From: an uncultured Ignavibacteriota bacterium
Lineage (GTDB): Bacteria > Bacteroidota > Ignavibacteria > Palsa-1295
Reading direction: 5' to 3'
Assembly: GCA_903900335.1 (NCBI GenBank)
Contig: CAIUMP010000044.1
Span: 162,686 to 226,685 of the forward strand
DNA: 64,000 bases
In this document: positions 1 to 64,000 of the stretch, one piece after another
Numbering within the stretch: the stretch's first letter is position 1
Layout of the letters: every line of letters starts with the position of its first letter
Translations under genes and position numbers: made by a program
The notes under the pieces: model-generated
What the model saw: the letters and a program-made list of their open reading frames with translations, nothing else
The model's database searches: none
Told to the model about the DNA's origin: nothing

Positions 1-1339
1 TAAGTTTAACTGCCTCTTCGAACGGTTCGATTGCTTTTGCATATTGACTAGTAAGAAGGTACAGATATCCCAATGTAAAGTGACTCATGTAATTGTCAGG
101 AGCGTTCCGAATGAACTCTTTCGCAGTCAATTCAGCCAACTCGATTTTGTTCTCCAACTGATATATGGAGGTTAGGGCAATGTACCCATCCATATTGTTC
201 TCGTTAAGACGAAATCCCGCCTCAATCAAGCGCTTGGCATCTTCAAGCAGTTGAATATCCCTCTTATAACTACGATACAGACCAACCTGGGCATTCGAAA
301 TATAAAAATACGGTGTTATGAAGTGTGGGTCAAGTAACATTGCCTCACGAAATAGTTGGATTGCGAATTCGAAACCTTCTTTTGTTTGTTTTAGAAAATA
401 CTTCTCTCCCTTTAGTTCTAACTCATACGCCTCCGCATTCTCCGTACCCCGTTTCTTCACCAGCGTCTTCTCCTCATTCGTCAAATGCAGCTTCAACCCC
501 TCAACCACCTTCTCCGCAACCGCTTCCTGAATATCGAAAATATCCTTGAACTCGCCACGGTGGGATTCCTGCCAGAGATAATCGCCCGTCTCGATGTCGA
601 GCAGTGAGACCGATATTTTTATCTGCTCGCCAAACTTGCGGACGGAGCCTTCGATGAAATAGCGGGTGTTGAATTCTTTGCCGATCTCGACTGTCTGCAG
701 CTTCGCGCCGCGCAAGCCGATGGAGGTCTTCCGGTCCAAGATTCGCAGCGATTTAATGTGACCGAAAGCGTCGATGAGTTCACCGGCGAGTCCATCGGCG
801 AACCAGGCGTTGTCTTCGCCAGATGGGGAGAGGTCTTCGAAGGGGAGGACGATGAGGGATTTGCGGGTGTCAGACGCGGAGTCGGGCAGGGATGCCCGAC
901 CTACACGAGGGTCGGTGCGTAGGTCTGTGCTTCCAGCCCGACCTTCCCCGACAGCAACGCCGAGCTTCACAAGAGAGCGCACAATGCCGTCGAAATCCGC
1001 GAGGTGTGCCCGCTGGATTCCGGCAAGCTGATACTGCATCTCATGCGGAATGATGAAGTCAGTGCCAACTGAGATGGGCAGGATGCGTTTCTTCTTTTCA
1101 AACGCGAGAGAAAGCTCTCGCACGACATTATCGGATTGCACCGAATCCTTCGAAAGCAAGACGATGAGTGCCGATGAAGCCTCTATCGCGCGGACGATCT
1201 CTCCGGACCAGCTTGTCGCGGCCTCTATTCCGCCCTGGTCTATCCAAATCTCCATACCGGATGCGCGCAGCCGTTCCGCCAGCTCTAACGCGTGCTCGGT
1301 GTCTTTGCGGGAATAGGAAATAAAGATGTCTGTTGCCAT
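1..1339 (-). CDS. TIR / FlgO(TolB-N)-like / TPR protein, 3' end cut by window edge
   Basis: The frame is open from an ATG at 1339 to the left edge, about 446 codons, with no stop seen. Residues 1 to about 120 form a TIR_2-type domain: it opens MATDIFISYSRKDTEHA, then has WIDQGGIEAATSWSGEI and a hydrophobic LIVLLS strand. After a repeat-derived linker comes an FlgO/TolB-amino-terminal-like domain (VLPFEDLSPSGEDNAWFADG ... YFIEGSVRKFG ... GDYLWQE ... FDIQE). TPR helices follow, with YAKAIEPFEEAVKL at the edge. The same architecture recurs at 21581-23335. TIR domains may act as NADases or as protein-interaction modules; nothing here decides which. The gene is divergent from miaB. The start is chosen because the TIR domain begins directly at this Met. 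The function is inferred to be cytoplasmic signalling or defence. Confidence 0.85.
   Translation of the reverse strand, partial: MATDIFISYSRKDTEHALELAERLRASGMEIWIDQGGIEAATSWSGEIVRAIEASSALIVLLSKDSVQSDNVVRELSLAFEKKKRILPISVGTDFIIPHEMQYQLAGIQRAHLADFDGIVRSLVKLGVAVGEGRAGSTDLRTDPRVGRASLPDSASDTRKSLIVLPFEDLSPSGEDNAWFADGLAGELIDAFGHIKSLRILDRKTSIGLRGAKLQTVEIGKEFNTRYFIEGSVRKFGEQIKISVSLLDIETGDYLWQESHRGEFKDIFDIQEAVAEKVVEGLKLHLTNEEKTLVKKRGTENAEAYELELKGEKYFLKQTKEGFEFAIQLFREAMLLDPHFITPYFYISNAQVGLYRSYKRDIQLLEDAKRLIEAGFRLNENNMDGYIALTSIYQLENKIELAELTAKEFIRNAPDNYMSHFTLGYLYLLTSQYAKAIEPFEEAVKL
881..943. repeat. GTCGGGC palindromic repeat inside the TIR gene
   Basis: A perfect short hairpin (GTCGGGCAGGGATGCCCGAC, 881-900, then CTAC) is followed by a degraded partner (GTCGGTGCGTAGGTC...CCCGACC). 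The same unit occurs in intergenic DNA at 48310, 48675 and 49403. Here it lies in frame, encoding a low-complexity linker between the TIR and FlgO-like domains, and the reading frame stays open on both sides. Confidence 0.75.
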
Positions 1340-1345
1340 GACAGG

Positions 1346-1377
1346 GACAATCGTGTGTTCTGTAACACGCGATTGTC
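1346..1377. promoter_or_regulatory. Inverted repeat in the divergent TIR/miaB intergenic region
   Basis: GACAATCGTGTGTTC is followed by a near-perfect inverted copy ending CGATTGTC, flanked by ACAGG and CCTGT. It starts 7 bp upstream of the TIR start codon, within the 122-bp divergent intergenic region. It could be an operator acting on the TIR gene or another dispersed palindrome; no second copy was noticed. Confidence 0.4.
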
Positions 1378-1461
1378 CGTCCTGTTCCACCCACACAATC
1401 CAACCGGTCCAGGGAGAACGGACAGGAACCCGACCAATGCTCCCCTGCTTTACTCGTTAAC

Positions 1462-3111
1462 ATGAAAAAGGTCTATATCGAAACATACGGTTGCCAGATG
1501 AATGTCGCCGACACGGAGGTCGTCCTTTCCGTGCTTAACAAGGCTGGCTACGCACCCACGACCGAGCTTGAGGGGGCAGATCTCGCGTTTATGAATACCT
1601 GCGCCATCCGCGAGAATGCGGAGGAAAAAGTGTGGAAGCGATTAAGCCATTGGAAGAACCTTAAGAAGCGGAATCCCAACGCTGTGATCGGCGTCCTCGG
1701 CTGCATGGCGGAGCATTTGCGGAAGGATTTGCTCAAGGACTCAGGGACAATCGTGGATTTGATCGTTGGGCCGGATGAGTATCGCAGGATTCCCTCATTA
1801 GTTGAATCTCTCGCTGGTGGCAGTGCAAGCGGGGTCAAGCGATCCAGTGTGGATTACGAGGAATCAGGGCCACAGATTGCAGTGAAGCTCTCCCGAACCG
1901 AAACCTACGACGACATCCTCCCCTTCCGTTCGGAAGGCATCAGCGCATTCATTTCTGTTATGCGAGGATGTGATAAGTTCTGCACGTTTTGCGTCGTGCC
2001 ATTCACTCGCGGGCGAGAGCGTTCGCGGAGTCTGCAATCTATTGTAGATGAGTGTAAGGAGTTGGAGCAGCAGGGATTTCGGGAGATAACGTTGCTGGGG
2101 CAGAATGTGAACTCCTACCGGGATTCTGCCTCTCCCCTACCCCCTCTCCCGCTGGGAGAGGGGAATTGGCCTGCCTCTCCCCTAACCCCTCTCCCGTTGG
2201 GAGAGGGGAACAACTCCCCCTCTCCCAACGGGAGAGGGGGCTGGGGGGAGAGGCAGCCCCCCATCGCCGATTTCTCCGACCTCCTCGCTGCCTGCGCGCG
2301 TGCCGTCCCTGCCGTGCGCATCCGCTACACGACAAGCCACCCGCAGGACTTCGACCAGAAGCTGGTCGATACAATGGCGACGCACGATAATATTTGTAAG
2401 TACATTCACTTGCCGATTCAGTCCGGCTCCGACCGCGTGCTGAAGCTGATGAATCGCACATACACGCGCGCCCACTACATGTCGATCATCGAGATGATCG
2501 ACCGCGCAATGCCACAGGCGGCGCTATCGACGGACATCATCGTCGGGTTCTGCACGGAGACGCTGGAAGATCACGAGATGACGAAGCAGGTCATGCGCGA
2601 AGTGGAGTACGAGGGCGCGTATATGTTCAACTACTCGCCGCGACCCAACACCCGCGCCTGGAACACCCTCGCCGACGATGTGCCGGACGAAGAGAAGACC
2701 CGCCGCTTGCAGGAGATCATCGCGCTGCAAAACGAGATCGCCGCGCGGAAGAACTTAGCCGAGATCGGCACGGAGCACACCGTGCTCGTCGAAGGCCGCT
2801 CGAAAAAAGACGCGACCGAATGGAAAGGCCGCACCGATACGAACAAGATGGTCATCTTCCCGCGGATGGATGCCGAGGTCGGCGAGCACCGCCGCGTGCG
2901 CATCAACCGCTCGAACAGCGCCACCCTCTTCGGAGAACTATTAGACTCCCCCACCTCGGTACGAGGAGGGGGCTGGGGGGTGGAAACCGCCAGCCACAAC
3001 CGCGGCGACGTGCTGTACGATCTCTCCCCGCTCGTGATTTCGACTGTTAACTCTAACGAGCAAAGCGGCCTCCAACAACCGATGGCAATCGAACTGCCTG
3101 TCCACTCATGA
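1462..3111 (+). CDS. miaB: tRNA-2-methylthio-N6-dimethylallyladenosine synthase MiaB
   Basis: A radical-SAM methylthiotransferase that modifies A37 of tRNAs reading UNN codons. The UPF0004 N-terminal domain carries three cluster cysteines (YGCQMN, Cys11; NTCAIRENA, Cys47; LGCMAE, Cys81). The radical SAM cluster is GCDKFCTFC (Cys170, 174, 177), followed by TRGRERSR, LLGQNVNSY, and a C-terminal TRAM domain (VLVEGRSKKD ... GRTDTNKMVIFP). At 549 residues it is about 100 longer than usual. The extra length comes largely from two in-frame palindromic repeat insertions: residues about 222-267, between LLGQNVNSYRD and FSDLLAACA, and a shorter one after LFGELL in the TRAM region, followed by a nonconserved tail. 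All catalytic residues are kept. The stop overlaps the next gene's start (ATGA). The family assignment is secure; activity despite the insertions is inferred. Confidence 0.96.
   Translation: MKKVYIETYGCQMNVADTEVVLSVLNKAGYAPTTELEGADLAFMNTCAIRENAEEKVWKRLSHWKNLKKRNPNAVIGVLGCMAEHLRKDLLKDSGTIVDLIVGPDEYRRIPSLVESLAGGSASGVKRSSVDYEESGPQIAVKLSRTETYDDILPFRSEGISAFISVMRGCDKFCTFCVVPFTRGRERSRSLQSIVDECKELEQQGFREITLLGQNVNSYRDSASPLPPLPLGEGNWPASPLTPLPLGEGNNSPSPNGRGGWGERQPPIADFSDLLAACARAVPAVRIRYTTSHPQDFDQKLVDTMATHDNICKYIHLPIQSGSDRVLKLMNRTYTRAHYMSIIEMIDRAMPQAALSTDIIVGFCTETLEDHEMTKQVMREVEYEGAYMFNYSPRPNTRAWNTLADDVPDEEKTRRLQEIIALQNEIAARKNLAEIGTEHTVLVEGRSKKDATEWKGRTDTNKMVIFPRMDAEVGEHRRVRINRSNSATLFGELLDSPTSVRGGGWGVETASHNRGDVLYDLSPLVISTVNSNEQSGLQQPMAIELPVHS
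2129..2254. repeat. CTCTCCC...GGGAGAG palindromic repeat cluster inside miaB
   Basis: Two direct copies of a unit around CCCTCTCCCGTTGGGAGAGG are followed by one inverted copy (CCCTCTCCCAACGGGAGAGG plus GGCTGGGGGGAGAGG). The whole block is in frame with miaB and encodes a Pro/Gly/Leu-rich insert. Related units lie at 2946-2983 and 40244-40467. Confidence 0.85.
2946..2983. repeat. Second palindromic repeat inside miaB (TRAM region)
   Basis: CTCCCCCACCTCGGTACGAG followed by GAGGGGGCTGGGGGGTGG is a relative of the cluster at 2129-2254. It is again in frame and encodes a Gly-rich stretch right after the conserved TLFGELL of the TRAM domain. Confidence 0.65.
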
Positions 3112-3830
3112 CAGGCTCCCAGCACTCTACAACCGAGTCTGAAATCCAACTCCTCCTCCTCCCCGGTCTCGGCGGCGATCATCGTATGGCGCACTCGCAG
3201 CGTGCGCTTCCGTATGAGGTTATCGCTCTGGACTTCATCTCGATGCAGCGCCATGAATCGCTGCCGGATTATGCTCAAAGATTCGGCGAGTATCTTATTG
3301 CGGAGAAGCTGATCGATCCGGGTCGTCCGCTGGTGTTGGCGGGGTATTCGTTCGGCTCTGCGGTTGTGCAGGAGCTATCGAAGAACGTTCGTGCGGACGC
3401 AGTGATCCTCATTGGCGGGCTTTGTCACTCGCGCGAACTCAAGCCACTTGTCTATTGGGTTGGGAAGCATATCAGCCGATGGTTGCCCCTCATCGGCTAT
3501 CGGTTTGCGGAGTACTTCATCGAACCAGTGATTCAACTTGTCTCTGGCGTCGGTCCGTCCGAGACACATCTTGCCAGAACAATGTATCACGACCTCCCGC
3601 CAGGTTTCTTCCGTGATGGCTACGATGCATTGGTAAACTGGGAGGGGTGCCCGGTTGAGATTCCACTCTTCCGAATTCATGGGAAAGGTGATCAAATCAT
3701 CACGTGTCCTCCTCCAGGAGATGGCGTTGTTCTTGTTAATGATGCCAAACACATGGTCGGACAGATGCAACCCGAAATCGTGAACGCCGCGATAGACCGC
3801 TTCATTACCGATGTGTTACGGTTGAGTTAA
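3108..3830 (+). CDS. Alpha/beta-fold hydrolase
   Basis: A 240-residue cytoplasmic hydrolase of unknown substrate. It has the early LLLLPGLGGDHRM strand-loop (oxyanion region) and a GYSFGSA nucleophile elbow with Ser. HGKGDQII supplies the acid Asp, and KHMVGQ near the C-terminus supplies the catalytic His. The ATG overlaps the miaB stop, so the two are probably co-translated, but no functional link is evident. It could be an esterase, lipase or thioesterase; the sequence does not decide. Confidence 0.8.
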   Translation: MTGSQHSTTESEIQLLLLPGLGGDHRMAHSQRALPYEVIALDFISMQRHESLPDYAQRFGEYLIAEKLIDPGRPLVLAGYSFGSAVVQELSKNVRADAVILIGGLCHSRELKPLVYWVGKHISRWLPLIGYRFAEYFIEPVIQLVSGVGPSETHLARTMYHDLPPGFFRDGYDALVNWEGCPVEIPLFRIHGKGDQIITCPPPGDGVVLVNDAKHMVGQMQPEIVNAAIDRFITDVLRLS

Positions 3831-4148
3831 GAACGAAAGGCTTGATAATCAAGGCCAAGATCGATTCTCCACACACGAAAACGCGACAATAAAGGCGCGG
3901 ATTAACGTCGCTTCGAATTATCCCGAGGGCTGTCAATAAATCGGTGGAGAACGGCGTGGTTATACACGTCGGCGTGAATAACGTTCGTGGAATAAGTTGA
4001 CAACTCTCAAAACCCGCAAATATGGCCGAAAAGGAGTGTTTTCGGGAAGTCGCCCGATAGTGTGCAAAAGGCCCCTCACCGGAGTGGTGGGGGCCTTTTA
4101 TGCGGGATAAATGGTGGACAACTGAGGATTTTCTGCCCCAGCGTGGAA
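3831..4148. other. Intergenic region without a gene
   Basis: This convergent gap holds a hairpin terminator at 4066-4099. No ORF or RNA gene was recognised in the rest. Confidence 0.6.
4066..4099. terminator. Bidirectional rho-independent terminator
   Basis: AAAAGGCCCCTCACC, a 5-nt loop and GGTGGGGGCCTTTT form a stem with A and T tracts on both sides. It lies between the convergent hydrolase and T9SS-type genes, so it may serve both. Confidence 0.8.
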
Positions 4149-5720
4149 CTACCTAACGTAGTTCACTCTGACGGGTTCGGAAGCGGCCTCACCCTGCTCA
4201 ATTCGGATAATATAGTCACCAGAGGGCAAGCCTGAAGCGCTTAGCTGTACTTTATTCGTACCCTTATTCAAGTGTCCTAGGTCGATGGAGGCCTTCTCTG
4301 CACCGGTCATGTCATAGACGTAGGCCACGGCGCGCTCATCGCGGTCTGTGACGATCTCCAGATTCAAGCGGGAAGCCGCGACCAGCGGATTCGGCCAGGC
4401 ATTCAGTACCGCGATGCCAGCATGTTCTGTGCTTGTTGCCGGCGCGCCGACCGCTGAGGATGCCGCAACGTAGAGAGGAAGCTGATAGCTGGCCGAGTCC
4501 GGGATGTCGTCAGCGCGATAAACTTTGAAGTTAAATGTTGCGGAGTCCTGCACACTAAGGCTCGGACTATTGGCTGTGAATGTCACGAGCCTATGATTAT
4601 TCACCGCGTCATTGACGCCGGCAAAAGTATAGCTGATCTCGCGGCCATCGGAAACCGAATCGCCAACGGTGAATCGGGATGTCCAGCCTTTGGGCAAGGA
4701 TGCCGGAGCAGAGAAGCGATAGGTAACAGGGATCGTGGAGTAATTCGTAAAAGTACCCGTATCGCTGTGGTCGCCGCTGCCAGCAAAGCTGTTCTTGGTC
4801 GGAGTGACGAAGGAGAAATCATTGACGACTGCGACAAGCCGGAAGTTAGCGGAGTCCGCAGTGTTCTTCGAGTTGGGGCGTGCACTCAAGTAGAAGACAG
4901 CGGAATCACGGTGCGTAAATGGAGCAGCGGGCAGAACGTCTATCTGCACAGGCTGAATATCAAAGCCCGAATTGACTGCACCAAGAATGATCTGCGTATC
5001 CGGGCGCGAGAGAAGCTTTGCGACACGGAGCGTATCTATCCAGCCCGCAGGCATTACGGACTGCATAGAGAATTTGTACCCCATCTCGGTACCGGCCCGA
5101 TTCTGAAATGCCTTCTTGATAATGTGCTTTGCACCGCCGACGAAGCTCCAGTTGAATGGCTTCGAATCGTTGAATCGGAAGATAAGCGGTGGGTTGCCAG
5201 GCGTAAAATAGGCCTTTAGCACGAACATTTCCGTGTCGCCTGGATTACCGCTATTCGCGCCAAGTGTCAAATACATCGTGCCGCTATCGGGATAATCCGT
5301 CATCGCTGGGATGATGTGAATCGTTAGGCCTTTGTTCTCACCTGGGGCGAATACTTGTCCCTGCGTGTCAACGTCGGTACCGAAACACAGATCACCAAAG
5401 CAGATACTGGAGCTCCAACCCGCTGGGAATACCGCGCGTCGAACGAAGTACAAACCAAGAGGATCAACGCTGATATTGCCAATCGTGCCAAGGAAGTCGT
5501 GCGTTTCGCCGTCGCTGACATCGACACTGCGGCCAAGCACCGTATCGACGAAGGAACGAGGCGCTCCGAGCAGTGATGAAGGCCGGGCTTTCTCTACAGG
5601 TTGATGAAGAAGCACGCGATCAGGCGTACTGAGAAGTTGAGCAGAAGCTGGCGTTGTAGCGAAGGGTATCGAAACAATCAGCGACGCAAGAAAGAAGACC
5701 GAAAGGAGTGCACTCTTCAT
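4149..5720 (-). CDS. Exported protein with T9SS-type C-terminal sorting domain
   Basis: A 523-residue protein from ATG 5720; the frame can extend two codons to a TTG, but ATG gives the cleaner signal peptide (MKSALLSVFFLASLIVSIPFA ... ASAQ). The body is beta-rich with repeated Ig-like segments (GSGDHSDTGTFTNYSTIPVT, SGDHS/DSATF motifs) and no recognised enzyme motif. The last ~80 residues (VLNAWPNPLVAASRLNLEI ... VYDMTGAEKASIDLG ... LPSGDYIIRIEQG) match the Por secretion-system/T9SS type A sorting domain pattern, including the PNP near its start. It is expected to cross the outer membrane and stay surface-attached or be released. It is monocistronic on the minus strand with a terminator downstream. 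The role is unknown. Confidence 0.85.
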   Translation of the reverse strand: MKSALLSVFFLASLIVSIPFATTPASAQLLSTPDRVLLHQPVEKARPSSLLGAPRSFVDTVLGRSVDVSDGETHDFLGTIGNISVDPLGLYFVRRAVFPAGWSSSICFGDLCFGTDVDTQGQVFAPGENKGLTIHIIPAMTDYPDSGTMYLTLGANSGNPGDTEMFVLKAYFTPGNPPLIFRFNDSKPFNWSFVGGAKHIIKKAFQNRAGTEMGYKFSMQSVMPAGWIDTLRVAKLLSRPDTQIILGAVNSGFDIQPVQIDVLPAAPFTHRDSAVFYLSARPNSKNTADSANFRLVAVVNDFSFVTPTKNSFAGSGDHSDTGTFTNYSTIPVTYRFSAPASLPKGWTSRFTVGDSVSDGREISYTFAGVNDAVNNHRLVTFTANSPSLSVQDSATFNFKVYRADDIPDSASYQLPLYVAASSAVGAPATSTEHAGIAVLNAWPNPLVAASRLNLEIVTDRDERAVAYVYDMTGAEKASIDLGHLNKGTNKVQLSASGLPSGDYIIRIEQGEAASEPVRVNYVR

Positions 5721-6087
5721 GGACAATCTCTATCTCTCTTTTGATGAAGTGGGGAAACCACACATTTGACCTGAATTTGGCGATACGTGGTCGTATTGTA
5801 AAGGTAATTTCCATGTAATTTGGTTCGCGAATTTGGAAAGGGTGGACACAAATCCAATTGTGGGTATTTGTGGGGAGAAATGGAATATATGAAGGGCGTG
5901 CTCCTCTCTTTGATCGTACACTATCATTGGATCATCGAATACGGGGGCCGCGCGTCATATTTACGAAGGGGCAGGAGCGTACTTGAAGGCCCTCGTTGCG
6001 AGATTCTTCGCTCCGCTCAGAATGACGTGTGATGTGATTTTATGCTGCACTCAATGTTGTCACGCGCTTTCGTCGTATTTTTGCAGT
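5721..6087. other. Divergent intergenic region, 367 bp
   Basis: Upstream region of two divergent genes. Near 5996-6030 it contains AGATTCTTCGCTCCGCTCAG, which looks like a dispersed repeat. A TATTTTTG box lies at 6076-6083, just before the oxidoreductase ATG. No gene was recognised. Confidence 0.5.
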
Positions 6088-7122
6088 ATGGACAAAGTAA
6101 AACTCGCTCTCGTCGGTTGCGGAAATGTTGCTCAGATCGTGCATCTGCCTATCTTGCAGAAGATGGCGGATGTGCAAATTGTTGCTGTCGTCGATCCGGA
6201 TAAGCACAAGGCAAAAGCGATCGCGGAGCGTGCGGGGATCCCTGCTACCTTCGCCTCGCTGGAGGCGCTGCTGAACTCCCCCATCGCCGGAGACATTGAT
6301 GCTGTGGATATTTGCACACCGACCGACACGCACCTTCCGCTCGCCATCGCCGCAATGCAGGCGGGGAAGGATGTGCTGGTCGAGAAGCCGATCGCACGCA
6401 CCGCGAAGGAAGCGAAGGAGATGGTCGCCTATGCGAACAAGTACGAGCGCAAACTGATGGTCGGGATGAACACACGCTTCCGACCCGACACGATCTTACT
6501 CAAGACGTTCATCGAGAAGAACGAACTTGGCAAGGTGTTTTACATCAAGTCCGGATGGCTGAAACAGCAAGCGGGGCAGGCTGCATGGCATCAGGTAAAG
6601 GAGAAGTCTGGCGGCGGCGTCATTCTTGATCTGGGAATCGTCATGCTCGACACCGCACTGTGGCTGCTCAACTATCCTGACGTGGAGACCGTCACTGCTA
6701 CAACCTATCGTCAATTCACAAAGACTGTCGAGGACTCCGCCGCGTTCTTCGTCCGTTTTGCCGGTGGCATTACGTTCACTGCGGAAGTAAGCTGGACTTT
6801 CCAGCGCGAAGGGGATTTCTTCTATTGCAATGTCTTCGGTGACGACGGCAGCGCGTTCATCAATCCGCTGAAAGTCTATAAGCGCATTGATGGAAATCTC
6901 GTGAATCTCACATCTGCAAAGGCACAGACGCCTGTTGGGTTGTACAAGAAGTCCTATGAGAATGAGTTGCGTCATTTTATCAATGCGGTAAAGGGCATCG
7001 TGCCGCTGATCTCCACTGGTGAGGAATCCATGAAGCGCATGACGGTGGTGGAGGCGATATACCAATCAGCAGCGAAGAAGCGCGAGGTGGTGCTGACAAG
7101 TGGGAAGGCGAAGAAGAAGTAG
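6088..7122 (+). CDS. Gfo/Idh/MocA family NAD(P)-dependent oxidoreductase
   Basis: A 344-residue protein from ATG 6088. The longer in-frame ORF from 5983 runs through repeat-like DNA and is not expected to be translated. It has an N-terminal Rossmann fold (ALVGCGNVAQIVHLP), a VDPDKHKAKAIAER strand for cofactor ribose, the DICTPTDTHLPLA segment and the family signature VEKPIARTAKEAKEM with the catalytic-region EKP. The C-terminal beta-sheet domain contains GGGVILDLGIVMLD, a variant of the GGGxxxDxGxH pattern in which His is not evident. The substrate is probably a sugar, cyclitol or derivative, unspecified. It stands alone, with no sugar operon nearby. Confidence 0.9.
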   Translation: MDKVKLALVGCGNVAQIVHLPILQKMADVQIVAVVDPDKHKAKAIAERAGIPATFASLEALLNSPIAGDIDAVDICTPTDTHLPLAIAAMQAGKDVLVEKPIARTAKEAKEMVAYANKYERKLMVGMNTRFRPDTILLKTFIEKNELGKVFYIKSGWLKQQAGQAAWHQVKEKSGGGVILDLGIVMLDTALWLLNYPDVETVTATTYRQFTKTVEDSAAFFVRFAGGITFTAEVSWTFQREGDFFYCNVFGDDGSAFINPLKVYKRIDGNLVNLTSAKAQTPVGLYKKSYENELRHFINAVKGIVPLISTGEESMKRMTVVEAIYQSAAKKREVVLTSGKAKKK

Positions 7123-7132
7123 TAGAACGGTT

Positions 7133-7328
7133 GCTCCGTTAGGAGGGGCATATTTGTAGCCCAGGGTGTAGCGAGCTTGCGAGCGGAACCCTGGGTGGGA
7201 TGTGCGTTTGCAATTTCGAGTGCTGAAAGGACCGCGCACCCCGCCGCGAAGGTGTACATCGCCCTTGTCAGGGCTGTTGATTTCGGTGGTGATCCCGTCC
7301 CCAGGGTTCCGCTACGCTCCACCCTGGA
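7133..7328. repeat. REP-like inverted pair related to the RAYT element ends
   Basis: GCTCCGTTAGGAGGGGCATA then TTTGTAGCCCAGGG resembles the left end of the RAYT element at 45206 (GCTCCGTTAGGAGCGATATA then TTTGTAGCCC). The unit CCCAGGGTGTAGCG...ACCCTGGG (7160-7196) is matched by an inverted partner CCCCAGGGTTCCGCTACG...CACCCTGG (7300-7326), giving a REPIN-like arrangement. A relative of the right half lies at 48251. Confidence 0.65.
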
Positions 7329-7434
7329 CTGTGGGTACATAATGGCTCCGCCACTGGGGCACCCTTTGTCGCGTAGGCCGGTGCCTGCGGCCCGACACAC
7401 CCGGGAAATATTCTCAAAAAATAATCGGAAGCCG

Positions 7435-7463
7435 TTGACTTTGGGATTTGAATGTGTTATGTT
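7435..7463 (+). promoter_or_regulatory. Sigma70-like promoter of the duplicated element, copy 1
   Basis: TTGACT (7435-7440), a 17-bp spacer and TATGTT (7458-7463). Hexamers and spacing are identical in copy 2 (49461-49489), although the spacers differ at several bases, which is why this is read as a promoter. Confidence 0.5.
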
Positions 7464-7643
7464 GTTTGCTATGTGATGGGCACCTTTTCAATTCGGCACA
7501 CATCCTCCGGGGAGCTGGATTTCCGCCTCCGATCAGGTCGAGGGCAGGTTATCCGCGGGAATGATAGAATGGGGAGGGAGTTCATTAAATGAACACTCAA
7601 TTGAGAGAATAGGGGCACCCGTTTTCAAGAAAACGGGTGCCCC
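7464..7643 (+). ncRNA. Candidate small RNA or MITE-like element, copy 1
   Basis: This segment is shared with 49490-49665. Its parts in order are GGGCACC-TTTTCAATT, GGAGCTGGATT, ATCCGCGGGAATGA, and a highly conserved 3' half with TTCATTAAATGAA and CTCAATTGAG palindromes. It ends in a perfect 15-bp hairpin (GGGGCACCCGTTTTC and its complement, 7612-7643). The hairpin lacks a U tract in this copy. A mini-ORF ATG to TAG (MNTQLRE) is conserved in both copies. The element could be an RNA gene, a non-autonomous mobile element or a regulatory repeat. Confidence 0.4.
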
Positions 7644-7743
7644 TTCGGCAAGCTCTGGGCAGGCGCTTTATGAATTTTGAATGCAAAAAAGAATCGGGGC
7701 TAATCGGCCGACGCGGATTCTTGGAAGCAGGATCGGAATTTGG

Positions 7744-7751
7744 TATATTTG
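7744..7751 (+). promoter_or_regulatory. TAnnTTTG-type -7 box upstream of the cytochrome gene
   Basis: TATATTTG has a TTGG 20 bp upstream (7721), which fits the Bacteroidota-type promoter pattern. It lies 64 bp before the cytochrome start codon. Confidence 0.4.
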
Positions 7752-7815
7752 CCGCTCGCTGGTGTTCGCCTGACCCAGCGGTATTGTTTTGAAGTCCACA
7801 TTTAGTTTAATCTCC

Positions 7816-8547
7816 ATGAAGAAACAACTTGTTTTTAGAATGTGCGTGACGGCCGGTCTTGCTGCTGTTACGAGTGTTGCGCTCATGACATGCGCGCCGA
7901 AGAACGGAGCCCAAGCCACAGCCACTCCTGCCTCTGCGGAACGAGGAAAATATCTTGTTACTGTTGGTGGCTGTAACGATTGCCACACTCCGTGGGTGAT
8001 GGGCCCGCAAGGTCCCGGACCGGACATGAACAGAATGCTCTCCGGGCATCCGTCGGTGATGAAGATCGAGGCCCCAGCCAAAGTTGATATGCCGTGGATG
8101 TGGGCGGGAGACATGACAATGACGGCGTTCTCAGGTCCGTGGGGCGTGAGCTGCGCAGCGAACCTGACGCCGGATTCGCTCACGGGAATTGGGGCATGGA
8201 CGCAGGATGTGTTCATTCAGGCGCTCCGAACCGGCAAGCACATGGGCAAAGGTCGCCAGATCCTTCCTCCGATGCCATGGGAAAATATGAAGAACATGAC
8301 GGATGAAGATCTCGCGAGCATTTTTATGTATTTGCAGACGATCCCGAAGATCTCGAATCAGGTGCAGGAGCCGGTTGCCGGTATGATGCCTCCGGGTGGG
8401 ATGCCGCCAGGTGGTCCAGGTGGAATGCCACCAGGAGGAGCTGGTGCGCCGCCTCCGACGATGGGAGGTGCTCCGATGCCGCCGCCAACCGGACCGATGG
8501 TGCCCGCAACTCCAGGTGGACCGCCGATGCCTGTCAAGAAGAAGTAA
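7816..8547 (+). CDS. Exported monohaem c-type cytochrome with Pro/Gly/Met-rich tail
   Basis: 243 residues from ATG 7816 (a TTG at 7789 is in frame but gives no signal-peptide gain). The N-terminus MKKQLVFRMCVTAGLAAVTS leads to ALMTC, a possible lipoprotein cleavage site with an unusual Thr at -1. The haem c site is CNDCH (in GGCNDCHTPW). Met-rich segments such as MPWMWAGDMTMTAF could supply the axial Met. The last ~55 residues are low complexity (repeats of MPPGG and related) ending PMPVKKK. It is likely a periplasmic or membrane-anchored electron carrier. No partner oxidase or dehydrogenase gene is adjacent. Confidence 0.85.
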   Translation: MKKQLVFRMCVTAGLAAVTSVALMTCAPKNGAQATATPASAERGKYLVTVGGCNDCHTPWVMGPQGPGPDMNRMLSGHPSVMKIEAPAKVDMPWMWAGDMTMTAFSGPWGVSCAANLTPDSLTGIGAWTQDVFIQALRTGKHMGKGRQILPPMPWENMKNMTDEDLASIFMYLQTIPKISNQVQEPVAGMMPPGGMPPGGPGGMPPGGAGAPPPTMGGAPMPPPTGPMVPATPGGPPMPVKKK

Positions 8548-8563
8548 GTGGGACGTTGAGTTT

Positions 8564-8638
8564 GAACCCGGATCGTTTCAATCGGATGTATGCCTCTCCT
8601 TTGTCAGGTATGCACTAAAAGCGATTCGATCCGGGTTC
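8564..8638 (+). terminator. Long-loop inverted repeat between cytochrome and dcd
   Basis: GAACCCGGATCG (8564-8575) pairs with CGATCCGGGTTC (8627-8638) across a 51-nt loop, followed by TTTGTTTTT. It may be a terminator for the cytochrome gene or a leader structure of dcd, whose ATG is only 9 nt further on. Confidence 0.35.
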
Positions 8639-8647
8639 TTTGTTTTT

Positions 8648-9202
8648 ATGATTCTAACGGATACGGAAATCTTAAAGGCGATCGATGCAGGTTCGATCGT
8701 TATCGCTCCATTTCGGTCGGAGTGCCTTGGCTCCAACAGTTATGATGTCCACCTTTCAAGGTCACTTGCATGTTACTCCGCGCCGGTGCTCGATGCGAAA
8801 GTGCATAATACGGTGAGGCATTTCGAGATTCCGACAGAAGGGATCGTCCTGAGTCCCGATACGCTGTATCTTGGTGTAACGGAGGAATACACGGAAACTC
8901 ATGAGCACGTCCCCTTCCTTGAAGGTAAGTCGAGTGTTGGTCGTTTGGGGATTGATATCCATGCGACAGCCGGTAAGGGTGATGTGGGATTCTGCAATGC
9001 GTGGACGCTGGAGATCTCGGTTCGACAGCCGGTTCGAGTCTATGCTGGAATGCCAATTGGTCAGCTCATCTACTTTGAAACCTCCGGCAATTGCCGGACG
9101 CCATATAACTCGAAGCCGGGTGCCAAGTACAACGAGAGGAATACGCGGCCAGTGGAGTCGATGATGTTCAAGAACTATGACGGACAAAAGGGTTGGAGCT
9201 AG
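8648..9202 (+). CDS. dcd: dCTP deaminase (dUTPase-like trimer fold)
   Basis: Deaminates dCTP to dUTP for thymidylate synthesis. 184 residues from ATG 8648, the usual family length. It opens MILTDTEILKAIDAGSIVI, with LGSNSYDVHL as the family N-terminal strand motif. EGKSSVGRLGIDIHATAG corresponds to the GRSSLARLG...VHVTAG active-site segment, and WTLEISV carries the catalytic-position Glu. PIGQLIYF and a C-terminal substrate-covering tail (PYNSKPGAKYNERN) follow. The upstream in-frame extension into cytochrome DNA is rejected. It appears monocistronic. A bifunctional dCTP deaminase/dUTPase cannot be excluded by eye. Confidence 0.9.
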   Translation: MILTDTEILKAIDAGSIVIAPFRSECLGSNSYDVHLSRSLACYSAPVLDAKVHNTVRHFEIPTEGIVLSPDTLYLGVTEEYTETHEHVPFLEGKSSVGRLGIDIHATAGKGDVGFCNAWTLEISVRQPVRVYAGMPIGQLIYFETSGNCRTPYNSKPGAKYNERNTRPVESMMFKNYDGQKGWS

Positions 9203-9226
9203 CTTGGTGGGTTCGTGGTGCGGGTG

Positions 9227-9988
9227 TCAGTACGCGAGGACGACACCCCCAGGCTCGATGGAGAGCCAATCCCCTTTGCCGATGAAAGTGGTTGATGGTA
9301 ACTCAAACCGCACACCGATGCGGTTTTCCGGCGGGCCGATAAGCCAGTAGTCGCAGCAGCCTTCATGCTTCTTCGTCAGACCAAGCGCAGCAAATAGGTT
9401 GCGAAGTATCTCCTCTTCTTTCGGACTTGTCGTGAATAGCAGCCACGAAATCCGCCGAAGCTGTCTCACGTCTCCGGTATCTTCCTTAGCAGGAATAGGG
9501 AGCCGAACTGGACTTTCGAAGACGATATCTAACGGTTGTGGCCCCGTGATAGCAAAGCGCAGGCTTTCTCCGCCGTTTGTTGGAATAATCGGGCTGTGTT
9601 CGATTCCGATCGAATCGAGTCTTCTCGTGAGCGGCCTGACATCGTTCATTGTAAGTGTAATCCCACTGACGTGGGTGCCATAGGCGCGAAGGGCTCGGTT
9701 CTGCCAAAGATCGGAATCTGTCGAATGCGTGGTTTCGAGGTCAATTGTCTGCCCGGACGGCAGAAGAATGCTGTTCCTTTCGGTTCCAAGCGGATCGAAT
9801 TGAGCGGCGGAGATCCGAATTCCTTGCTTCCGGAATGTTCGGGTCAAACTGTCGAGGTTCGGGGTGAGATAGACTACCCTTTCCAGCAGCACATCATTCG
9901 TCTGGGCAAACACTGGCTTTGCAAATAGAAAAGCCAGAGAACTCCAAAATGAAAGTGCCCTAAGTGTCCGGGTTTTGGGTAGTTTCAC
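9227..9988 (-). CDS. Exported glyoxalase-like (VOC) domain protein
   Basis: Starting at GTG 9988, the protein begins with a normal signal peptide (MKLPKTRTLRALSFWSSLAF ... VFAQ), so this start is preferred over the upstream ATG at 10048, which adds 20 non-signal residues. The mature part starts LLERVVYLTPNLDSLTRTFR and continues GIRISAAQFDPLGTERNSIL, GTHVSGITLTMNDVRPLTRR, the pattern of a glyoxalase-like/VOC domain with paired beta-alpha-beta-beta units. No clear full set of metal ligands was picked out. It is likely periplasmic, with unknown substrate. Confidence 0.7.
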   Translation of the reverse strand: MKLPKTRTLRALSFWSSLAFLFAKPVFAQTNDVLLERVVYLTPNLDSLTRTFRKQGIRISAAQFDPLGTERNSILLPSGQTIDLETTHSTDSDLWQNRALRAYGTHVSGITLTMNDVRPLTRRLDSIGIEHSPIIPTNGGESLRFAITGPQPLDIVFESPVRLPIPAKEDTGDVRQLRRISWLLFTTSPKEEEILRNLFAALGLTKKHEGCCDYWLIGPPENRIGVRFELPSTTFIGKGDWLSIEPGGVVLAY

Positions 9989-10175
9989 ACAGTTAAGTAT
10001 TTGAGTGGCACCTTTTCCGAAGGCTGAGGGGTTTGACCGCCCAGGCATCTGCTCGTTCGGAGCCTGCTACAAAGCCTTTCATCACCGTTGGAAGTTTCAA
10101 CCGACAGAAGATAGTTTCATCCGGAACCGTGCCATACGCTCGAGAGCCGGGACCCCATCAACCAAAGGAAACACC

Positions 10176-10463
10176 ATGCGCATGCAATCGAAAGACAAAG
10201 AACTTCTTCCCGGTACGGAAGAGCCGAACATCAAGATCGCCACACCGCTCAGCCGGCTCCAGGTTTCCTTGATCCAGGAATCGCTTCGTGAAACGGGTTG
10301 GAAGCACTCTGACTGGTTCATCGGCACAGCAACTGCGGGTGGAGTTCGCCCGACATTCAAGATGACCGTCTTCCAGGCAAAGGCAGGCCTCAAACGCAGC
10401 GAAGTGATTCAAAAGCTGCAGGGCATCGTTGGCAAGTTCAAGGAAGAAAAAGAGAAGAAGTAA
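10176..10463 (+). CDS. Small basic conserved-looking hypothetical protein
   Basis: 95 residues from ATG 10176, with AAGGA 7-8 nt upstream as a ribosome binding site. The longer frame from 10005 overlaps the opposite-strand gene and is not used. The sequence is soluble, with predicted mixed alpha/beta segments (TPLSRLQVSLIQESLRETGW, then GWFIG-like and FKMTVFQAKAG) and a Lys/Glu-rich C-terminus. I do not recognise the family. It is flanked by an exported VOC protein and an acyltransferase. Confidence 0.6.
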   Translation: MRMQSKDKELLPGTEEPNIKIATPLSRLQVSLIQESLRETGWKHSDWFIGTATAGGVRPTFKMTVFQAKAGLKRSEVIQKLQGIVGKFKEEKEKK

Positions 10464-10529
10464 TCGGGCCAGGCTTACGTCCGCAACGGAATCTTACCCA
10501 TAATCAAACCGGTCGGCGGACATCATTCA

Positions 10530-11822
10530 ATGCCATCACCCGACCCCGCTTGGCCCGGTGCATCTTCCCCCTCTGCGCAGCCAACGTCCTCAAATCGTCT
10601 TGATTCGATAGATGCGCTTCGTGGTATCGCCGCACTGATGGTTGCTGGCTATCATGTTTGGGGACATTACGGTGTGTATCCGTTCCCGTCCATCGGAGTT
10701 GTTCCTCAAACCCCGAACGCAAGTCTCTTTGCGTATCTTGTTTCGCCGCTGAGATGGGGGTATCTTGGAGTAAGTCTGTTCCTTGTTCTGAGTGGGTTCT
10801 GTATACACCTTCCGTTTGCTCGCAAGAAGAAGGCGTCTGGGGATCATCAGTTCAACGCGAGGCAGTTCTATCTTCGTAGGATGTGGCGGCTGTATCCCGC
10901 CTATGCGTTCTCAGTGATCGCGAGTTTCATACTGCTTGATGTTACTGCCCACCGAACCTCGCTGGTTGCTGCACCGTCGTTGTGGGATCTTGCCGCGCAC
11001 TTGACCCTGATACACACCTACTTTGACCGGTACTTCTACGGCATCGTCACGGTTTATTGGTCGCTCGCGTTGGAGTTTCAACTCTATCTAGCATATCCGA
11101 TCTTCCTTTATCTCTTTCGCAAACTCGGGTTGACTCGCTCAGTCGCATTACTCACAGTATTCTCCATCGGATGGCGTTTCGTCTCGATGAATGTGTTTCA
11201 TCACAATCTCATCAGCGTCGCCACAGCGGGCCCATATTCGCTTATGGGATTCCTCTTTGCGAGAATGCCAGAGTGGCTTTTCGGCGTCTGGCTTGCGGAG
11301 TGGTTCGTCTCAGAGAAGAAGAGAAACGTTGGAAGAAGCGCGCTTTCGGTGGCCGCTAGTCTAATTCTTTTTGCTTCGATACTCTCCACGCTCTTTGAGC
11401 CACTCTGGTCTCTGACGGACATTCTTTTCGGCATCGGATTTGCGCTTGTGATTGCGGCAGCGATAACCCCACGTAAAAGCACGGCCCCTTCCTCAATCTT
11501 GTCTCTACTTCCATCTTCGCCGCTGTATCGTTTCCTGGTCTGGACAGGCAGCGTTAGCTACTCGCTCTATCTCTTTCATTTGCAGCTATCCTGGTTCGGC
11601 AATGCGTGGATACAGAATCTGCCTGGAGAGGTGTTGCCGTTCGTCCTAAGGATGATCGTTCTGGCGCTCTCGATTCCGATAATCGCGGTGATCTTCCGGT
11701 TTGTTGAGAATCCATTTCTGCGGGCACCCCGTAAAGGAGAGCGCTTCTACTCCCTCTACTCCTGGCTCTACGGGCAGACGGAGAATGAAAACCTCAGGCC
11801 GTGGCATCCCAAGAATAAGTAA
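10530..11822 (+). CDS. Membrane acyltransferase family 3 protein
   Basis: A 430-residue polytopic membrane protein with around ten hydrophobic segments. The acyltransferase_3 opening motif RLDSIDALRGIAALMVAGYH carries the catalytic-region Arg and His. The C-terminal SVSYSLYLFHLQL segment and RFVENPFLR ending are typical of OafA/YrhL-type O-acetylases. It probably acylates a surface or periplasmic glycan, with unknown substrate. No glycan cluster is present. Confidence 0.88.
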   Translation: MPSPDPAWPGASSPSAQPTSSNRLDSIDALRGIAALMVAGYHVWGHYGVYPFPSIGVVPQTPNASLFAYLVSPLRWGYLGVSLFLVLSGFCIHLPFARKKKASGDHQFNARQFYLRRMWRLYPAYAFSVIASFILLDVTAHRTSLVAAPSLWDLAAHLTLIHTYFDRYFYGIVTVYWSLALEFQLYLAYPIFLYLFRKLGLTRSVALLTVFSIGWRFVSMNVFHHNLISVATAGPYSLMGFLFARMPEWLFGVWLAEWFVSEKKRNVGRSALSVAASLILFASILSTLFEPLWSLTDILFGIGFALVIAAAITPRKSTAPSSILSLLPSSPLYRFLVWTGSVSYSLYLFHLQLSWFGNAWIQNLPGEVLPFVLRMIVLALSIPIIAVIFRFVENPFLRAPRKGERFYSLYSWLYGQTENENLRPWHPKNK

Positions 11823-11866
11823 TTGTTCATCCACCCTTCACCTCCCCTTCGTATATTGCACCCACT

Positions 11867-13252
11867 GTGACCACGCTTGCCGAGATTTTCCTCGTAATTG
11901 TTCTCGTAATCCTCAACGGATTCTTCGTTACGGCGGAGTATGCCGCTGTGAAGCTGCGCCTCGCGCAGATCGACGATCTCATCCAAAAAAAGGAGCCAAA
12001 AGCCCTCGCCGTCAAGCACGTTCAGGATAATCTCGATAGCTTCCTCTCGGCGACGCAAGTCGGCATTACCCTTGCCAGCCTCGCGCTCGGCTGGATCGGA
12101 GAGCCGCTGATGTCGCAGATTCTCGCGCCGATCTTCGCACCATTGGGTATCAGCGCGAGCGTTGGAAACTCCATCAGCTTCGCCATCGGCTTTTTGATGC
12201 TCACCTCCGTTCACATCGTCTTTGGTGAACAGATACCGAAAGTATTGGCGATCAATTACGAAGTTGAAGTTGCACTCGCAACGGCTGGCCCGCTCAATTG
12301 GTACTATCGCGTGTTCCGCCCGCTCATCTGGGTGCTGAATAAGATGGTCAACACCGCGCTAAATGTGTTTGGCTTACCCAAAGCATCCGAGGACGAAGGC
12401 CACACACGCGAGGAACTCCGCAACGTTATTCTCGAATCCGCGCGGCGCGGCATCGTGCATCGCCAGGAATCGACCATCATCGAGTCCCTCTTCGATTTTG
12501 GAGAGACGACTGTGCGCGAGATCATGGTGCATCGCTCGGAGGTCGTCGCGATCGATCTCGATCTGGAGCCGCGCGAAATTCTTAAGATCATCGAAAACGA
12601 AGGATACTCGCGTTTGCCCGTCTATCGCGATTCGCACGACACGATCACAGGTGTTCTGCATGTGAAGAATCTGCTTCCATTCATCTCGCAACTCGAACGC
12701 CTCAGCGTGCCATCGCAACATTCGGAGAAAGAATTTCTCGCGCTGCTCGAACGCGCCGTCCGTCCGCCGCTATTCGTCACCGAGACGCAACCCATCTCCC
12801 GTCTGCTCGTCGATTTCCAGAAATCGCGCATCCACATGGGTGTCGTCGTTAGCGAACACGGTGGCGTCGAGGGAATCGTCACGCTCGAAGATATTCTCGA
12901 AGAGTTGGTAGGCGAGATTCGTGATGAGACAGACGAAACGGAGGCCCCGGATGTCATCGAAGTTGGCAATGCCGTCTTCGTCGATCCAACAATTTCTATC
13001 GCGGATTTTAACGAGCACTTTGCCGAGCGATTCCCTGAGCTCGAAGAGAGCGGCGATTACCAAACGCTCTCAGGCTACATCCAAAAGACGGCGGGGCGCA
13101 TTCCGAATGTTGGCGATGTCATCGAATCGCTCGGACTGAAATACACCATCACCCGCAAGCTGCGACACAAGCTGGAGCAAGTAAAAATAGAACTGCAAGC
13201 TCCACCACCTCCACCGACTATCACACCTGAAGATGATTCAAAGTCTTCGTAA
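11867..13252 (+). CDS. CNNM/CorC (HlyC/CorC) family transporter-associated protein
   Basis: 461 residues from GTG 11867. The N-terminal CNNM/DUF21 membrane domain opens TTLAEIFLVIVLVILNGFFV TAEYAAVKLR, with LTSVHIVFGEQIPKVLAI. It is followed by a CBS pair (VREIMVHRSEVVAIDLD ... GYSRLPVYRDSHDTITGVLH ... GVVVSEHGGVEGIVTLEDIL EELVGEIRDE) and the C-terminal CorC_HlyC domain (SGDYQTLSGYI). Proteins of this family are linked to Mg2+/Co2+ export. TATATTG lies 8 nt before the start and no Shine-Dalgarno is seen. The stop overlaps the next gene by 20 bp. Confidence 0.92.
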   Translation: MTTLAEIFLVIVLVILNGFFVTAEYAAVKLRLAQIDDLIQKKEPKALAVKHVQDNLDSFLSATQVGITLASLALGWIGEPLMSQILAPIFAPLGISASVGNSISFAIGFLMLTSVHIVFGEQIPKVLAINYEVEVALATAGPLNWYYRVFRPLIWVLNKMVNTALNVFGLPKASEDEGHTREELRNVILESARRGIVHRQESTIIESLFDFGETTVREIMVHRSEVVAIDLDLEPREILKIIENEGYSRLPVYRDSHDTITGVLHVKNLLPFISQLERLSVPSQHSEKEFLALLERAVRPPLFVTETQPISRLLVDFQKSRIHMGVVVSEHGGVEGIVTLEDILEELVGEIRDETDETEAPDVIEVGNAVFVDPTISIADFNEHFAERFPELEESGDYQTLSGYIQKTAGRIPNVGDVIESLGLKYTITRKLRHKLEQVKIELQAPPPPPTITPEDDSKSS

Positions 13253-14474
13253 CGAGTTCAACGCACGCTACACGCCGGAGCGATACGCCGCCTTCCGCAC
13301 CGCGCTTGATGAAGCATGCGGGTGTCCGATGGGTTTTCGAATCGCAGAGTCACCGATATTCTTGTCGCGGGAATTCGTCGGACGAGCATCTCGCCTCGCC
13401 GAAGAAATTCTCCATCGCGCTGCTTCGGAAGAATTGCAGAAGATCGGACGAACAGCCGTGCCCGATGACTTTAACTACGCCGCCGAGACCGCGAAGCCCC
13501 TCTTTGGCTGTGTGGATTTCGCCATCACCGGCACACCGGACAATCCCCGACTCAAGCTCATAGAATTGCAGGGCTTCCCATCACTCTTTCATTTCCAATC
13601 CTCTCTCTCACAGGTTATGCGAGATGCGTACGGATTACCGGGAGAACTCACAGGGCTTGCATATCCCGAAGATGGATACGATGCATATTACAATACTCTG
13701 CGCGATGCCATCGTTGGCGATAACGATCCTTCAGAAGTTGCACTTCTCGAACTAGCACCATACAAGCAGAAGACCCTGCCGGATTTTATCGTTGCGCAGC
13801 GGCAGCTTGGGATAAAGATCGTTGATATTGAATCCGTTGAAGCTCACGGTCGCGATCTTTTCTTCAAGGACAACAGCGGCAAACTCAATCCCATCCGACG
13901 CGTCTATAACCGCAGCATCCGCGATGACATCATAGCCAGCAACGCGCGCATCCCGTTCGACATCACACAAGAGTACAATGTCACCTGGGCCGGACATCCG
14001 AACTGGTATTTCCGCATTAGCAAGATCCTGCTCCCACATCTCGTTGGCACGAACGAGGCTGTGCCTAACGCCCTCTTCGTCAGCGAAGCGAATCCGCGCT
14101 TGTTGGATTTATCGCAGTATGTGCTGAAGCCGCTCTATAGCTTTGCAGGTGCGGGCGTGAATATCTCGCCGAGTGTAGCGGATGTTGAAGCCATCCCGGA
14201 AGCTGCAAAACACCAGTGGATATTGCAAGAGCGCGTCACCTACGCCGAGGCCTTCCGCTCGCCGGATGGTCATCCCGTCAAAGCTGAGCTACGCATGATG
14301 CTCATCTGGCCCGATGGCGAAGAGCGTCCGAAAGCCACGCACACCCTCGTCCGCCTAACGCGCGGCGCAATGGTGGGCGTCGATCACAACAAGGGGTTGG
14401 ATTGGGTGGGATCGAGTTGTGCGTTGATACCACCCTTTTTGAGCGTAAGATTCTTAGGTGAGCAGAAACTCTAG
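13233..14474 (+). CDS. ATP-grasp-like protein of unknown substrate
   Basis: 413 residues; the start lies inside the CorC gene, so translation is probably coupled. The pattern suggests a (possibly circularly permuted) ATP-grasp fold: KLIELQGFPSLFHFQ, then HPNWYFRISKILLPHL, YVLKPLYSFAGAGVNI (nucleotide-binding Lys loop), WILQERVTYAEAF (hinge) and KAELRMMLIWPDG (acidic metal-binding region). Such enzymes join a carboxylate to an amine or thiol using ATP. I cannot name the substrate. The 3' end overlaps the convergent DUF5615 gene by 4 bp. Confidence 0.6.
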   Translation: MIQSLRNEFNARYTPERYAAFRTALDEACGCPMGFRIAESPIFLSREFVGRASRLAEEILHRAASEELQKIGRTAVPDDFNYAAETAKPLFGCVDFAITGTPDNPRLKLIELQGFPSLFHFQSSLSQVMRDAYGLPGELTGLAYPEDGYDAYYNTLRDAIVGDNDPSEVALLELAPYKQKTLPDFIVAQRQLGIKIVDIESVEAHGRDLFFKDNSGKLNPIRRVYNRSIRDDIIASNARIPFDITQEYNVTWAGHPNWYFRISKILLPHLVGTNEAVPNALFVSEANPRLLDLSQYVLKPLYSFAGAGVNISPSVADVEAIPEAAKHQWILQERVTYAEAFRSPDGHPVKAELRMMLIWPDGEERPKATHTLVRLTRGAMVGVDHNKGLDWVGSSCALIPPFLSVRFLGEQKL

Positions 14475-14800
14475 AGAAGCTCTATGCAGGAGGAATCATC
14501 ATCCTTGAGGAACTCAAAGATTCGAGTGGAGTGTCTCCGCAAGAGCTTTTCAATTACGTGGCTAGTCTGATTGCCGCAACGAAGCCAAATTACTTTCGGA
14601 GGTGGACCGTACAATCCAGCTAAATCTGCAAAGTCAGAATCCTGACTTACTACTGTTAGATTGTGGTGCTTCGCATAGTTCCAAATTTCCCAGTCAGAGG
14701 CGTTCAGCAATACCGCTCTTCGAACTTGAACGGAATCTGGAAAAACATCGTCGAGCAGACGGCAAAGTCTAAAGCTGAGATTTTGGTCAAACAAGAGCAT
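14471..14800 (-). CDS. DUF5615 PIN-like toxin candidate
   Basis: 109 residues. It starts MLLFDQNLSFRLCRLLDDVF, a PIN/Mut7-C-like opening with the first Asp, and has VVSQDSDFADLAGLYGPPPK VIWLRCGN, the conserved DxDF and PP(K)VIWLRxGN motifs of DUF5615. The family consists of presumed RNase toxins. It lies 23 bp downstream of the DUF433 gene on the same strand, the usual antitoxin-then-toxin order. Confidence 0.85.
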   Translation of the reverse strand: MLLFDQNLSFRLCRLLDDVFPDSVQVRRAVLLNASDWEIWNYAKHHNLTVVSQDSDFADLAGLYGPPPKVIWLRCGNQTSHVIEKLLRRHSTRIFEFLKDDDSSCIELL

Positions 14801-14823
14801 TCCTCAGCTCACTAATCAGAAGG

Positions 14824-15045
14824 TTACGCTACTGCAACCACGCGTCGCTCCCTATCAGCCGCGTATGCAAGCGAAGCCATGATGTCCTGGTCTGTTAACT
14901 CCGGATAATCCGACAATATCTCTCCATGCGACATCCCGGCTGCCAGCCACCCTAAAATATCTGCAACGGCAATTCGCATCCCACGTATGCAGGGACGACC
15001 TCCGCGTTTTCCGGGTTCGATTGTGATGAGTTGATGATAATCCAT
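14824..15045 (-). CDS. DUF433 antitoxin candidate
   Basis: 73 residues, with RGGRPCIRGMRIAVADILGW LAAGMSHGEILSDYPELTDQ DIMASLAYAADRE: the DUF433 pattern, a compact HTH-like fold commonly paired with DUF5615. It is the first gene of the two-gene unit and probably represses it. Confidence 0.88.
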   Translation of the reverse strand: MDYHQLITIEPGKRGGRPCIRGMRIAVADILGWLAAGMSHGEILSDYPELTDQDIMASLAYAADRERRVVAVA

Positions 15046-15250
15046 TGTCTCTGGTCATTTCTTCAAATTGAACGAGGCAGCCCTGCCCGAAGTGCCCTCG
15101 ACGGATTACTCCTGGAGGTCACTTTCCCCGAACCTTCCCGCCCCTCTTCCCGTTTACGACCCGCCTCCACCGGGCAGATGGGGGTGCGGCACGCAGTTCA
15201 ATCGCCGCGAAATCAGCATATTTAGCCACATTTTCGAGGAAATACAATAG

Positions 15251-15625
15251 ATGCCAACAATTAATCAGTTAGTGCGCTTAGGGCGTGACGAGCTTACCTT
15301 TAAGTCAAAGTCCCCCGCACTTAAGAATTGTCCGCAGCGCCGAGGCGTTTGCACCCGCGTTTACACCACCACGCCAAAGAAGCCAAACTCCGCTCTCCGT
15401 AAGGTCGCGCGTGTAAAGCTCACGAGCGGTATGGAAGTAACAGCATACATTCCGGGCGAAGGACACAATCTTCAGGAGCACTCGATCGTCATGATCCGCG
15501 GTGGTCGTATCAAGGATTTGCCTGGTGTGCGTTATCACATCATTCGCGGCACACTCGATACCCAGGGCGTCCAGAACCGCAAGCAGGCTCGCTCGAAGTA
15601 CGGCGCGAAGAAGCCGAAAGCGTAA
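15251..15625 (+). CDS. rpsL: 30S ribosomal protein S12
   Basis: 124 residues with full-length S12 features: [50 protein letters not shown] (the PNSA loop of the decoding site), [24 protein letters not shown] and the basic C-terminus. The PKKPNS region shows the ancestral Lys residues associated with streptomycin sensitivity. It is followed by rpsG after an unusual 200-bp gap. Confidence 0.99.
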
Positions 15626-15634
15626 ACGAAGTTG

Positions 15635-15722
15635 AAAGTCCTGAGTCCTTAGTCCTGAGTAGGGAAATGGGATTCAGGCATCCTGCTTACTGAGGACTTA
15701 GGACTCAGCACTTAGGACTTTA
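15635..15722. repeat. Inverted repeat between rpsL and rpsG
   Basis: AAGTCCTGAGTCCTTAGTCC (left) is matched by GGACTTAGGACTCAGCACTT-like sequence (right) around a ~26-nt loop. Internally it is built from repeats of AGTCCTGAGTC/AGGACTTAGGACT heptads. It would form a long hairpin in the rpsL-rpsG transcript. Confidence 0.75.
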
Positions 15723-15825
15723 TTCGGATCCTCACCGGAAACGATGAGGGGGTGGTTGACGAGAAGCGCGGGCAATCCCGCAGCATTCGATCAACTCTAT
15801 TGAAACCAGACACGAAGAACGAACA

Positions 15826-16293
15826 ATGAGAAAGCATAAAGCAGAGTTACGACCGCGTATCCCCGATCCAAAATTCGGTGACACGCTGGTCTCCCAGTTC
15901 ATCAATTCCCTGATGCTCGATGGACAAAAGTCGATTGCGCAGCGTATCATGTATGATGCGATGGACATCATTCAGGAGAAGACCGGTCAGTCCGGCCTTG
16001 AGGTATTCCGTAAGGCGATGAACAACGCCTCGCCGCTCATCGAAGTCCGCTCACGCCGCGTTGGCGGAGCAACGTATCAGGTGCCGACGGAAGTCCGCCC
16101 GGATCGTAAGACCGCTCTCGCCATCCGCTGGCTCATCAACTACAGCCGCGCCCGCGGCGAGAAGTCGATGGCGCAGCGCCTCGCAAATGAGCTGATGTCC
16201 GCCGCCAACAACGAAGGCACGACAGTCAAGAAGCGCGATGACGTTCACCGTATGGCTGAAGCCAATAAGGCGTTCGCACATTTTAGGTTCTAA
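15826..16293 (+). CDS. rpsG: 30S ribosomal protein S7
   Basis: 155 residues, normal S7 length. Motifs are [84 protein letters not shown] and [22 protein letters not shown]. It nucleates the 30S head by binding 16S rRNA. A strong terminator follows directly; fusA and tuf are not downstream. Confidence 0.99.
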
Positions 16294-16318
16294 GAGATTT
16301 CCTTTCGGGAATTTGAAA

Positions 16319-16346
16319 AGCCAGCACGTTGTGCTGGCTTTTTTTT
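16319..16346 (+). terminator. Rho-independent terminator after rpsG
   Basis: AGCCAGCAC GTT GTGCTGGCT followed by eight T residues, 25 nt after the rpsG stop. It ends the str-type operon here. Confidence 0.95.
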
Positions 16347-16453
16347 AGGGTAGAAGTTCATTCGTCTCATCTGACCTATGCGTCCGATGGGCCGAATGAC
16401 AGCTTGTTCCTCCCCCGCACTCCCCCGCCCGATTCTGCGTTCTCCGAACTCCC

Positions 16454-17656
16454 ATGAACACCCAACTTCTCATCGGCGCCACACTCCTCCTGCTGAGCAT
16501 CGTCTTCAGCAAGGTTAGCGCACGCTTCGGCGTGCCGGCGCTTGTGGTGTTCCTCGGTGTCGGCATTCTCGCTGGGCCGGAAGGAATTGGCGGGCTCTCC
16601 ATCGACCATCAAGGCTTTGTTGAACTACTCGCAACCATCGCCCTCGTCAACATCCTCTTCAGCGGTGGACTCGATACCCGGTGGAATGATCTGAAGCCAG
16701 TCCTCGCTAATGGACTATTACTTGCAACAGTCGGGCTTTGCATAAGCGCAGCTCTCGTCGCCGTTGCAATGCGGTTCTTGTTCGATGTCTCCTGGATCGA
16801 AGGGCTGCTCTTCGGTAGCATTATTAGCTGCACTGATCCCGCCGCTGTCTTCGCCGCACTTCGCTCCAAAAACGTATCACTCAAATCGGGGCTTGCGCCG
16901 ATGGCGGAGTTGGAATCGGCAGCCAACGATCCGATGGCCGTCTTCCTTGCTCTCTCGCTAATCGAGTTACTCAAAACGCCCGGTGCATCCATCACTGGTC
17001 TCATCCCAACATTCTTCTTGCAGATGGGTGTTGGTGCAGCCTGTGGGTTGATACTTGGTTTCGCGATACCGAAGATCATCAACGCACTTAACTTAGATCA
17101 GGAAGGTCTCTATCCGCCTCTCTCGCTTGCGCTTGCAATTCTGACGTACGCTATCACCGTCTCGCTCCATGGCAGCGGATTCCTCGCCGCATACGTTGCC
17201 GGAATCACGATGAACGCGCAGAGCTTCATTCACAAGCATAGCCTCACCAAATTCCACGAGGGCTTCTCGTGGCTGATGCAAGTAATCATGTTCGTCACAT
17301 TGGGTTTGATGCTGAGACCATCTCAACTTTCGGGACTCATCATCCCCGGCATTCTACTTAGTGCCTTCCTGATATTCTTCGCACGTCCGGCAAGTGTGTT
17401 CCTCACATTGATCGGATCAAAGCACACGATCCGTGAAAAGACAATGGTCTCATGGCTTGGCTTACGCGGTGCTGTGCCAATCATTCTCGGGACGTTCACC
17501 CTCTACTCCGGCATCGCAACGGGCAGCTTGATATTTAATCTTGTCTTCTTCGTCGTGCTGCTATCCGTTCTTGTGCAGGGGACGACGTTGACAAGAATTG
17601 CGGTATGGCTGGGTGTATCGGTCAAGCCCGAATCGCTTTCAACAGATTCGCGCTGA
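16454..17656 (+). CDS. CPA1-family cation/proton antiporter (NhaP/CvrA type)
   Basis: A 400-residue inner-membrane protein with about 12 hydrophobic segments. It has LVVFLGVGILAGPEG, ALVNILFSGGLDTRW, IISCTDPAAVFAALRSKN, AELESAANDPMAVFLALSL (the ND-type ion-binding pair of CPA1 members), LHGSGFLAAYVAGI and WLGLRGAVPIILGTF. It resembles NhaP2/CvrA K+/H+ antiporters but ends after the membrane domain without the TrkA_C cytoplasmic domain. K+ or Na+ specificity is undecided. Confidence 0.92.
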   Translation: MNTQLLIGATLLLLSIVFSKVSARFGVPALVVFLGVGILAGPEGIGGLSIDHQGFVELLATIALVNILFSGGLDTRWNDLKPVLANGLLLATVGLCISAALVAVAMRFLFDVSWIEGLLFGSIISCTDPAAVFAALRSKNVSLKSGLAPMAELESAANDPMAVFLALSLIELLKTPGASITGLIPTFFLQMGVGAACGLILGFAIPKIINALNLDQEGLYPPLSLALAILTYAITVSLHGSGFLAAYVAGITMNAQSFIHKHSLTKFHEGFSWLMQVIMFVTLGLMLRPSQLSGLIIPGILLSAFLIFFARPASVFLTLIGSKHTIREKTMVSWLGLRGAVPIILGTFTLYSGIATGSLIFNLVFFVVLLSVLVQGTTLTRIAVWLGVSVKPESLSTDSR

Positions 17657-18223
17657 TCATCGATGCGGCAGCGCGTCGATGTTGAGAGTTTGCACGCTTG
17701 CGGGGGTGTTGCAGGCTTCTGGTCCGCCATAGATCTCGCCGAATGAGATGGTGATGGTCGGGCGCACGGAATGGATTTCTGTTGTCTCTGGAGTTTGTGT
17801 GAAGAATCCGTAGTAGTCGCGGGCAAGCGGCATGCTCGTGTCGGCCGGACTGGTAAAATTGGGGAAAATGTATTGTGCCGAGGGATCCAGCGGCAGAGTC
17901 GGAGTCCGGAATAGCGCGGTGTCGCCGGCTTTCACATGCTTAATGATGTCGATCTCCGCTCCATTGGTAAGCACGATGTTCATACGAAAATCATCATCGT
18001 CCGTCCCGACATTTCTGATGCCAAAAGTATAGATCGGGTAATAACCTGAGTCCGTTACTCCGGTGAGGCGGGTGTTGTAGGCGTCAAGATCGTACGCGTA
18101 GGACTCCGCAAAGAGCGCATCAACACTCACAGGGGTCGAATTCTTATGCGACGGCTCACAGCAGGATGCGAGCAGCCCAGCGAAAATGAGAACCAAAAGT
18201 GAAGCCGAGTGACGAATACTCAC
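17657..18223 (-). CDS. Predicted lipoprotein of unknown function
   Basis: From GTG 18223 the protein starts MSIRHSASLLVLIFAGLLAS C, a clear lipobox (LLAS|C); an in-frame TTG at 18238 is the alternative. The ~188-residue mature part is a beta-rich domain with IYTFGIRNVGTDDDDFRMNI VLTNG and a second strand set ending TITISFGEIYGG. No catalytic motif is visible. It is convergent and directly abutting the antiporter stop, and is likely anchored in the outer or inner membrane facing the periplasm. Confidence 0.7.
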   Translation of the reverse strand: MSIRHSASLLVLIFAGLLASCCEPSHKNSTPVSVDALFAESYAYDLDAYNTRLTGVTDSGYYPIYTFGIRNVGTDDDDFRMNIVLTNGAEIDIIKHVKAGDTALFRTPTLPLDPSAQYIFPNFTSPADTSMPLARDYYGFFTQTPETTEIHSVRPTITISFGEIYGGPEACNTPASVQTLNIDALPHR

Positions 18224-18392
18224 GAGATGTAAAAGCAATGAATTGTCCGTAAGGTAACCCCCCAGCCCCCGGAAAGATGCAATGAAGTTTCGGTAATCCA
18301 GTCAATTCCTCTCTATTTCGCCAACCGAAAATCCCAATCGCGTACTAAACCAAGTACCGATTTCCCGCCGCCGCCTCCCATTTTTGTATCCA

Positions 18393-18464
18393 GAGTTTAA
18401 CAAACTCCCCGTGTAGCCCAGACTTTAGTCTGGGTGCGCAGACTAAAGTCCGCACTACACGGGG
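18393..18464 (+). promoter_or_regulatory. Shared 5' region with palindromes, propeller copy 1
   Basis: A 15-bp palindrome GAGTTTAACAAACTC (18393-18407) is followed at once by a nested hairpin (CCCCGTGTAG...CTACACGGGG enclosing CCCAGACTTTAGTCTGGG). Essentially the same block lies at 35329-35401 before the paralogous gene. The first palindrome could be an operator; the hairpin belongs to the TGTAGCCC repeat family. Confidence 0.55.
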
Positions 18465-18496
18465 GATCATCGGAATACAAAAACACAACTACGACC

Positions 18497-19495
18497 ATGA
18501 AACAGCTACTTTCTCGCCGCCTCGGATCATTTCTCCTCGCGGCTTCGCTTTTTTCACTCGCAGCCTGCCAGCAGGATCCGCAATCGGCGAATGTGCCGCA
18601 AACCATGCGACCACTCAAGGCCAGCACACCGCCGGCCAATCCGGCCATCGCGTATTGCTCCTCCACCACCGCAATCGGCGTCATGGACACCACCGGAGCA
18701 AATGCGACAACACTCGTTAGCGTGACGAGCGGCACGCTGACCAGTCCAAGCTGGAATTACTCTGGCGGTTCTATCGCTTATTCGGATGCCGTGAGCAATA
18801 CCTATGCAATCAAGGCAGTCGATGTGAGCGTGAATTCGAAAGGGGCGCCAGTCGCCAGCAATGCGCGGACGATCTACTCACTCGCAGCGAGTGACTCGAC
18901 CAGAATCCAAAGCGGACCAGCCTGGTGCGCAACATCGGCCACTGGCGCAATTGCCTTCACACGGCTTCACACCGACAAAGCGAATTTCGGCACGACTGAT
19001 CTTTGCACCATCTCGCAATCCGGTGGAACACCGACGGTGCTCGCTTCTTTCAAGAAACTGAGTTCGACGGGTGCGGCGTTGGGGCTGTACAATTCGCCCA
19101 CGTGGAGCCCGGATGACTCGAAGATCGCTGTCCTCCGAACAGACACCACGAATCATGTAACGATCATGATCTTCAACGCATCGACGGGCGCTGCAGTGGA
19201 TTCGATTCCGATCTCCGGCGCGGCGCGCAATCTCGAATGGTCGCGCACCGGAATGAACGAACTCGCGTATTCGTATTTCACCGGTTCTTCGTATGTGCTG
19301 TCGTATGTCGCGGCCTCGACTGGCTCGACGCCAACGACGAATTCCGTCGCGGGCACATTCCCGACCTGGTCGCCGAATAACAGCGGCATCCTCTTCCTCC
19401 CCGCCTCCGGCGCGGACTTAAAGCTCGTACCGTTCACGACGACCACATCGTCAGTGGGATCGGCGGCGTTCTCGTATTTGAATTGGAAGCGGTAA
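18497..19495 (+). CDS. TolB-like beta-propeller lipoprotein, copy 1
   Basis: 332 residues from ATG 18497. MKQLLSRRLGSFLLAASLFS LAAC gives a lipobox (LAAC) followed by QQDPQ. The rest is built of PD40/WD40-like blades with repeated SPSWN..GG.IAY, TWSPDDSKIAVLRTD, LEWSRTGMNELAYS and PTWSPNNSGILFLP motifs. It is likely a periplasm- or surface-facing lipid-anchored propeller. The 345-residue paralog is at 35432-36469, and each is followed by a TPR-HTH gene, suggesting a sensor-regulator pair. Ligand unknown. Confidence 0.82.
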   Translation: MKQLLSRRLGSFLLAASLFSLAACQQDPQSANVPQTMRPLKASTPPANPAIAYCSSTTAIGVMDTTGANATTLVSVTSGTLTSPSWNYSGGSIAYSDAVSNTYAIKAVDVSVNSKGAPVASNARTIYSLAASDSTRIQSGPAWCATSATGAIAFTRLHTDKANFGTTDLCTISQSGGTPTVLASFKKLSSTGAALGLYNSPTWSPDDSKIAVLRTDTTNHVTIMIFNASTGAAVDSIPISGAARNLEWSRTGMNELAYSYFTGSSYVLSYVAASTGSTPTTNSVAGTFPTWSPNNSGILFLPASGADLKLVPFTTTTSSVGSAAFSYLNWKR

Positions 19496-19566
19496 TGTGT
19501 GAAGCTGCCTCATGCCTATCAGGTATTAGCCCGGTAGGCATGTGCCGGTTATTTTGAGAGGATGCC

Positions 19567-21498
19567 ATGGAAAATCAAAAGTCGGTTATAGAAGTCAATA
19601 TTGCAACCTTACTTGGGGAAGCTGAAGAGCATCTTAAACGAACCGAATACGCAGAGGCGGGGAACTCTGCTAAACGTGCGCTCAACGCGCTAGCTGCAGA
19701 TGAGGGTCATGAAACCAGTGTTGCTGACAAGGCGCATGCTCTTTTCATTATAGGCGCGGCCTTGGAGGGAGTTGGAAGCTATCAAGATTCCCTCGAACAG
19801 TGTTCCAACGCTCTGTTCCTTGCAGAGTCCGCTTCGAATTTGGCACTTCAATCGAGAATCCTGTGCGAAATCGCGTTAGTTCGAAGCCTCCAGGGAGACT
19901 CTACGACCGGTCTTACAACCGCAGCGAAGGCTCTTAACCTGGCTGAGATGGCAGATAACAAAGAGCTCGAGGCGCGGTGCTACATTACGATGGGGAATGC
20001 CTGTATCAATCTCGCCGATTATACGACCTCGTTGAAATATAACGAGCACGCTCTTGCAATTTATGCTGAATTCAAGAATGAGCGAGGCCGTATGATAGCT
20101 CTTAATAATATCGGGAGTGACTATCATTACCTTGGTAATTACGTGTTGTCTTTGCAGCATCAATCTCAGGCAGTTACAATCGCTGAAGAGATTGGAGCAT
20201 CGGTTGATTTAGCAAGATTTCGCTGCAATATTGCCACTATTTATAAGGTGCTTGGCGACTATACGCGAGCTATTGAGATTTATGATAGTGCCCTCGCGGG
20301 TGCTAAAGAAGCAGCCAACCCAAGAGTTATCGGCCTCATTTTATCCAACTTGGGATGCTTCTATTCTGAAATGGGAGATTTCCATCGTTCATTGGGTTAT
20401 CATTTCCAGTCCCTAGCACTACACGAAAAGACCTTCGAGAAAACAGCGATCCCTACTGACTTAAATGGTATCGGCGTTACATATTTCAATCTCAGAGAAT
20501 TTCCCAAGGCGCTCGAATACGCGGAGCGTGGTCTTAATACCAGCCAACAGATCGGGGATTTGAGGGGAGTGAGAGTGGCATTGTCGACTAAGGCTGGGAT
20601 TCTTTACGAACTGGGCGATCTTGAAGGCGCCTACTACGGGTATCTCGCATCTCTGAAGCATGGCCGTGAAATTCTGAATACCCAGGAAGATGTTGCCCTT
20701 GATCTATTCAATCTGGCCTGTATTCTTGAGCGACAAGGCGAATTCGAGGAGGCAATTGTGCGATGCGAGGAAGCCCTTGAGCTTGCGACCGAATTGTGCG
20801 ATAAATTTGTGATAGTCGCGGCGCGCAAGCAAATGGCAGTCTTGTTCGAAAAAAAGGGCGACATTGTAAAGGCCCATCAGCACTTGAAACAATTTCTCGA
20901 ACTTGAGAAAGAATTGAACAGCGAAGAATCCAAAAAGAAGGTTGAAGCGTTCAACTTGCGCGTAGCCATCGCGGACAAAGAACGCGATGCCGAGCTTGCC
21001 CGCTTACGCGCCGAGCAATCCGAAGCCGCCCTCCGCCTCAAAGAGCGCGACCTCGCCAACACCGCATCCTCGCTCGCGGCACAGACGGAGCTGCTCGGTA
21101 ATTTTCGGGCGGATCTTCGGAAGATCGTGCTGCGTCCTGACCGCTATGAGCCGGAGGACATCATCCGTCAAGTTAAAGCGAAGCTGAAAGAGCTACCCTG
21201 CGAGATGATAGACTTCTCCAAGTTCGAGGGACAGTTCGCCACGGTGCATCCGGAGTTTCGCGCGCGTCTTGAAACAACATACCCGGAGCTTACTCCGCAA
21301 GAGGTGAAGATGTGTATGCTCATTCATGTGAACCTTCAATCCGCCGCCATAGCGCGATTGATGTGTCTCTCAGAGCGCAGTGTGGAAGGACACCGACTGA
21401 ATATTCGGAAGAAGTTTGGGTTGACGAAAGAGCAGACGCTGGCGGAGGCGCTGCGGAAGATAGATGGAGGTGGGGAAAAGATGAAAGATGAGCGATGA
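19567..21498 (+). CDS. TPR protein with coiled coil and C-terminal LuxR-like HTH
   Basis: 643 residues from ATG 19567, with GAGAGGA upstream. Residues about 1-450 are TPR units (for example NNIGSDYHYLGNYVLSLQHQ and LGCFYSEMGDFHRSLGYHFQ). About 450-510 is a charged coiled coil (RDAELARLRAEQSEAALRLK). The last ~130 residues end in a helix-turn-helix-like segment (LTPQEVKMCMLIHVNLQSAA IARLMCLSERSVEGHRLNIR KKFGL) reminiscent of LuxR/GerE recognition domains. No membrane segment. Paralogs are at 36530 and 50144. It probably regulates transcription in response to a partner bound by the TPRs. Confidence 0.8.
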   Translation: MENQKSVIEVNIATLLGEAEEHLKRTEYAEAGNSAKRALNALAADEGHETSVADKAHALFIIGAALEGVGSYQDSLEQCSNALFLAESASNLALQSRILCEIALVRSLQGDSTTGLTTAAKALNLAEMADNKELEARCYITMGNACINLADYTTSLKYNEHALAIYAEFKNERGRMIALNNIGSDYHYLGNYVLSLQHQSQAVTIAEEIGASVDLARFRCNIATIYKVLGDYTRAIEIYDSALAGAKEAANPRVIGLILSNLGCFYSEMGDFHRSLGYHFQSLALHEKTFEKTAIPTDLNGIGVTYFNLREFPKALEYAERGLNTSQQIGDLRGVRVALSTKAGILYELGDLEGAYYGYLASLKHGREILNTQEDVALDLFNLACILERQGEFEEAIVRCEEALELATELCDKFVIVAARKQMAVLFEKKGDIVKAHQHLKQFLELEKELNSEESKKKVEAFNLRVAIADKERDAELARLRAEQSEAALRLKERDLANTASSLAAQTELLGNFRADLRKIVLRPDRYEPEDIIRQVKAKLKELPCEMIDFSKFEGQFATVHPEFRARLETTYPELTPQEVKMCMLIHVNLQSAAIARLMCLSERSVEGHRLNIRKKFGLTKEQTLAEALRKIDGGGEKMKDER

Positions 21499-21540
21499 AC
21501 GATGAGGGGACTATGGATGACGATTACGGGGAAATCTTTC

Positions 21541-21573
<33 letters not shown>

Positions 21574-21580
21574 CCCCTGC

Positions 21581-23335
21581 ATGTCTTCGGCCTGCGATAT
21601 TTTCATCTCCTATTCGAGCTCCGACGCCGCGCTGGCATTCGGCCTTGCCGACCGTCTGCGCCGCAAGGGATATTCTCTTTGGATTGATAAGGAGGGCATC
21701 GGCGGCGCGACATCGTGGAGCAAGGAGATTGCGGAGGCCATCGTAAACTGTCGGGCGCTGGTGGTGTTGCTGTCGTCGGAGTCTGTGAAGTCCGAGCACG
21801 TAGGCCGCGAAGTTCTCATCGCGGCGGAGAAGCAGAAGGCGATCATTCCGGTTGATCTCGAACGCGTTGAGTTGCCATCGAGTCTGCTCTACACGCTCGC
21901 TGGTATCCAGCGCGTGCCGCATACAAACGACGATTTGCTGTGGAAGACGCTGGAGCGATTTGGAATTAGTAGTGCTCCCGTCGTTACAAATTCCGGCTCC
22001 GAATTCACTCCTCTACCCCCCGATCCTTTTGGTCGCAAAACCCTCGCGGTGCTTCCTTTCGAAAACCTGAGCAGCGATGCAGAAGATCGTTGGTTCGCGG
22101 AAGGCTTGACGCATGAGCTTATTAACGTTCTCTCTCAGATCCGCGCGTTGCGCGTGAAGGATCGGAAGTCGGTCGGCAGCTATAACACGACGGGCAAATC
22201 TCTCTCGCGTATTGCGGACGAATTGGGTGTCGAGTATATCCTCGAAGGCACCGTGCGCAAGGCCGGGGATAAACTCCGCGCGACCGCCGAACTCATCGAC
22301 GTTCGCAACGACGATCATCTCTGGAGCGATACCTTCAAAGGCACGCTCGACGATATTTTCGAATTACAAGAGCGCATCGCAACAGAGATTGCCTCAGCAC
22401 TCAAACTTAAGCTCACGCTCGAAGAACAATCGAATGTCGGCAAGCGGCTGACAGATAATCTCCAGGCGTATGAAGCGTATGTGAAGGCGGAGGAGATCGC
22501 GGCGGCGTCTTTTACGGCATTCGAAGAGGTTCTACGATATGCGAATCTTGCTTTAAAGGAGGATGCCGGATTTTCGGAGGCGTGGACGATGAAATCCCGC
22601 GCGCTCAATGGCATGGTGATGAACTTAGGCTTCCCGCTCCGCTTTGCCGACGAGGCAAGGGATGCCGCCACCACTGCTCTCAAGTACTACCCCCACTCCG
22701 CAAAGGCGTTCGTCGAGCTGGCACATGCTCATGCGCTGCTCGACAACCGGGATGACGCACTCCGCGCAAGAGCGCGCGCCATTGAGCTTGACGCGAACGA
22801 TTCGTATGTTCTGATGAAAGCGGGAGTAACACTTTCGATCCTCGGCGATTTCCGCGCCGCGCTCGCGGACTTCGAACGAGGGCGCACGATCCGCCCAGAT
22901 GATATCTCTCTTATCGTCAATGAGGCATGGGCCGCATCATCGGCGGGAGATGACGCCCTCATTCAATCGCTGATCGAGAGCAGCCTGCCATTCATGGAGC
23001 GCGAAATCACGCTTCATCCCGAGGACGTGACCTATCTCGCGCTGGTGGTTTGGGCGCTTGCAATCTCTGGACAAAAGGATGACGCTGTTGCACACACCGC
23101 CTCTCTCCTGCAACCGCCAGACGACCCCTACTCTGCCGCCGTGTGCGCGCTCGGACTCTTCGCATGTGATATGATTGATGAGGGCTTCGAAGTTGCACTC
23201 GCTGCACCGGGTGTGATCCCGCTTGTTCGTTATACAGCGATGCTCCCGCAACTCCCCGTGCTGTTGAGCGATCCGCGCTATTTCCTTCTGGAAGAGCGCC
23301 GAGATAATGAGTTGGAGGAATTGGCCGCGCGATAA
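21581..23335 (+). CDS. TIR / FlgO(TolB-N)-like / TPR protein
   Basis: 584 residues. The TIR_2 domain covers residues about 5-120 (DIFISYSSSDAALAFGLADR, WIDKEGIGGATSWSKEI, VVLLSSESVKSEHV). The FlgO/TolB-N-like domain covers about 155-285 (KTLAVLPFENLSSDAEDRWF, YILEGTVRKAGDKL, DDIFELQERIA). TPR-like helices run to the C-terminus. It starts 83 bp after the TPR-HTH gene on the same strand. The gap holds ATGA-rich sequence and TTCATCATTCATC repeats that could form a hairpin. Whole-length paralog at 1-1339. Proposed role is cytoplasmic signalling or cell-suicide type NAD+ cleavage; neither is shown by sequence alone. Confidence 0.83.
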   Translation: MSSACDIFISYSSSDAALAFGLADRLRRKGYSLWIDKEGIGGATSWSKEIAEAIVNCRALVVLLSSESVKSEHVGREVLIAAEKQKAIIPVDLERVELPSSLLYTLAGIQRVPHTNDDLLWKTLERFGISSAPVVTNSGSEFTPLPPDPFGRKTLAVLPFENLSSDAEDRWFAEGLTHELINVLSQIRALRVKDRKSVGSYNTTGKSLSRIADELGVEYILEGTVRKAGDKLRATAELIDVRNDDHLWSDTFKGTLDDIFELQERIATEIASALKLKLTLEEQSNVGKRLTDNLQAYEAYVKAEEIAAASFTAFEEVLRYANLALKEDAGFSEAWTMKSRALNGMVMNLGFPLRFADEARDAATTALKYYPHSAKAFVELAHAHALLDNRDDALRARARAIELDANDSYVLMKAGVTLSILGDFRAALADFERGRTIRPDDISLIVNEAWAASSAGDDALIQSLIESSLPFMEREITLHPEDVTYLALVVWALAISGQKDDAVAHTASLLQPPDDPYSAAVCALGLFACDMIDEGFEVALAAPGVIPLVRYTAMLPQLPVLLSDPRYFLLEERRDNELEELAAR

Positions 23336-23346
23336 TGCGCGGACAC

Positions 23347-24768
23347 CTACGTTAACTGCTCAACAGGATTATTTCTCCTCAGCTTCGAGAATTGATCTTT
23401 CACCCACTTGATCCACAGCATCTGCGGTGCCTCGACCGCGACACGCCACGTCAGGAGAATCCCGATGCCCAGCAGAATGAAATTGCCACCCCACATCCCC
23501 CAAAACGGCGTGATGACCGCGCGATCGGCAAGCTTTTCACCACCGATGAGAAATATCCAATAGACCACGAAGAAGCCGATTGAAAGTCCGGTGCCCGCAC
23601 CGACACCACTGCGTTTTGCTAAGGCACCAAGCGGCACACCAATGAGTGCGAAGATGATACACGAAGCCGGTATCGCATACTTCTTGTGTACCTCCACCTG
23701 ATAGCTGTCGATGTCCTCCTGCGTCTGGGTGATGGAGGATTCGTCGTTCTGGAGCGTCATCAAATGCGGGGAGAACATGGAGCGCATGAGCGAGATGGTC
23801 GCAGTCGCTTGCTGATTTTCCGGTGCCTTGAGCGACGTCAACTCGTTGGCGAATTCAACCATGTGCTGCCGAAGTTGCGCGATCTCTTTGGACTTCAGCG
23901 TATCATGCGTGTGAAGGTATTTTAGCAACGCAGTCGCGGAGAGTTCTCTGTCGCTCCGTTCGGATTCTCCCTGGTGCATGAAATCGTAGCCGGTGGTGGG
24001 CACGGTCACGATGTAGGTTCCGAAACGACCGCGGCGGTAGTCACCGGGTTGTTGTGCACCTTGCTGATGGATCTCACCGTCTCGCAATGTGAGAATGACG
24101 TTGCGAAAATCACGCGTGAATGCGAGATGTCCGAATTTCGCTGTGATGACGCGGGACTCGTTGGGCTGGGCGTGGTCGTAAATGGTGAGGTCCTGAAGAT
24201 CGCTTGTAGCCGGGTTGGTGCGGCGCGCGAGAATGGAGTATCCGGGAATCTCGTCGCCCGTAGTGAAGGTGCCAGGGTCGATCTGTAGAGATGGCTTCTT
24301 GCGTGTGATGTCGGTCATCAGATCCTTCGCGCGGTGGTTTGCGTCGGGCAGGACAATGTTGTTGAACTGCAGATCGAAGACGGCAACCATGATGCTCAGC
24401 ACCATGATCGGAAAGAGCATTCGACCCAGGCTTACTCCAGCAGCCTTCAGAGCGGTAAGTTCGTTGGATGAGGCGAGTGCCCCGAATGCCATCACACACG
24501 CGACAAGCATTGCCATCGGCACTGCAAGTACGACCATCCATGCGAGATTGAATACAATGAGCTCGATGATCGTCCAAAGATCCAACCCTTTTCCGACAAT
24601 GCGATCAATGAAGCGCATCAGGAATTGCAGCAGGAAGACGAACATGATGACCGTGAGCGCCATGATGAATGGCGTCACCGCTTCGCGAACGATGTGATCC
24701 CACACACGCAGGGAGAGCTTCCACCACGGGCGTTTGAGATATTGATGCAAATTCGGAGCGTCTTTCAA
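23347..24768 (-). CDS. LptF/LptG (YjgP/YjgQ) family LPS-export permease
   Basis: 473 residues. Three N-terminal membrane segments (HIVREAVTPFIMALTVIMFV, LIVFNLAWMVVLAVPMAML, ALKAAGVSLGRMLFPIMVLS) are followed by a periplasmic beta-jellyroll insert, here enlarged by a predicted helical stretch, and three C-terminal segments after KKYAIPASCIIFALIGVPLG ALAKRSG, the family hallmark. It forms the inner-membrane part of the Lpt lipopolysaccharide transporter with LptB. No ATG exists near the start; TTG 24768 directly after an in-frame stop is the only sensible start. The partner gene and lptB are not adjacent. Confidence 0.9.
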   Translation of the reverse strand: MKDAPNLHQYLKRPWWKLSLRVWDHIVREAVTPFIMALTVIMFVFLLQFLMRFIDRIVGKGLDLWTIIELIVFNLAWMVVLAVPMAMLVACVMAFGALASSNELTALKAAGVSLGRMLFPIMVLSIMVAVFDLQFNNIVLPDANHRAKDLMTDITRKKPSLQIDPGTFTTGDEIPGYSILARRTNPATSDLQDLTIYDHAQPNESRVITAKFGHLAFTRDFRNVILTLRDGEIHQQGAQQPGDYRRGRFGTYIVTVPTTGYDFMHQGESERSDRELSATALLKYLHTHDTLKSKEIAQLRQHMVEFANELTSLKAPENQQATATISLMRSMFSPHLMTLQNDESSITQTQEDIDSYQVEVHKKYAIPASCIIFALIGVPLGALAKRSGVGAGTGLSIGFFVVYWIFLIGGEKLADRAVITPFWGMWGGNFILLGIGILLTWRVAVEAPQMLWIKWVKDQFSKLRRNNPVEQLT

Positions 24769-24889
24769 TTAAAGATGTGATTGTTGGATCGCCGGTGTGT
24801 TAGGTAGTCATCGTTGAGAGTGAGTTCTTGCCCTGCCCGGCTTCGCTACACTGGTGAAATCTATTTTTACGAACAGTGGTTCAAAAGTT

Positions 24890-25519
24890 ATGATTAGAAA
24901 AGCTTGTTTTGTCCTTAGCCTTCTTATGATTGCTGCCCTTACGAGTTGCAGCAGTTCCACAACCCCATCCGGGACCACCGACACGACCCCGCACACGCCT
25001 GGGGTTGGCAGTTGGTTCGTCGTCAATGAGAACTCCGGTGGAGGTGCGCTAAGCACCAAGACGTACCATGTCGTCAACGTGGGGCTAACCTACTTTGGCA
25101 AATCAAATGCCGTCGTGGCCATTGATACGATCTTTGGCACAACGGATACGGTGGCTCTCGCCTACGAGTCGAATGGCGACGTGTCCCTATTTCTGCCGAG
25201 GACCGTGGGCAGCTGGAAGCAGTGGGTAACACTTCCCTTCAAGTCGCAAACAACGATGGTCACCAGAGACACGGACGCTGCCACGGCAACCGGCTCTTCC
25301 ATTGTGGCCAGTGGTCGCGGTAGTAGCTCCTTCCTCGTGGCAGGCACGATGCTTTCGACAGAATCGGCTCGTCTTGTCACCACTATCACCGGCGGTATTC
25401 CGACGATCGAAGATTTCCATTTTGCTCCAACCATCGGCCTGATCGCAATGGACTCCGTGCTCGCCGACCAGTTCACCTACACAACCGAGCGCAAACTCGT
25501 AGGGTATTCCCTAAAGTAG
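24890..25519 (+). CDS. Predicted lipoprotein
   Basis: 209 residues from ATG 24890 (an in-frame GTG at 24854 is possible). The signal MIRKACFVLSLLMIAALTSC has an LTSC lipobox and then Ser/Thr-rich residues. The mature part is beta-rich with no recognised domain (TYHVVNVGLTYFGKSNAVVA, GSWKQWVTLPFKSQ, STESARLVTTITGGIPTIED). Divergent from lptF/G; function unknown. Confidence 0.72.
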   Translation: MIRKACFVLSLLMIAALTSCSSSTTPSGTTDTTPHTPGVGSWFVVNENSGGGALSTKTYHVVNVGLTYFGKSNAVVAIDTIFGTTDTVALAYESNGDVSLFLPRTVGSWKQWVTLPFKSQTTMVTRDTDAATATGSSIVASGRGSSSFLVAGTMLSTESARLVTTITGGIPTIEDFHFAPTIGLIAMDSVLADQFTYTTERKLVGYSLK

Positions 25520-25662
25520 CCTCATATAGGCGTCCCCCGAGTTCTTTGATCCTCGCCACTACCTTTTGCTGGAGCGAGCGGGTTTCTTTTCGCGCATTTA
25601 CGCAAAACCCTATCCGCGGTTCGTCTGTTTGGTGCGCGACAAAAAAACAGACTCTTCCTCCC

Positions 25663-27369
25663 ATGGATATTAAAAATAAGCGAATTCTCGTTCTCGGCGG
25701 TTTTGGGCTTGTTGGTCAGGCCGTAATTAAGCGCCTGATGGTGGAAGGCCCCGAGCACATCGTCATTACCTCGATGACGAAGGCTGAGGCCGAATCTTCC
25801 GTGAAGTACTTCTCTGATCTCTATCGGGACAAAGGGACAACGTTCGAGCCATTCTGGGGCAATCTTTTCGTTCGTGATGCCTGGAAGGAAGAAGCCAGAG
25901 AAGCCATCCTCTCGGACGAGGTGAAACGTGACAGATTGATCGAAGATACGCTGGGTGATCTCACCGAAGACGTCCTGACCTCGAATACCCTCTACTCAGC
26001 AATAGAATGGGCTCGGCCTGACGCAATCATTGACTGCATCAACACTTCCACGGCCATCGCTTACCAGGATCTCTTCTCGATGAGCCGCCAGGTGCGGATG
26101 GCACTAAAGAACGAGGGCACACCAGCAGCTACTGCGGGCGGCGCGACGGAAATGGTTGAGCGGCTACTTGCAAGCCTTTACATTCCACAGCTTATTCGGC
26201 ATGTGCAGATACTGCATCGCGCGCTGATCGATTTCAAGGTAAACGCTTACCTCAAGATCGGCACCAGCGGCACGGGCGGGATGGGTCTGAATATACCGTT
26301 CACGCATTCAGAGGAGCGTCCATCGCGTGTACTGCTTTCGAAGTCATCCATAGCAGGCGCACATTCGCTCCTTCTCTTCTTGATGGCTCGGACACCACAC
26401 GCTGCCACCATCGTCAAAGAGATCAAGCCCACCGCCACGATCGCATGGAAAGAGGTCAAGTACGGCCCGATCCGCAAGGGCGGGAAAGCCATTGAGTTGG
26501 AACAAGTCGCATACGAGGATGCCGAAACACTTGGCTCGCAGCTTGCCCTTCGCAATTGGGGTGAGGGGAAGAAGGACGGAGTTCTTGAGGCGGTCTATAT
26601 TGACACGGGCGAGAACGGCATTTTCTCCAAGGGCGAATTCGAAAGCATCAGCGCGCTAGGACTGATGGAGATGGTAACACCGGAGGAGATAGCCGAAAAT
26701 GTCGCACGCGAGCTCATGGGTGCGAGCACCGGGAAGGACATCATGGGCGCGCTGGATGCTTCCACGATGGGACCATCCTACCGAGCTGGCTATTTGCGAG
26801 AGTCCGCATTGCAAATGATGAGTGCGCTTGAAGAGAAGACCGACACAGCGAGCGTCGCATTTGAGATGCTCGGGCCACCACGCCTTGCGAAGTTACTCTT
26901 CGAGGCGCATTTGCTGAAGCTCATCGCGAAGGATTTCGATGGTGTCAAACGCCACACACCGGCTGAGCTTTCGGAGAAGTCCGAACAGATTCTAAAGGGC
27001 AACGGGATGCTTCGAAGCCAGATGATCTCTATAGGAATTCCGATCCTGACGGTCGATGGCAAGAAGCTGGTTCGCGGACAGTCCCTCAAGATCCCACCCG
27101 CGAAGTATGGAACTACGGTGGATCTGAACGACGACCTGCGAGACACCTATGCTCGCGAGGGTTGGGTCGATCTCAGAACGGAGAACATGGCGATCTGGCA
27201 ACAGCGCCTCGTCAATATTCGCGCGGAATCTGAAGCCTTTGCGGACGACACCGGCTCTGGACCGGATCGCTCCCCCAGCTACTGGGATAATTTCAACTCC
27301 ATCAACGAGGGCCGCCTCGCCGCGTGGATATTCACGTGCGAGGAAGGTGGGGAGAGGGTGAAGCGGTAA
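25663..27369 (+). CDS. NAD(P)-binding Rossmann-fold protein (SDR/epimerase-like)
   Basis: 568 residues from ATG 25663; upstream frame extension is not supported. The dinucleotide fold is at the N-terminus (KRILVLGGFGLVGQAVIKRL M, a GxxGxxG glycine loop), with PDAIIDCINTSTAIAYQD later and SGTGGMGLNIPFTHSEERPS in the middle. The C-terminal ~200 residues do not match a family I recognise. It is about twice the length of a simple SDR, so it may be a specialised saccharopine-dehydrogenase-like or epimerase-like enzyme. Monocistronic, with a terminator 32 bp after the stop. Confidence 0.65.
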   Translation: MDIKNKRILVLGGFGLVGQAVIKRLMVEGPEHIVITSMTKAEAESSVKYFSDLYRDKGTTFEPFWGNLFVRDAWKEEAREAILSDEVKRDRLIEDTLGDLTEDVLTSNTLYSAIEWARPDAIIDCINTSTAIAYQDLFSMSRQVRMALKNEGTPAATAGGATEMVERLLASLYIPQLIRHVQILHRALIDFKVNAYLKIGTSGTGGMGLNIPFTHSEERPSRVLLSKSSIAGAHSLLLFLMARTPHAATIVKEIKPTATIAWKEVKYGPIRKGGKAIELEQVAYEDAETLGSQLALRNWGEGKKDGVLEAVYIDTGENGIFSKGEFESISALGLMEMVTPEEIAENVARELMGASTGKDIMGALDASTMGPSYRAGYLRESALQMMSALEEKTDTASVAFEMLGPPRLAKLLFEAHLLKLIAKDFDGVKRHTPAELSEKSEQILKGNGMLRSQMISIGIPILTVDGKKLVRGQSLKIPPAKYGTTVDLNDDLRDTYAREGWVDLRTENMAIWQQRLVNIRAESEAFADDTGSGPDRSPSYWDNFNSINEGRLAAWIFTCEEGGERVKR

Positions 27370-27400
27370 TCAGGACTGGGAGTTTGGGAATCCGTTCGAT

Positions 27401-27434
27401 CGGTAGATAGGTGTGATACACCGACTACCGTTTT
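27401..27434 (+). terminator. Rho-independent terminator
   Basis: CGGTAGATAGGTGT GAT ACACCGACTACCG followed by TTTT, downstream of the Rossmann-fold gene. Confidence 0.65.
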
Positions 27435-27603
27435 CCTGAATTCCTCATTACGCAAATTAATCTCTCTGGAACCGAGTTCTGATTAGGGAATGTCTGAATT
27501 CCGGTAGAAAAGGGGGACGCATTTCTGCCCTATTTGCCGGAAGCGCTTCGCTGGCAATTCAAGTTACAACCTGCACAGTGTTGTATATTTGGAGGCGAAG
27601 TCC

Positions 27604-28080
27604 ATGGAATACTATTTTGGGACCGCACTAATTGATAGGATGAAAAGTCTGCTTCTCATAACGTCCGCCGTCGCGATCGTGGTAATGCTCGGTTTCGACT
27701 ACATCGGCGGCATTGACTCGTTCACTGCCCGCCCGGATGGCGATGGCATCACGCTTGAATGGCGTTCTCAGTCTGAGGTCGGTGTGAAGAATTACACGAT
27801 CGAGCGTTCGGACATCCAGAGCACGAACAACTTCCAGGAGGTTGGCACGGTCGCGATCGCGGGCAATTACACCTACTACAAATTCCACGATGGCAGGATC
27901 AATGCCGCTGGCCTCGCCGGTCAGAGTGGACAGGTCAAGACACTTTCAGACGCATACAAGTATCGTCTCCGCATGAATCTTTCCAGCGGAGAACTTAGCT
28001 ACTCCCAGACGATCAACGTCACTCGCCCATCCAGCGGTGTTCGCCGCACGTGGGGAATGATCAAGGAGATGTTTCACTAA
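27604..28080 (+). CDS. Membrane-anchored FN3-like small exported protein
   Basis: 158 residues from ATG 27604, with GGAGG 8 nt upstream. An N-terminal hydrophobic helix (SLLLITSAVAIVVMLGFDYI) anchors or exports it. The rest resembles a fibronectin-type/Ig domain: FTARPDGDGITLEWRSQSE VGVKNYTIERS, YKYRLRMNLSSGELSYSQTI. Such domains occur in FCB surface and gliding proteins; no enzyme motif. TATATTTG overlaps the ribosome binding site region at 27584-27591. Confidence 0.65.
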   Translation: MEYYFGTALIDRMKSLLLITSAVAIVVMLGFDYIGGIDSFTARPDGDGITLEWRSQSEVGVKNYTIERSDIQSTNNFQEVGTVAIAGNYTYYKFHDGRINAAGLAGQSGQVKTLSDAYKYRLRMNLSSGELSYSQTINVTRPSSGVRRTWGMIKEMFH

Positions 28081-28103
28081 TACGAACGGAGCTTTAAGCC
28101 GCT

Positions 28104-28149
28104 AAGTCGCCCTCTTTTTGCTGAGAACTCAGCAAAAAGAGGGCGACTT
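28104..28149. terminator. Perfect 46-nt palindrome, terminator-like
   Basis: Two 22-nt arms are exact complements around a 2-nt centre (core GCTGAGAACTCAGC, outer AAGTCGCCCTC). It lies 24 bp after the stop of the FN3-like gene and contains T and A runs in its arms, so it could terminate in either direction. Confidence 0.75.
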
Positions 28150-28322
28150 TGCTTTTGGCAGGGTGTCTTTGTGTCGATTAAATTGAGCCAAGAATCCTCG
28201 TGGCCGCGTCCCTCTGGGCGCCACAATCACCTTCCTCGGACCACCGCAAATGGAACGGCCCTAAACGCCTGTAAGTTTAGAATTGCGGAGAGGTAGAGAT
28301 TTGCCTACCTATTATTCGTTAC

Positions 28323-29033
28323 ATGAAAAATTGTCTTCGCACATACGGTCACTTAGTTCTACTGGCGACGCTTCTATTCAGTGCGGCAACGAGCCGTGCG
28401 ACTGACCCGAAGCTTTCCTTGAGGTTCGGCGTTGATTCCACAATGTTTGTACTTCAACTCGACCCCAACGAGAAGCCGAAGTGTGGCTCAACATTCCATG
28501 CGACCATCCACGTGACACCCGGTCCCGTCTGGCACATCTGGAGCGCCTCGATGAGCGCCGATGGCGGCCTCACGCCGCTCAAGCTGAAGCTGCCAGAGAC
28601 CATCCAGAAATACTTTGAGATCGTCTCCATCAAGGAAGTTGGAAAACTTACGCTTGGCTTTGACTCCAGCTTCATGACCGACACGAAGGCGCACTTCGGC
28701 AAATACGACATCATCGCAACCATCAAGGTGAGGGACAACGCCCCTGCGCCAGTGCCGTTCTCGATCTATGTCTATTTCCAGACCTGTAACGAAGTACTCT
28801 GCCTTCCGCCTCGCACGTTCGCAGTGCCGATGACATTTGCGGGCCAGAAGCCGATTGAACTAACTATCGCGCCAGGAACGGCAGACACGACCCATTTAGC
28901 CGGCGAACCACCGGTCGAGACTTCGGACAAATCGTCGATTATGGAAGATAAAGACGGTGACACGTTCGGGAGATTTTTTGCGATGGAAAGTACTGCAATC
29001 GCGCAGCCCATCTATCGGAGAATGGCTGGATGA
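28323..29033 (+). CDS. Exported DsbD-alpha-like protein 1
   Basis: 236 residues. A signal peptide (MKNCLRTYGHLVLLATLLFS AATSRA) is followed by one domain like the N-terminal alpha domain of DsbD: TFHATIHVTPGPVWHIWSAS M, GGLTPLKLKLP, PFSIYVYFQTCNEVLCLPPR TF. The CX4C pair in TCNEVLC matches the redox pair position of DsbD-alpha (CX5C in E. coli). A ~45-residue tail follows. It is the first gene of a four-gene unit and overlaps the next start by 4 bp (ATGA). Likely a periplasmic thiol carrier taking electrons from the DsbD membrane domain. Confidence 0.82.
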   Translation: MKNCLRTYGHLVLLATLLFSAATSRATDPKLSLRFGVDSTMFVLQLDPNEKPKCGSTFHATIHVTPGPVWHIWSASMSADGGLTPLKLKLPETIQKYFEIVSIKEVGKLTLGFDSSFMTDTKAHFGKYDIIATIKVRDNAPAPVPFSIYVYFQTCNEVLCLPPRTFAVPMTFAGQKPIELTIAPGTADTTHLAGEPPVETSDKSSIMEDKDGDTFGRFFAMESTAIAQPIYRRMAG

Positions 29034-29608
29034 AGAGAGTCCTGCTACTGGCATTGGCGACGATCGCGCTCGGAGTAGCGTGCGGGGGATCGCTGTATGC
29101 GATCGGTTTGGAGCCGCGATTGGAGAAGCACATGTGGTCGGACTCCACACGGCTGACGCTCAAGCTCGATCCGAACAGCAAGGTCGAAGCTGGAAAGAAT
29201 TTCGATGTGAACATTCACATCACACCCGGTACAGGGTTCCATGTCTATAGCGCAAGCATGTCCGCTGATGGCGGGTTGGTGCCGCTTACAGTGAAGGTGC
29301 CAACTGCACTCGATAGTTTTTTTGAGATCGTTGGAGTGAAAGAAGTTGGCGAGATGGAGTCGCGATTTGACTCATCCTTCTCGATCGACGTCAAATCCTA
29401 CTCCGATCCATTCGATGTGGTCGTCACGCTGAAGGCGAAGGAGAACTCGGCTGCGCCCATCCCTTTCAATCTTTACGTCTATTTCCAGACCTGCATGAAA
29501 TCGCAATGCATGCCAGCGCGCACGTTTGCCGTGCCGATGACAGTGCTCGGTGAGAAGCCGATTGATCTGACGATCGCACATGGCACTGTACCCAAATCAC
29601 ACGGATGA
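29030..29608 (+). CDS. Exported DsbD-alpha-like protein 2
   Basis: 192 residues, essentially only a signal peptide and the alpha-like domain. Motifs are NFDVNIHITPGTGFHVYSAS M, GGLVPLTVKVP, PFNLYVYFQTCMKSQCMPAR TFAVP, with the CX4C redox pair kept. It overlaps both neighbours by ATGA, so the set is translationally coupled. Close paralog of the preceding gene; substrate unknown. Confidence 0.82.
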   Translation: MKRVLLLALATIALGVACGGSLYAIGLEPRLEKHMWSDSTRLTLKLDPNSKVEAGKNFDVNIHITPGTGFHVYSASMSADGGLVPLTVKVPTALDSFFEIVGVKEVGEMESRFDSSFSIDVKSYSDPFDVVVTLKAKENSAAPIPFNLYVYFQTCMKSQCMPARTFAVPMTVLGEKPIDLTIAHGTVPKSHG

Positions 29609-30312
29609 AACGAGTTCTGCTAACGGTGGTGGCTGCTGCCGCGCTTGGAAGCGCGTGGATAGCGCCGTGCCGAGCAGGGAGCAAACCGCCTCGGATTGAG
29701 AAGAAATTAGGGCCGGACTCCACAATCCTGACCTTGAGACTGGACACTAAGACTCATCCAAAATCCGGCGGCACGTTCAAGGTTTACCTGCACGTGAATC
29801 CAGGACGCGACTTTCATATTTACGGTTCTCATTTGGCTCAGGATTGCTGCGAGGCGCCTCTGAGTGTTAGTCTTCCTCCACAATTGGCTAGTTTTTTTGA
29901 GATAACAGCCATCAGAGAATTGGGCACACTCGTCACTCGATACGATTCTTGCTTCCAGCAGCCAACTCCTGCGTACTACAATCCATTCGACGTGGTCGCA
30001 ACAGTTCGCGTGAAGGGGAGTTCGGATGCACCCATTCCGTTCTATCTTCTGGTTCGATTCATGACGCTCACTACTTCGCAGTGTATGCCTCCCCGAACCT
30101 TCGTTGTTCCGATGGAGGTGCTCGGCGAGAAGCCAATCGACTTGAAGATCGCGCATGGCAAGCCAGTGGGAACGAAGCGTGCGGAAAAGTTGAAAGCCTC
30201 GGAGAGGTCCTCCATGATGAAGGATTCACAGATTTATCGCGTTAGTATAGTAACCAGCGAAAACAATTTTAGGGAAATGATGTGCGAAATGAATGTGGGG
30301 AGGGGTGCGTGA
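29605..30312 (+). CDS. Exported DsbD-alpha-like protein 3, first redox Cys replaced
   Basis: 235 residues. It has the signal peptide and the alpha-like fold (TFKVYLHVNPGRDFHIYGSH, PFYLLVRFMTLTTSQCMPPR TF). The first Cys of the pair is replaced (MTLTTSQC where sisters have QTCMKSQC); only the second Cys remains. Extra cysteines occur elsewhere (AQDCCEAP, YDSCFQQ). A ~45-residue C-terminal extension carries a further Cys. It may have a changed disulfide pattern or be a non-redox binding arm. The stop overlaps the dsbD start (TGATG). Confidence 0.78.
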   Translation: MKRVLLTVVAAAALGSAWIAPCRAGSKPPRIEKKLGPDSTILTLRLDTKTHPKSGGTFKVYLHVNPGRDFHIYGSHLAQDCCEAPLSVSLPPQLASFFEITAIRELGTLVTRYDSCFQQPTPAYYNPFDVVATVRVKGSSDAPIPFYLLVRFMTLTTSQCMPPRTFVVPMEVLGEKPIDLKIAHGKPVGTKRAEKLKASERSSMMKDSQIYRVSIVTSENNFREMMCEMNVGRGA

Positions 30313-32471
30313 TGAAAGCAGCAATGAAGAACCTGGTAGGTTTGGTCGCGCTCGGCTTTGTGCTAAGTCTTGCGCATGAATGTCTTGCTCAAGATCCGCA
30401 TCGTGTTGACTCACTCATCAAGAATGACTCTAGTACTTTCTTCTTGAAGATCGACCCCCAGACCAAACCAACCACCGGTAAAACTTTTCGGGCCATTATT
30501 CATGTGGTACCGGGGCATCACTGGCACATCTATAGCGCAAAACTATCTCGCGAGAGTGGAATTGATCCGCTTTCAGTATCGCTGCCATCTAGCCTGCTAC
30601 CATACTTCGAGATTACAAATGTCGAGGAGAGTGGCAAGCCCATCGTAAAGTACGATTCTAACTTTCAAACTGTTACTAAGTACCAATCACGGCCATTCGA
30701 TGTCGCTGTATCCATCAAGGCAAAAAAGAATTCAAAGGATCCCATTCCATTTTCCTTGTTTGTTCGATACACAACGTGCAATGAGGGATCGCAATGTATG
30801 CCACCGCGATCATTTGCGGTACCGATGGTGGCATTGCATCAGAAGCCCCTGCAACTAACCATCGCCTATGGCACCCCTGACACCACTTCGAAATCCATCG
30901 GCTCTCTTCTCGACACCTCCTCCAAAGGCGGCTTCGGTCACGACTCCACGGGCCGCATAGGGCAGACAGCTGGGGGTGCATCAAGCGAGCCACCGATGAG
31001 CGGGCCACCGGCGAAGGCGGTGATCGTTGACAAAGGAATCGTGGGTGTTGCGGAAGAATCCATTTGGAAATTCATTCTTGCGGCTGCTGGCTTTGGATTG
31101 CTTGCACTGCTGACGCCCTGCGTCTTCCCGATGGTGCCTATCACAGTGAGCTTTTTCACGAAGCGCAACGCTGGTTCGAAGAAGGAAGCAACGAAGGACG
31201 CGCTGCTTTATGCGGGTGGTATCATCGTTACCTTTGTCGCGCTTGGCTTCTTGCTTTCGCTTGCAGCGGGTCCAGCGGGTATCAATGAGTTTGCGGCGAA
31301 TCCGTTCGCGAATTTAATAATCGCGGCGATATTCGTCGCGTTCGCGTTGAATCTGTTCGGCTTGTTCGAGATCGGTGTACCATCCTCCATCCTTTCGAAG
31401 TTGAACACCACAGCACAGAAGAGCAAGAACCGCGCGTTCTCTGTTGTGCTGATGGGATTCGTCTTTTCGCTGACAAGCTTTACCTGCACGGTGCCGTTCG
31501 TCGGTACGCTGATGGTCGCGTTCTCACGCGGCTCATGGTTTGTGCCGCTGATAGGCATGGTGGTCTTTGCAAGTATCTTCGCGTTGCCGTTCTTCCTTCT
31601 GGCACTCTTCCCGAATTTGATGAAGTCACTGCCGCGCTCCGGCACGTGGATGAACAACGTAAAGGTCGTGATGGGATTTTTGGAGATCGCCGCCGCGCTG
31701 AAGTTCTTCTCGAACGTTGACCTAATTTGGTCCTGGCATTTCTTCTCGCGTGATATGGTGCTGGCGACGTGGATGGCTATCGCGATCATCGTCACGCTCT
31801 ATTTGCTGGGACGCTTCCAGCTTTCACACGACACACCACTGGAAAGCATCGGTGCGATCCGGGTGCTGATCGCGGTGGTGTTCCTTTCGATGGGCATTTA
31901 TCTTTACACCGGGCTCAACGGTCGCCCGATGGGTCAGCTTGACGCATTCCTTCCACCGAATGATACCGAAGGGCAGTTGCAAATGGCAACCATGATGCCA
32001 ACGGGTTCTGCGGGTGGGCAAGGAATGCAGAACGGACAGAGTCCGCAGGGTGCTGCTCAGCAAATGCAGGCTCCGGTTGCCGCGCAGTGGTTTCCGAGTT
32101 ACCCAGCGGCGCTGGCCGAAGCAAAGAAGACCGGCAAGAATATCTTCATTGATTTCACCGGTTACACCTGCACGAATTGCCGCGCCATGGAGGCGACGGT
32201 CTTCTCGCGACAGGATGTGAAGCAGATGTTTGGGAATTTCGTACTTGCGCGCTTGTACACCGATAATGGTACGCCGCTCAACGATTCCAACCGCACGCTG
32301 GAAGAGGCACGATTCAACACGATCGCCCTCCCCTTCTATGTGATCGTCTCGCCGGATGATAAGCCGCTTGGCACCTTCCCTGGCTTCACTCGCGATGCGG
32401 AGTCCTTCAAGACCTTCCTTCGCGAACAGTCATCTCGCCCGAGTCCTGCCGTGGCAATGCTTGGCAAGTAG
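30312..32471 (+). CDS. dsbD: Thiol:disulfide interchange protein DsbD
   Basis: 719 residues from ATG 30312 (preceded by a GGGGAGGGG ribosome binding site). The N-terminal alpha domain spans about 20-195 with TTCNEGSQCMPP (CX5C). The CcdA-like membrane domain spans about 245-570 with ALLTPCVFPMVPI and SFTCTVPFVG, the two membrane cysteines. The C-terminal thioredoxin domain contains FTGYTCTNCRAME (CxxC). It carries cytoplasmic reducing power from thioredoxin to periplasmic thiols. All three redox pairs are present. It ends a unit with three stand-alone alpha-like proteins, which suggests several exchangeable output arms. A Gly/Gln/Met-rich linker precedes the thioredoxin domain. Confidence 0.94.
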   Translation: MKAAMKNLVGLVALGFVLSLAHECLAQDPHRVDSLIKNDSSTFFLKIDPQTKPTTGKTFRAIIHVVPGHHWHIYSAKLSRESGIDPLSVSLPSSLLPYFEITNVEESGKPIVKYDSNFQTVTKYQSRPFDVAVSIKAKKNSKDPIPFSLFVRYTTCNEGSQCMPPRSFAVPMVALHQKPLQLTIAYGTPDTTSKSIGSLLDTSSKGGFGHDSTGRIGQTAGGASSEPPMSGPPAKAVIVDKGIVGVAEESIWKFILAAAGFGLLALLTPCVFPMVPITVSFFTKRNAGSKKEATKDALLYAGGIIVTFVALGFLLSLAAGPAGINEFAANPFANLIIAAIFVAFALNLFGLFEIGVPSSILSKLNTTAQKSKNRAFSVVLMGFVFSLTSFTCTVPFVGTLMVAFSRGSWFVPLIGMVVFASIFALPFFLLALFPNLMKSLPRSGTWMNNVKVVMGFLEIAAALKFFSNVDLIWSWHFFSRDMVLATWMAIAIIVTLYLLGRFQLSHDTPLESIGAIRVLIAVVFLSMGIYLYTGLNGRPMGQLDAFLPPNDTEGQLQMATMMPTGSAGGQGMQNGQSPQGAAQQMQAPVAAQWFPSYPAALAEAKKTGKNIFIDFTGYTCTNCRAMEATVFSRQDVKQMFGNFVLARLYTDNGTPLNDSNRTLEEARFNTIALPFYVIVSPDDKPLGTFPGFTRDAESFKTFLREQSSRPSPAVAMLGK

Positions 32472-32503
32472 GCGGATAACGACTCCACCAGTGTTGATAT
32501 ATG

Positions 32504-32537
32504 GGCACTTCGGGCAACCGAGGTGCCGTTTTCTTTT
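32504..32537 (+). terminator. Terminator of the dsbD unit
   Basis: GGCACTTCGG GCAA CCGAGGTGCC followed by GTTTTCTTTTT; a 10-bp stem with a GNRA-type loop and a T-rich tail. Confidence 0.88.
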
Positions 32538-32609
32538 TGTGACCATGGACTCATGAATGATTCTCCGTTGGGGGGGTGTTGAACGCGGACGAACATTCAT
32601 CCTTGAATT

Positions 32610-34268
32610 ATGCTTCGACTTCGTCTGATCCTGTGGTACTCGCTGTTGGTGTTGCTGACGATCTCGGCGATCGGGTTCTTCCAATATTACCGGATTCGGC
32701 AATCCCTGTTTGCGGCACTCGATGCCTCGCTCGTTGACGACGCCCGAACAACGCTCTCTCTGGTCAGCACCCTGCCTGCCAGTGCGAACAAGGAGGAGAT
32801 GCATCGACATGGTGAGGTGCATTCGGCGAATTCACTTCGTGAACTGATCGATCACGCTTTGCAGGAAGTGCCCGACACCATGCGCGGCACAGAGCTTGCC
32901 GACCGAGTGGTGAGCGAGATCATTGACCAAGTGCTCTCCGAGTTATCTTTTCAGGACTCCGGCGGGCGCATGGCTGATCCACTGGATGCCATTGTGGAGC
33001 GATCCGTATCGAGCCGGCGAAATAATCTTGTGGAGGTCTACGGCGTAACCAAGGACGCCGCGAATCGCACGCACGAAGAGGTCTTTTTTCGAACGGCGAA
33101 TTTAGGGACGGACACCATCATGCGCGCGGTGCGCCCTCGGCAGGAGCATTGGAGTTCGGATACGACGGCCGCTTACAGCACCATCTCATTCCGGGACGAA
33201 CACGTCCGCGTCGCCCGTGCCCACAACGACCGCTTTGATGTGTACGTCGGATTCCCAGTAACTGATATCGAAGATAGCTTGAACAGCTTCTGGGATTCGT
33301 TCTATATCGGATTGCCCATTGCGCTCGTGATCTCCATACTTGGTGGGCTGTGGCTCGCGCGAAAGGCATTGCGACCGATCGAACAGATCGCGGGAATGGC
33401 ACAGGAGATCGGGGCAAAGAATCTCTCTAAACGCATCGAACTTCCCGGTAAGCGCGACCCCGAATTGATGACACTCATCGAGACGCTGAACTCCATGTTC
33501 GCGCGATTGGAAAGCTCCTTCCAGCAAGTCTCTCAGTTCACGTCGGATGCATCACACGAGTTGAAGACGCCACTCTCCATCATGATGGGTGAGATCGAGC
33601 AAGCGGAGCGACATCTCGAGACCGCGAACTCCCTCGATCCGGAAGAGGCGCGGCAAGTGCTTATCAGTCTGATGGAAGAGGTCGATCGGATGCAGCGGAT
33701 CGTGGAGGGCCTCCTTCTGCTTTCGAAGACGGACGACCGCCAGCTTGCTTTGCATCGGGAGTCGATCGTCCTCCTGGATTATCTGGAGTCACTCGGTGAA
33801 GACGCAACGATCCTTGCTGAGGAGCGCGGGTTGAATCTGAAATGTGCTCTGGACTCCCATGCGAAGAACGTGCGCATCTCAGCAGACAAGACATGGCTCT
33901 ACCAAGTCGTGATGAATCTTCTGGATAATGCCTTGAAGTACACACCTGAAGGAGGAACAGTCACGCTGTTCCTAGAACCCGCCGGGCACGAGTTGCGCTT
34001 TGGAGTGGCGGACACAGGCCCAGGTATTGCGAAGGATGACTTGCCAAAGATCTTCCGACGGTTCTATCGCACCGATGAAGCTCGGAGCGGACCGAGCGAT
34101 ACAACACACCGTTCACTTGGGTTAGGGCTTGCGATCGTGAAATCCATTGTCGAAGCACATGGCGGGACCATCGAGGTCACAAGCGAGCTTGGCCACGGCA
34201 CTCGTTTCACCGTGGCGATGCCCACGGATGCACACCCCACACTGGGTGTCGGAACAAGCAATGAATAG
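32610..34268 (+). CDS. Orphan sensor histidine kinase
   Basis: A 552-residue membrane kinase. TM1 is at the N-terminus (LILWYSLLVLLTISAIGFF), a ~200-residue periplasmic sensor follows, TM2 is about residues 228-250 (FYIGLPIALVISILGGLWLA R), then HAMP (ALRPIEQIAGMAQEIGAKNL), HisKA with phospho-acceptor His in SDASHELKTPLSIM, and HATPase with NLLDNALKYTPEGG, VADTGPGIAKDD and SLGLGLAIVKSIVEAHGG. The layout resembles CusS/HeavyMetal-type kinases. No response regulator gene is adjacent. It is just downstream of the dsbD terminator, so probably independent. Confidence 0.92.
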   Translation: MLRLRLILWYSLLVLLTISAIGFFQYYRIRQSLFAALDASLVDDARTTLSLVSTLPASANKEEMHRHGEVHSANSLRELIDHALQEVPDTMRGTELADRVVSEIIDQVLSELSFQDSGGRMADPLDAIVERSVSSRRNNLVEVYGVTKDAANRTHEEVFFRTANLGTDTIMRAVRPRQEHWSSDTTAAYSTISFRDEHVRVARAHNDRFDVYVGFPVTDIEDSLNSFWDSFYIGLPIALVISILGGLWLARKALRPIEQIAGMAQEIGAKNLSKRIELPGKRDPELMTLIETLNSMFARLESSFQQVSQFTSDASHELKTPLSIMMGEIEQAERHLETANSLDPEEARQVLISLMEEVDRMQRIVEGLLLLSKTDDRQLALHRESIVLLDYLESLGEDATILAEERGLNLKCALDSHAKNVRISADKTWLYQVVMNLLDNALKYTPEGGTVTLFLEPAGHELRFGVADTGPGIAKDDLPKIFRRFYRTDEARSGPSDTTHRSLGLGLAIVKSIVEAHGGTIEVTSELGHGTRFTVAMPTDAHPTLGVGTSNE

Positions 34269-34424
34269 AATTTAAGAGTGGCAAATCGCGGAATTGTTGG
34301 ATTGGGAGGCAAGTTAGCGAAGTGTCCTATCACCACTTTCATCGTGATAGGCAGCTTAACGTTCACTGCATCATCAGAATTTGGACACACGTGACTTGCG
34401 CATGACCCTTTCTACAACTTAGCT

Positions 34425-34913
34425 GTGAAATCCTTGCTTCTCGTTTCCCGGCTCTTCAATCTGTGGAGCCGTACTACCGCCGCAACTGCGGTTGGTAGCA
34501 TTGCGCTCTGCATCTCGCTAAGCGCGGCACCTTGTACTGCTCAGCAGACGCCTATTATCAAGCCTGTCGCACCTCCTCCTTCGCAGCTTTCGAAGCCCTC
34601 CGTTCAGCTCGCAAAACCACTCGGAGAATCGGTACTGAAGAGTGCACTGACGCAATCGCAGAATCCCGTCTTGCGGGTAATTCCACGCCAAGCGACACCT
34701 CAGAGCGCGCTGCAAAGCCCGATGATGGGTGGAATGCAGCAGCGGATGGACGAACGAAACCTTCGGTCTCGGGTAGTACCCGGCACTCGAGATGAAATCC
34801 TCGAAAGACATGGCGAACAGATGAAGCGTCACGAGCTCTGCCGACGGCTGGAGCAGCGGCGCCAGGAGCTACTTTTAGAGCGCAAGGAACAGGAGCAGAA
34901 GTCGACGAAGTGA
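34425..34913 (+). CDS. Small exported basic/Gln-rich protein
   Basis: 162 residues from GTG 34425. A hydrophobic leader ends ISLSAAPCTAQQ, followed by a Pro/Gln-rich stretch, MMGGMQQRMDER, and a highly charged helical C-terminus (RRLEQRRQELLLERKEQEQK). No domain recognised; possibly periplasmic with a coiled coil. Confidence 0.55.
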   Translation: MKSLLLVSRLFNLWSRTTAATAVGSIALCISLSAAPCTAQQTPIIKPVAPPPSQLSKPSVQLAKPLGESVLKSALTQSQNPVLRVIPRQATPQSALQSPMMGGMQQRMDERNLRSRVVPGTRDEILERHGEQMKRHELCRRLEQRRQELLLERKEQEQKSTK

Positions 34914-35111
34914 ACCAGCCGATCGGCGAAAGCTTTCCCGAAGAATTTTCAGAATCCGCGGGGTGGAGCGAACTGGGTCGGAACTTGCAGAGAAGCGGGA
35001 TAGTTGTACGTATGACTCCAAGAGGAGCACAATTTTACAAAGTGTGAGACTTATAGGTGTAGGCGGGTTCCATTTAGGCCGTTTGTATCTAAAGTCAAGG
35101 TGAGAGAAAAG

Positions 35112-35157
35112 ACACTGTTGGCCTCATTGACGCAAGTCAGTGAGGCCGCAGTGTTTT
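35112..35157 (+). terminator. Hairpin with GCAA tetraloop
   Basis: GGCCTCATTGAC GCAA GTCAGTGAGGCC, extended below an internal bulge by ACACTG and CAGTGT, then TTTT. It could terminate the preceding transcript 200 nt downstream of its stop, or be part of an unrecognised RNA. Confidence 0.4.
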
Positions 35158-35328
35158 AAAGAGGTCCTGAGTCGTGTGTGTTAATACGCCATTACGAGCC
35201 GTGGCTTTGGCCCGCGGAAGCGATCCGTGGTGAAGGAACGCCCCGCCGAAGGAAAGGTCCTCGAAATCCCAAACCCCGTATTTTTCTCCGTATCGGTTTT
35301 CGAGGGTCGCCCCGTAGCTTTGTATTCA

Positions 35329-35401
35329 GAGTTTAACAAACTCCCCGTGTAGCCCAGACTTTAGGCTGGGGGTCGCAGACTAAAGTCTGCGCTACACGGG
35401 G
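35329..35401 (+). promoter_or_regulatory. Shared 5' region with palindromes, propeller copy 2
   Basis: The same GAGTTTAACAAACTC palindrome (35329-35343) and CCCCGTGTAG...CTACACGGGG nested hairpin as at 18393-18464. The following GGATCATCGGAATACAAAAA and the first codons of the gene are also nearly identical to copy 1. Confidence 0.55.
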
Positions 35402-35431
35402 GATCATCGGAATACAAAAACAACTACGACC

Positions 35432-36469
35432 ATGAAACAGCTACTTTCTCGCCGCCTGGGAGGATTTCTCCTCGCGGCTTCGCTTTCTTCTCTCGCAGCC
35501 GCCCTTGGCGGATGCCAGCAGGATCCGCAATCGGTGAACAACTCGCTGGGCGGGCGACCGTTCGCCGCGAGCACTCCACCCGCACACCCCGCTGTTACGT
35601 ATGGCACATCCTCGACCGCAATCGGAGTGATGGATTCGGACGGCACCCACCAGACAAGCATCCTAACAGTTAGCGGCACCGAGACCGTCGGTACGCCGAC
35701 GTGGTCACCAAGTGGTGGATCGATCGCCTATCAGGATGCCGCCGGCGGAACCTCGTACGTGAACTCCGTCAAAGCAATGGACATTTCCGTGAACGCGAAG
35801 GGAGTGCCTGTTTCCAGCAATGTTCGCAGCATTTATTCTACGCAGAATTCTGATACCGCTTTCATTGTTGATCCCTCATGGTGTTCGGTTTCGACGACCG
35901 CGAAGATCGCCTTCATTCGCAGATTCGGCGGAACTGGATGGGGCAGCCCGAATCTCGGACTCGCGCAGCTGTGCGTCGTTTCGCAGTCCGGCGGCACGCC
36001 GACGGTGCTCGCTTCATACAAGAAGTTGGCGACGCAAGGCAACGGCAATCCGTTAGTCATCAGCCACTATACATGGCCGACGTGGAGTCCGGACGATTCG
36101 AAGATCGCCGTTGTCCGTGAGGACACAATCGGTCACAACACCATCATGATCTATGATGCCTCGACGGGCGCGGCAGTGGATAGCATCGCCGTCGCATCCA
36201 ACATCAACAACCTGGGGTGGTCGCGCACAGGAACGAACGAACTCGTCTTCTCCGGCGCATCCGGCTACATCTACTACTGCACTCCGACAACCGGCTCGAC
36301 ACCTACGACGAATTCCGTCGCAGGTAATTACCCGACTTGGTCACCGAGCAATAGCAGCGTGATGTACGTCAACTCGTCGCTCGCGCTGATGAAGCTGCAA
36401 TCTCATTCTTCATCCACGAGTTCGCTGCAAACCGGATTTGGGGGGTCGGCGTTGAATTGGAAGAGATAG
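35432..36469 (+). CDS. TolB-like beta-propeller lipoprotein, copy 2
   Basis: 345 residues. The signal MKQLLSRRLGGFLLAASLSS with lipobox LGGC and QQDPQSV matches copy 1 almost exactly; the blades are more diverged (TWSPSGGSIAYQD, TWPTWSPDDSKIAVVREDT, LGWSRTGTNELVFSG, YPTWSPSNSSVMYV). Predicted lipid-anchored propeller. It stands directly before a TPR-HTH gene, as copy 1 does, implying duplication of the two-gene module. Confidence 0.82.
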   Translation: MKQLLSRRLGGFLLAASLSSLAAALGGCQQDPQSVNNSLGGRPFAASTPPAHPAVTYGTSSTAIGVMDSDGTHQTSILTVSGTETVGTPTWSPSGGSIAYQDAAGGTSYVNSVKAMDISVNAKGVPVSSNVRSIYSTQNSDTAFIVDPSWCSVSTTAKIAFIRRFGGTGWGSPNLGLAQLCVVSQSGGTPTVLASYKKLATQGNGNPLVISHYTWPTWSPDDSKIAVVREDTIGHNTIMIYDASTGAAVDSIAVASNINNLGWSRTGTNELVFSGASGYIYYCTPTTGSTPTTNSVAGNYPTWSPSNSSVMYVNSSLALMKLQSHSSSTSSLQTGFGGSALNWKR

Positions 36470-36529
36470 TGATTTCGCCCTCCTTCACTACAAAACGGGG
36501 TGGTGGAGGAGCGCTGAGAATTGACATCT

Positions 36530-38296
36530 ATGAAAACAAACGAGATTCCTTTCGTCCCAGCGGAGCTTGCAAGGGCCGAGCAGTTGTCCAACGAAGGCAA
36601 GTACTCTCAGGCCGCGGCGGTCGTGAAAGCAGTGTTTGCACGGCCGGATCGCAATGTCAAACTTTCGAGCGATGGGGAGGCCTTTGGACATATACTGCTT
36701 GGCGTATGTTGTGTTGTGGCATCCGAAACAGCGCAGGCGCTGATGCACTTCAATCTGGCTCACCAGTTGGCGGTAGCAACCGCAAATCTGTCCTTGCAAT
36801 CGCGGGCATTGAGTTCGAGGGCGAAATTGTATGGCATTGTCGGCAACTACGAGGGAATGATTGCCGACGCAGAGCAAGCCTTGTCCTCTGCAAGAATTGC
36901 GAATGATAGAATAATGGAGGCGAGAGCGATAGAGGGTCTCGGATATGCCTCCCGGCTTCTTGGAGAATTGACCAGAGCGTTGGAGTATTACAAACTTGGC
37001 CTCGAGTTAGGAGTTGAAAAACATTATGTTCGGGGCGTTCTTCACCAAGGGCGCGGATACGTCAGTATGCGGCTTGGAGACTACCCACAGGCTCTAGAAC
37101 ATCTTTGGAATGCACTCCTGCTTGCGGAAGAAATGGGATGGAAACCTCTTCAACAAGGCTGTATCGCAGGTTTGGGTTCGGTGTATCACGCTATCGGAGA
37201 CTACACCCGCGCGGTGGAATACAAAACACACGCGCTGGCCCTGATCGAGGAGCTTGGCGATAGGGCAGAAAGCGTGATTTTGCGTACCAATCTTGGCAAT
37301 ACGTACTGCCTGATGGGCGACTATTCTCATGCGCTTCTTCACTATAGACAAGCGCTCGAAGAAAGTCATCAAATCGTTACACCAAGGTCGGTGGGCTACC
37401 TCTTGCACGGCATCGCGGTGGCTGAGTCGAGGTTGGGAAATATTGATGTCGCAGAGCGAGGCCTGTTGGCGGCACTGCAACATCGTCGCACCGTGCTGAA
37501 GTCAAACGATGGGGTCAATGAAACGCTGGTTGAGCTTGGTAAGGTGCTGCTGGCCCAGGGCAAGATTGAAGAAGGCATCAGCCTCCTCAAGGAAGGACTT
37601 AGCTTGTCAGATCAGGTAGGCGACAGAGATTCGGCCTCGTATGCTCACGGGGCCTTAGCGGATGCCTTTGCCAAAACTGGTAGCGTCAGCGAGGAGGTTG
37701 CCCATCTGCGAAGCTACCATATGCTCCGCGAAGCGATCATGGGAGTCAACACCCGGAGGCAGATCGACACCTTCAATATCCGCGTAGCCATTGCAGACAA
37801 AGAGCGCGATGCAAAGCTCGCACGATTGGAGAAAGAGCAAGCCGAAGCCGCCCTTCGCCTCAAAGAACGCGACCTCGCCAACACCGCATCCTCGCTCGCG
37901 GCGCAGACGGAGCTGCTCGGGAATTTCCGGGCGGATTTGCGAAAGATCGTGCTGCGTCCCGACCGCTATGAGCCGGAGGACATCCTCCGCCAGGTAAAGG
38001 CAAAGCTGAAAGAGTTGCCGCGCGAGATGATCGACTTCTCCAAGTTCGAAGGACAGTTCGCTACCGTGCACCCGGAGTTTCGCGCGAAGCTTGAGACGAA
38101 ATATCCGGAGCTTACTCCGCAAGAAGTGAAGATGTGCATGCTCATTCATGTCAATCTTCAGACGGCAGCGATTGCACGATTGATGTGCATCTCGGAGCGC
38201 ACCGTCGAAGACCACCGCGCGAACGTCCGCAAGAAGATGAGTCTGCAGCGATCGGACGATCTCGCGAAGCATCTGCGGGGGATAGATGCGAAGTAG
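36530..38296 (+). CDS. TPR protein with coiled coil and C-terminal LuxR-like HTH, paralog
   Basis: 588 residues from ATG 36530. An in-frame TTG at 36521 has a better-spaced GGAGGAG (9 nt) and may be the real start. TPR units (LGELTRALEYYKLGLELGV, LGDYPQALEHLWNALLLAEE, MGDYSHALLHYRQALEESHQ) lead to the same coiled coil and C-terminal block as the 19567 gene (LTPQEVKMCMLIHVNLQTAA IARLMCISERTVEDHRANVR KKM). In 129 aligned bases of that block (37856-37984 against 21034-21162) I count 8 differences, all synonymous. The TPR part is much more diverged. Confidence 0.8.
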   Translation: MKTNEIPFVPAELARAEQLSNEGKYSQAAAVVKAVFARPDRNVKLSSDGEAFGHILLGVCCVVASETAQALMHFNLAHQLAVATANLSLQSRALSSRAKLYGIVGNYEGMIADAEQALSSARIANDRIMEARAIEGLGYASRLLGELTRALEYYKLGLELGVEKHYVRGVLHQGRGYVSMRLGDYPQALEHLWNALLLAEEMGWKPLQQGCIAGLGSVYHAIGDYTRAVEYKTHALALIEELGDRAESVILRTNLGNTYCLMGDYSHALLHYRQALEESHQIVTPRSVGYLLHGIAVAESRLGNIDVAERGLLAALQHRRTVLKSNDGVNETLVELGKVLLAQGKIEEGISLLKEGLSLSDQVGDRDSASYAHGALADAFAKTGSVSEEVAHLRSYHMLREAIMGVNTRRQIDTFNIRVAIADKERDAKLARLEKEQAEAALRLKERDLANTASSLAAQTELLGNFRADLRKIVLRPDRYEPEDILRQVKAKLKELPREMIDFSKFEGQFATVHPEFRAKLETKYPELTPQEVKMCMLIHVNLQTAAIARLMCISERTVEDHRANVRKKMSLQRSDDLAKHLRGIDAK

Positions 38297-38323
38297 AATG
38301 TGGTTGATGGTGGAAAATAAGAC

Positions 38324-38403
38324 TGTCATTCCCGCGAATGCGGGAATCCGGACCGTTATTGTACGATAGACCAGACCTGGATTCCCGCGTTCGCGGGAAT
38401 GAC
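38324..38403. repeat. GTCATTCCCGCG inverted repeat pair
   Basis: GTCATTCCCGCGAATGCGGG AATCC (38324-38348) and GGATTCCCGCGTTCGCGGGA ATGAC (38379-38403) are each palindromic and face each other over a 30-bp spacer. This is a REPIN-like layout of a repeat type (ATTCCCGCG...CGCGGGAAT) seen in many bacterial genomes. Confidence 0.8.
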
Positions 38404-38421
38404 ATGCACCTAACAGCGAGA

Positions 38422-38844
38422 TTATTCTCGCTCAACGGCATATCGTACCGCCGCTTCAAGTACTTCGATGTTGATGTCTTTGACCTTCTTAAACTTAATG
38501 CAATACCCGGTCACGTTTGCTTTGCCGATCGTCTTTCCATACGCGTTGGCTAAGTAGGTCTTATCATCGAGGCCCATGATATAGACGGAGATTCCGGTAG
38601 TGTTGGCACTGAGACCAATTTGATAGAACTCTCTCGTCGTCCCATCGGCGTATTTCATGGACTGAGATCCATATCCGATATTAGGATTCGACACAACTTT
38701 GCCCTCGCTGTTCTTGCCATCCAAGAACCATAGCTTACACGCCGGCATCATTTCCTGAATGATGCTGTGCAGCTGTTGCATGTCGCTCCGCTTTGCTTCA
38801 GGTTGACTTGCAATGTACTCCTTGATTTGCCTTTCTACGTTCAT
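38422..38844 (-). CDS. DUF1801 domain protein
   Basis: 140 residues from ATG 38844 (a TTG at 38865 overlaps the upstream stop). IKEYIASQPEAKRSDMQQLH SIIQEMMP opens the DUF1801/YdhG-like fold, followed by GYGSQSMKYADGTTREFYQI GLSANTTGISVYIMG. Small cytoplasmic protein of unknown biochemistry. It follows the PhnB-like gene by 17 bp, so likely co-transcribed. Confidence 0.82.
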   Translation of the reverse strand: MNVERQIKEYIASQPEAKRSDMQQLHSIIQEMMPACKLWFLDGKNSEGKVVSNPNIGYGSQSMKYADGTTREFYQIGLSANTTGISVYIMGLDDKTYLANAYGKTIGKANVTGYCIKFKKVKDINIEVLEAAVRYAVERE

Positions 38845-38861
38845 GGTAAATGTCGTCGTTA

Positions 38862-39281
38862 TCAATTTGGATCAAACTCTACGATCCATTCAATGCCATA
38901 TTTGTCTCTAAAACATCCGAAGTATGACCCCCAAGGGCTGTCTCCGATGGGGCCTTCAATTTGACCGCCGGCTGAAAGTCCGTAAAATACTTTGTCCGCT
39001 TCTTCTCTGCTTTCAGTGCTAATGGAGATTTTTGATCGGTTCTCGTTTTCATTCGTTCGTCCCATACTCTCCGGTACGTCATTGGCTATCAAGACATTTG
39101 CACCGATACGCAACTCGATGTGCATTATCTTATTCTCTTCTTTTGCTTCGACGGGGAAATCAGGTCCTAAGTCCTTGAATCGAATGATCTTCGCGAACTC
39201 CCCGCCGAATACGGATCTGTAAAATGTGAATGCCTCTTCGGCATTCCCGTTGAAGTTAATGTGAGGATTGATTGCCGCCAT
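38862..39281 (-). CDS. PhnB-like VOC-family protein
   Basis: 139 residues: INPHINFNGNAEEAFTFYRS VFGGEF, NKIMHIELRIGANVLIAND, SKISISTESREEADKVFYGL and SPWGSYFGCFRDKYGIEWIV, the PhnB/glyoxalase-like pattern with the metal-site Glu near the C-terminus. Function not assignable beyond the fold. Confidence 0.88.
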   Translation of the reverse strand: MAAINPHINFNGNAEEAFTFYRSVFGGEFAKIIRFKDLGPDFPVEAKEENKIMHIELRIGANVLIANDVPESMGRTNENENRSKISISTESREEADKVFYGLSAGGQIEGPIGDSPWGSYFGCFRDKYGIEWIVEFDPN

Positions 39282-39389
39282 GGTGCTTACTTTGTAAAGT
39301 GACTTTCACTACAAAGATACGGACTTCCAACGTCGAGAGGCAAGGTGTGGAAGTGCCAGTTTAGCGGGTTGATCGCGTCAATCCGCGCC

Positions 39390-39417
39390 CAAGTCGAGCG
39401 GGGACGCTCGACTTGGG
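39390..39417. repeat. GTCGAGCG short palindrome
   Basis: CCAAGTCGAGCG GGGA CGCTCGACTTGG forms a perfect hairpin. A related copy (AGTCGAGCGAGGACACTCGA) is at 45911. Confidence 0.6.
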
Positions 39418-39442
39418 CGCTTCATCTGATGATCCACAATGC

Positions 39443-40501
39443 TTACAGCCTCACCGCGATGAGATTCCCCGACTCGTACTTCTGCATTGCAAAACGGAAG
39501 AAGGTGATAGCAATTGTGAGGCTCACCACTGCGGCAACCGCCAACCCCCCAAGCCCCGTCCATTCGAATCGCGTGACGAGATCGTGTGGGATCGTCGCCG
39601 TGAAGAAAGCGGGGATGATGAAGATCATCACCACGCGGATTCCTCCGGTGAAGATATTCTGCGGATAGAACGAGAAGCCGAGCAGCAGCTCGAAAATATC
39701 ACGCGCCGCATCCTCGATGTTCGCCACATAAAAAGCAAGGCTCTGCGTAATGACAATGAAGCTGAACATTACACATGATGCCAGCACCGATGTGCCGAAA
39801 AAGAGCACTGTCGTTTCTAGCGTCACTGGAGTGAACGCAAAAAACATGACCAGCCCAAAGATGAGATCGCCGATGGCATCAATGCGCGTTTTTGAAACCG
39901 AGACATGCCAGAGCAAATCGACGGGGAATGCAAGATAGTAATCAAGCTCTCCCTGCCGAATCGTTCGGGCGAGATCCGTCGCGCCTTTCGCGAAGACGAA
40001 GACGATGCCGAAGGTGAACGTGGTGATCGCCGTGAGCAGCGCCGTGTCTGTCCATCCCCAGCCGTTGACATTCTTGAAGCTCTGGAAAAAAATATACCAC
40101 AGCACCGTGAATGCCGCATCGTTGACGATCATGCCGACGACCTGCATCAGGAAGCTCGTGCGGTACTCCATCGCCGAGAGAATGTTCGAGCGGGTGAAGT
40201 AGAGGGTGAGCTTCATACGGGAGAAGAGATGCCGTAGCAGTCCTGCCTCTCCCCCAACCCCCTCTCCCGCTGGGAGAGGGGGCTTTGGTGCGACACTTCT
40301 TTCTCCCCCATCTCCCGGCGGGACAAGTGACTCCGATGCGACAGCTCTCGCTCCCCCGTCTCCCAGCGGGAGAAGGGGGCCGGGGGGAAGCGGCAGACCC
40401 ATTCGCGAGGTGTCGGGAGCTGCCTCTCCCCCCAGCCCCCCTCTCCCGTTGGGAGAGGGGGGCTTTGGATTCTGCTTTTTATCCTCCGTTGAGTTCCACA
40501 T
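39443..40501 (-). CDS. ABC-2 family exporter permease (second permease)
   Basis: 352 codons if started at ATG 40501, which overlaps the previous stop and has AAGGAG 6 nt upstream. Alternatively ATG 40216 gives a 257-residue protein beginning MKLTLYFTRSNILSAMEYR, the normal family start. The region between the two starts is made of CTCTCCC palindromic repeats but stays in frame. The body has six hydrophobic segments (FLMQVVGMIVNDAAFTVLWY, LISFGLVMFFAF-like and others) typical of the ABC2_membrane_6/COG3694 type. It pairs with the permease at 40479-41282 and the ATPase at 44100-45122. Confidence 0.83.
   Translation of the reverse strand: MWNSTEDKKQNPKPPSPNGRGGLGGEAAPDTSRMGLPLPPGPLLPLGDGGARAVASESLVPPGDGGERSVAPKPPLPAGEGVGGEAGLLRHLFSRMKLTLYFTRSNILSAMEYRTSFLMQVVGMIVNDAAFTVLWYIFFQSFKNVNGWGWTDTALLTAITTFTFGIVFVFAKGATDLARTIRQGELDYYLAFPVDLLWHVSVSKTRIDAIGDLIFGLVMFFAFTPVTLETTVLFFGTSVLASCVMFSFIVITQSLAFYVANIEDAARDIFELLLGFSFYPQNIFTGGIRVVMIFIIPAFFTATIPHDLVTRFEWTGLGGLAVAAVVSLTIAITFFRFAMQKYESGNLIAVRL
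40244..40467. repeat. CTCTCCC palindromic repeat cluster at the permease 5' end
   Basis: Four units of the miaB-type repeat (for example CCCTCTCCCGCTGGGAGAGG at 40260 and CCCTCTCCCGTTGGGAGAGG at 40439), with more diverged copies at 40301-40325 and 40350-40388. They lie between the ATG at 40501 and the ATG at 40216 of the same frame. Confidence 0.82.
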
Positions 40502-41282
40502 TCCTTACTCCTTTCCGAAATAACATGATTGCAATTGCCGACGCAATAGCGATCCACACGCATTGCGTGAGAAGATACTGCTCGAAGAGCTTCTCATCGA
40601 ACTGCACGAGAAGCCGTGACGCGCTGTAATACATCGCCGCGAACGGCAGCCGCTCCCCGACTGCTCGCAGACCCGCCGGGAAGAGCGTCAACGGGAGTAT
40701 CAGGCCGCCGAAGATGAGCTGGCCCTTGAAGTAAATCCACTGAAACGCGGATGTATCCTCAACCCAGAACGCGAGCATCCCGATGGAGAAGTTGAAGAGG
40801 AAATCGAGGATGTAGCTCATTGCGAGCAATACGATTGCCGCGAGCACCGACGCAATCGTTAGATGCAACGGCCCAACGAAGACGAACGCCGCGAGACTTG
40901 CGGTTGCAACATTCACGAGCAAATTCGGTCCTGTCCTTCCCGCGTAGGACGCGAAGTGGAACAGCTGATAGGAGTATGGACGGTTGATCGAATATGCGAG
41001 CGCGCCCGACTTCACTTCCTCATCTATCAACGACGACACCGACGGCCACGCAGACTGCCGAAACAACTGCGTGAGCGCGAGCATCCAGACGACGCCCGCG
41101 ACATCTATGCCGTTGATCATCGTCGCGCCAACAGAGTGATACGTTGCGCGATAGAGCGTGGCGAAAATCCAGATACGGAAGACCACGACCATCGCGCGGC
41201 CGATCAAATTAGACGAATGGTGAAACCTCTCGGTGACGCTTATTTTCGCCACCGAGAGGTATTTTCTGACTCTGTTTTCCAT
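40479..41282 (-). CDS. ABC-2 family exporter permease (first permease)
   Basis: 267 residues, six hydrophobic segments. IRMVVVFRIWIFATLYRATY-type region, MLALTQLFRQSAWPSVSSLI DEEVKSGALAYSINRPYSYQ LFHFA and PLTLFPAGLRAVGERLPFAA MYYSASRLLV fit the COG4587-type permease that normally sits beside a COG4586 ATPase. Exported substrate unknown. Its ATPase is 2.8 kb upstream on the same strand with three unrelated genes in between. Confidence 0.83.
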   Translation of the reverse strand: MENRVRKYLSVAKISVTERFHHSSNLIGRAMVVVFRIWIFATLYRATYHSVGATMINGIDVAGVVWMLALTQLFRQSAWPSVSSLIDEEVKSGALAYSINRPYSYQLFHFASYAGRTGPNLLVNVATASLAAFVFVGPLHLTIASVLAAIVLLAMSYILDFLFNFSIGMLAFWVEDTSAFQWIYFKGQLIFGGLILPLTLFPAGLRAVGERLPFAAMYYSASRLLVQFDEKLFEQYLLTQCVWIAIASAIAIMLFRKGVRNVELNGG

Positions 41283-41294
41283 TTCACGAAAGCC

Positions 41295-41339
41295 CTGAGA
41301 ACTTCTGTTCTCAGATGAAGTCCCCGATTAGATTCGGGG
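41295..41339. other. Two small hairpins upstream of the permease genes
   Basis: CTGAGAACTTCTGTTCTCAG (41295-41314) and CCCCGATTAGATTCGGGG (41322-41339). They sit at the junction of the permease genes and the inserted cassette; they may be attenuators, repeats or junction remnants. Confidence 0.4.
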
Positions 41340-41363
41340 CTGATATATAAGTCCCGTCCATCG

Positions 41364-41600
41364 TTATTGGTTTCGATCGCTCCTACGCCATGCACCCTCA
41401 ATAAGTAAAATTAAGGGGTTTACTTCGAGAGCCACCGCGATGCGTTCAATGGTCTCGACCGTAATGTTGACATCCCCTTTTTCCAGTTGAGTAATGTAGG
41501 AACGAGGCAAATCAGTAAGTTCTGCGACATCTTTTTGTCTCATACCTCGGGCCAATCGAATTGCTCTTACATTCCCTGCAACATTCTCACGCAATGCCAT
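41364..41600 (-). CDS. XRE-family HTH regulator
   Basis: 78 residues. NVRAIRLARGMRQKDVAELT DLPRSYITQLEKGDVNITVE TIERIAVALEVNPLILL is a complete HTH_3 domain with little else. It is divergent from the exported protein/protease pair at 41737-44037 and is a plausible repressor of it. The 136-bp intergenic region contains GTATATTCG and TAATTAG sequences. Confidence 0.9.
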   Translation of the reverse strand: MALRENVAGNVRAIRLARGMRQKDVAELTDLPRSYITQLEKGDVNITVETIERIAVALEVNPLILLIEGAWRRSDRNQ

Positions 41601-41736
41601 TTTTGCATCAATTTGGCTTGCTCAACGCCGAGCACTAAAACCAATTTCATATAACAGCCCCCTGATTGTGGTATATTCGTATTCGCGATGGGGATAATTA
41701 GCCCTAATCGCTTCTTAAAATAGGAGAAATTATCAC

Positions 41737-42735
41737 ATGAGAAAACGTACTGAATTATCATCGTTTGTGATTGTCCTCATCTTTATGACTTTCACTAAAG
41801 GAACGGCGATTGCACAATCATACGGAGGACCATCAGACTTCCATGGGCCAGTAAAACTCGCCATCCCACTCCCCGTCAATTACCCGCCGGTACGAACTGA
41901 TATGCCACTCGATGTGCTCAAAGGATACATCTATTTTGATAGCATGATGCACATCAATGTGCATCAGTGGCAGATCGACTCGATGGTGAACACGATGTAT
42001 GACTCGGACACCCTACGAACAATTCTAAAGTACGCTTATGAGATGATCGACTACGATCCGGTCGCTTTTTTCCAATACCTTTACGACAGCCCGAGGACAG
42101 GTGTCTACCGCAAACGGGCACCACGGGGAGTATTATTGAGTATTCTGGATAGAATAGCAAAAGTAATACCCGATAGCGGCCAATTGTTTGCTTCACTTAC
42201 GCATGTCGATGCGATTCTTCAGGTTGCCGTATTCGATACTAGCTCCGTTCCCGATTGGACAGTATCGGGTTCTTCCGAAAGATGTAATGGAGTGATGAGC
42301 TGGGTTCATGATGTCATTAAGGGACAGAACCTTATAGGATGTGTCGATACTGGTCAACTGCGAACAAAGCACTCAAAAGCGAGCCCTCAGAGTGGCGTCC
42401 CTTCTTGTATTGCGTTCCAGTATTGGGATCATTGGCTAAGCAACATCCAGATTCCAATCGGAGTAACAGCCGAGCGCCGCAACCCGTGGTTCACTCCTGG
42501 CAATGAGTACATTGTGTTTCTATCGTTCACGGCACTAGGAGCGGATTCCGCTAACGACTATGCAACACTTGGTCCGGGATTGGCTACTTCCTCTGTGATG
42601 GGGGCATATCCCATCCAAAGCGGGATCGTCTATGATCCAAACGATGATTTTGGATTTGGCACGGGTCTTACCGTCGATGCCTTCAAGGCCAAACTTCGGC
42701 AGAAAATCGCTTCAATCACCTCTTATCATCCCTAA
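41737..42735 (+). CDS. Exported protein of unknown function
   Basis: 332 residues from ATG 41737, with TAGGAG upstream. The signal peptide ends KGTAIAQS. The mature region holds IAIPLPVNYPPVRTDMPLDV-type sequence, an alpha-helical middle (MYDSDTLRTILKYAYEMIDY) and two or three Cys. It has no recognised domain and no sorting tail. It ends 3 bp before the metzincin-like gene; the two form one unit. Base composition looks more AT-rich than the flanking ABC genes. Confidence 0.75.
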   Translation: MRKRTELSSFVIVLIFMTFTKGTAIAQSYGGPSDFHGPVKLAIPLPVNYPPVRTDMPLDVLKGYIYFDSMMHINVHQWQIDSMVNTMYDSDTLRTILKYAYEMIDYDPVAFFQYLYDSPRTGVYRKRAPRGVLLSILDRIAKVIPDSGQLFASLTHVDAILQVAVFDTSSVPDWTVSGSSERCNGVMSWVHDVIKGQNLIGCVDTGQLRTKHSKASPQSGVPSCIAFQYWDHWLSNIQIPIGVTAERRNPWFTPGNEYIVFLSFTALGADSANDYATLGPGLATSSVMGAYPIQSGIVYDPNDDFGFGTGLTVDAFKAKLRQKIASITSYHP

Positions 42736-42738
42736 GCC

Positions 42739-44037
42739 ATGCGGACAAAAACAATTATTCTGATTGCTGTTTTGGTCGCTGCATGCGCTTATGCTGCCAA
42801 TGCCCAGAACCCCTGTTCGTGCAAGACATTTCCATATTGGTACTGCAAGAAAGGACTGGCACCATCGGATAGCAGCCGGACTACGTGGTGTACCGCTAAC
42901 CCATCGACCGACGGGCCGGGAGCTGGTTACTCCTTGGTTAAAGCGGCTACTCCGTATGGCTGTATTGAGATTGGGAATATTCAATCAGGCGCAGTCGTAG
43001 TAGGAGGCGTTGATTCCCTAACATCTACTCGACCGGGATTAATCGTTTCTCCATCCGCCGACTTCAATTCCATAGGAGACCTATTTACTCCTGACTATCC
43101 GGGTGCCCCGAATAATATGCTCGAGGATCAATGGAGAGGGGATAACGGAGTGATAAAGAGCTGTCTGCCGAATGCAACATTCGACAACTCCTGCTGTATT
43201 GACGTCCTTTTTCGGAGTGACCCGAGTTGGTGGCAAAATGAAATGAAGAACCCTAATTTTGATCTTAAGACCGGAGCACTTGGTGAAGTAACATTGCCAT
43301 GGGATAGCAGTAACTGCCAAATTCACTGTGACAACAACGACTTATACAAACGATTCATCAATATCAACACCACACCGCAATTCTTCAGCGATGAAAAACC
43401 GGGGGTGATACCAACAGAACTGGCGCGGGACTATGTCAATTTCACCTTTCGTCCTGCTGTCTCACATGGCAATATTGGCGTTGGGCAATGGGATAGCGTA
43501 GCCGACACGGTGTACGTCAATAAGGCGTATGATTTTTCCTCTGTAGTCCTTCATGAGATGCTCCATTGGAGTGGACTGCCGGATCGCGGCGACAAATGCA
43601 AGAATACGAACGCTCCTTGCGGGAGCGATTCCAAATCGATCATGTCACCCCTCGACGCTGGCTTGCAGCGCTGGCACTTAGATGAGGACGATTGCTGCTG
43701 GCTTACCAAGCTTTATAACCCCGGGAGTATCCCACCTTGTGCGGGTGGCGTTAATGAGGGTAGTGGAATTGCAACCCTTTCGCTTCTTCCCGCACACCCT
43801 AACCCTACGAACGGTGAAACAACAATCGGTTTTTCTACGGATCGGAGTTTGGAATTTGATCTCGATGTGTATGACGTCTTAGGACGAACAGTCTTTACGG
43901 TTGCTCGTGGTCAAGTCGCAGCACCAGGTCAGCATGAGTTCACTATTCCGGCAGGTGCGCTTCCATCTGGCAAATACATCTATTGCTTGCACACGGGCGA
44001 TAAGGTTCTTTCGAAGGTGTTGACGGTAGTGAAGTAA
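42739..44037 (+). CDS. Metzincin-like metalloprotease with T9SS-type sorting domain
   Basis: 432 residues. The signal peptide is MRTKTIILIAVLVAACAYAA NAQ. The zinc motif VVLHEMLHWSGLPDRGD gives HExxHxxGxxD, i.e. Asp in the place of the usual third His, followed ~30 residues later by SIMSP as a candidate Met-turn. Many cysteines suggest disulfides. The last ~80 residues (LLPAHPNPTNGETTIGFS ... YDVLGRTVFTVARG ... LPSGKYIYCLH) are a type IX sorting domain. Predicted secreted protease; target unknown. It is paired with the exported protein just upstream, and a terminator follows. Confidence 0.82.
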   Translation: MRTKTIILIAVLVAACAYAANAQNPCSCKTFPYWYCKKGLAPSDSSRTTWCTANPSTDGPGAGYSLVKAATPYGCIEIGNIQSGAVVVGGVDSLTSTRPGLIVSPSADFNSIGDLFTPDYPGAPNNMLEDQWRGDNGVIKSCLPNATFDNSCCIDVLFRSDPSWWQNEMKNPNFDLKTGALGEVTLPWDSSNCQIHCDNNDLYKRFININTTPQFFSDEKPGVIPTELARDYVNFTFRPAVSHGNIGVGQWDSVADTVYVNKAYDFSSVVLHEMLHWSGLPDRGDKCKNTNAPCGSDSKSIMSPLDAGLQRWHLDEDDCCWLTKLYNPGSIPPCAGGVNEGSGIATLSLLPAHPNPTNGETTIGFSTDRSLEFDLDVYDVLGRTVFTVARGQVAAPGQHEFTIPAGALPSGKYIYCLHTGDKVLSKVLTVVK

Positions 44038-44059
44038 TCTCTTCTTCACTGCTCAAAGA

Positions 44060-44092
44060 AGCGGGGTGAATTCGTTCACTCCGCTTTTTTTT
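44060..44092 (+). terminator. Rho-independent terminator after the protease gene
   Basis: AGCGGGGTGAA TTCG TTCACTCCGCT followed by a run of T. Confidence 0.92.
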
Positions 44093-44099
44093 GTAAGCA

Positions 44100-45122
44100 T
44101 CAATCAAACTCTACGACTTCATCCGGCGTGTTAACGAGCGCGGCCTGGGCCTGATACATCCGGCTGATGATCTCTTCCATCGGCGGCTCGAAGATATTGA
44201 GATCCTTAAGCTGGAAGTTCTCGACGGTGTATTGCAGAAGGCGCTCGACCGACTTCGAACCGGAAGGAAGCTCGATGGTAATCGAGTGTTTCCCGCGCTC
44301 GGTGACGGTGCCTTCGTTAAAATCGAAGCGCGACGCATCCTCATCGAGATGCAGTTCGATGGTCTTCGACGTAACATACCGATTACGAAAGCGATCCGTA
44401 CTGTCGTCGAACATCAGGCGTCCGTGATTGATGACCATCGTGCGATGCGCGAGCGACTCGATGTCGCCCGCGTCGTGCGATGTCAGGAAAATCGTGACGC
44501 CTTCCTTCTCATTGAGATCGCGAATGACCTCGCGGATTTGCAGCTTCGCGACAACATCGAGACCGATCGTTGGCTCGTCGAGAAACAGAACCGACGGACG
44601 ATGCAAGAGTGACGCCGTGATCTCGCAGCGCATCCGCTCGCCAAGCGAGAGCTTGCGAACGGGCGTCTCCAGCAGATGCGCGATCTCGAACGCCTTGACG
44701 AGGAAGTCGAGGCGCTCGCGATAGGCATTGCGCGGTAGATCGTAGATGCGCGAGAATAGCTCGTAGGTATCTATCGCAGGAAGATGATACCAAAGCTGCG
44801 GCTTTTGACCGAAGACCGTTCCTACGTGCCGCGAGAGGAGCTTGCGCTCGCGAGAGGGGTCGAGTCCTTTGCACAGGATTGAACCGCTCGTCGGCACGAG
44901 GATGCCGGTCATCATTTTGATCGTGGTCGATTTGCCCGCGCCGTTCGGACCAATGAACGCTATACGCTCGCCAGGATCAACGGAAAAATTCACACCGCTC
45001 ACCGCCTCCACCTCGCGAAAAACCGGACGCACGAGCGACCGCAAACTGCCCCGTAGGCCAGCCTGCTTCTGCTTCGCGCGAAATGTCTTCCGGAGGTCTC
45101 GGACCTCGATGATGGGTGTCAT
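44100..45122 (-). CDS. ABC-2 exporter ATPase (COG4586/NatA-like)
   Basis: 340 residues. Walker A GPNGAGKST, Q-loop region VFGQKPQLWYHLP, signature KLSLGERMR, Walker B VLFLDEPTIGLD, switch His in LTSHD. A C-terminal extension of ~100 residues is typical of DrrA/COG4586 ATPases. MEEIISRMYQ near the end matches the family tail. It should energise the two permeases at 39443-41282, from which it is separated by the cassette 41283-44099. Confidence 0.93.
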   Translation of the reverse strand: MTPIIEVRDLRKTFRAKQKQAGLRGSLRSLVRPVFREVEAVSGVNFSVDPGERIAFIGPNGAGKSTTIKMMTGILVPTSGSILCKGLDPSRERKLLSRHVGTVFGQKPQLWYHLPAIDTYELFSRIYDLPRNAYRERLDFLVKAFEIAHLLETPVRKLSLGERMRCEITASLLHRPSVLFLDEPTIGLDVVAKLQIREVIRDLNEKEGVTIFLTSHDAGDIESLAHRTMVINHGRLMFDDSTDRFRNRYVTSKTIELHLDEDASRFDFNEGTVTERGKHSITIELPSGSKSVERLLQYTVENFQLKDLNIFEPPMEEIISRMYQAQAALVNTPDEVVEFD

Positions 45123-45199
45123 GATGTGTGTTGTGTACCAGAAAGGGTAATAAGTCCGCTCGAGGGGTTTTGTTACACCCTGGGGGGAAATTTATTTTC

Positions 45200-45870
45200 G
45201 CACCCCGCTCCGTTAGGAGCGATATATTTGTAGCCCCCGGTGTCAACCGGGGGCAAACGAAGGCAAAACAATCAATGAGCTCCGTAGGAGCGCCATATTC
45301 CCCACTCCCAATGGCAAACACATACACCCAAATCTACGTCCACTTGATCTTCGCCGTTAAACACCGCGCGAGTCTTATCCCTCGCGAGCACAAAGCCGAG
45401 CTTCAGAAATACATCACCGGCGCGATCACGAATCAGAAGAGCAAGCTCATTGCGATTGAAAACGAACCCGATCACATTCACATTTTGATCGGCCTGCGCC
45501 CCGACACTTCGCTCTCCAATCTCGTGCGCGACATCAAGGCAAATTCTTCTCGATGGATGAACGAACAGGAATGGATGAAATTTGAATTTCGATGGCAAGA
45601 GGGATTCGGAGCCTTCTCCTATTCACGTTCACAATTGAGCGATGTCATCGCGTACATTCGAAACCAGGAGGAGCATCACAAGAAGCGAACGTTCATGGAG
45701 GAATACATTGCACTCCTCGAAGCGTTTGGAATCGAGTACGATCCGAGATACATCTTTCAACCCCTTGAATAATATGCCGCTCCTACGGAGCTATGCGTTC
45801 TCCTCACTCCCCCAACCCCCGGTTAACACCGGGGGCTACAAATATTTCGCTCCTACGGAGCGGGGTGCGA
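45200..45870. mobile_element. RAYT element with nested inverted REP ends
   Basis: The left end (45200-45254: CGCACCCCGCTCCGTTAGGA G, TTTGTAGCCCCCGG, CCGGGGGC) and right end (45817-45870: CCCCCGG, CCGGGGGCTACAAATA, TCGCTCCTACGGAGCGGGGT GCG) are inverted copies. A second, inner pair of GCTCC(GTA)GGAGC palindromes lies at about 45278 and 45779. The enclosed gene is an IS200-like transposase. This is the structure of a REP-associated tyrosine transposase unit. Confidence 0.8.
45311..45772 (+). CDS. REP-associated tyrosine transposase (IS200/TnpA REP type)
   Basis: 153 residues from ATG 45311; the longer frame from 45128 reads through the REP end and is not used. It is a Y1 HUH endonuclease: MANTYTQIYVHLIFAVKHR, HUH motif DHIHILIG (His55, His57), nucleophile Tyr115 in VIAYIRNQEEHHKKR. 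Enclosed by inverted REP-like palindromes, the typical arrangement for a domesticated RAYT that acts on REP sequences. Complete, with no frameshift, so probably active or recently active. Confidence 0.92.
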   Translation: MANTYTQIYVHLIFAVKHRASLIPREHKAELQKYITGAITNQKSKLIAIENEPDHIHILIGLRPDTSLSNLVRDIKANSSRWMNEQEWMKFEFRWQEGFGAFSYSRSQLSDVIAYIRNQEEHHKKRTFMEEYIALLEAFGIEYDPRYIFQPLE

Positions 45871-46088
45871 AGGCGTTGCAGGACGATCACTCTCGCGCAA
45901 TCCCCCACCTAGTCGAGCGAGGACACTCGACCTACGCCCTTCGCCTGACTCCAACCAAGTGCCGTGCGAATTCGTCGCAGGTTAACGCCGATGGTTTTTC
46001 GAGGGAGCATGTTCACCGTAACGTATGTTTGTAAACTTGGCGCTAAGGGTAATAAGGCGCATTCTAGATAATTGTTCCAACTGACAAA
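45871..46088. other. Spacer with GTCGAGCG repeat
   Basis: Contains AGTCGAGCGAGGACACTCGA (45911-45930), a relative of the palindrome at 39390. Otherwise nothing recognised. Confidence 0.45.
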
Positions 46089-46730
46089 ATGAGGAAACTT
46101 TACGTATTACTGCTGTGCGCGACATTGACGGGCTGCGCTTCGACGAAAGTGTCATCGCTTAAAGATCCCAGATATGAAGGAGTGAGATTCTCTCGCGTCC
46201 TCGTATTCGGGCAGTACGAGAAGATTGCGACACAGAAGGCGTTTGAAGATGATATGGTGGAAGATCTTCGATCACGCCATATTGATGCGAAGCCGAGTTA
46301 CTAGGTGTTGCCGCCTATTCGATCATACACCGACAGCGAGAAGATTGCAATTTTCCATCAAAATCGGTTTGATTCTTATCTTTTGCTTTCCTCGGGCGGC
46401 GTGAATAGAAGGGACTTCCACGTACCTGTCTATTCAAATACCAACGTGGCGGTCTCTGGTGACAACTCTGGGATATATGGCTCCGGGGCTACCGAGACCT
46501 CCGGCGGATACACTGTCCGCCAGTTGTCCTCTGTGGATACGAAGGCGGAGGTGTTCGACTTCAACAGCGGGTCACTTGTTTGTAAATGTGAGGCTCATAC
46601 TGATGTGGGCTATACCCCGTCAGGCATAACGTTCGCAACCGATAACAGCATCGTAAGTTCGGCCTGCTCCGAACTTGTTGCGGAAATGTGCCGCAATAAT
46701 TTATTTTGGGGTACGAAATCTTTAGAATAA
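46089..46730 (+). pseudogene. Lipoprotein gene interrupted by an in-frame amber codon
   Basis: ATG 46089 gives MRKLYVLLLCATLTGCASTK (lipobox LTGC) and 71 codons to a TAG at 46302-46304. The same frame is then open for 141 more codons (start VLPPIRSYTDSEKIAIF, end LFWGTKSLE) to 46730, and the sequence on both sides reads as one protein of ~213 residues. A single substitution would explain it; readthrough is possible but no recoding signal is seen. No family recognised beyond lipoprotein. Confidence 0.7.
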
Positions 46731-46820
46731 GCCAGCGTGACCACTTCGATTGATGCTCTCAATACCCTCCGAGGAAAACCCAGCGAACGGTGCCAATACC
46801 CCCGTTAATCGACGATTGCC

Positions 46821-47078
46821 ATGCCCAAAATTCTATTGTTCGGATTTTTCGTCACGCTCGCCCCGCCGGCAAGCATGATGAAAGAGGAAGCCATCGGACT
46901 CGGCGACTACAACTCCGAAGCCTATGGCCTGGAATATCAAAAGCTCCAAAAACTGACGATCGAAGGGCTGATGTCGGGAGTCGAGCGGCCACGCTTCCCG
47001 GATTTAACGCTTTGGCGCTCTACTTTCAAACGAGCCGCCGTTGAGGATGGGGGCGGGGAGCAGGGGAGGTTGTTATGA
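46821..47078 (+). CDS. Small hypothetical protein, doubtful
   Basis: 85 codons, with MMKEEAIGLGDYNSEAYGLE YQKLQKLTIEG as the protein-like part. Its stop overlaps the next gene's ATG (TTATGAGC), which supports coupling. A competing ORF in another frame covers the same DNA (46790-47044). Kept at low confidence. Confidence 0.35.
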   Translation: MPKILLFGFFVTLAPPASMMKEEAIGLGDYNSEAYGLEYQKLQKLTIEGLMSGVERPRFPDLTLWRSTFKRAAVEDGGGEQGRLL

Positions 47079-47734
47079 GCTTTTCGTCACTAATACTTTT
47101 GCTTAAACCGTATGCGCCAATATTGGGAGCACTTATCACCGCATTCGCCGCCTGGCTAGCAATCACGAGGAAGATTAGGTACTCTATCCTGCATGAGAAG
47201 AGAGCGCAGGTTGTGGGAGACATGTACGCAAATGCTATTGAGTTGCGAGATTCTGTACGGGTGCTGGGGTATGATTGGTATCCAACTGACAAATTGACAG
47301 AACAAATTTCGAGGATCAAGGAAATTAGTCAAAAGATTAGCATGCAGCAACGTGATGCGCTGTACCTCAACAATCGTACTGCCAGGCTGCTAGGCCTTCT
47401 ACGGTCCCATGCTCAGTGGCTTTGCTACGACTTTCAGAACGCGCTTTTGGAATACAAGCCGGGGTCAGAAGGGGGTGGGATACGCTCCGAACAAGAAATC
47501 AAGGAAGCCGTAAATAGAGTCCGCGAGATTTCAGTTGCAGAAATAGAGTATGCGATCCCTCGACTCATGGAGAAACTGAAATTTGAATTTCAGAAGCTAC
47601 TTGGAGTCGAATCGAGGATGTCACGATTGGCATTCACCGTGGGTGCTTGGAATCGCTCTGCCTTCGTAAAATTGAGATCTCGGTCTCGAAAATCGCTGCT
47701 GTCGTCGCAGGATGGTGATCAAGCCAAGGGATAG
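47075..47734 (+). CDS. Membrane-anchored helical protein of unknown function
   Basis: 219 residues with a strong GGGGAGG ribosome binding site. One N-terminal hydrophobic helix (LILLLKPYAPILGALITAFA AWLAI), then a long helical cytoplasmic region (YANAIELRDSVRVLGYDWYP, ISRIKEISQKISMQQRDALY). Only one TM and no catalytic motif. No family recognised; it sits in an accessory stretch. Confidence 0.7.
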   Translation: MSFSSLILLLKPYAPILGALITAFAAWLAITRKIRYSILHEKRAQVVGDMYANAIELRDSVRVLGYDWYPTDKLTEQISRIKEISQKISMQQRDALYLNNRTARLLGLLRSHAQWLCYDFQNALLEYKPGSEGGGIRSEQEIKEAVNRVREISVAEIEYAIPRLMEKLKFEFQKLLGVESRMSRLAFTVGAWNRSAFVKLRSRSRKSLLSSQDGDQAKG

Positions 47735-47889
47735 TCGCGGAGCGACGGAGTATCCGCAGCCCAGCATGTAGCGAAGCGGCATACTGGGTATTGGAAGCGA
47801 GATGGGGTGGAGTCCTGGAAGGACGGACTACTCACCGCGCGTTACATTCCGCAGCCGCAGCTAATCTGATTTTCGGGTGATCACTTTTT

Positions 47890-48123
47890 TTAGTCGTGAC
47901 GTGTGGCCATTCGATTAGATGGGTTGGCAGAGACATCTATCATCAGCTTAGCAATTTTGTAGGCTTCGACCGCCATCTGTGCCGTGAATGTTGGTGGCGC
48001 TTCAAATTCTGTTTTGGGCGTCTTATCGAACCTGCTGATCATACCGACTAGTGCCATTCCGGCGAAGAAGTCTTCTTTTGTTAGCTCAGTAATTGGAGCG
48101 TCATAACTATTTGATCTCGGCAT
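47890..48123 (-). CDS. Small phage-type hypothetical protein
   Basis: 77 residues from ATG 48123 (MPRSNSYDAPITELTKEDFF AGMALVGMI ... AVEAYKIAKLMID). The FAGMAL...AYxIAxxMI pattern recalls small prophage and accessory proteins. AGGA lies ~10 nt upstream of the start. No other phage genes adjoin. Confidence 0.55.
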   Translation of the reverse strand: MPRSNSYDAPITELTKEDFFAGMALVGMISRFDKTPKTEFEAPPTFTAQMAVEAYKIAKLMIDVSANPSNRMATRHD

Positions 48124-48249
48124 ATTTTGTTTATCCTGTTTTAGTGGATGAATACTCGCAAACAGTACAACGCGCGCCCTCCGTTCACCGATTGGGAGTA
48201 TTACATCGCCCTTCAAGGGCTTTTTTGTTTTTTGGCGTTAACATTACCA

Positions 48250-48329
48250 GGGTTATGCTTCGCTCCACCCCTGGCTGTGGGTATACTGCTTGCCTCCGGC
48301 ACTGGGGAAGTCGGGCAAGGATGCCCGAC
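48250..48329. repeat. REP-like repeats (CCAGGGTT and GTCGGGC families)
   Basis: CCAGGGTTATGCTTCGCTCC ACCCCTGGCTGTGGGTA is closely related to 7302-7340. It is followed by GTCGGGCAAGGATGCCCGAC (48310-48329), a copy of the unit inside the TIR gene at 881. Confidence 0.65.
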
Positions 48330-48405
48330 TTCCCCCCAGGTCGAGGGCAGGCTCCGGGCTGCGGGTAGATCCTTCGCAAGCTCAGGGCGGCTCCGCCACT
48401 GGGAT

Positions 48406-48657
48406 TCACTCCGGCGGTTTGCAGACTTTGCAGGGCTGGTAGAATTTCCTGGCTTCCGAAAGAGAGAGTTGGATTTTGGATTTGGCGAGGAAGCGGCAAC
48501 TATCGCGGTGGTATTTATTTCCTTTGCGGGTGATGTAAACGACCTGCTCTTTTTTGGCGTGCGCGGTTGAGTCCGGGTGCTGCGGCTTCTGCGCTTCGAT
48601 GGGAGTCGAGGCGAGGAGGATTAGGATGGTCGCGAAGATGAGGGTGGGTTTAACGAG
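48406..48657 (-). pseudogene. Small exported Cys/His protein whose start region is occupied by a repeat
   Basis: Minus-strand frame of 83 codons ending in TGA at 48408-48406: LVKPTLIFATILILLASTPI EAQ (signal-peptide-like), then VVYITRKGNKYHRDSCRFLA KSK and FYQPCKVCKPPE at the end. His and Cys in YHxxxC and CxxC suggest a metal-binding knot like those appended to some nucleases. No ATG, GTG or TTG occurs in frame between the upstream stop and the hydrophobic segment; that place is taken by a GTCGGGC repeat (48675-48698). The start may have been lost, or a rare start codon (ATC/CTC/ATA) is used. Confidence 0.55.
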
Positions 48658-48674
48658 GGATGGAACAACGGGGA

Positions 48675-48698
48675 GTCGGGCAGGGATGCCCGACCTAC
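48675..48698. repeat. GTCGGGC palindromic repeat
   Basis: GTCGGGCAGGGATGCCCGAC CTAC, identical in core to 881-904. It sits at the 5' edge of the minus-strand gene ending at 48406 and 49 bp before the antitoxin start. Confidence 0.75.
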
Positions 48699-48746
48699 GC
48701 GTTTTTGATATGGCACTTCAAAATCGCCGTAAGTGTTGCCTCTATC

Positions 48747-48959
48747 ATGCAAGCATACCGCATCGAAACCACCATTCAGACGGACGGAAATCTGCTCGTT
48801 AAATCTCTGCCATTCTCTCCCGGCGAGGACGTGGAGGTTATTGTCTTACCACGAGCACATGGGAATGGGAGGCCGTATGATAATCCGCTGCTTGGATCGG
48901 TGCTTCGGTATGATCGCCCGACAGACCCGGTGGATGAGGAGGAGTGGGAGTCGGCATGA
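48747..48959 (+). CDS. VapB-type antitoxin candidate
   Basis: 70 residues from ATG 48747: YRIETTIQTDGNLLVKSLPF SPGEDVEVIVLPR is an AbrB/DUF104-like antitoxin opening, followed by an acidic tail (DRPTDPVDEEEWESA) that would wrap the toxin. The stop overlaps the toxin start (ATGA). Confidence 0.8.
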   Translation: MQAYRIETTIQTDGNLLVKSLPFSPGEDVEVIVLPRAHGNGRPYDNPLLGSVLRYDRPTDPVDEEEWESA

Positions 48960-49345
48960 TCCTGCTTGACACGCACATCTGGATTTGGTTGGTCAACGGA
49001 AGCATCGAACTTACTCCTCGACTCCGCCGAATCATTGATGCTGCTGTGCATAAAGGACTGGGGGTCAGCGTGATCTCCTGCTGGGAGGTTGCAAACCTTG
49101 TGCGTCTTGGACGGCTTGACATTAAGATGGATCCAATGGAATGGATCGATCAAGCCCTACGGTATCCCGGGATTCAACTCATCGAACTCACTCCAGAAAT
49201 CGCGGTCGAATCGACACTACTTCGCGACTTCCATAAAGACCCCGCGGATAGGTTCTTGGTTGCAACCGCAAATAGGCACCAGATTCCCATCCTCACTGTG
49301 GACAAGAGGATTGTCGAGTATCCCTTCGTGCAGTTGGCGAGGTAA
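48956..49345 (+). CDS. VapC-like PIN-domain toxin
   Basis: 129 residues from ATG 48956. PIN-domain acidic residues are in LLDTHIWIWLV (Asp), SCWEVANLV (Glu) and DPADRFLVATA (Asp), with LTVDKRI near the C-terminus. Predicted Mg2+-dependent RNase neutralised by the upstream antitoxin. Confidence 0.9.
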   Translation: MILLDTHIWIWLVNGSIELTPRLRRIIDAAVHKGLGVSVISCWEVANLVRLGRLDIKMDPMEWIDQALRYPGIQLIELTPEIAVESTLLRDFHKDPADRFLVATANRHQIPILTVDKRIVEYPFVQLAR

Positions 49346-49402
49346 CACTTATCGCCCACACCCGAGGTTTCCCCTCCCCAACCACGACTCATCAACCGGC
49401 TT

Positions 49403-49426
49403 GTCGGGGAGGGATGCCCGACCTAC
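49403..49426. repeat. GTCGGG palindromic repeat
   Basis: GTCGGGGAGGGATGCCCGAC CTAC, a one-base variant of the repeat at 881. It stands 35 bp before the promoter of duplicated-element copy 2. Confidence 0.7.
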
Positions 49427-49460
49427 GCGAGAATTAATCTCAAAAAAATTCGGGAAGATC

Positions 49461-49489
49461 TTGACTTCGGGTCTTGGATGTGTTATGTT
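49461..49489 (+). promoter_or_regulatory. Sigma70-like promoter of the duplicated element, copy 2
   Basis: TTGACT (49461-49466), 17-bp spacer, TATGTT (49484-49489); hexamers and spacing as in copy 1 at 7435-7463. Confidence 0.5.
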
Positions 49490-49668
49490 GTTGGGTATGT
49501 TATGGGCACCCGTTTTCAATTGGCAGTATCTCTCCTGCGGAGCTGGATTCCCTCTGCGGATCATGCCGTGGGCAGCTATCCGCGGGAATGACGGTGAGGA
49601 GAGGGTGTTCATTAAATGAACACTCAATTGAGAGAATAGGGGCACCCGTTTTCAAGAAAACGGTTTCT
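49490..49668 (+). ncRNA. Candidate small RNA or MITE-like element, copy 2
   Basis: Matches copy 1 (7464-7643), best in the 3' part where TTCATTAAATGAA, CTCAATTGAG and GGGGCACCCGTTTTCAAGAA AACGG are the same. Here the right arm of the terminal hairpin stops after AACGG and runs into TTTCTT, which makes it more terminator-like. The 5' part is more diverged but keeps GGGCACC-TTTTCAATT, GGAGCTGGATT and ATCCGCGGGAATGA. Confidence 0.4.
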
Positions 49669-50143
49669 TAATTAGAGAAAACGCAAAAAGTATGGTGGAT
49701 CCACCTGCTTGCCGCCGCCTTTCTTTTGGCATACGTCGTGTGATGTGAATGGCCTGCCCATTGCTCGTTCGTTGACAGTTCATCGCCTCCCGCCGTAGAG
49801 GAATTCTTGGGGGAGACTAGCGTTATCGCCCAAATCAGGTAGTTGGGCAGGTACTGGATTTCGCCGGTTGCGGGGTAGTTTTGTATTGCAGTTTTTGGTA
49901 ATACTATCCAATGAACGAATACACTACTATGAGACAGATTCATCATTTGCCGCTTCTGATTCTCGGAATTCCCTACGAACTTCTGCCGCCGCCTCCCACG
50001 AAATCTACCATGCAGTCCTCAGGTTCGAGGAAGCAGGAAAATAGTGGCAATCGCCTCTACATCAGCTCTTCGGATATGCTGGCGGATCGCTGTTAAGGAA
50101 TTTCGATCATTGGCTGTTCAGGATTGGAATCCATCCATCGAGA

Positions 50144-51754
50144 TTGACACCATTCCCCGCAACGGATGTGACGGTACAAGAACTTGTACGAAAAGCGAGT
50201 GACGTCTGCAAGGCAGGCAACTTGGAGGAGGCGCTCGTCATCGCCTCGGATGCGGTGCGTCTTGCCGAAACTGAAGGTGTCGAGCCGGACATTTTTGATG
50301 CGTTCACCACACGAGGTTGGTTGCGCACCCTAGCGAACCAGATCGAGGGTGCAAGTGAAGACATGGCGGCCGCGACAACACTGCTGGAAGGCATGTCTCC
50401 AAAGCAGCAGAGCCGATATTATTTCGTGGCGTCTGAGTTGGCAAATGCGCTCTCTGAGTTCATCGAAAGCTGTGAGTATATCGAGAAGGCGGTGACCGTC
50501 TGGCCGGAAATCCCGCCACACACCGCCGCCGCCTATACGCTAAATCTCAGCAGAATGCTGATGAACATTGGCGATTTCGACCGTTCCATTAAGACGGTTG
50601 AGAAGGGTCTTGCTTTGGTCTATGCCAAGCCGGAGCACTTCACAGGCAAGCACGAGATGTGGGAGAAGGCTTTGCTGGAGGCGATGGGATGGATCCTGGT
50701 GGTCAATCACCAGCCGCAGGAGGCCATTGAGATCTTGCTATCCTCGCTGCCCTTTCATCAGGATGGTTGGCAGGAAGTGGAACTGGCGCAGGGCTTGCGC
50801 TATCTTTCGGATGCGTACAAGCAACTCGGCGACTTCGCTTCGGCAAAGTCCTACGCGCAGCAGGCCCTCGACATATCGCGCAGATTCAATCTTCACGAGA
50901 ACGTCTCGACGTTTCTATCGCAGCTTGCCGAGTTCGCGCTTGATACAGGTGATAACGAGGAGGCGGTTCGTCTTGCTGAAGAAGCGCTTTCCATTCCCGA
51001 TCGCCCTCCGAGTGCTGCGGTTGATGAGGCGGTGATGTATAATACGTTGATGGTTGCATACGCTCGTCTTGGGAATACCGAACGGGCGGAGTGGGCATAT
51101 GAGAAGTCGCGAAGCTATATGCCAACGCATCTTATGCGCTCGGAGCATCATCGCGCGTCGGCGCAATACTTCAAGGCATTAAGCAACCCAGCCTCGGCCT
51201 TCGATGCGATGGAAGAATGGCAGCGGGAGAAGCAAAATGTCATCTCGCTCGAAAGTGCGTCGCGGCTAAATTTGCTTCGCGTCGAGCGGCAAAAACATGC
51301 CGCTGAAGTTCTGCGGCTGCGAGCGGAGAAAGCGGAAGATCAGCTTGTGATGCAGGCCACTTCACTCGCCGCGCAGACCGAGCTCCTCTCGCACTTTCGC
51401 GAGGAGTTGCGGAAGATAGTCCGCGAGATCGACGAGCCGATGAACGCGCTGAAGAAGATCAAGGACAAGCTGAAGGAGCTGCCGTGCGAGTCCATTGATT
51501 GGTTGAAATTCGAGAAGGAGTTCGTCGCGGTGCACCCCGAGTTCCGGAAGCGGCTGATGGAGAAATTCCCGGAGTTGACAAAGCAGGAAGTGAAGTTGTG
51601 TCAATTCGCACGATTGGGACTCAAGACGCATGAGATGGCGCGGTTGCTTTGCCTTTCAGAGCGGACGATTGATGGGCATCGCAATTCGCTGCGGAAGAAG
51701 CTGGGACTAACGGCGAATGAGAATTTGACGAAGTATTTGCAGGGGCTTACGTGA
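50144..51754 (+). CDS. TPR protein with C-terminal LuxR-like HTH, third paralog
   Basis: 536 residues if started at TTG 50144; GTG 50168 is the alternative, and no ATG is available. TPR-like helices (LRYLSDAYKQLGDFASAKSY) are followed by the coiled coil (RVERQKHAAEVLRLRAEKAE DQLV) and the conserved C-terminal block (SLAAQTELLSHFREELRKIV ... VHPEFRKRLMEKFPELTKQE VKLCQFARLGLKTHEMARLL CLSERTIDGHRNSLRKKLGL). More distant from the other two paralogs than they are from each other. There is no propeller gene beside it. Confidence 0.78.
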   Translation: MTPFPATDVTVQELVRKASDVCKAGNLEEALVIASDAVRLAETEGVEPDIFDAFTTRGWLRTLANQIEGASEDMAAATTLLEGMSPKQQSRYYFVASELANALSEFIESCEYIEKAVTVWPEIPPHTAAAYTLNLSRMLMNIGDFDRSIKTVEKGLALVYAKPEHFTGKHEMWEKALLEAMGWILVVNHQPQEAIEILLSSLPFHQDGWQEVELAQGLRYLSDAYKQLGDFASAKSYAQQALDISRRFNLHENVSTFLSQLAEFALDTGDNEEAVRLAEEALSIPDRPPSAAVDEAVMYNTLMVAYARLGNTERAEWAYEKSRSYMPTHLMRSEHHRASAQYFKALSNPASAFDAMEEWQREKQNVISLESASRLNLLRVERQKHAAEVLRLRAEKAEDQLVMQATSLAAQTELLSHFREELRKIVREIDEPMNALKKIKDKLKELPCESIDWLKFEKEFVAVHPEFRKRLMEKFPELTKQEVKLCQFARLGLKTHEMARLLCLSERTIDGHRNSLRKKLGLTANENLTKYLQGLT

Positions 51755-51775
51755 GCGACGGTACGGCGGTTTACT

Positions 51776-52723
51776 TCATAACGAAGCCGCCACCAACTCC
51801 CGCGCCAAATCGAAGCTCGTCTTCTCGTGCTTGATGACCTGCACCAGTTCGGTTTCCAGCATCGCCCGCCGCCTTGTGTTCCAGAAATCCACGCGCAGCA
51901 TCGCTTCGACAAGTTCGTGCACACGCTCACGTTCGCGTTCTAATCGACGGGATATGAGGTGACCTGTTTTTGTCAGATGTGCGTGGTGCTCCTCGATCTT
52001 TGCAAAGAGTTGCTCAATCCCCTCGTTCTTACTCGCGGTCGTTTTGATGACAGGCGGAATCCACTCATCTTCTTTGTGTGTGATTCGAAAGCTGAGGATC
52101 GTCGTCAGTGCGCGAACGGCTTGATCCGCACCTTCGCGGTCGCTCTTGTTGACAACGAAGAAATCTGCTATCTCCATCAGTCCCGATTTCATCGCCTGAA
52201 CTGCGTCGCCAGACTCGGGGACGAGCACGACCGCCGTGGTATCCGCTGCCTTTGCAATATCGAGTTCGGATTGTCCGACTCCGACTGTTTCGAAGATCAC
52301 ATAATCGAATCCGGCTGCATCTAGAATATCCGCAGCATCTTTCGCCTTCGCGGCAAGTCCGCCAAGCGATCCTCGCGTTGCCATGGAGCGAACATAGACG
52401 CCTTCGTCCATTGAGATTTCCTGCATTCGAATTCGATCCCCAAGCAGCGCACCGCCCGTGAATGGTGAGGTAGGATCGACGGCGATAATGGCAACGGTCA
52501 TTCCTTTCGACCGAAGCAGCTTCGTCAACTCGGAGGTGAGCGTTGATTTCCCCGCGCCGGGCGGGCCTGTGATGCCAACGCGATAGGCGTGACCAAGTCG
52601 CGGGGCCAACTCGCGGAGCAGCGCGCCGGTCTCCGGCATATCGTTCTCGACGATGGTGATGGCTCGTGCAATGGCGCGGCGGTCACGTTGGGGGATGCGG
52701 GTGATGAGCTCGGAATTTGTCAT
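51776..52723 (-). CDS. meaB: Methylmalonyl-CoA mutase-associated GTPase MeaB (ArgK-type)
   Basis: 315 residues from ATG 52723. G1 motif VGITGPPGAGKSTLTSEL, AVDPTSPFTGGALLGDRIRM (family signature), FETVGVGQSELDIA (G3 region), VVNKSDREGAD (G4 NKxD). It protects or reactivates B12-dependent methylmalonyl-CoA mutase. The mutase genes are not in this window. Confidence 0.94.
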   Translation of the reverse strand: MTNSELITRIPQRDRRAIARAITIVENDMPETGALLRELAPRLGHAYRVGITGPPGAGKSTLTSELTKLLRSKGMTVAIIAVDPTSPFTGGALLGDRIRMQEISMDEGVYVRSMATRGSLGGLAAKAKDAADILDAAGFDYVIFETVGVGQSELDIAKAADTTAVVLVPESGDAVQAMKSGLMEIADFFVVNKSDREGADQAVRALTTILSFRITHKEDEWIPPVIKTTASKNEGIEQLFAKIEEHHAHLTKTGHLISRRLERERERVHELVEAMLRVDFWNTRRRAMLETELVQVIKHEKTSFDLARELVAASL

Positions 52724-52864
52724 GCGGGTGCTCAAACAAAGGGCGGAAGAGAGAATGTTCGAATCAAGTCCGCGGTGAACTCATTTCGGAAGAATTGCTC
52801 GTCAAAGAAGTTCGCGTTTGAGGAATCGGATCACACATAAGGGTTTTCGAATCGCAATTAACCA

Positions 52865-53998
52865 TTATAGATCCTTTCGATAGACACGGTACGTTTTGTA
52901 TTTCACACCATTCATCATTTGGGCTGCCCGATTCATCGGGATGTTTGATTCCTGCACCCATGATGCTTCGCCATACTGATAACCTTTCTGCTTAGCCCGC
53001 TGCATCGTTTCTGTGTACAGCATGGCATCTACACCGCGACCACGATACTCTTTGAGCACACCGAGAACAAAAACGCGCACAGTGTCAATGGCCTTCTTCT
53101 TTGTTAGCATGTTCCACAGGCCGACAGGAAGATTCAACCAACCTCGCGGAATACGAGGACCCGCGTGAAAGGCCTGATTAATGTCTGGCAATGAAAGTGC
53201 AAAACCGACAGGTCTCCCATCAACTTCGGCAAAGAGTACGAGATCGGGATCATAGATCTGCTTCAAGTCCTCCGCAAGGAACTCCATCTCATCCGCATTG
53301 AATGGCACGAACCCGTGGTTCTCCCACGCCGTATTGTAGATATGCTTGATGATCTCAACCTCTGCATCAAAGTGCTTCTTATCAAACGCCCGAACCGTGA
53401 TCTTGTTGCGTTCGGCCATGGCCTTTGTGACTCGGACAAGTTTGTCGGAGGCTGCCGTCTCCTGGGAAAGCAGATAGGCGAAGAGGTCGTGATCCTTTTT
53501 GTATCCGCTTCTTTCAATAAGCGATTCGTAATAGCGTGGATTGTATGTCATGAGCAAGACTGGCGGCCGGTCATATCCATTGATAAGTAACCCATACTCA
53601 TCGTTTGACGATGGACTAGCGGGGCCATACGCCACCTTCATTCCGTTGTCGCGAAGGAATTTCTCCGCTGGTTCGAACAGCGCCTTTGCAACGCTAATAT
53701 CGTCAATGCACTCAAAGAAGCCGAAAAATCCAGCGTTCTCGTTCTGCTCCTTAATGTAGTTATCATTAACGGTAGCCATGATACGACCCACGATCTTACC
53801 GTCTCGCTCAGCCAAGTACCATTTCGTTTTTGCGTGTTTGTAATAGGGATTTTTCTCCTCGTTGATGAGCTTCATCCGGTCCATCTCCAGCGGGGGAATC
53901 CAGTTGGGATCATCCTTGTAGATATCCCACATCATTCGAACAAATGCAAGCTTGTCAGGCTTAGTAGAAATTTCGCGGACTTTCACGGCACTATTCAT
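52865..53998 (-). CDS. GNAT-fold acyltransferase-like protein
   Basis: 377 residues. The N-terminal half (FVRMMWDIYKDDPNWIPPLE MDR ... AERDGKIVGRIMATVND) and C-terminal half (VRVFVLGVLKEYRGRGVDAM LYTETMQRAKQKGYQYGEAS WVQESNIPMNRAAQMMNG) resemble a tandem GNAT protein; the acetyl-CoA loop is probably the RGRGVD segment. Substrate unknown. It overlaps the upstream gene by 4 bp. Confidence 0.8.
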   Translation of the reverse strand: MNSAVKVREISTKPDKLAFVRMMWDIYKDDPNWIPPLEMDRMKLINEEKNPYYKHAKTKWYLAERDGKIVGRIMATVNDNYIKEQNENAGFFGFFECIDDISVAKALFEPAEKFLRDNGMKVAYGPASPSSNDEYGLLINGYDRPPVLLMTYNPRYYESLIERSGYKKDHDLFAYLLSQETAASDKLVRVTKAMAERNKITVRAFDKKHFDAEVEIIKHIYNTAWENHGFVPFNADEMEFLAEDLKQIYDPDLVLFAEVDGRPVGFALSLPDINQAFHAGPRIPRGWLNLPVGLWNMLTKKKAIDTVRVFVLGVLKEYRGRGVDAMLYTETMQRAKQKGYQYGEASWVQESNIPMNRAAQMMNGVKYKTYRVYRKDL

Positions 53999-54735
53999 TT
54001 TTTCGATGTCCTTTTCTTAGTCTTGTCAGCCCCTCCGCTGCTGGGATTAGCGGCTGCATTTTGAGCGGCATTGAATTCGGCGATCTTCTTATTCGCCCAG
54101 GCTGTGGCCTTCTGGGATGCCTCGCTTGTCTTCTTCAATTCCACGGTGGTAGCGTCGATCACCTTCATCAACTTTGTGTATTGTGCGGCATCGTCTTTTG
54201 ACGGGATCGCCAACCCGGACTTACCGACCTGGTAGTTCGTATGATGTAGGAAGCCCAGGACATCCAGAACTTGCGAATAGAGCTTACTTAGTGTTCCAAC
54301 GTGAACGTCGAATGCCTTGCAATCGGCTGCTTGGGATTCTCCAAAAGCCACTAACGATTTCTCCTCGACTCCGGGAGGCATGGATTGTTCTATCGCAAAA
54401 ATAGAATCCTGCAGTGCTTGCGAGAGAGAATCCACCGCACGCTCGGTGTGCTTCAAGAACTCAAGAAAGCGCACCCCAACCACGAGGTTCTGGGCAACGT
54501 GAGCGGAATCCAGATTCTGCAATTCTAACGGACGAACGTTGTTCATCTCCGCGATGTGCGTGTTGAAATCTTCAGTGTTCAGCTGGAGTGCGGCCATAAC
54601 GGACTCGATAACTTTGTCCACCCGTTGTCGCAGTTCCTGCTGTGCATTGGCCTCGGTTTGCGCGTTTGCAGAAAAGGCTGTTAGCATGAGCAGAACAGCA
54701 GCAAAAACAGTATGTCGGAAAGTGTTTTTCAGCAT
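53995..54735 (-). CDS. Exported coiled-coil protein
   Basis: 246 residues: signal peptide MLKNTFRHTVFAAVLLMLTA FSANAQ, then long helices (QQELRQRVDKVIESVMAALQ, ERAVDSLSQALQDSIFAIEQ) and a Lys-rich tail (GGADKTKKRTSKK). No family recognised. It is translationally coupled to the GNAT gene. Confidence 0.72.
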   Translation of the reverse strand: MLKNTFRHTVFAAVLLMLTAFSANAQTEANAQQELRQRVDKVIESVMAALQLNTEDFNTHIAEMNNVRPLELQNLDSAHVAQNLVVGVRFLEFLKHTERAVDSLSQALQDSIFAIEQSMPPGVEEKSLVAFGESQAADCKAFDVHVGTLSKLYSQVLDVLGFLHHTNYQVGKSGLAIPSKDDAAQYTKLMKVIDATTVELKKTSEASQKATAWANKKIAEFNAAQNAAANPSSGGADKTKKRTSKK

Positions 54736-54943
54736 AGAATAGTTAGAGTGTGCATCTAACTATTTCACAGTCGGGAAAGATTCATATCCTCGCTCTAACC
54801 ACTCTCGGAATCGAGAGTGCTCTGACACAACACCGGCAACGTGAGGTGGGAGCGATTAGCGCTTTTGGACGGTTGTCCAATACTCTTCGGATTTTGCCCA
54901 CTATCCGTCAGTAGGGGCACCGAAACAGCAGTGTAAGCACGCG

Positions 54944-57900
54944 ATGAATTCCTTGTGCCATCGGTATCTTAATCAGAATATCCTCCCTTTCGTAGGGCGG
55001 TCGGGGGAGCTACGGCAAATTCGAAACCTATTTCGCGGGTTTCTGGAAGATGGAGAGTCAAAGTACGCCCTGATCACAGGGGAGTCCGGCAGCGGCAAAT
55101 CGCGGTTGGTTCGGGAGTTCGAGGAAGGGCTCCGCGAGGAATTTGGCGAGGCCTGCGTAGTTGTACATGCGCGCTATCTCGAAGGCAATGCGGCAGCTCT
55201 CACACCATTGGTCAACGCCTTCACCGCTACGCTGACCCAACAAGAGCATTTGAAGTCGCTTCTGCGCGGCCTGAAGTTGCTTCGACCTTCCCACCTTGAA
55301 ACAGCCGTGCTTGCAGAAGCAGAATCCCGGAGCACAGAGCCGCCGCCTCTTCAGGTCCTTCTCGATTCTCTTTCCGTGATCGCAAATCGTTTCCCTTTGA
55401 TCCTCATTCTAGAGGACGTCCACAACATTGAAGACTTGCCGCTTTTCGACCAGTTCTTCTTGGGATTGAGTAGCGCGCCGAAATTCGTGCTACTTACTGA
55501 GCGGACGGGCTCGGCAAAACACTTTCAAGGTCAATCAGCAGAGCAAGTTATGCGTGAGATAGCACTTCGGGAGGAGTGCACCTCCGGGGTGCTTCCGCTG
55601 GCTGATTTCGGCAAGGAGGATGTCGCCAGGCTATTCCAGATTCTATTTGTTGTCGAACCAAGCAGCGCATTGGTGGACACGGTACTGTCACGAACTGGAG
55701 GACGACCGCTCGCCTTGCGCTCTATGTTGCGCCAGCTGGTGACAAGTGGTGTACTCCTCTATGAACACGGCTCTTGGCAGGAAGATACGACGGCGACGCT
55801 TCGGGAGTCTGCTCCCGAACCCGGCGACGAGGAGGAATTAGCGCGGTTCCAGGGCGAGTTGCAGCGATTGAACGAACAGGAGCAGGTGGTGGCGATGCAC
55901 GCTGCAATGCTTGGAGAGCAATTCGACATACGCTTGCTCCAGAAGATCATCGATCATCGGCTGGGATCAGATGGTCTTAGCGCAGAACTATTTGAGCGTG
56001 CAATCGAACTCTTGACTTTCAAGTCTATCATCCGGCGCGCGACACCTTCAATTGTTTTATCACTAGATCAGCCAGGGGGTCCGTCTGCTTCATATCAGCC
56101 ATCAAATGCCAAAGATGGAAGCCTCTTCTGTTACGAGTTCTCCCATCAACACTTCTGGAGTACAGTATTAGAAGGGGCACGCGCCGCTGTCAGCGGAGAG
56201 CATGATCTTGTCTTGCGAATCGTCCAACTCGCTGGGGCTGAACACCTTCCGCTCTATAGTAGCGCATTCCTGACTGTAACTGGTACCCCCTTTACACTTC
56301 CGAAAAATGTCGGAAGCAGTTCGGGAGTATCTGTTTCGAAGGCTCCTCCCGGCGCGACGATGTTGAATTCGGTGGAGTATTTTCTTCACTGGGCTAGCGC
56401 GGTAATACGCTCCCTTTGGTCACAGGAGCCCCAGCAGTGCCTTCGGTTACTTGTTGCGCTGCGCCCTATAAGGGACGAGGTCACTTGGCGATTTGGCCCG
56501 GAGCTGGGCGAGAGTGCGATGGGTTCGCTTTTGGAACTTCATAGTTTACTGGTCGAAGCATTTTTGCGAACAGGTTCTTCTGTTGAAGCGGAGCGCGATC
56601 TCGAGCATGCTGCAGTACTCGAGAAGTTCACCCAATCTTCCAAACAATATTCGGCCCTGTTCCGAGGGATTACGAAGGGCAAAGTTGCGACGCTTCGGGC
56701 GATACTCCACGCCGGTCGCACTTCTTACCCTGAGTTTGAGCGCTGGGCGTCGGAGGCACGTGCCGCGCTTGCAGATCTACCGGAGTCCAATCTGGATCGT
56801 GCCAGACTCTTGACGCTCCTAGTCCGGACGAAGGGTGAAGCCCTGCTGAACATGGGCAGGTTCAAAGAAGCCGACGCACTTGTAGAGCATGGGATGCCGA
56901 CCGCGCGCCTACTTGCGGACTCTCGATTCGACGAGTACTCACTCTACTATCGCGTTGCTGTCAACAGTAAACTAAAGCAAGATCAGAACGCCCAGGCGAC
57001 GGAGCTCACGCAGCAGATCATGACACAAGCTCAGCACCGGGGCAATACGCTGGTCGAAACAACATTCCAATTTCAGGCAGCGCTCGCTTCTTTTAGCACG
57101 GGAGACCTCCTCGCCGCAACTCGCTATTGCGATCTTGGTATCATCAACGGGAGGCGTTATGGCATTCGCTTCGTTGAAACGATGTGCTACCTTTGGCGCA
57201 TGATCATCGCGGGCGTACAGCAGGACGCCGAGAAGGTAAAGGAATGTTCGCAGCAACTATCGATGCTTGTTGAAGATGCGCGAGTGGTTGCCCAGTCACC
57301 GAATCTCTTGCAACGAATCGCGCTTATTGAAGGGCGAGCTACTGCGATGAATTTTCTGGGGCGGTTTCATGCCGCGCTGGAATTTGCTGATGATGCTATT
57401 CAGCTTGCCGTCCGGTCGAACCACGATAGCTTTGCTGCATGGGCTCGCAACGAAAAGGCATTCGCGTTGATCGGTCTCGGGCGCTTCGAGGAGGCACTGG
57501 CAGTTGCACAGGCCTGCGTCGAACTTGCCGGCGAGCAGCGAATGGCGGAGCGCACGGCACGCACAGCGCTCATCATGGCGTACGCCGGCGTCGGGCTCTT
57601 TGATGAAGCTCGGGCAGAAGCTGACAAGGCCAGAATCGAATACAACGAACATAACCCGTACTTTCTGCGATTCGCCTTAGCAGAAGCACGGTTGATGAAG
57701 CTATCGCTTGCTGCGTCTCATAGTAAGACGGAACGCCACCACATCCGCATAAAGCTGACAAATGCTGTTTCCGATATTCTCTCCTTCGTAGAGCACTGGA
57801 ACGCACCTCTGCTGCACGATCAAATTCAAGCGGAATTTCAAGCGGTAATGACGAAGAAGCCCGCGATAGAACGGCTTCCAAGATTCAGCGAAGAAGGGCC

Positions 57901-58756
57901 CGACGGAGTCCTGGTCAGCCAGTCCATAGAGCCCAAAATTCGATTGTGGACATTCGGCCCCTTGTTGGCCTCCGAAGTGACCGATGACTCTGACACTACC
58001 GCCCCGCCGATTGATTCGGAATTGCGAGAAGCACGAACTCGAGACCGCGATTCGAAAGTGCGTCAACTGATTTCGCTGTTGCTCGTCAGCAGGGCAGAAG
58101 CACCCGATAGCCGCGGAGGGCACATGGCCGGAACACTAACGAGGGAGTATCTAATAGACCAGCTGTGGTCAGAAGGTGAGCTCGCGAGTGCAGCCAACGT
58201 CCTTCACACGACAATAAAGCGTGCACGATTACTCCTAGGAAATCCGGACTCCATTCTCCTAAATGAAGATGGATACTTCCTGTCTCCCATTGTGTGGAGT
58301 GATTGTGAAGCCGTCATTCGTCATTACTCGGATTCACGACAGTCTACGAAACGAAGCGCGCTATTTTCGATATCCTTTCACCACGAGCAGATCATCAAAC
58401 TGACGGATCGTGGCCCTTTTCTAGATGGGGTTTTTGGACCTTGGCTCGATAGCCTCCGTACGAGGTTGACCACCCTCCGACGAACAGCTCTTGTCCGATT
58501 GATCCAGACAGACATCGATCGCGGCCTTTTCGATCGCGTCGAAGAGCTCTGTCATAAGCTGTTGCTGCTTGATGAGTTTGACGAGGAAGCGACCCGTGGG
58601 TTGATGCTCGTGGCAGCGAGGCGCAACCAAAAGGCTCAGCTTAGCAGAGTATTCCTAGACTATTCATCAAGATTGAAGACCGAACTTAAAGGAGAGCCAT
58701 CGAAAGAAATGTTAGGCCTTTACGAGAGTCTTGCGGGGATAGCTGAGTCACCTTAA
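54944..58756 (+). CDS. Large AAA/TPR regulator with C-terminal SARP-type DNA-binding and BTAD-like region
   Basis: 1270 residues. N-terminal ATPase (AAA_16/STAND type): FVGRSGELRQIRNLF, Walker A GESGSGKS at about 46-53, and LILILEDVHNIEDL as Walker B. A long helical TPR-like middle runs from about 480 to 950. The C-terminal ~270 residues look like an OmpR/SARP winged helix (LWTFGPLLASEV ... LTREYLIDQLWSEGELASAA NVLHTTIKRARLLLG ... LNEDGYFLSP) followed by a bacterial-transcriptional-activator helical domain (LIQTDIDRGLFDRVEELCHK LLLLDEFDEEATRGLML). In classical SARPs the DNA-binding part is N-terminal; here it is last, as in MalT. Predicted ATP-dependent transcription activator; inducer and targets unknown. 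Confidence 0.82.
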   Translation: MNSLCHRYLNQNILPFVGRSGELRQIRNLFRGFLEDGESKYALITGESGSGKSRLVREFEEGLREEFGEACVVVHARYLEGNAAALTPLVNAFTATLTQQEHLKSLLRGLKLLRPSHLETAVLAEAESRSTEPPPLQVLLDSLSVIANRFPLILILEDVHNIEDLPLFDQFFLGLSSAPKFVLLTERTGSAKHFQGQSAEQVMREIALREECTSGVLPLADFGKEDVARLFQILFVVEPSSALVDTVLSRTGGRPLALRSMLRQLVTSGVLLYEHGSWQEDTTATLRESAPEPGDEEELARFQGELQRLNEQEQVVAMHAAMLGEQFDIRLLQKIIDHRLGSDGLSAELFERAIELLTFKSIIRRATPSIVLSLDQPGGPSASYQPSNAKDGSLFCYEFSHQHFWSTVLEGARAAVSGEHDLVLRIVQLAGAEHLPLYSSAFLTVTGTPFTLPKNVGSSSGVSVSKAPPGATMLNSVEYFLHWASAVIRSLWSQEPQQCLRLLVALRPIRDEVTWRFGPELGESAMGSLLELHSLLVEAFLRTGSSVEAERDLEHAAVLEKFTQSSKQYSALFRGITKGKVATLRAILHAGRTSYPEFERWASEARAALADLPESNLDRARLLTLLVRTKGEALLNMGRFKEADALVEHGMPTARLLADSRFDEYSLYYRVAVNSKLKQDQNAQATELTQQIMTQAQHRGNTLVETTFQFQAALASFSTGDLLAATRYCDLGIINGRRYGIRFVETMCYLWRMIIAGVQQDAEKVKECSQQLSMLVEDARVVAQSPNLLQRIALIEGRATAMNFLGRFHAALEFADDAIQLAVRSNHDSFAAWARNEKAFALIGLGRFEEALAVAQACVELAGEQRMAERTARTALIMAYAGVGLFDEARAEADKARIEYNEHNPYFLRFALAEARLMKLSLAASHSKTERHHIRIKLTNAVSDILSFVEHWNAPLLHDQIQAEFQAVMTKKPAIERLPRFSEEGPDGVLVSQSIEPKIRLWTFGPLLASEVTDDSDTTAPPIDSELREARTRDRDSKVRQLISLLLVSRAEAPDSRGGHMAGTLTREYLIDQLWSEGELASAANVLHTTIKRARLLLGNPDSILLNEDGYFLSPIVWSDCEAVIRHYSDSRQSTKRSALFSISFHHEQIIKLTDRGPFLDGVFGPWLDSLRTRLTTLRRTALVRLIQTDIDRGLFDRVEELCHKLLLLDEFDEEATRGLMLVAARRNQKAQLSRVFLDYSSRLKTELKGEPSKEMLGLYESLAGIAESP

Positions 58757-58770
58757 CACCTCCGCTCCTT

Positions 58771-59613
58771 TCAACTCAGAAAAGCCTGCAGTCCTTCATA
58801 CATGAAGTCTCTGCATGCTGACAGGGCCTCCTCGGTATTATGAAAGAGCCCATACACCGCTGATCCTGACCCCGTCATGAGGGCAAAGTATGCACCCCGT
58901 TCATACATCGAGCCTTTGATAATACCGAGTCTGGGATGCCGCGCGAAAATCGATGACTCAAAATCATTTCGCACCCCTCCTCCCTTTTCAAGACGTGGTA
59001 GAACTGACAACTCTGATCGTAGAAATGAGCTTGGATCAAGACCATCGTAAGCCTCCCGTGTCGACACGTGTATCGTTGGATCGACCACGATGAGAATGGA
59101 TGATGAAAGTTCGAGCTCGATCGGAGTGAGAATATCTCCGATCCCAGTGGCAAGAGCGGCCCGAGACTCGCTCAAGAAGAATGGTACGTCTGCGCCAATC
59201 CTCGATCCGTTGACCGGCTGCCTCGCAGTATCCTCATGACCTTTCAAAGAATGGGAGTTCACATCCTTCAAGATACGAATCATGGTTGCTGCATCACTTG
59301 AGCCGCCTCCCAGGCCCGCTTGTGCGGGAATTCGCTTTTCTAAGTGCACATGTATTGGCGGTAAGTCCAACCCGGTGGACTCCGAAAATAATCGAGCTGC
59401 CCGCATGACAAGGTTGCGATCATCGACAGGCAGCGATTCGTCCGTGCAAGTGAACCGGAAGTTCTCGGATGGAGTAACCTCCATGGAATCGTGTGGTTCA
59501 AGTACGCGGTAGAAGATGGTTCGGAGTTCGTGATAGCCATCAGGTCTTCGTCGAAGAATCTCGAGACCGAGATTAATCTTAGCGGGCGCGATGTATCGGA
59601 GGGTTTCTGGCAT
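58771..59613 (-). CDS. ispE: 4-diphosphocytidyl-2-C-methyl-D-erythritol kinase
   Basis: 280 residues from ATG 59613. GHMP kinase of the MEP isoprenoid pathway. APAKINLGLEILRRRPDGYH ELRTIF (substrate-binding Lys and His), IPAQAGLGGGSSDAATMIR (ATP loop), GADVPFFL (catalytic Asp region), LMTGSGSAVYGLF near the C-terminus. Normal length. Divergent from the lysine transaminase gene. Confidence 0.95.
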   Translation of the reverse strand: MPETLRYIAPAKINLGLEILRRRPDGYHELRTIFYRVLEPHDSMEVTPSENFRFTCTDESLPVDDRNLVMRAARLFSESTGLDLPPIHVHLEKRIPAQAGLGGGSSDAATMIRILKDVNSHSLKGHEDTARQPVNGSRIGADVPFFLSESRAALATGIGDILTPIELELSSSILIVVDPTIHVSTREAYDGLDPSSFLRSELSVLPRLEKGGGVRNDFESSIFARHPRLGIIKGSMYERGAYFALMTGSGSAVYGLFHNTEEALSACRDFMYEGLQAFLS

Positions 59614-59758
59614 CGTAATCGGCAAGTAGGCGTGAAAACGAATGAGGGTAGGAGTATTGTTCAGTGGTGCATAATTGGTCCGCTCCTGTTACTCACCCAT
59701 CGTGGACTGCTCAGAACGCTGAAAAATGCTGTTTCGGCAGGATTTAGGAAGACAAAAC

Positions 59759-61207
59759 ATGAAAAGTACAACTTTATCGGAAGTAGTCGGTCTTTCATCG
59801 CCGGCACTCCTGAACACCTCGAATGGCCATTCTGGCAATGGAACATTGAAAATGGAGCCTCGTTGGCTTGAGCCAGTGAAAGTGGCACCTTCCAAGGTTC
59901 ACGAAACATTGGCAAGCCACATGCTCGCTGATGGATTCGATCTCGTGATCGACCTCAAAAACTCCCAGGGCACCTGGCTTCAGGATGCCAGAAGCGGGAA
60001 GCGGTATCTCGACTTCTTTACTTTTTTCGGCTCCAGCCCGATCGGGTTGAATCACCCTAAAATGTTCGAGCCGACTTTTCTAGAGTCGCTCCAGCGAGCT
60101 GCGATCAACAAGCCATCCAGTTCAGATGCGTACACCGTCGAGATGGCCGAGTTCGTCGAGACCTTCGCACGGATCGCAATGCCGGACTATCTACCTCACT
60201 CGTTCTTCATCGAGGGCGGTGCACTGGCCGTTGAAAACACGCTGAAAACCGCCTTCGATTGGAAGGTTCGCAAGAACTTCACTCGAGGGTACACAACCGA
60301 GCGCGGACGAATGATCCTGCATTTCCGCTACGCCTTCCATGGTCGCTCGGGATACACCATGTCCCTTACAAACACGGACCCGAACAAGACGCTCTACTTT
60401 CCAAAATTCAAAGATTGGCCACGAGTAGATTCTCCGTATCTCCACTTTCCTCTCAGTGCAGAGAACATCGCCTTGGCCCGCAAGGATGAGGAGCGGGCGG
60501 TTCAGCAGATCAAAGAAGCCTTCATAAACAATCCGGATGACATTGCAGCGATCATCATCGAGCCCATCCAGGCAGAAGGTGGCGATCATCACTTCAGCAA
60601 GGAGTTCATGCTGACACTACGCCAGCTCGCCGATGAGAACGAAGCACTACTGATCTTCGACGAAGTACAAACAGGCATTGGCCTGACTGGCAAGATGTGG
60701 GCGCATCAGCATTACGTGCAACCCGATCTCATGAGCTTCGGAAAGAAGACACAAGTTTGCGGCTTCCTTGCATCGAAACGGGTGGATGAGGTCTTCGACA
60801 ATGTCTTCCAGCGGCCTGGCCGATTGAATTCGACTTGGGGTGGCAATCTTGTCGACATGCTTCGCTGCAAACGCTACCTGGAGATTATTCAAGAAGATAG
60901 CTTGGTGGAGAATGCACGGCTCCAGGGCGAATACCTGCTGGGTGAGCTTACTAACATGCAGTCGGAATTCCCAACACTCGTCTCCGAGTCGCGAGGGATA
61001 GGCCTAATGTGCGCGTTCGATCTTCCGGAGGCGCAGATGCGCGATGTACTACGTCAGAAGTGCTTCGGAGAGGGTCTCATTCTTATTGGCGCTGGTGACC
61101 GCTCGATCCGCTTCCGACCGCCGCTGAACGTCACACAGCAGGAGCTGAGCGATGGTCTGAAGATCATTCGCGAACAGCTAAAGGAGCTAAGCCTTCGAGA
61201 TTATTGA
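59759..61207 (+). CDS. lat: L-lysine 6-transaminase (lysine epsilon-aminotransferase)
   Basis: 482 residues from ATG 59759, with AGGAAG upstream. Class-III PLP aminotransferase giving 2-aminoadipate 6-semialdehyde from lysine and 2-oxoglutarate. SSDAYTVEMAEFVETFARIA MP, IEGGALAVENTLKTAFDWK, AFHGRSGYTMSLTNT, IIEPIQAEGGDHHFSKEF, LIFDEVQTGIGLTGKMWAHQ (PLP Asp), MSFGKKTQVCGF with the PLP Lys near residue 329, and RFRPPLNV. These motifs are specific to the Lat subgroup. No piperideine or aminoadipate dehydrogenase is adjacent. Confidence 0.92.
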   Translation: MKSTTLSEVVGLSSPALLNTSNGHSGNGTLKMEPRWLEPVKVAPSKVHETLASHMLADGFDLVIDLKNSQGTWLQDARSGKRYLDFFTFFGSSPIGLNHPKMFEPTFLESLQRAAINKPSSSDAYTVEMAEFVETFARIAMPDYLPHSFFIEGGALAVENTLKTAFDWKVRKNFTRGYTTERGRMILHFRYAFHGRSGYTMSLTNTDPNKTLYFPKFKDWPRVDSPYLHFPLSAENIALARKDEERAVQQIKEAFINNPDDIAAIIIEPIQAEGGDHHFSKEFMLTLRQLADENEALLIFDEVQTGIGLTGKMWAHQHYVQPDLMSFGKKTQVCGFLASKRVDEVFDNVFQRPGRLNSTWGGNLVDMLRCKRYLEIIQEDSLVENARLQGEYLLGELTNMQSEFPTLVSESRGIGLMCAFDLPEAQMRDVLRQKCFGEGLILIGAGDRSIRFRPPLNVTQQELSDGLKIIREQLKELSLRDY

Positions 61208-61212
61208 TATGA

Positions 61213-61241
61213 AAGAAGCCCGCGATATTCGCGGGCTTCTT
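61213..61241. terminator. Bidirectional rho-independent terminator
   Basis: AAGAAGCCCGCGA TAT TCGCGGGCTTCTT, immediately after lat and facing the convergent repeat gene. Confidence 0.9.
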
Positions 61242-61292
61242 CGTTCTCGATTAGCTGGGTTCAAATTACCTTGACTACCATTTCGGTCGCGA

Positions 61293-64000
61293 TTACCAAG
61301 GCGTACTGTCTTTCGCGACTCGAATCCAGGTATTCGTTGCCACGCAGACATAGATGTAGTTTGAGTCGAAAGCCTCGTCACCCGTAGTGCCACTTGCACC
61401 CGAAGACGCGGGTACCGAGACCCAGACCTTTTGCGCACCTAAGCTCGCGAGTGCTCCGGCCGCCGTTGTTGCACCCGTTCCGCCATTCGAGACTGCAAGC
61501 GTACCGCTCACTTCCGAACCGAGCGCAACTGCGGAGGAAGTAAGATTCGTGCTTGCACCGCCCGAGTGCAGGATGCCTGCTGCAAGCTGTGTGTTTATCG
61601 CGCCACCTGCGGTGAATCCAGATCCGACGCGTGCTGAGCCGCTGATGTTAAAGCTCGCGTTTTGCGTCCCGGTCACCCAGTTCGCATTGTCGATATAGTT
61701 GAAGGAGAGGTCCGGCATGTCGGTCCAATCCAACTGTCGAAATCCGACGGAGCCAGAGACTCCGAAGGCCGGGCCTGCAAAGAAGAAGTGAGATCCGATG
61801 GTGCCACTGTTGCCGGTTCCGCCGTGCGCGGTTGGGAGGAGGCCGCTTACTTCCGAGCTATTGAGATTGACTGCTGATGCCGTGACTGCGCTGGTACCAT
61901 TGCCGTGCAAGATGCCCGTGAGTGTTGTTGCACCTGTTCCGCCATGTGATACGTCAACCGTTGGTAACTGCGATGTTGCAACGGAGCCGGATATCTGCGC
62001 GAAATTGTAATCCCCGGTTGCGGAGAGCACATCGCCGGTTCGTCCGAAGACGGTTGAGACTGCTCCGCTGCCCCCTGCCGTTGCCCAGAACGTATTTGCT
62101 CCATCTGTTTTCAAATAGAGGCCGGTGTTGCCGGATTGTGCAGGAAGAAGAGCGTTGAGTGCGCCATTCGCACTTGTTGCGCCAGTCCCGCCGTGTGCAA
62201 TGGCGACGGTTCCGTTGACATTGCTGGCATTTCCGCCAACATCTCCGGAGAGCTTCGAACCAGCAAGCGCGGTGATCCATGTTGGATCGCTATACGAACC
62301 CGTCGTGTACACGCCGTTCGTCACCGTTGCGGCGTTGCCATTCGTATTGTTCGAAAGTGTGCCGGTGATGGTTGAGGCGTCCACTGTGCCTCCGGTGATC
62401 GTGACGTTGTTTGCATTTTGGATCGCGATGGTGCCGAGCCCAAGATTGGTGCGGGCCTCCAATGTGGTCGAGGCGCCAGTACCACCGTTCGAAAGAGAGA
62501 CGACTCCGGTAACATTGGAAGATGTGCCGGTGGTGTTCTGATTGAGGGTTGGAACATCGGACGCCTGAATCGGAGAACTCACCCACGCTGTGCCGGTACT
62601 TCGGAGATAGTTAGCGAGATCACCGGTGGAAGTCAGCCCTGTTCCTCCATGCGCCGCATCGACGGCCGGAAGTTGCGCGTTTGTAGCGATGCCAGAAATT
62701 TGCGAGAATGAATAATCGCCGGACTGCGCTACGACATCTCCCGTTCGTGTGAAGACGGTAGAGACAGCTCCCCCGCCCCCGGAGCCATTGGCAGCGGAAG
62801 TGATGCGGCCCTGTGCATCAACCGTGATGTTTGCGCTCGTGTACGAGCCTGGAGTGACCGCGGTATTTGCAAGCGAGATCATGCCGCTTGATGTGATAGT
62901 GCCGCCGGTGAGTCCGGTTCCGGTCGCGACGGACGTAACTGTTCCAACACCGCTGACAGATTGCCAGGTAGCGTTGCTCCCGTCGGTTTGCAGGACTTTA
63001 CCGGAGTTGGTGGATTGGGACGGGAGCAAAGCGTTAAGAGCGCCGTTTGCGGTTGCCGCTCCGGTTCCGCCGTTTGCAAGTGGCAGAGTCCCGCTTATGT
63101 CCGAAGATCCTAACTGCACGGCACGCGAGGTTAAGTTCGAGCCGCTACCCGAACTATGCAGAAAACCCGCCCCAAGTGGTGTATTAATGGCCTGTGTAAA
63201 AGTGCTATTGCCCGCAAAGAGAGCTGTGCCGGAAAATTGGGCATTCCCCGATTGCGTGAGGTTACCATTATTAACCAGGCTGGTTATCCCAGTTACAGCT
63301 CCGGACGGACTCACACGGAAGTTGGAGGATATGAGGTCAAGAGTTCCATTGGTATTTCCCATCCTAACATCACCGGTTTGGTATTGGATGAGTACCGTCC
63401 CCGGGGTACTTCCAGCTCCACCCTCGATGTCGATCCATCCTCCACTTCCTCGAACTCCCCCCGAATTCACCGGGGCAATTCCTCCAAAAATTCCGATAGC
63501 TCCGCCGTCCCCTGAAGTAGCGAAGGAGCCATTGCCGCTTCCACCTTGCCCTCCATACAACGAAACTCCGCCCCCTGTAGCGCCGGGATTCGTGCCTGCC
63601 CCATCGCCGCCATAACCGCCGAGAAGGAGCGCATCACCTCCCAAGCCAGCAGCCCCACCTGAGGCAACCGCCGAGCCGCCCTTTCCGGCCCAAGCACCTA
63701 CACCACCTCCCGCACCTGCATTCCGAGTGATAGAGGCATCGCCTCCATACCCTGGGTAAATCTGTATCCCTCCGCCGTCTCCGCCGACTCGTGAAGCGTT
63801 GCCGTCTCCTCCGGCACCGCCGTCAAGCGTCAATATCCCTCCACGATATCCGGCTCCGCCCTGCTGAGCCGACAGCTGCAGAGGATTCCCATCTTCAAAG
63901 AATGAGACATTTGGGAATGTCAGGAAATGGGCGTTGTCACTTGAGAACCAGATGTTCCCATTCGAGAGAAGATTTCCACTTGCATCAAGCTGGACCAGTT
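61293..64000 (-). CDS. Large tail-fibre-like repeat protein, 5' end beyond the window
   Basis: The frame is open from the right edge (LVQLDASGNLLSNGNIWFSS, ISFFEDGNPLQLSAQ-like) to TAA at 61293, over 900 codons; no true start is visible. First comes a Gly-rich segment (GGAGGDGN, GGYGGDGAG, GGQGGSG), then repeats typical of phage tail-fibre and adhesin-like proteins: LANGGTGAATANGALNALLP, VVSLSNGGTGASTTLEARTN LGLG, STVFGRTGDVLSATGDYNFA QISG. The C-terminus (SNYIYVCVATNTWIRVAKDS TPW) resembles a receptor-binding tip module. No other phage genes are nearby, so a surface-exposed cell protein is as likely as a prophage remnant. Confidence 0.8.
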   Translation of the reverse strand, partial: LVQLDASGNLLSNGNIWFSSDNAHFLTFPNVSFFEDGNPLQLSAQQGGAGYRGGILTLDGGAGGDGNASRVGGDGGGIQIYPGYGGDASITRNAGAGGGVGAWAGKGGSAVASGGAAGLGGDALLLGGYGGDGAGTNPGATGGGVSLYGGQGGSGNGSFATSGDGGAIGIFGGIAPVNSGGVRGSGGWIDIEGGAGSTPGTVLIQYQTGDVRMGNTNGTLDLISSNFRVSPSGAVTGITSLVNNGNLTQSGNAQFSGTALFAGNSTFTQAINTPLGAGFLHSSGSGSNLTSRAVQLGSSDISGTLPLANGGTGAATANGALNALLPSQSTNSGKVLQTDGSNATWQSVSGVGTVTSVATGTGLTGGTITSSGMISLANTAVTPGSYTSANITVDAQGRITSAANGSGGGGAVSTVFTRTGDVVAQSGDYSFSQISGIATNAQLPAVDAAHGGTGLTSTGDLANYLRSTGTAWVSSPIQASDVPTLNQNTTGTSSNVTGVVSLSNGGTGASTTLEARTNLGLGTIAIQNANNVTITGGTVDASTITGTLSNNTNGNAATVTNGVYTTGSYSDPTWITALAGSKLSGDVGGNASNVNGTVAIAHGGTGATSANGALNALLPAQSGNTGLYLKTDGANTFWATAGGSGAVSTVFGRTGDVLSATGDYNFAQISGSVATSQLPTVDVSHGGTGATTLTGILHGNGTSAVTASAVNLNSSEVSGLLPTAHGGTGNSGTIGSHFFFAGPAFGVSGSVGFRQLDWTDMPDLSFNYIDNANWVTGTQNASFNISGSARVGSGFTAGGAINTQLAAGILHSGGASTNLTSSAVALGSEVSGTLAVSNGGTGATTAAGALASLGAQKVWVSVPASSGASGTTGDEAFDSNYIYVCVATNTWIRVAKDSTPW

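Follow-up and report, generated by a model that had tools for sequence, protein, structure and literature searches.

The stretch of DNA analysed here (the window, 64,000 nucleotides, G000:C44:162686-226685) raises the question of how palindromic repeats come to lie within protein-coding genes while the reading frames stay open, and whether a mobile palindrome can in this way add new peptide segments to proteins, as a sequence-only reading of the window had proposed. The window belongs to a 4.0-Mb genome in 62 contigs (G000), and the closest named relative on MiaB is a Candidatus Kapaibacterium MAG.

Repeat families in the window and its genome

All repeats named in the sequence-only reading are present at their positions, but three families (A, A2 and B) were counted instead of two. 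The relevant features, with the evidence for each in brackets, are the following.

2-1396, minus strand: TIR-TPR protein with a FlgO-like middle and a family B insert in the linker (ORF; Pfam TIR_2, TPR)
881-904, minus strand: GTAG-tagged repeat of family B (CTAC at 901-904), lying in frame within the TIR/FlgO-TPR linker (sequence)
919-943, plus strand: second GTAG repeat, degenerate (GTAGGTCTGTGCTTCCAGCCCGACC), tail to tail with the first (read from sequence)
1462-3111, plus strand: miaB, tRNA methylthiotransferase, carrying inserts (Pfam UPF0004, Radical_SAM, TRAM; one match at E<=1e-90 in the genome)
2125-2268, plus strand: site-1 in-frame insert of 48 residues, SASPLPPLPLGEG...RQPPIA (absent from relatives; pLDDT <50 over 230-262)
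2126-2170, minus strand: family A palindrome, copy 1 in MiaB site 1 (repeat search, alignment)
2171-2215, minus strand: family A palindrome, copy 2 in MiaB site 1 (repeat search, alignment)
2216-2260, plus strand: family A palindrome, copy 3 in MiaB site 1, inverted relative to copies 1-2 (inverted-repeat search, alignment)
2946-2983, plus strand: degenerate palindrome of the A2 type with tail GGGGGGTGG, forming the C-terminal insert of MiaB at residues 496-510 (repeat search, relatives)
40244-40467, minus strand: four palindromes of the A type, some of them degenerate, upstream of an ABC-2 permease (repeat search, Pfam)
45214-45855, plus strand: Y1 transposase of RAYT type (45323-45667) between inverted palindromes of another family, 45214-45253 and 45816-45855 (inverted-repeat search)
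48310-48329, no strand assigned: family B copy, not within any convincing gene (repeat search)
48675-48694, minus strand: GTAG-tagged intergenic copy of family B (repeat search)
49403-49422, no strand assigned: family B copy with 1 mismatch, intergenic (repeat search)

A search of the genome found families A and B far above reversed-pattern controls. The family A core CTCTCCCNNNGGGAGAG occurs at 38 places in the 4.0 Mb (<=2 mismatches) versus 4 for its reversed control, and family B GTCGGGCANGGATGCCCGAC at 31 places versus 0. Exact copies of A2 number 58 in the sister genome G003, 1 in G000 and 0 in G005, with controls at 0. The consensus sequences are AAAGCCCCCTCTCCCARCGGGAGAGGGGGTTGGGGGGAGAGGCAG for family A, CCCCCTCC..GGAGGGGG followed by a spacer and GGGGGTGG for A2, and GCGTAGGTCGGGCATCCCTGCCCGAC for family B; the elements of the families examined measure 26-45 nt. 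A, A2 and a counterpart in Prevotella, a gut bacterium and distant relative, have a common architecture, consisting of a C-rich/G-rich stem-loop, a spacer of 2-3 nt and a GGGGGAGAG or GGGGGTGG tail.

Several assignments had to be revised. The insert at 2946-2983 is of the A2 type and not, like 2129-2254, of the A type. The repeat at 881-943 is located in the TIR/FlgO linker as described, but consists of two repeats tail to tail and not of one palindrome. The copies at 48675 and 49403 are indeed intergenic, and the one at 48310 lies outside any convincing gene. Family A is present in three copies at MiaB site 1 and in four upstream of the permease. The permease copies had been placed at the 5' end of the protein; they are present, but probably form a 5' leader and not protein, because they are located upstream of both the Pfam ABC2_membrane_6 match (permease residues 131-345) and a plausible start (MKLTLYF...).

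Some further repeats were observed. TIR-TPR paralogues carry different palindrome families in the same linker (881-943 in the window, L046 near 1501 in G000 and L312 near 2866 in G003). A segmental duplication of roughly 3 kb (18326-21312 and 35262-38134) is flanked by GCAGACTAAAGTCTGC palindromes. A stretch of about 250 bp, found at 7390-7636 and 49416-49663, contains, at a fixed distance from each other, the motifs TTGACTT and TATGTTGTT, and is perhaps a shared promoter and leader.

Inserts in MiaB

The miaB frame is open through both inserts, and the UPF0004, radical SAM and TRAM domains were all detected, in agreement with the sequence-only reading. For comparison we used MiaB of the six other members of the genus and of six genomes from the remaining genera of the family (G007-G012). 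In the alignment, about 40 residues of the site-1 insert are missing in G007-G012 and also in the genus members G004 and G005. MiaB of the six genomes outside the genus has no extra segments, and within the genus such segments occur in G000, G003, G006, G002 and G001, at up to five sites. Most of them are palindromic in the DNA, yet their sequence differs between the members of the genus. Site 1 contains A-type palindromes in G000 and G003, site 2 contains A2-type palindromes in G003, G006 and G002, site 3 of G006 contains two unrelated palindromes, and several palindromes were found at the C terminus among genus members. The inserts at site 1 of G006 and at residues ~121-136 of G000 are not palindromic. 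Counting stems of at least 7 bp, hairpin stems cover 25.8% of the insert nucleotides versus 1.06% of the remaining miaB sequence of the same six genomes; the Fisher test applied to these data treated nucleotides as independent.

Divergence between miaB of G000 and G003 is 0.17/0.14/0.50 at the three codon positions, and the gene is therefore under purifying selection. A structure model of the window MiaB resembles solved MiaB structures (7mjy among them, at 0.93) with TM scores of 0.93-0.95 by target length. Mapped onto this model, the site-1 insert forms a disordered loop with pLDDT <50 over residues 230-262, and the C-terminal insert lies within a longer low-confidence tail (residues 497-549).

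The same loop was compared in 71 MiaB sequences from other Bacteroidota in which it was readable. Most site-1 loops are 7-14 residues long, and four MiaB from Prevotella or Alloprevotella have loops of 31-50 residues. Two of these four long loops (L103 and L097, both from Prevotella MAGs) consist of palindromic repeats built on the same stem-spacer-tail plan. The same insert in MiaB of unrelated phyla, which would have spoken against the sequence-only reading, was not encountered in these comparisons; the Prevotella palindromes are different ones at the same loop, which points to repeated independent insertion. The loops of L143 (Alloprevotella) and L153 (Prevotella) comprise 50 and 37 residues; that of L153 contains a LNTQHSK-type repeat peptide with an inverted-repeat fold and no C/G-rich palindrome.

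Intragenic copies in other genes

In G003, 28 of 48 sampled A2 copies are located in long ORFs, some of which may be spurious. In a frame test of 49 copies, which required no ORF and aligned the proteins of relatives to each flank separately, all 13 copies for which one and the same relative protein aligned to both flanks preserve the reading frame; without a frame effect one third would be expected, and three of the 13 copies belong to one gene. According to Pfam or orthologue alignment, A2 hosts in G003 include TruA, transketolase, PGK, PNP, CoaBC, KBL, RsmH, NadA, HutI and a DHH protein, and MnmE of this genome carries three tandem A2 units. Many copies are located within or between conserved Pfam domains, and alignment identified orthologues of the G003 host proteins without the insert. 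Family B or A inserts are present in MetRS and a HemN/HemW-like enzyme of G000, and Pfam domains span or flank inserts in GatA, CoaBC and a tRNA/rRNA uracil methyltransferase of G004 and in RarA of G002. The net gain in length per insert is 1 to 47 residues and often below the length of the element; therefore some target sequence was lost or replaced, on or after insertion. In one G003 locus (L293:2070-2954) a single open frame encodes both DUF559 and RNase HI, joined at an A2 palindrome; the element may have fused two genes here.

A scan of 124 orthologue pairs between G000 and G007, based on about 1.26 Mb from G000 and 0.65 Mb from G007, revealed few palindromic insertions besides MiaB. The burden of G000 is therefore low, and the effect becomes visible only via G003. 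In the Prevotella genome of L103 (G149) the repeat was found 49 times, frequently in the form of inverted dimers; of 42 copies, 28 are located in long ORFs. Some of these may be shadow frames; GltB (three copies), GltD, RecG and DnaG are backed by Pfam.

The consensus sequences of A, A2, B and the Prevotella element leave 5-6 of the six frames open, and among the A2 copies all five open frames are in use. Families with 3-4 open frames are seldom intragenic (1/17, 1/14 and 1/11 copies). The 5-6 open frames make A and A2 suited to survival inside genes, and stop-poverty would be the reason why these families are intragenic, as far as a small comparison across different genomes suggests. A member of the same class (G147, L368-L378) has 312 matches to the family A stem pattern; its version leaves four of six frames open, and one of 14 sampled copies lies in a long ORF.

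Origin of the inserts and relation to known elements

Copy number is lineage-specific, the copies lie in frame in many core genes, relatives are without them, and miaB is under purifying selection. Very probably, these inserts go back to selfish REP-like palindromes that insert widely and persist in genes only in frame and in tolerant loops. According to this model, short, non-autonomous repeats would amplify separately in each lineage; genic copies would persist only if the frame is kept, no stop codon is introduced and the loop or linker tolerates extra residues, and would then be translated as disordered segments rich in Gly, Pro and Arg.

An adaptive role, with the hairpin RNA or the peptide tuning how strongly enzymes of translation and tRNA modification are expressed or how active they are, is unlikely. 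Enzymes acting on tRNA, rRNA and translation do recur in the raw host list (MiaB, MnmE, TruA, RsmH, GatA, MetRS and the uracil methyltransferase), and tRNA and DNA-repair genes are also among the hosts reported by Di Nocera 2013 (PMC3733652). However, PGK, transketolase, PNP, GltB, HutI and TIR-TPR proteins are hosts as well, same-genus orthologues exist without inserts, and since all open frames are used no peptide is favoured. Still less probable is that the palindromes are not mobile but arose locally, in tolerant loops, through template switching and hairpin-directed repair. Some MiaB palindromes with other sequences (GGGCGGCGGGGTCGCCGCCC, GCAGGCGTCCCGCCTGC) and sites showing replacement more than gain would fit this explanation, but A2 occupies 48 places in G003 with near-identical cores and a fixed non-palindromic tail, with controls at zero, and local origin would not give one sequence. 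That collapsed repeats, binning errors or spurious ORFs created the pattern is hardly credible: the genomes are drafts in many contigs, the estimated contamination of G003 is 7% and some ORFs over repeats (L302, L307, L004) have no Pfam match, but the pattern is common to at least five independently assembled genomes, the host proteins mostly share 54-92% identity with relatives on either flank of the insert, and the insert positions are mid-contig.

For the selfish REP-like palindromes, copying and insertion are indicated by lineage-specific bursts, in which nearly identical units that share a fixed asymmetric tail occupy scattered positions. The genus encodes 5-11 Y1 transposases per genome. 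Neither A nor A2 was found within 1.5 kb of the 23 Y1-transposase loci in the genus. A tagged family B copy is present within 1.5 kb of one of the six G000 loci and within about 3 kb of three. Family B would be a GTAG-type REP, a kind of element that RAYT Y1 transposases move; in other bacteria these enzymes recognise the GTAG tag (PMC3733652). GTAG is present at one end in 9 of the 20 oriented copies listed, and the 7-bp stem and 6-nt loop fit the limits of GTAG REPs (stem 5-13 bp, loop 2-20). The transposase unit at 45214-45855 is REPtron-like, with nearly perfect palindromes whose family also occurs at 7133-7169. The genome collections contained no empty site from a near-identical strain that would define element ends and target duplications. 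The in-frame inserts in functional genes, which relatives are without, support the idea of a mobile palindrome that adds new peptide segments; we infer that the elements are mobile, that an enzyme moves A and A2, that the genic copies are translated and that the inserts are neutral.

Palindromes in frame in Rickettsia genes and intragenic REPs are already known, and by analogy the present case would work like both. Rickettsia palindromic elements are located in frame in functional genes that are unrelated to one another, and when first reported almost half of the copies were intragenic (review PMC10969869). The likeness to them noted in the sequence-only reading holds for this mode of insertion; a relation in sequence was judged by tags and architecture only. 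The present elements are set apart by their length (26-45 bp versus ~150 bp) and by their occurrence in Bacteroidota and not Alphaproteobacteria. In contrast to the conserved peptide of the Rickettsia elements, they encode no single peptide, and every open frame is used. Di Nocera 2013 (PMC3733652) described GTAG/CGTC-tagged REPs inside ORFs of several species, including tRNA-modification genes and tRNA synthetases. Like these, the present repeats are short stem-loops, single, dimeric or grouped, within ORFs; unlike these, they are found at the same MiaB loop in two different classes of bacteria. Neither a GTAG nor a CGTC tag was found at the consensus ends of A and A2, so that by tag these would not be members of either family; together with the Prevotella family they differ from both by the tag-less spacer plus GGGGGAGAG/GGGGGTGG tail. 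Enterobacterial RU (PMC2759123) are MITE-like non-autonomous repeats of 103-168 bp that carry ORFs and are found inside genes, whereas the present elements are single hairpins with a tail. In nematomorph mitochondria (PMC6649704) inverted repeats within translated genes encode conserved residues in both arms and are maintained; here, in contrast, palindromes are added to variable loops and are missing in relatives. For palindromic repeats in Kapabacteria no relevant paper was found in the literature searched.

We lean slightly towards the view that A, A2 and the Prevotella elements represent a third, tag-less and stop-poor REP-like superfamily in Bacteroidota, with the stem-spacer-tail architecture described above, that continually feeds in-frame insertions into loops of core enzymes, and that one MiaB loop is a hot spot reached convergently in Kapaibacteria and Prevotella.

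Protein-coding palindromes are thus not peculiar to Rickettsia. In some Bacteroidota, over half of the copies of a repeat family are located inside long open frames, many of them in genes of core enzymes. Odd Gly/Pro-rich loops in predicted proteins (LPLGEG, PPPFQGGGGGW) can be repeat-derived, which should serve as a warning, and paired enzymes with and without the insert in related species offer a natural test of selfish DNA feeding protein segments.

Follow-up and report, generated by a model that had tools for sequence, protein, structure and literature searches.

An operon of an uncultured Ignavibacteriota bacterium encodes a DsbD and three separate DsbD-alpha-like proteins, one of which lacks the first active-site cysteine

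Introduction

DsbD is usually drawn as a single chain with one outer arm, the alpha domain. The domains of Escherichia coli DsbD have reportedly been expressed as separate chains by Katzen and Beckwith. The DsbD pathway is laid out as running from thioredoxin to the beta domain, then to gamma, to alpha and to the client (PMC4460558). A second report states that in E. coli nDsbD the cysteine C109 is thought to initiate reductant transfer and that a cap loop shields the Cys pair (PMC7347389). In titles and abstract openings, a scope that leaves most subscription papers outside, we found no description of free-standing DsbD alpha proteins.

Here, we analyzed a stretch of 64,000 nucleotides (the window) from an uncultured Ignavibacteriota bacterium. 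An initial annotation of this DNA proposed that three exported DsbD-alpha-like proteins, called arms 1–3 below, lie ahead of a complete DsbD.

Results

The open reading frames in the window bear out this proposal (Table 1). Four genes on the + strand form an operon (28323–32471) that is flanked by two terminator-like hairpins. The consensus scan that gave these hairpins found nine terminator-like sites in the region versus 5.4 ± 2.4 in shuffles. Overlaps of 1–4 bp had been described throughout, and we measured 4, 4 and 1 bp; the arm 1/arm 2 and arm 2/arm 3 junctions are ATGA overlaps at 29030 and 29605, and the arm 3/dsbD junction is TGATG at 30312. Each of arms 1–3 starts with a hydrophobic stretch that reads as signal-peptide-like.

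Table 1. Features of the operon and its borders (positions in the window).
Feature	Position	Strand	Description
Arm 1 (P0001, 236 aa)	28323..29033	+	Putatively exported, DsbD-alpha-like; C155-x4-C160
Arm 2 (P0002, 192 aa)	29030..29608	+	Putatively exported, DsbD-alpha-like; C155-x4-C160
Arm 3 (P0003, 235 aa)	29605..30312	+	Putatively exported, DsbD-alpha-like; L155 at first active-site Cys, C160 kept; extra C81, C82, C116, C227
DsbD (P0004, 719 aa)	30312..32471	+	Alpha C156/C162; transmembrane beta C270/C392; thioredoxin-like gamma CTNC C620/C623
Tethered alpha domain of DsbD	30390..30875	+	C-x5-C
Arm 3 C81-C82 codons	29845..29850	+	Loop Cys pair
Arm 3 CTC (Leu155)	30067..30069	+	E. coli C103 equivalent; Cys in 21/21 two-Cys domains (genus + family)
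Arm 3 TGT (Cys160)	30082..30084	+	E. coli C109 equivalent; kept in 26/26 domains
Terminator-like hairpin, 20 pairs	28104..28149	+	Between preceding gene and operon; consensus scan
Terminator-like hairpin	32504..32527	+	After dsbD; consensus scan

The DsbD of this operon contains a two-Cys N-terminal alpha domain, a two-Cys DsbD_TM domain and a CxxC gamma domain. In Pfam searches the transmembrane domain matched PF02683 at 104.4 bits with C270 and C392 present, and the C-terminal thioredoxin-like domain matched PF13899 at 48.6 bits with CTNC at 620–623. Its own alpha domain scored 23.0 bits against DsbD_N, slightly under the cut-off of 25 bits, and both C156 and C162 are present. A second, shorter DsbD_TM protein is encoded elsewhere in the same genome.

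Arms 1–3 are DsbD-alpha-like in sequence and, for arms 2 and 3, in predicted fold. Compared with the arm 2 domain, arm 1 is 52% identical, arm 3 50% and the alpha domain of DsbD itself 47%. Against Pfam DsbD_N (cut-off 25 bits), arm 2 passes at 25.6 bits and arm 1 falls below at 18.6 bits; arm 3 had no Pfam match, and NCBIfam gave no name for any of the three. We predicted the folds of arms 2 and 3 and compared them with the PDB; arm 1 was judged by sequence. The predicted structures had a pLDDT of 88.0 and a pTM of 0.84 for arm 2, and 79.9 and 0.73 for arm 3. With Foldseek, the best PDB match was the ScsB N-domain for arm 2 (E = 4.3e-4) and Neisseria meningitidis nDsbD for arm 3 (E = 4.9e-4). 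In a second fold comparison, nDsbD and ScsB entries filled rows 1–11 for arm 2 (best Z 9.9, 112 residues, rmsd 2.8); for arm 3, rows 1–10 were nDsbD and row 11 was the ScsB N-domain (best Z 10.9, 111 residues, rmsd 2.9). A sequence search of the PDB found no nDsbD, with one chance-level match for the arm 2 query and none for the alignment A3 query, yet nDsbD was recovered by the fold comparison. When the 26-domain alignment was compared with E. coli DsbD using hhalign, the Cys pair fell on C103/C109 and the Phe of a DS-x-F motif on F70 of the cap loop, although with a probability of only 22.5 (E = 9.3e-4). The active-site Cys of arms 1 and 2 (C155/C160 in both) line up with those of E. coli, and all three arms carry the cap-loop Phe (DSSF in arms 1 and 2, DSCF in arm 3). 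Phage origin was also considered for the arms, and a PHROGs search returned no match for arms 1–3.

Gene order in relatives had been suggested as a check on this arrangement. We compared 13 genomes of the family, which are the same 13 as those of the order; seven belong to the genus and six to other genera. DsbD is present in all 13. The seven genus genomes hold 13 free arms (3, 2, 2, 1, 2, 1 and 2), and no free arm was found in the six family genomes outside the genus. A like gene order recurs within the genus and therefore the arrangement is not due to chance. In five of the seven genus genomes the arm adjoining dsbD lacks the first Cys (hereafter a mono-Cys arm), and the remaining 8 of the 13 free arms have both. 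These five genomes are those with multi-arm operons, and in each it is exactly the dsbD-proximal arm that lacks the first Cys; the chance of five losses falling on these 5 of 13 arms is 1/1287 if the losses were independent, although a common origin is possible. Each of the other two genomes (G007 and G009) carries a single intact arm, which in G009 is separated from dsbD by an ORF of 498 aa with no Pfam match. Named relatives with the operon are all MAGs (Ignavibacteriae, Candidatus Kapaibacterium and Bacteroidetes bacterium). Judged by isolate names, several relatives are from soil or permafrost.

The absence of the first active-site Cys in arm 3 had been overlooked in the earlier reading. 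Leu155 occupies this position, where arms 1 and 2 and the alpha domain of DsbD carry Cys. Arm 3 is an alpha homologue by sequence and fold but it has only one of the two active-site Cys, and we do not class it as a redox-active alpha arm. Across the 21 two-Cys domains, twelve alignment columns show no variation. Of these, arm 3 and the mono-Cys arm of G005 lose the first Cys alone, and the other mono-Cys arms lose two (G008), three (G006) and five (G010). The second Cys is conserved in all 26 domains, including the five mono-Cys arms. Three of the five, arm 3 among them, have CC or CxC at alignment columns 55–60, where none of the 21 other domains has a Cys. In the mono-Cys arms of G005 and G008 the domain contains only one Cys. 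Other conserved residues are also lost in mono-Cys arms (His45 in 3/5, Pro150 in 2/5), both of which are retained in arm 3. Arm 3 lacks the resolving Cys and therefore cannot form an internal disulfide of the kind that arms use to release a reduced client. Judged from its sequence, the standard cycle is not available to it.

To describe the history of the mono-Cys arms, we used a maximum likelihood tree of the domains. In this tree arms 2 and 3 of the window fall together (94/94), which places arm 3 apart from the other mono-Cys arms, and the mono-Cys arms of G006 and G010 form a long branch (100/99). In AU tests, run after the tree had been inspected, neither a single clade of all five mono-Cys arms (p-AU 0.339) nor a clade of the window, G006 and G010 arms (p-AU 0.24) was rejected. 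A single origin is thus neither shown nor rejected, with the grouping of arms 2 and 3 of the window against it and the shared CC in the loop for it. Between G006 and G010 dS was above 1 or saturated, so dN alone was compared; it reached 0.49 in the mono-Cys arm, compared with 0.125 in arm 1 and 0.060 in the alpha domain of DsbD. These values suggest that evolution of the mono-Cys arm is fast, but not free. Arms that change fast and yet keep an open frame fit slow decay too.

Across a wider set, the 26-domain profile had matches in 96 of 198 phylum genomes and 104 of 197 class genomes. At 31 loci with short or double profile matches, all 48 alpha domains keep the Cys pair, and no mono-Cys arm was found among these 48. 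The initial annotation took a normal DsbD to have one alpha arm; Bacteroidota call for a wider description, since both double-alpha DsbDs and free arms turn up repeatedly there. In several cases where a free arm lies upstream of a DsbD, the tethered alpha domain is Cys-less or absent. We therefore scored 54 loci of DsbD size (open frame of at least 440 aa) in 49 other Bacteroidota genomes, taken without selecting on arms. These genomes are of the same phylum, with class-level genomes excluded, and were picked by eye, so that some may have been missed, among those beyond the listed PF02683 matches. A Cys pair in this census is C-x(3-7)-C ahead of the membrane domain. Loci L045–L075 were originally picked for arm matches, and only the 11 of them that lie in the 49 genomes were counted. 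Outside the 2 × 2 table are 37 loci from the PF02683 list that were hand-picked for family spread, plus earlier arm-selected loci, some of which (L045–L047, L051, L054, L060 and L073) combine a free arm with a tethered alpha that is intact.

The tethered alpha is Cys-less or missing at 10 of the 54 census loci. At nine of these 10, a free two-Cys arm is encoded directly upstream (L067, L069, L070, L071, L072, L074, L075, L102 and L118, the last scored as a free arm although a frameshifted single gene is possible). By contrast, there is a free arm at only one of the other 44 loci (L048). For this contrast Fisher p = 1.8e-8, with the reservation that the genomes are related and do not count as independent samples. 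The nine loci fall in families f29, f32 and f37. Within f29 and f32 the comparison is 8/8 versus 0/3 (p = 0.006), where the relatives with an intact tethered alpha and no free arm are L105, L111 and L115. An exception to the rule is L107 (448 aa), which has neither a tethered alpha nor a free arm. Going by this pattern, free arms are apparently able to do the work of the tethered alpha in trans, and this supports the idea that arms 1 and 2 are trans carriers.

No client genes were found in the operon. As a check for co-occurring cytochrome c maturation, we looked for Cytochrom_C_asm matches, of which the genome has three; it also has 14 Redoxin matches. All of these are outside the operon and therefore no client can be named.

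Discussion

Our preferred reading, to which we give a probability of about 0.6, is that this is a DsbD operon in which alpha has been multiplied as separate secreted proteins, with arms 1 and 2 carrying electrons in trans and arm 3 most likely non-cycling. Electrons from cytoplasmic thioredoxin would pass to the beta domain of DsbD, on to gamma with its CTNC motif and then to the tethered alpha. Extrapolating from the DsbD pathway, gamma would also reduce arms 1 and 2 in trans, and these arms, alongside the tethered alpha, would then diffuse and pass electrons to thioredoxin-like clients in the periplasm. Arm 3 keeps the predicted fold, the cap-loop Phe and the C109 equivalent but most likely no longer cycles, and may instead dock, regulate or be in decay. 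The initial annotation viewed all of the extra soluble arms as electron arms through which one membrane hub might feed several periplasmic clients; the operon itself contains no client gene. The view of electron arms is supported for arms 1 and 2, given both Cys and the census pattern, but not for arm 3, where the first Cys is gone; at most two of the three arms are therefore ordinary electron arms. The genus retains an intact tethered alpha, so that its arms add to this domain and do not replace it. The replacement argument therefore applies to the genus by analogy only, and by this analogy the free arms can probably act in trans.

It had been noted that the small proteins might be unrelated immunoglobulin-type domains with chance cysteines located elsewhere. 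The lower rows of the fold searches are indeed full of generic Ig-like folds such as pilins and adaptin ears, and arm 3 escapes Pfam. However, the arms and the alpha domain of DsbD share 47–52% identity with arm 2, nDsbD and ScsB rows top the second fold lists, and the Cys pair and cap-loop Phe align with C103/C109 and F70 of E. coli, so that this explanation has almost no chance of being correct. For arms 1 and 2, Ig-type identity is ruled out by sequence. A different explanation, in line with the initial annotation, accepts the homology and holds that all three arms are working shuttles for different clients, with C160 of arm 3 paired with C81, C82 or C116 as a relocated pair. The extra Cys at these positions and the CC or CxC that only mono-Cys arms have near the loop are in line with this. 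Nonetheless, we consider it quite improbable, since the arms of G005 and G008 have no second Cys in the domain with which to form a pair; loss of His45 and Pro150 in some mono-Cys arms, though not in arm 3, also speaks against it.

Arm 3 is most likely a non-cycling paralogue, and within this reading it is about as likely to dock or regulate as to be slowly decaying. The second of these possibilities overlaps with the explanation that arm 3 is a decaying duplicate whose function is gone. Mono-Cys arms do evolve faster as proteins, the G010 arm has lost 5 of the 12 invariant columns and no such arm was found in two of the seven genus genomes. Against complete loss of function, an open frame with a signal-like start persists in all five genomes, a dN of 0.49 with saturated dS points to amino-acid changes that are still constrained, the window and G005 copies have lost nothing among the invariant columns except the first Cys, and all five copies retain the second. 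On balance a functionless duplicate seems unlikely, but it has a substantial chance of being right. A role for arm 3 as a monothiol reductant is less likely than the non-cycling reading. Its C109 equivalent alone could form mixed disulfides, either with DsbD gamma or with clients that offer a single cysteine (sulfenylated or thiolated), and an outside thiol would resolve them. The broader form of this idea is that the genus evolved a natural monothiol DsbD arm, a C103S counterpart kept beside intact arms, which would give the DsbD pathway a one-cysteine branch or put a redox-controlled brake on its hub; this is speculative and fairly improbable.

The census suggests that in several Bacteroidota lineages the outer arm is now a separate protein and the tethered one is without Cys or gone, which would amount to a natural splitting of the enzyme. 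In the genus studied here, extra arms occur beside an intact tethered alpha and one catalytic Cys has been lost recurrently. Because of this recurrent loss, the division of labor between C103 and C109 becomes testable with natural proteins. We regard as most useful the repeated loss of one catalytic Cys from the arm next to dsbD, together with the pattern of replacement among the census loci.

Among known systems, the C103S laboratory mutant of N. meningitidis nDsbD (PDB 2k0r) resembles arm 3 in that C109 is kept and C103 is gone. The mutant is engineered, whereas arm 3 is natural, has counterparts in four other genus genomes and carries further substitutions. The ScsB N-domain (PDB 6c29) is a fold match to the models of arms 2 and 3; for arm 3 its identity and Z are lower than those of nDsbD, and the comparison concerns the N-domain of ScsB. 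Free DsbD_N (PF11412-like) genes of other Bacteroidota (L045–L048, L051, L054, L067–L075 and L102) likewise encode a small two-Cys alpha just upstream of DsbD, but there the tethered alpha is often Cys-less or missing. Double-alpha DsbDs of other Bacteroidota (L051, L052, L054–L059, L109 and L148) also have more than one alpha per DsbD, but these alphas are in one chain and all have the Cys pair. The DsbD of this locus has its alpha, beta and gamma domains in the order known from the DsbDs of E. coli and N. meningitidis, with Cys at each of the six functional positions, and the arms match the alpha domain of those proteins in sequence and predicted fold. E. coli DsbD has a single tethered alpha and no adjoining arm gene. 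By comparison, the locus described here encodes three more alphas as separate, putatively exported proteins, and in one of these the C103 equivalent is missing.

Alpha-less and apparently split DsbD genes in other genomes

Among the 54 DsbD loci from 49 other Bacteroidota genomes in which we compared the presence of a free two-Cys arm with a Cys-less or missing tethered alpha domain, the sole exception was locus L107, where the tethered alpha domain and the free arm are both absent. At L118, DsbD lacks alpha, which is encoded on a separate, slightly overlapping ORF; the gene may be naturally split, or a frameshift may account for the two ORFs. The DsbD of L061 is apparently in three pieces.

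Features around the arm operon and at DsbD loci of other genomes
Locus	Coordinates	Strand	Feature
Window	21521-23335		ORF; start resembles TIR domain (by eye)
Window	27589-28080		Small gene; single hydrophobic stretch
Window	32610-34268		Sensor histidine kinase
Window	36521-38296		Long ORF; TPR-like repeats, then LuxR-type DNA-binding-like end (by eye)
L023	8812-10782		Fused homocysteine S-methyltransferase/methylenetetrahydrofolate reductase
L025	8644-10623		As L023
L061	2405-5083	minus	Beta-gamma ORF (486 aa), alpha ORF (261 aa), additional arm (174 aa)
L107	1080-2426	minus	DsbD-like ORF (448 aa)
L118	919-2927	minus	DsbD and separate alpha ORF

Genes flanking the arm operon

The small gene lies directly 5' of the arm operon and had no match in a Pfam search; similar ORFs occupy the equivalent position in three genomes of the same genus (G005, G008, and G009). 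Downstream of dsbD, the window carries the histidine kinase gene in place of the fused methyltransferase/reductase gene that follows dsbD in the relatives (L023 and L025).
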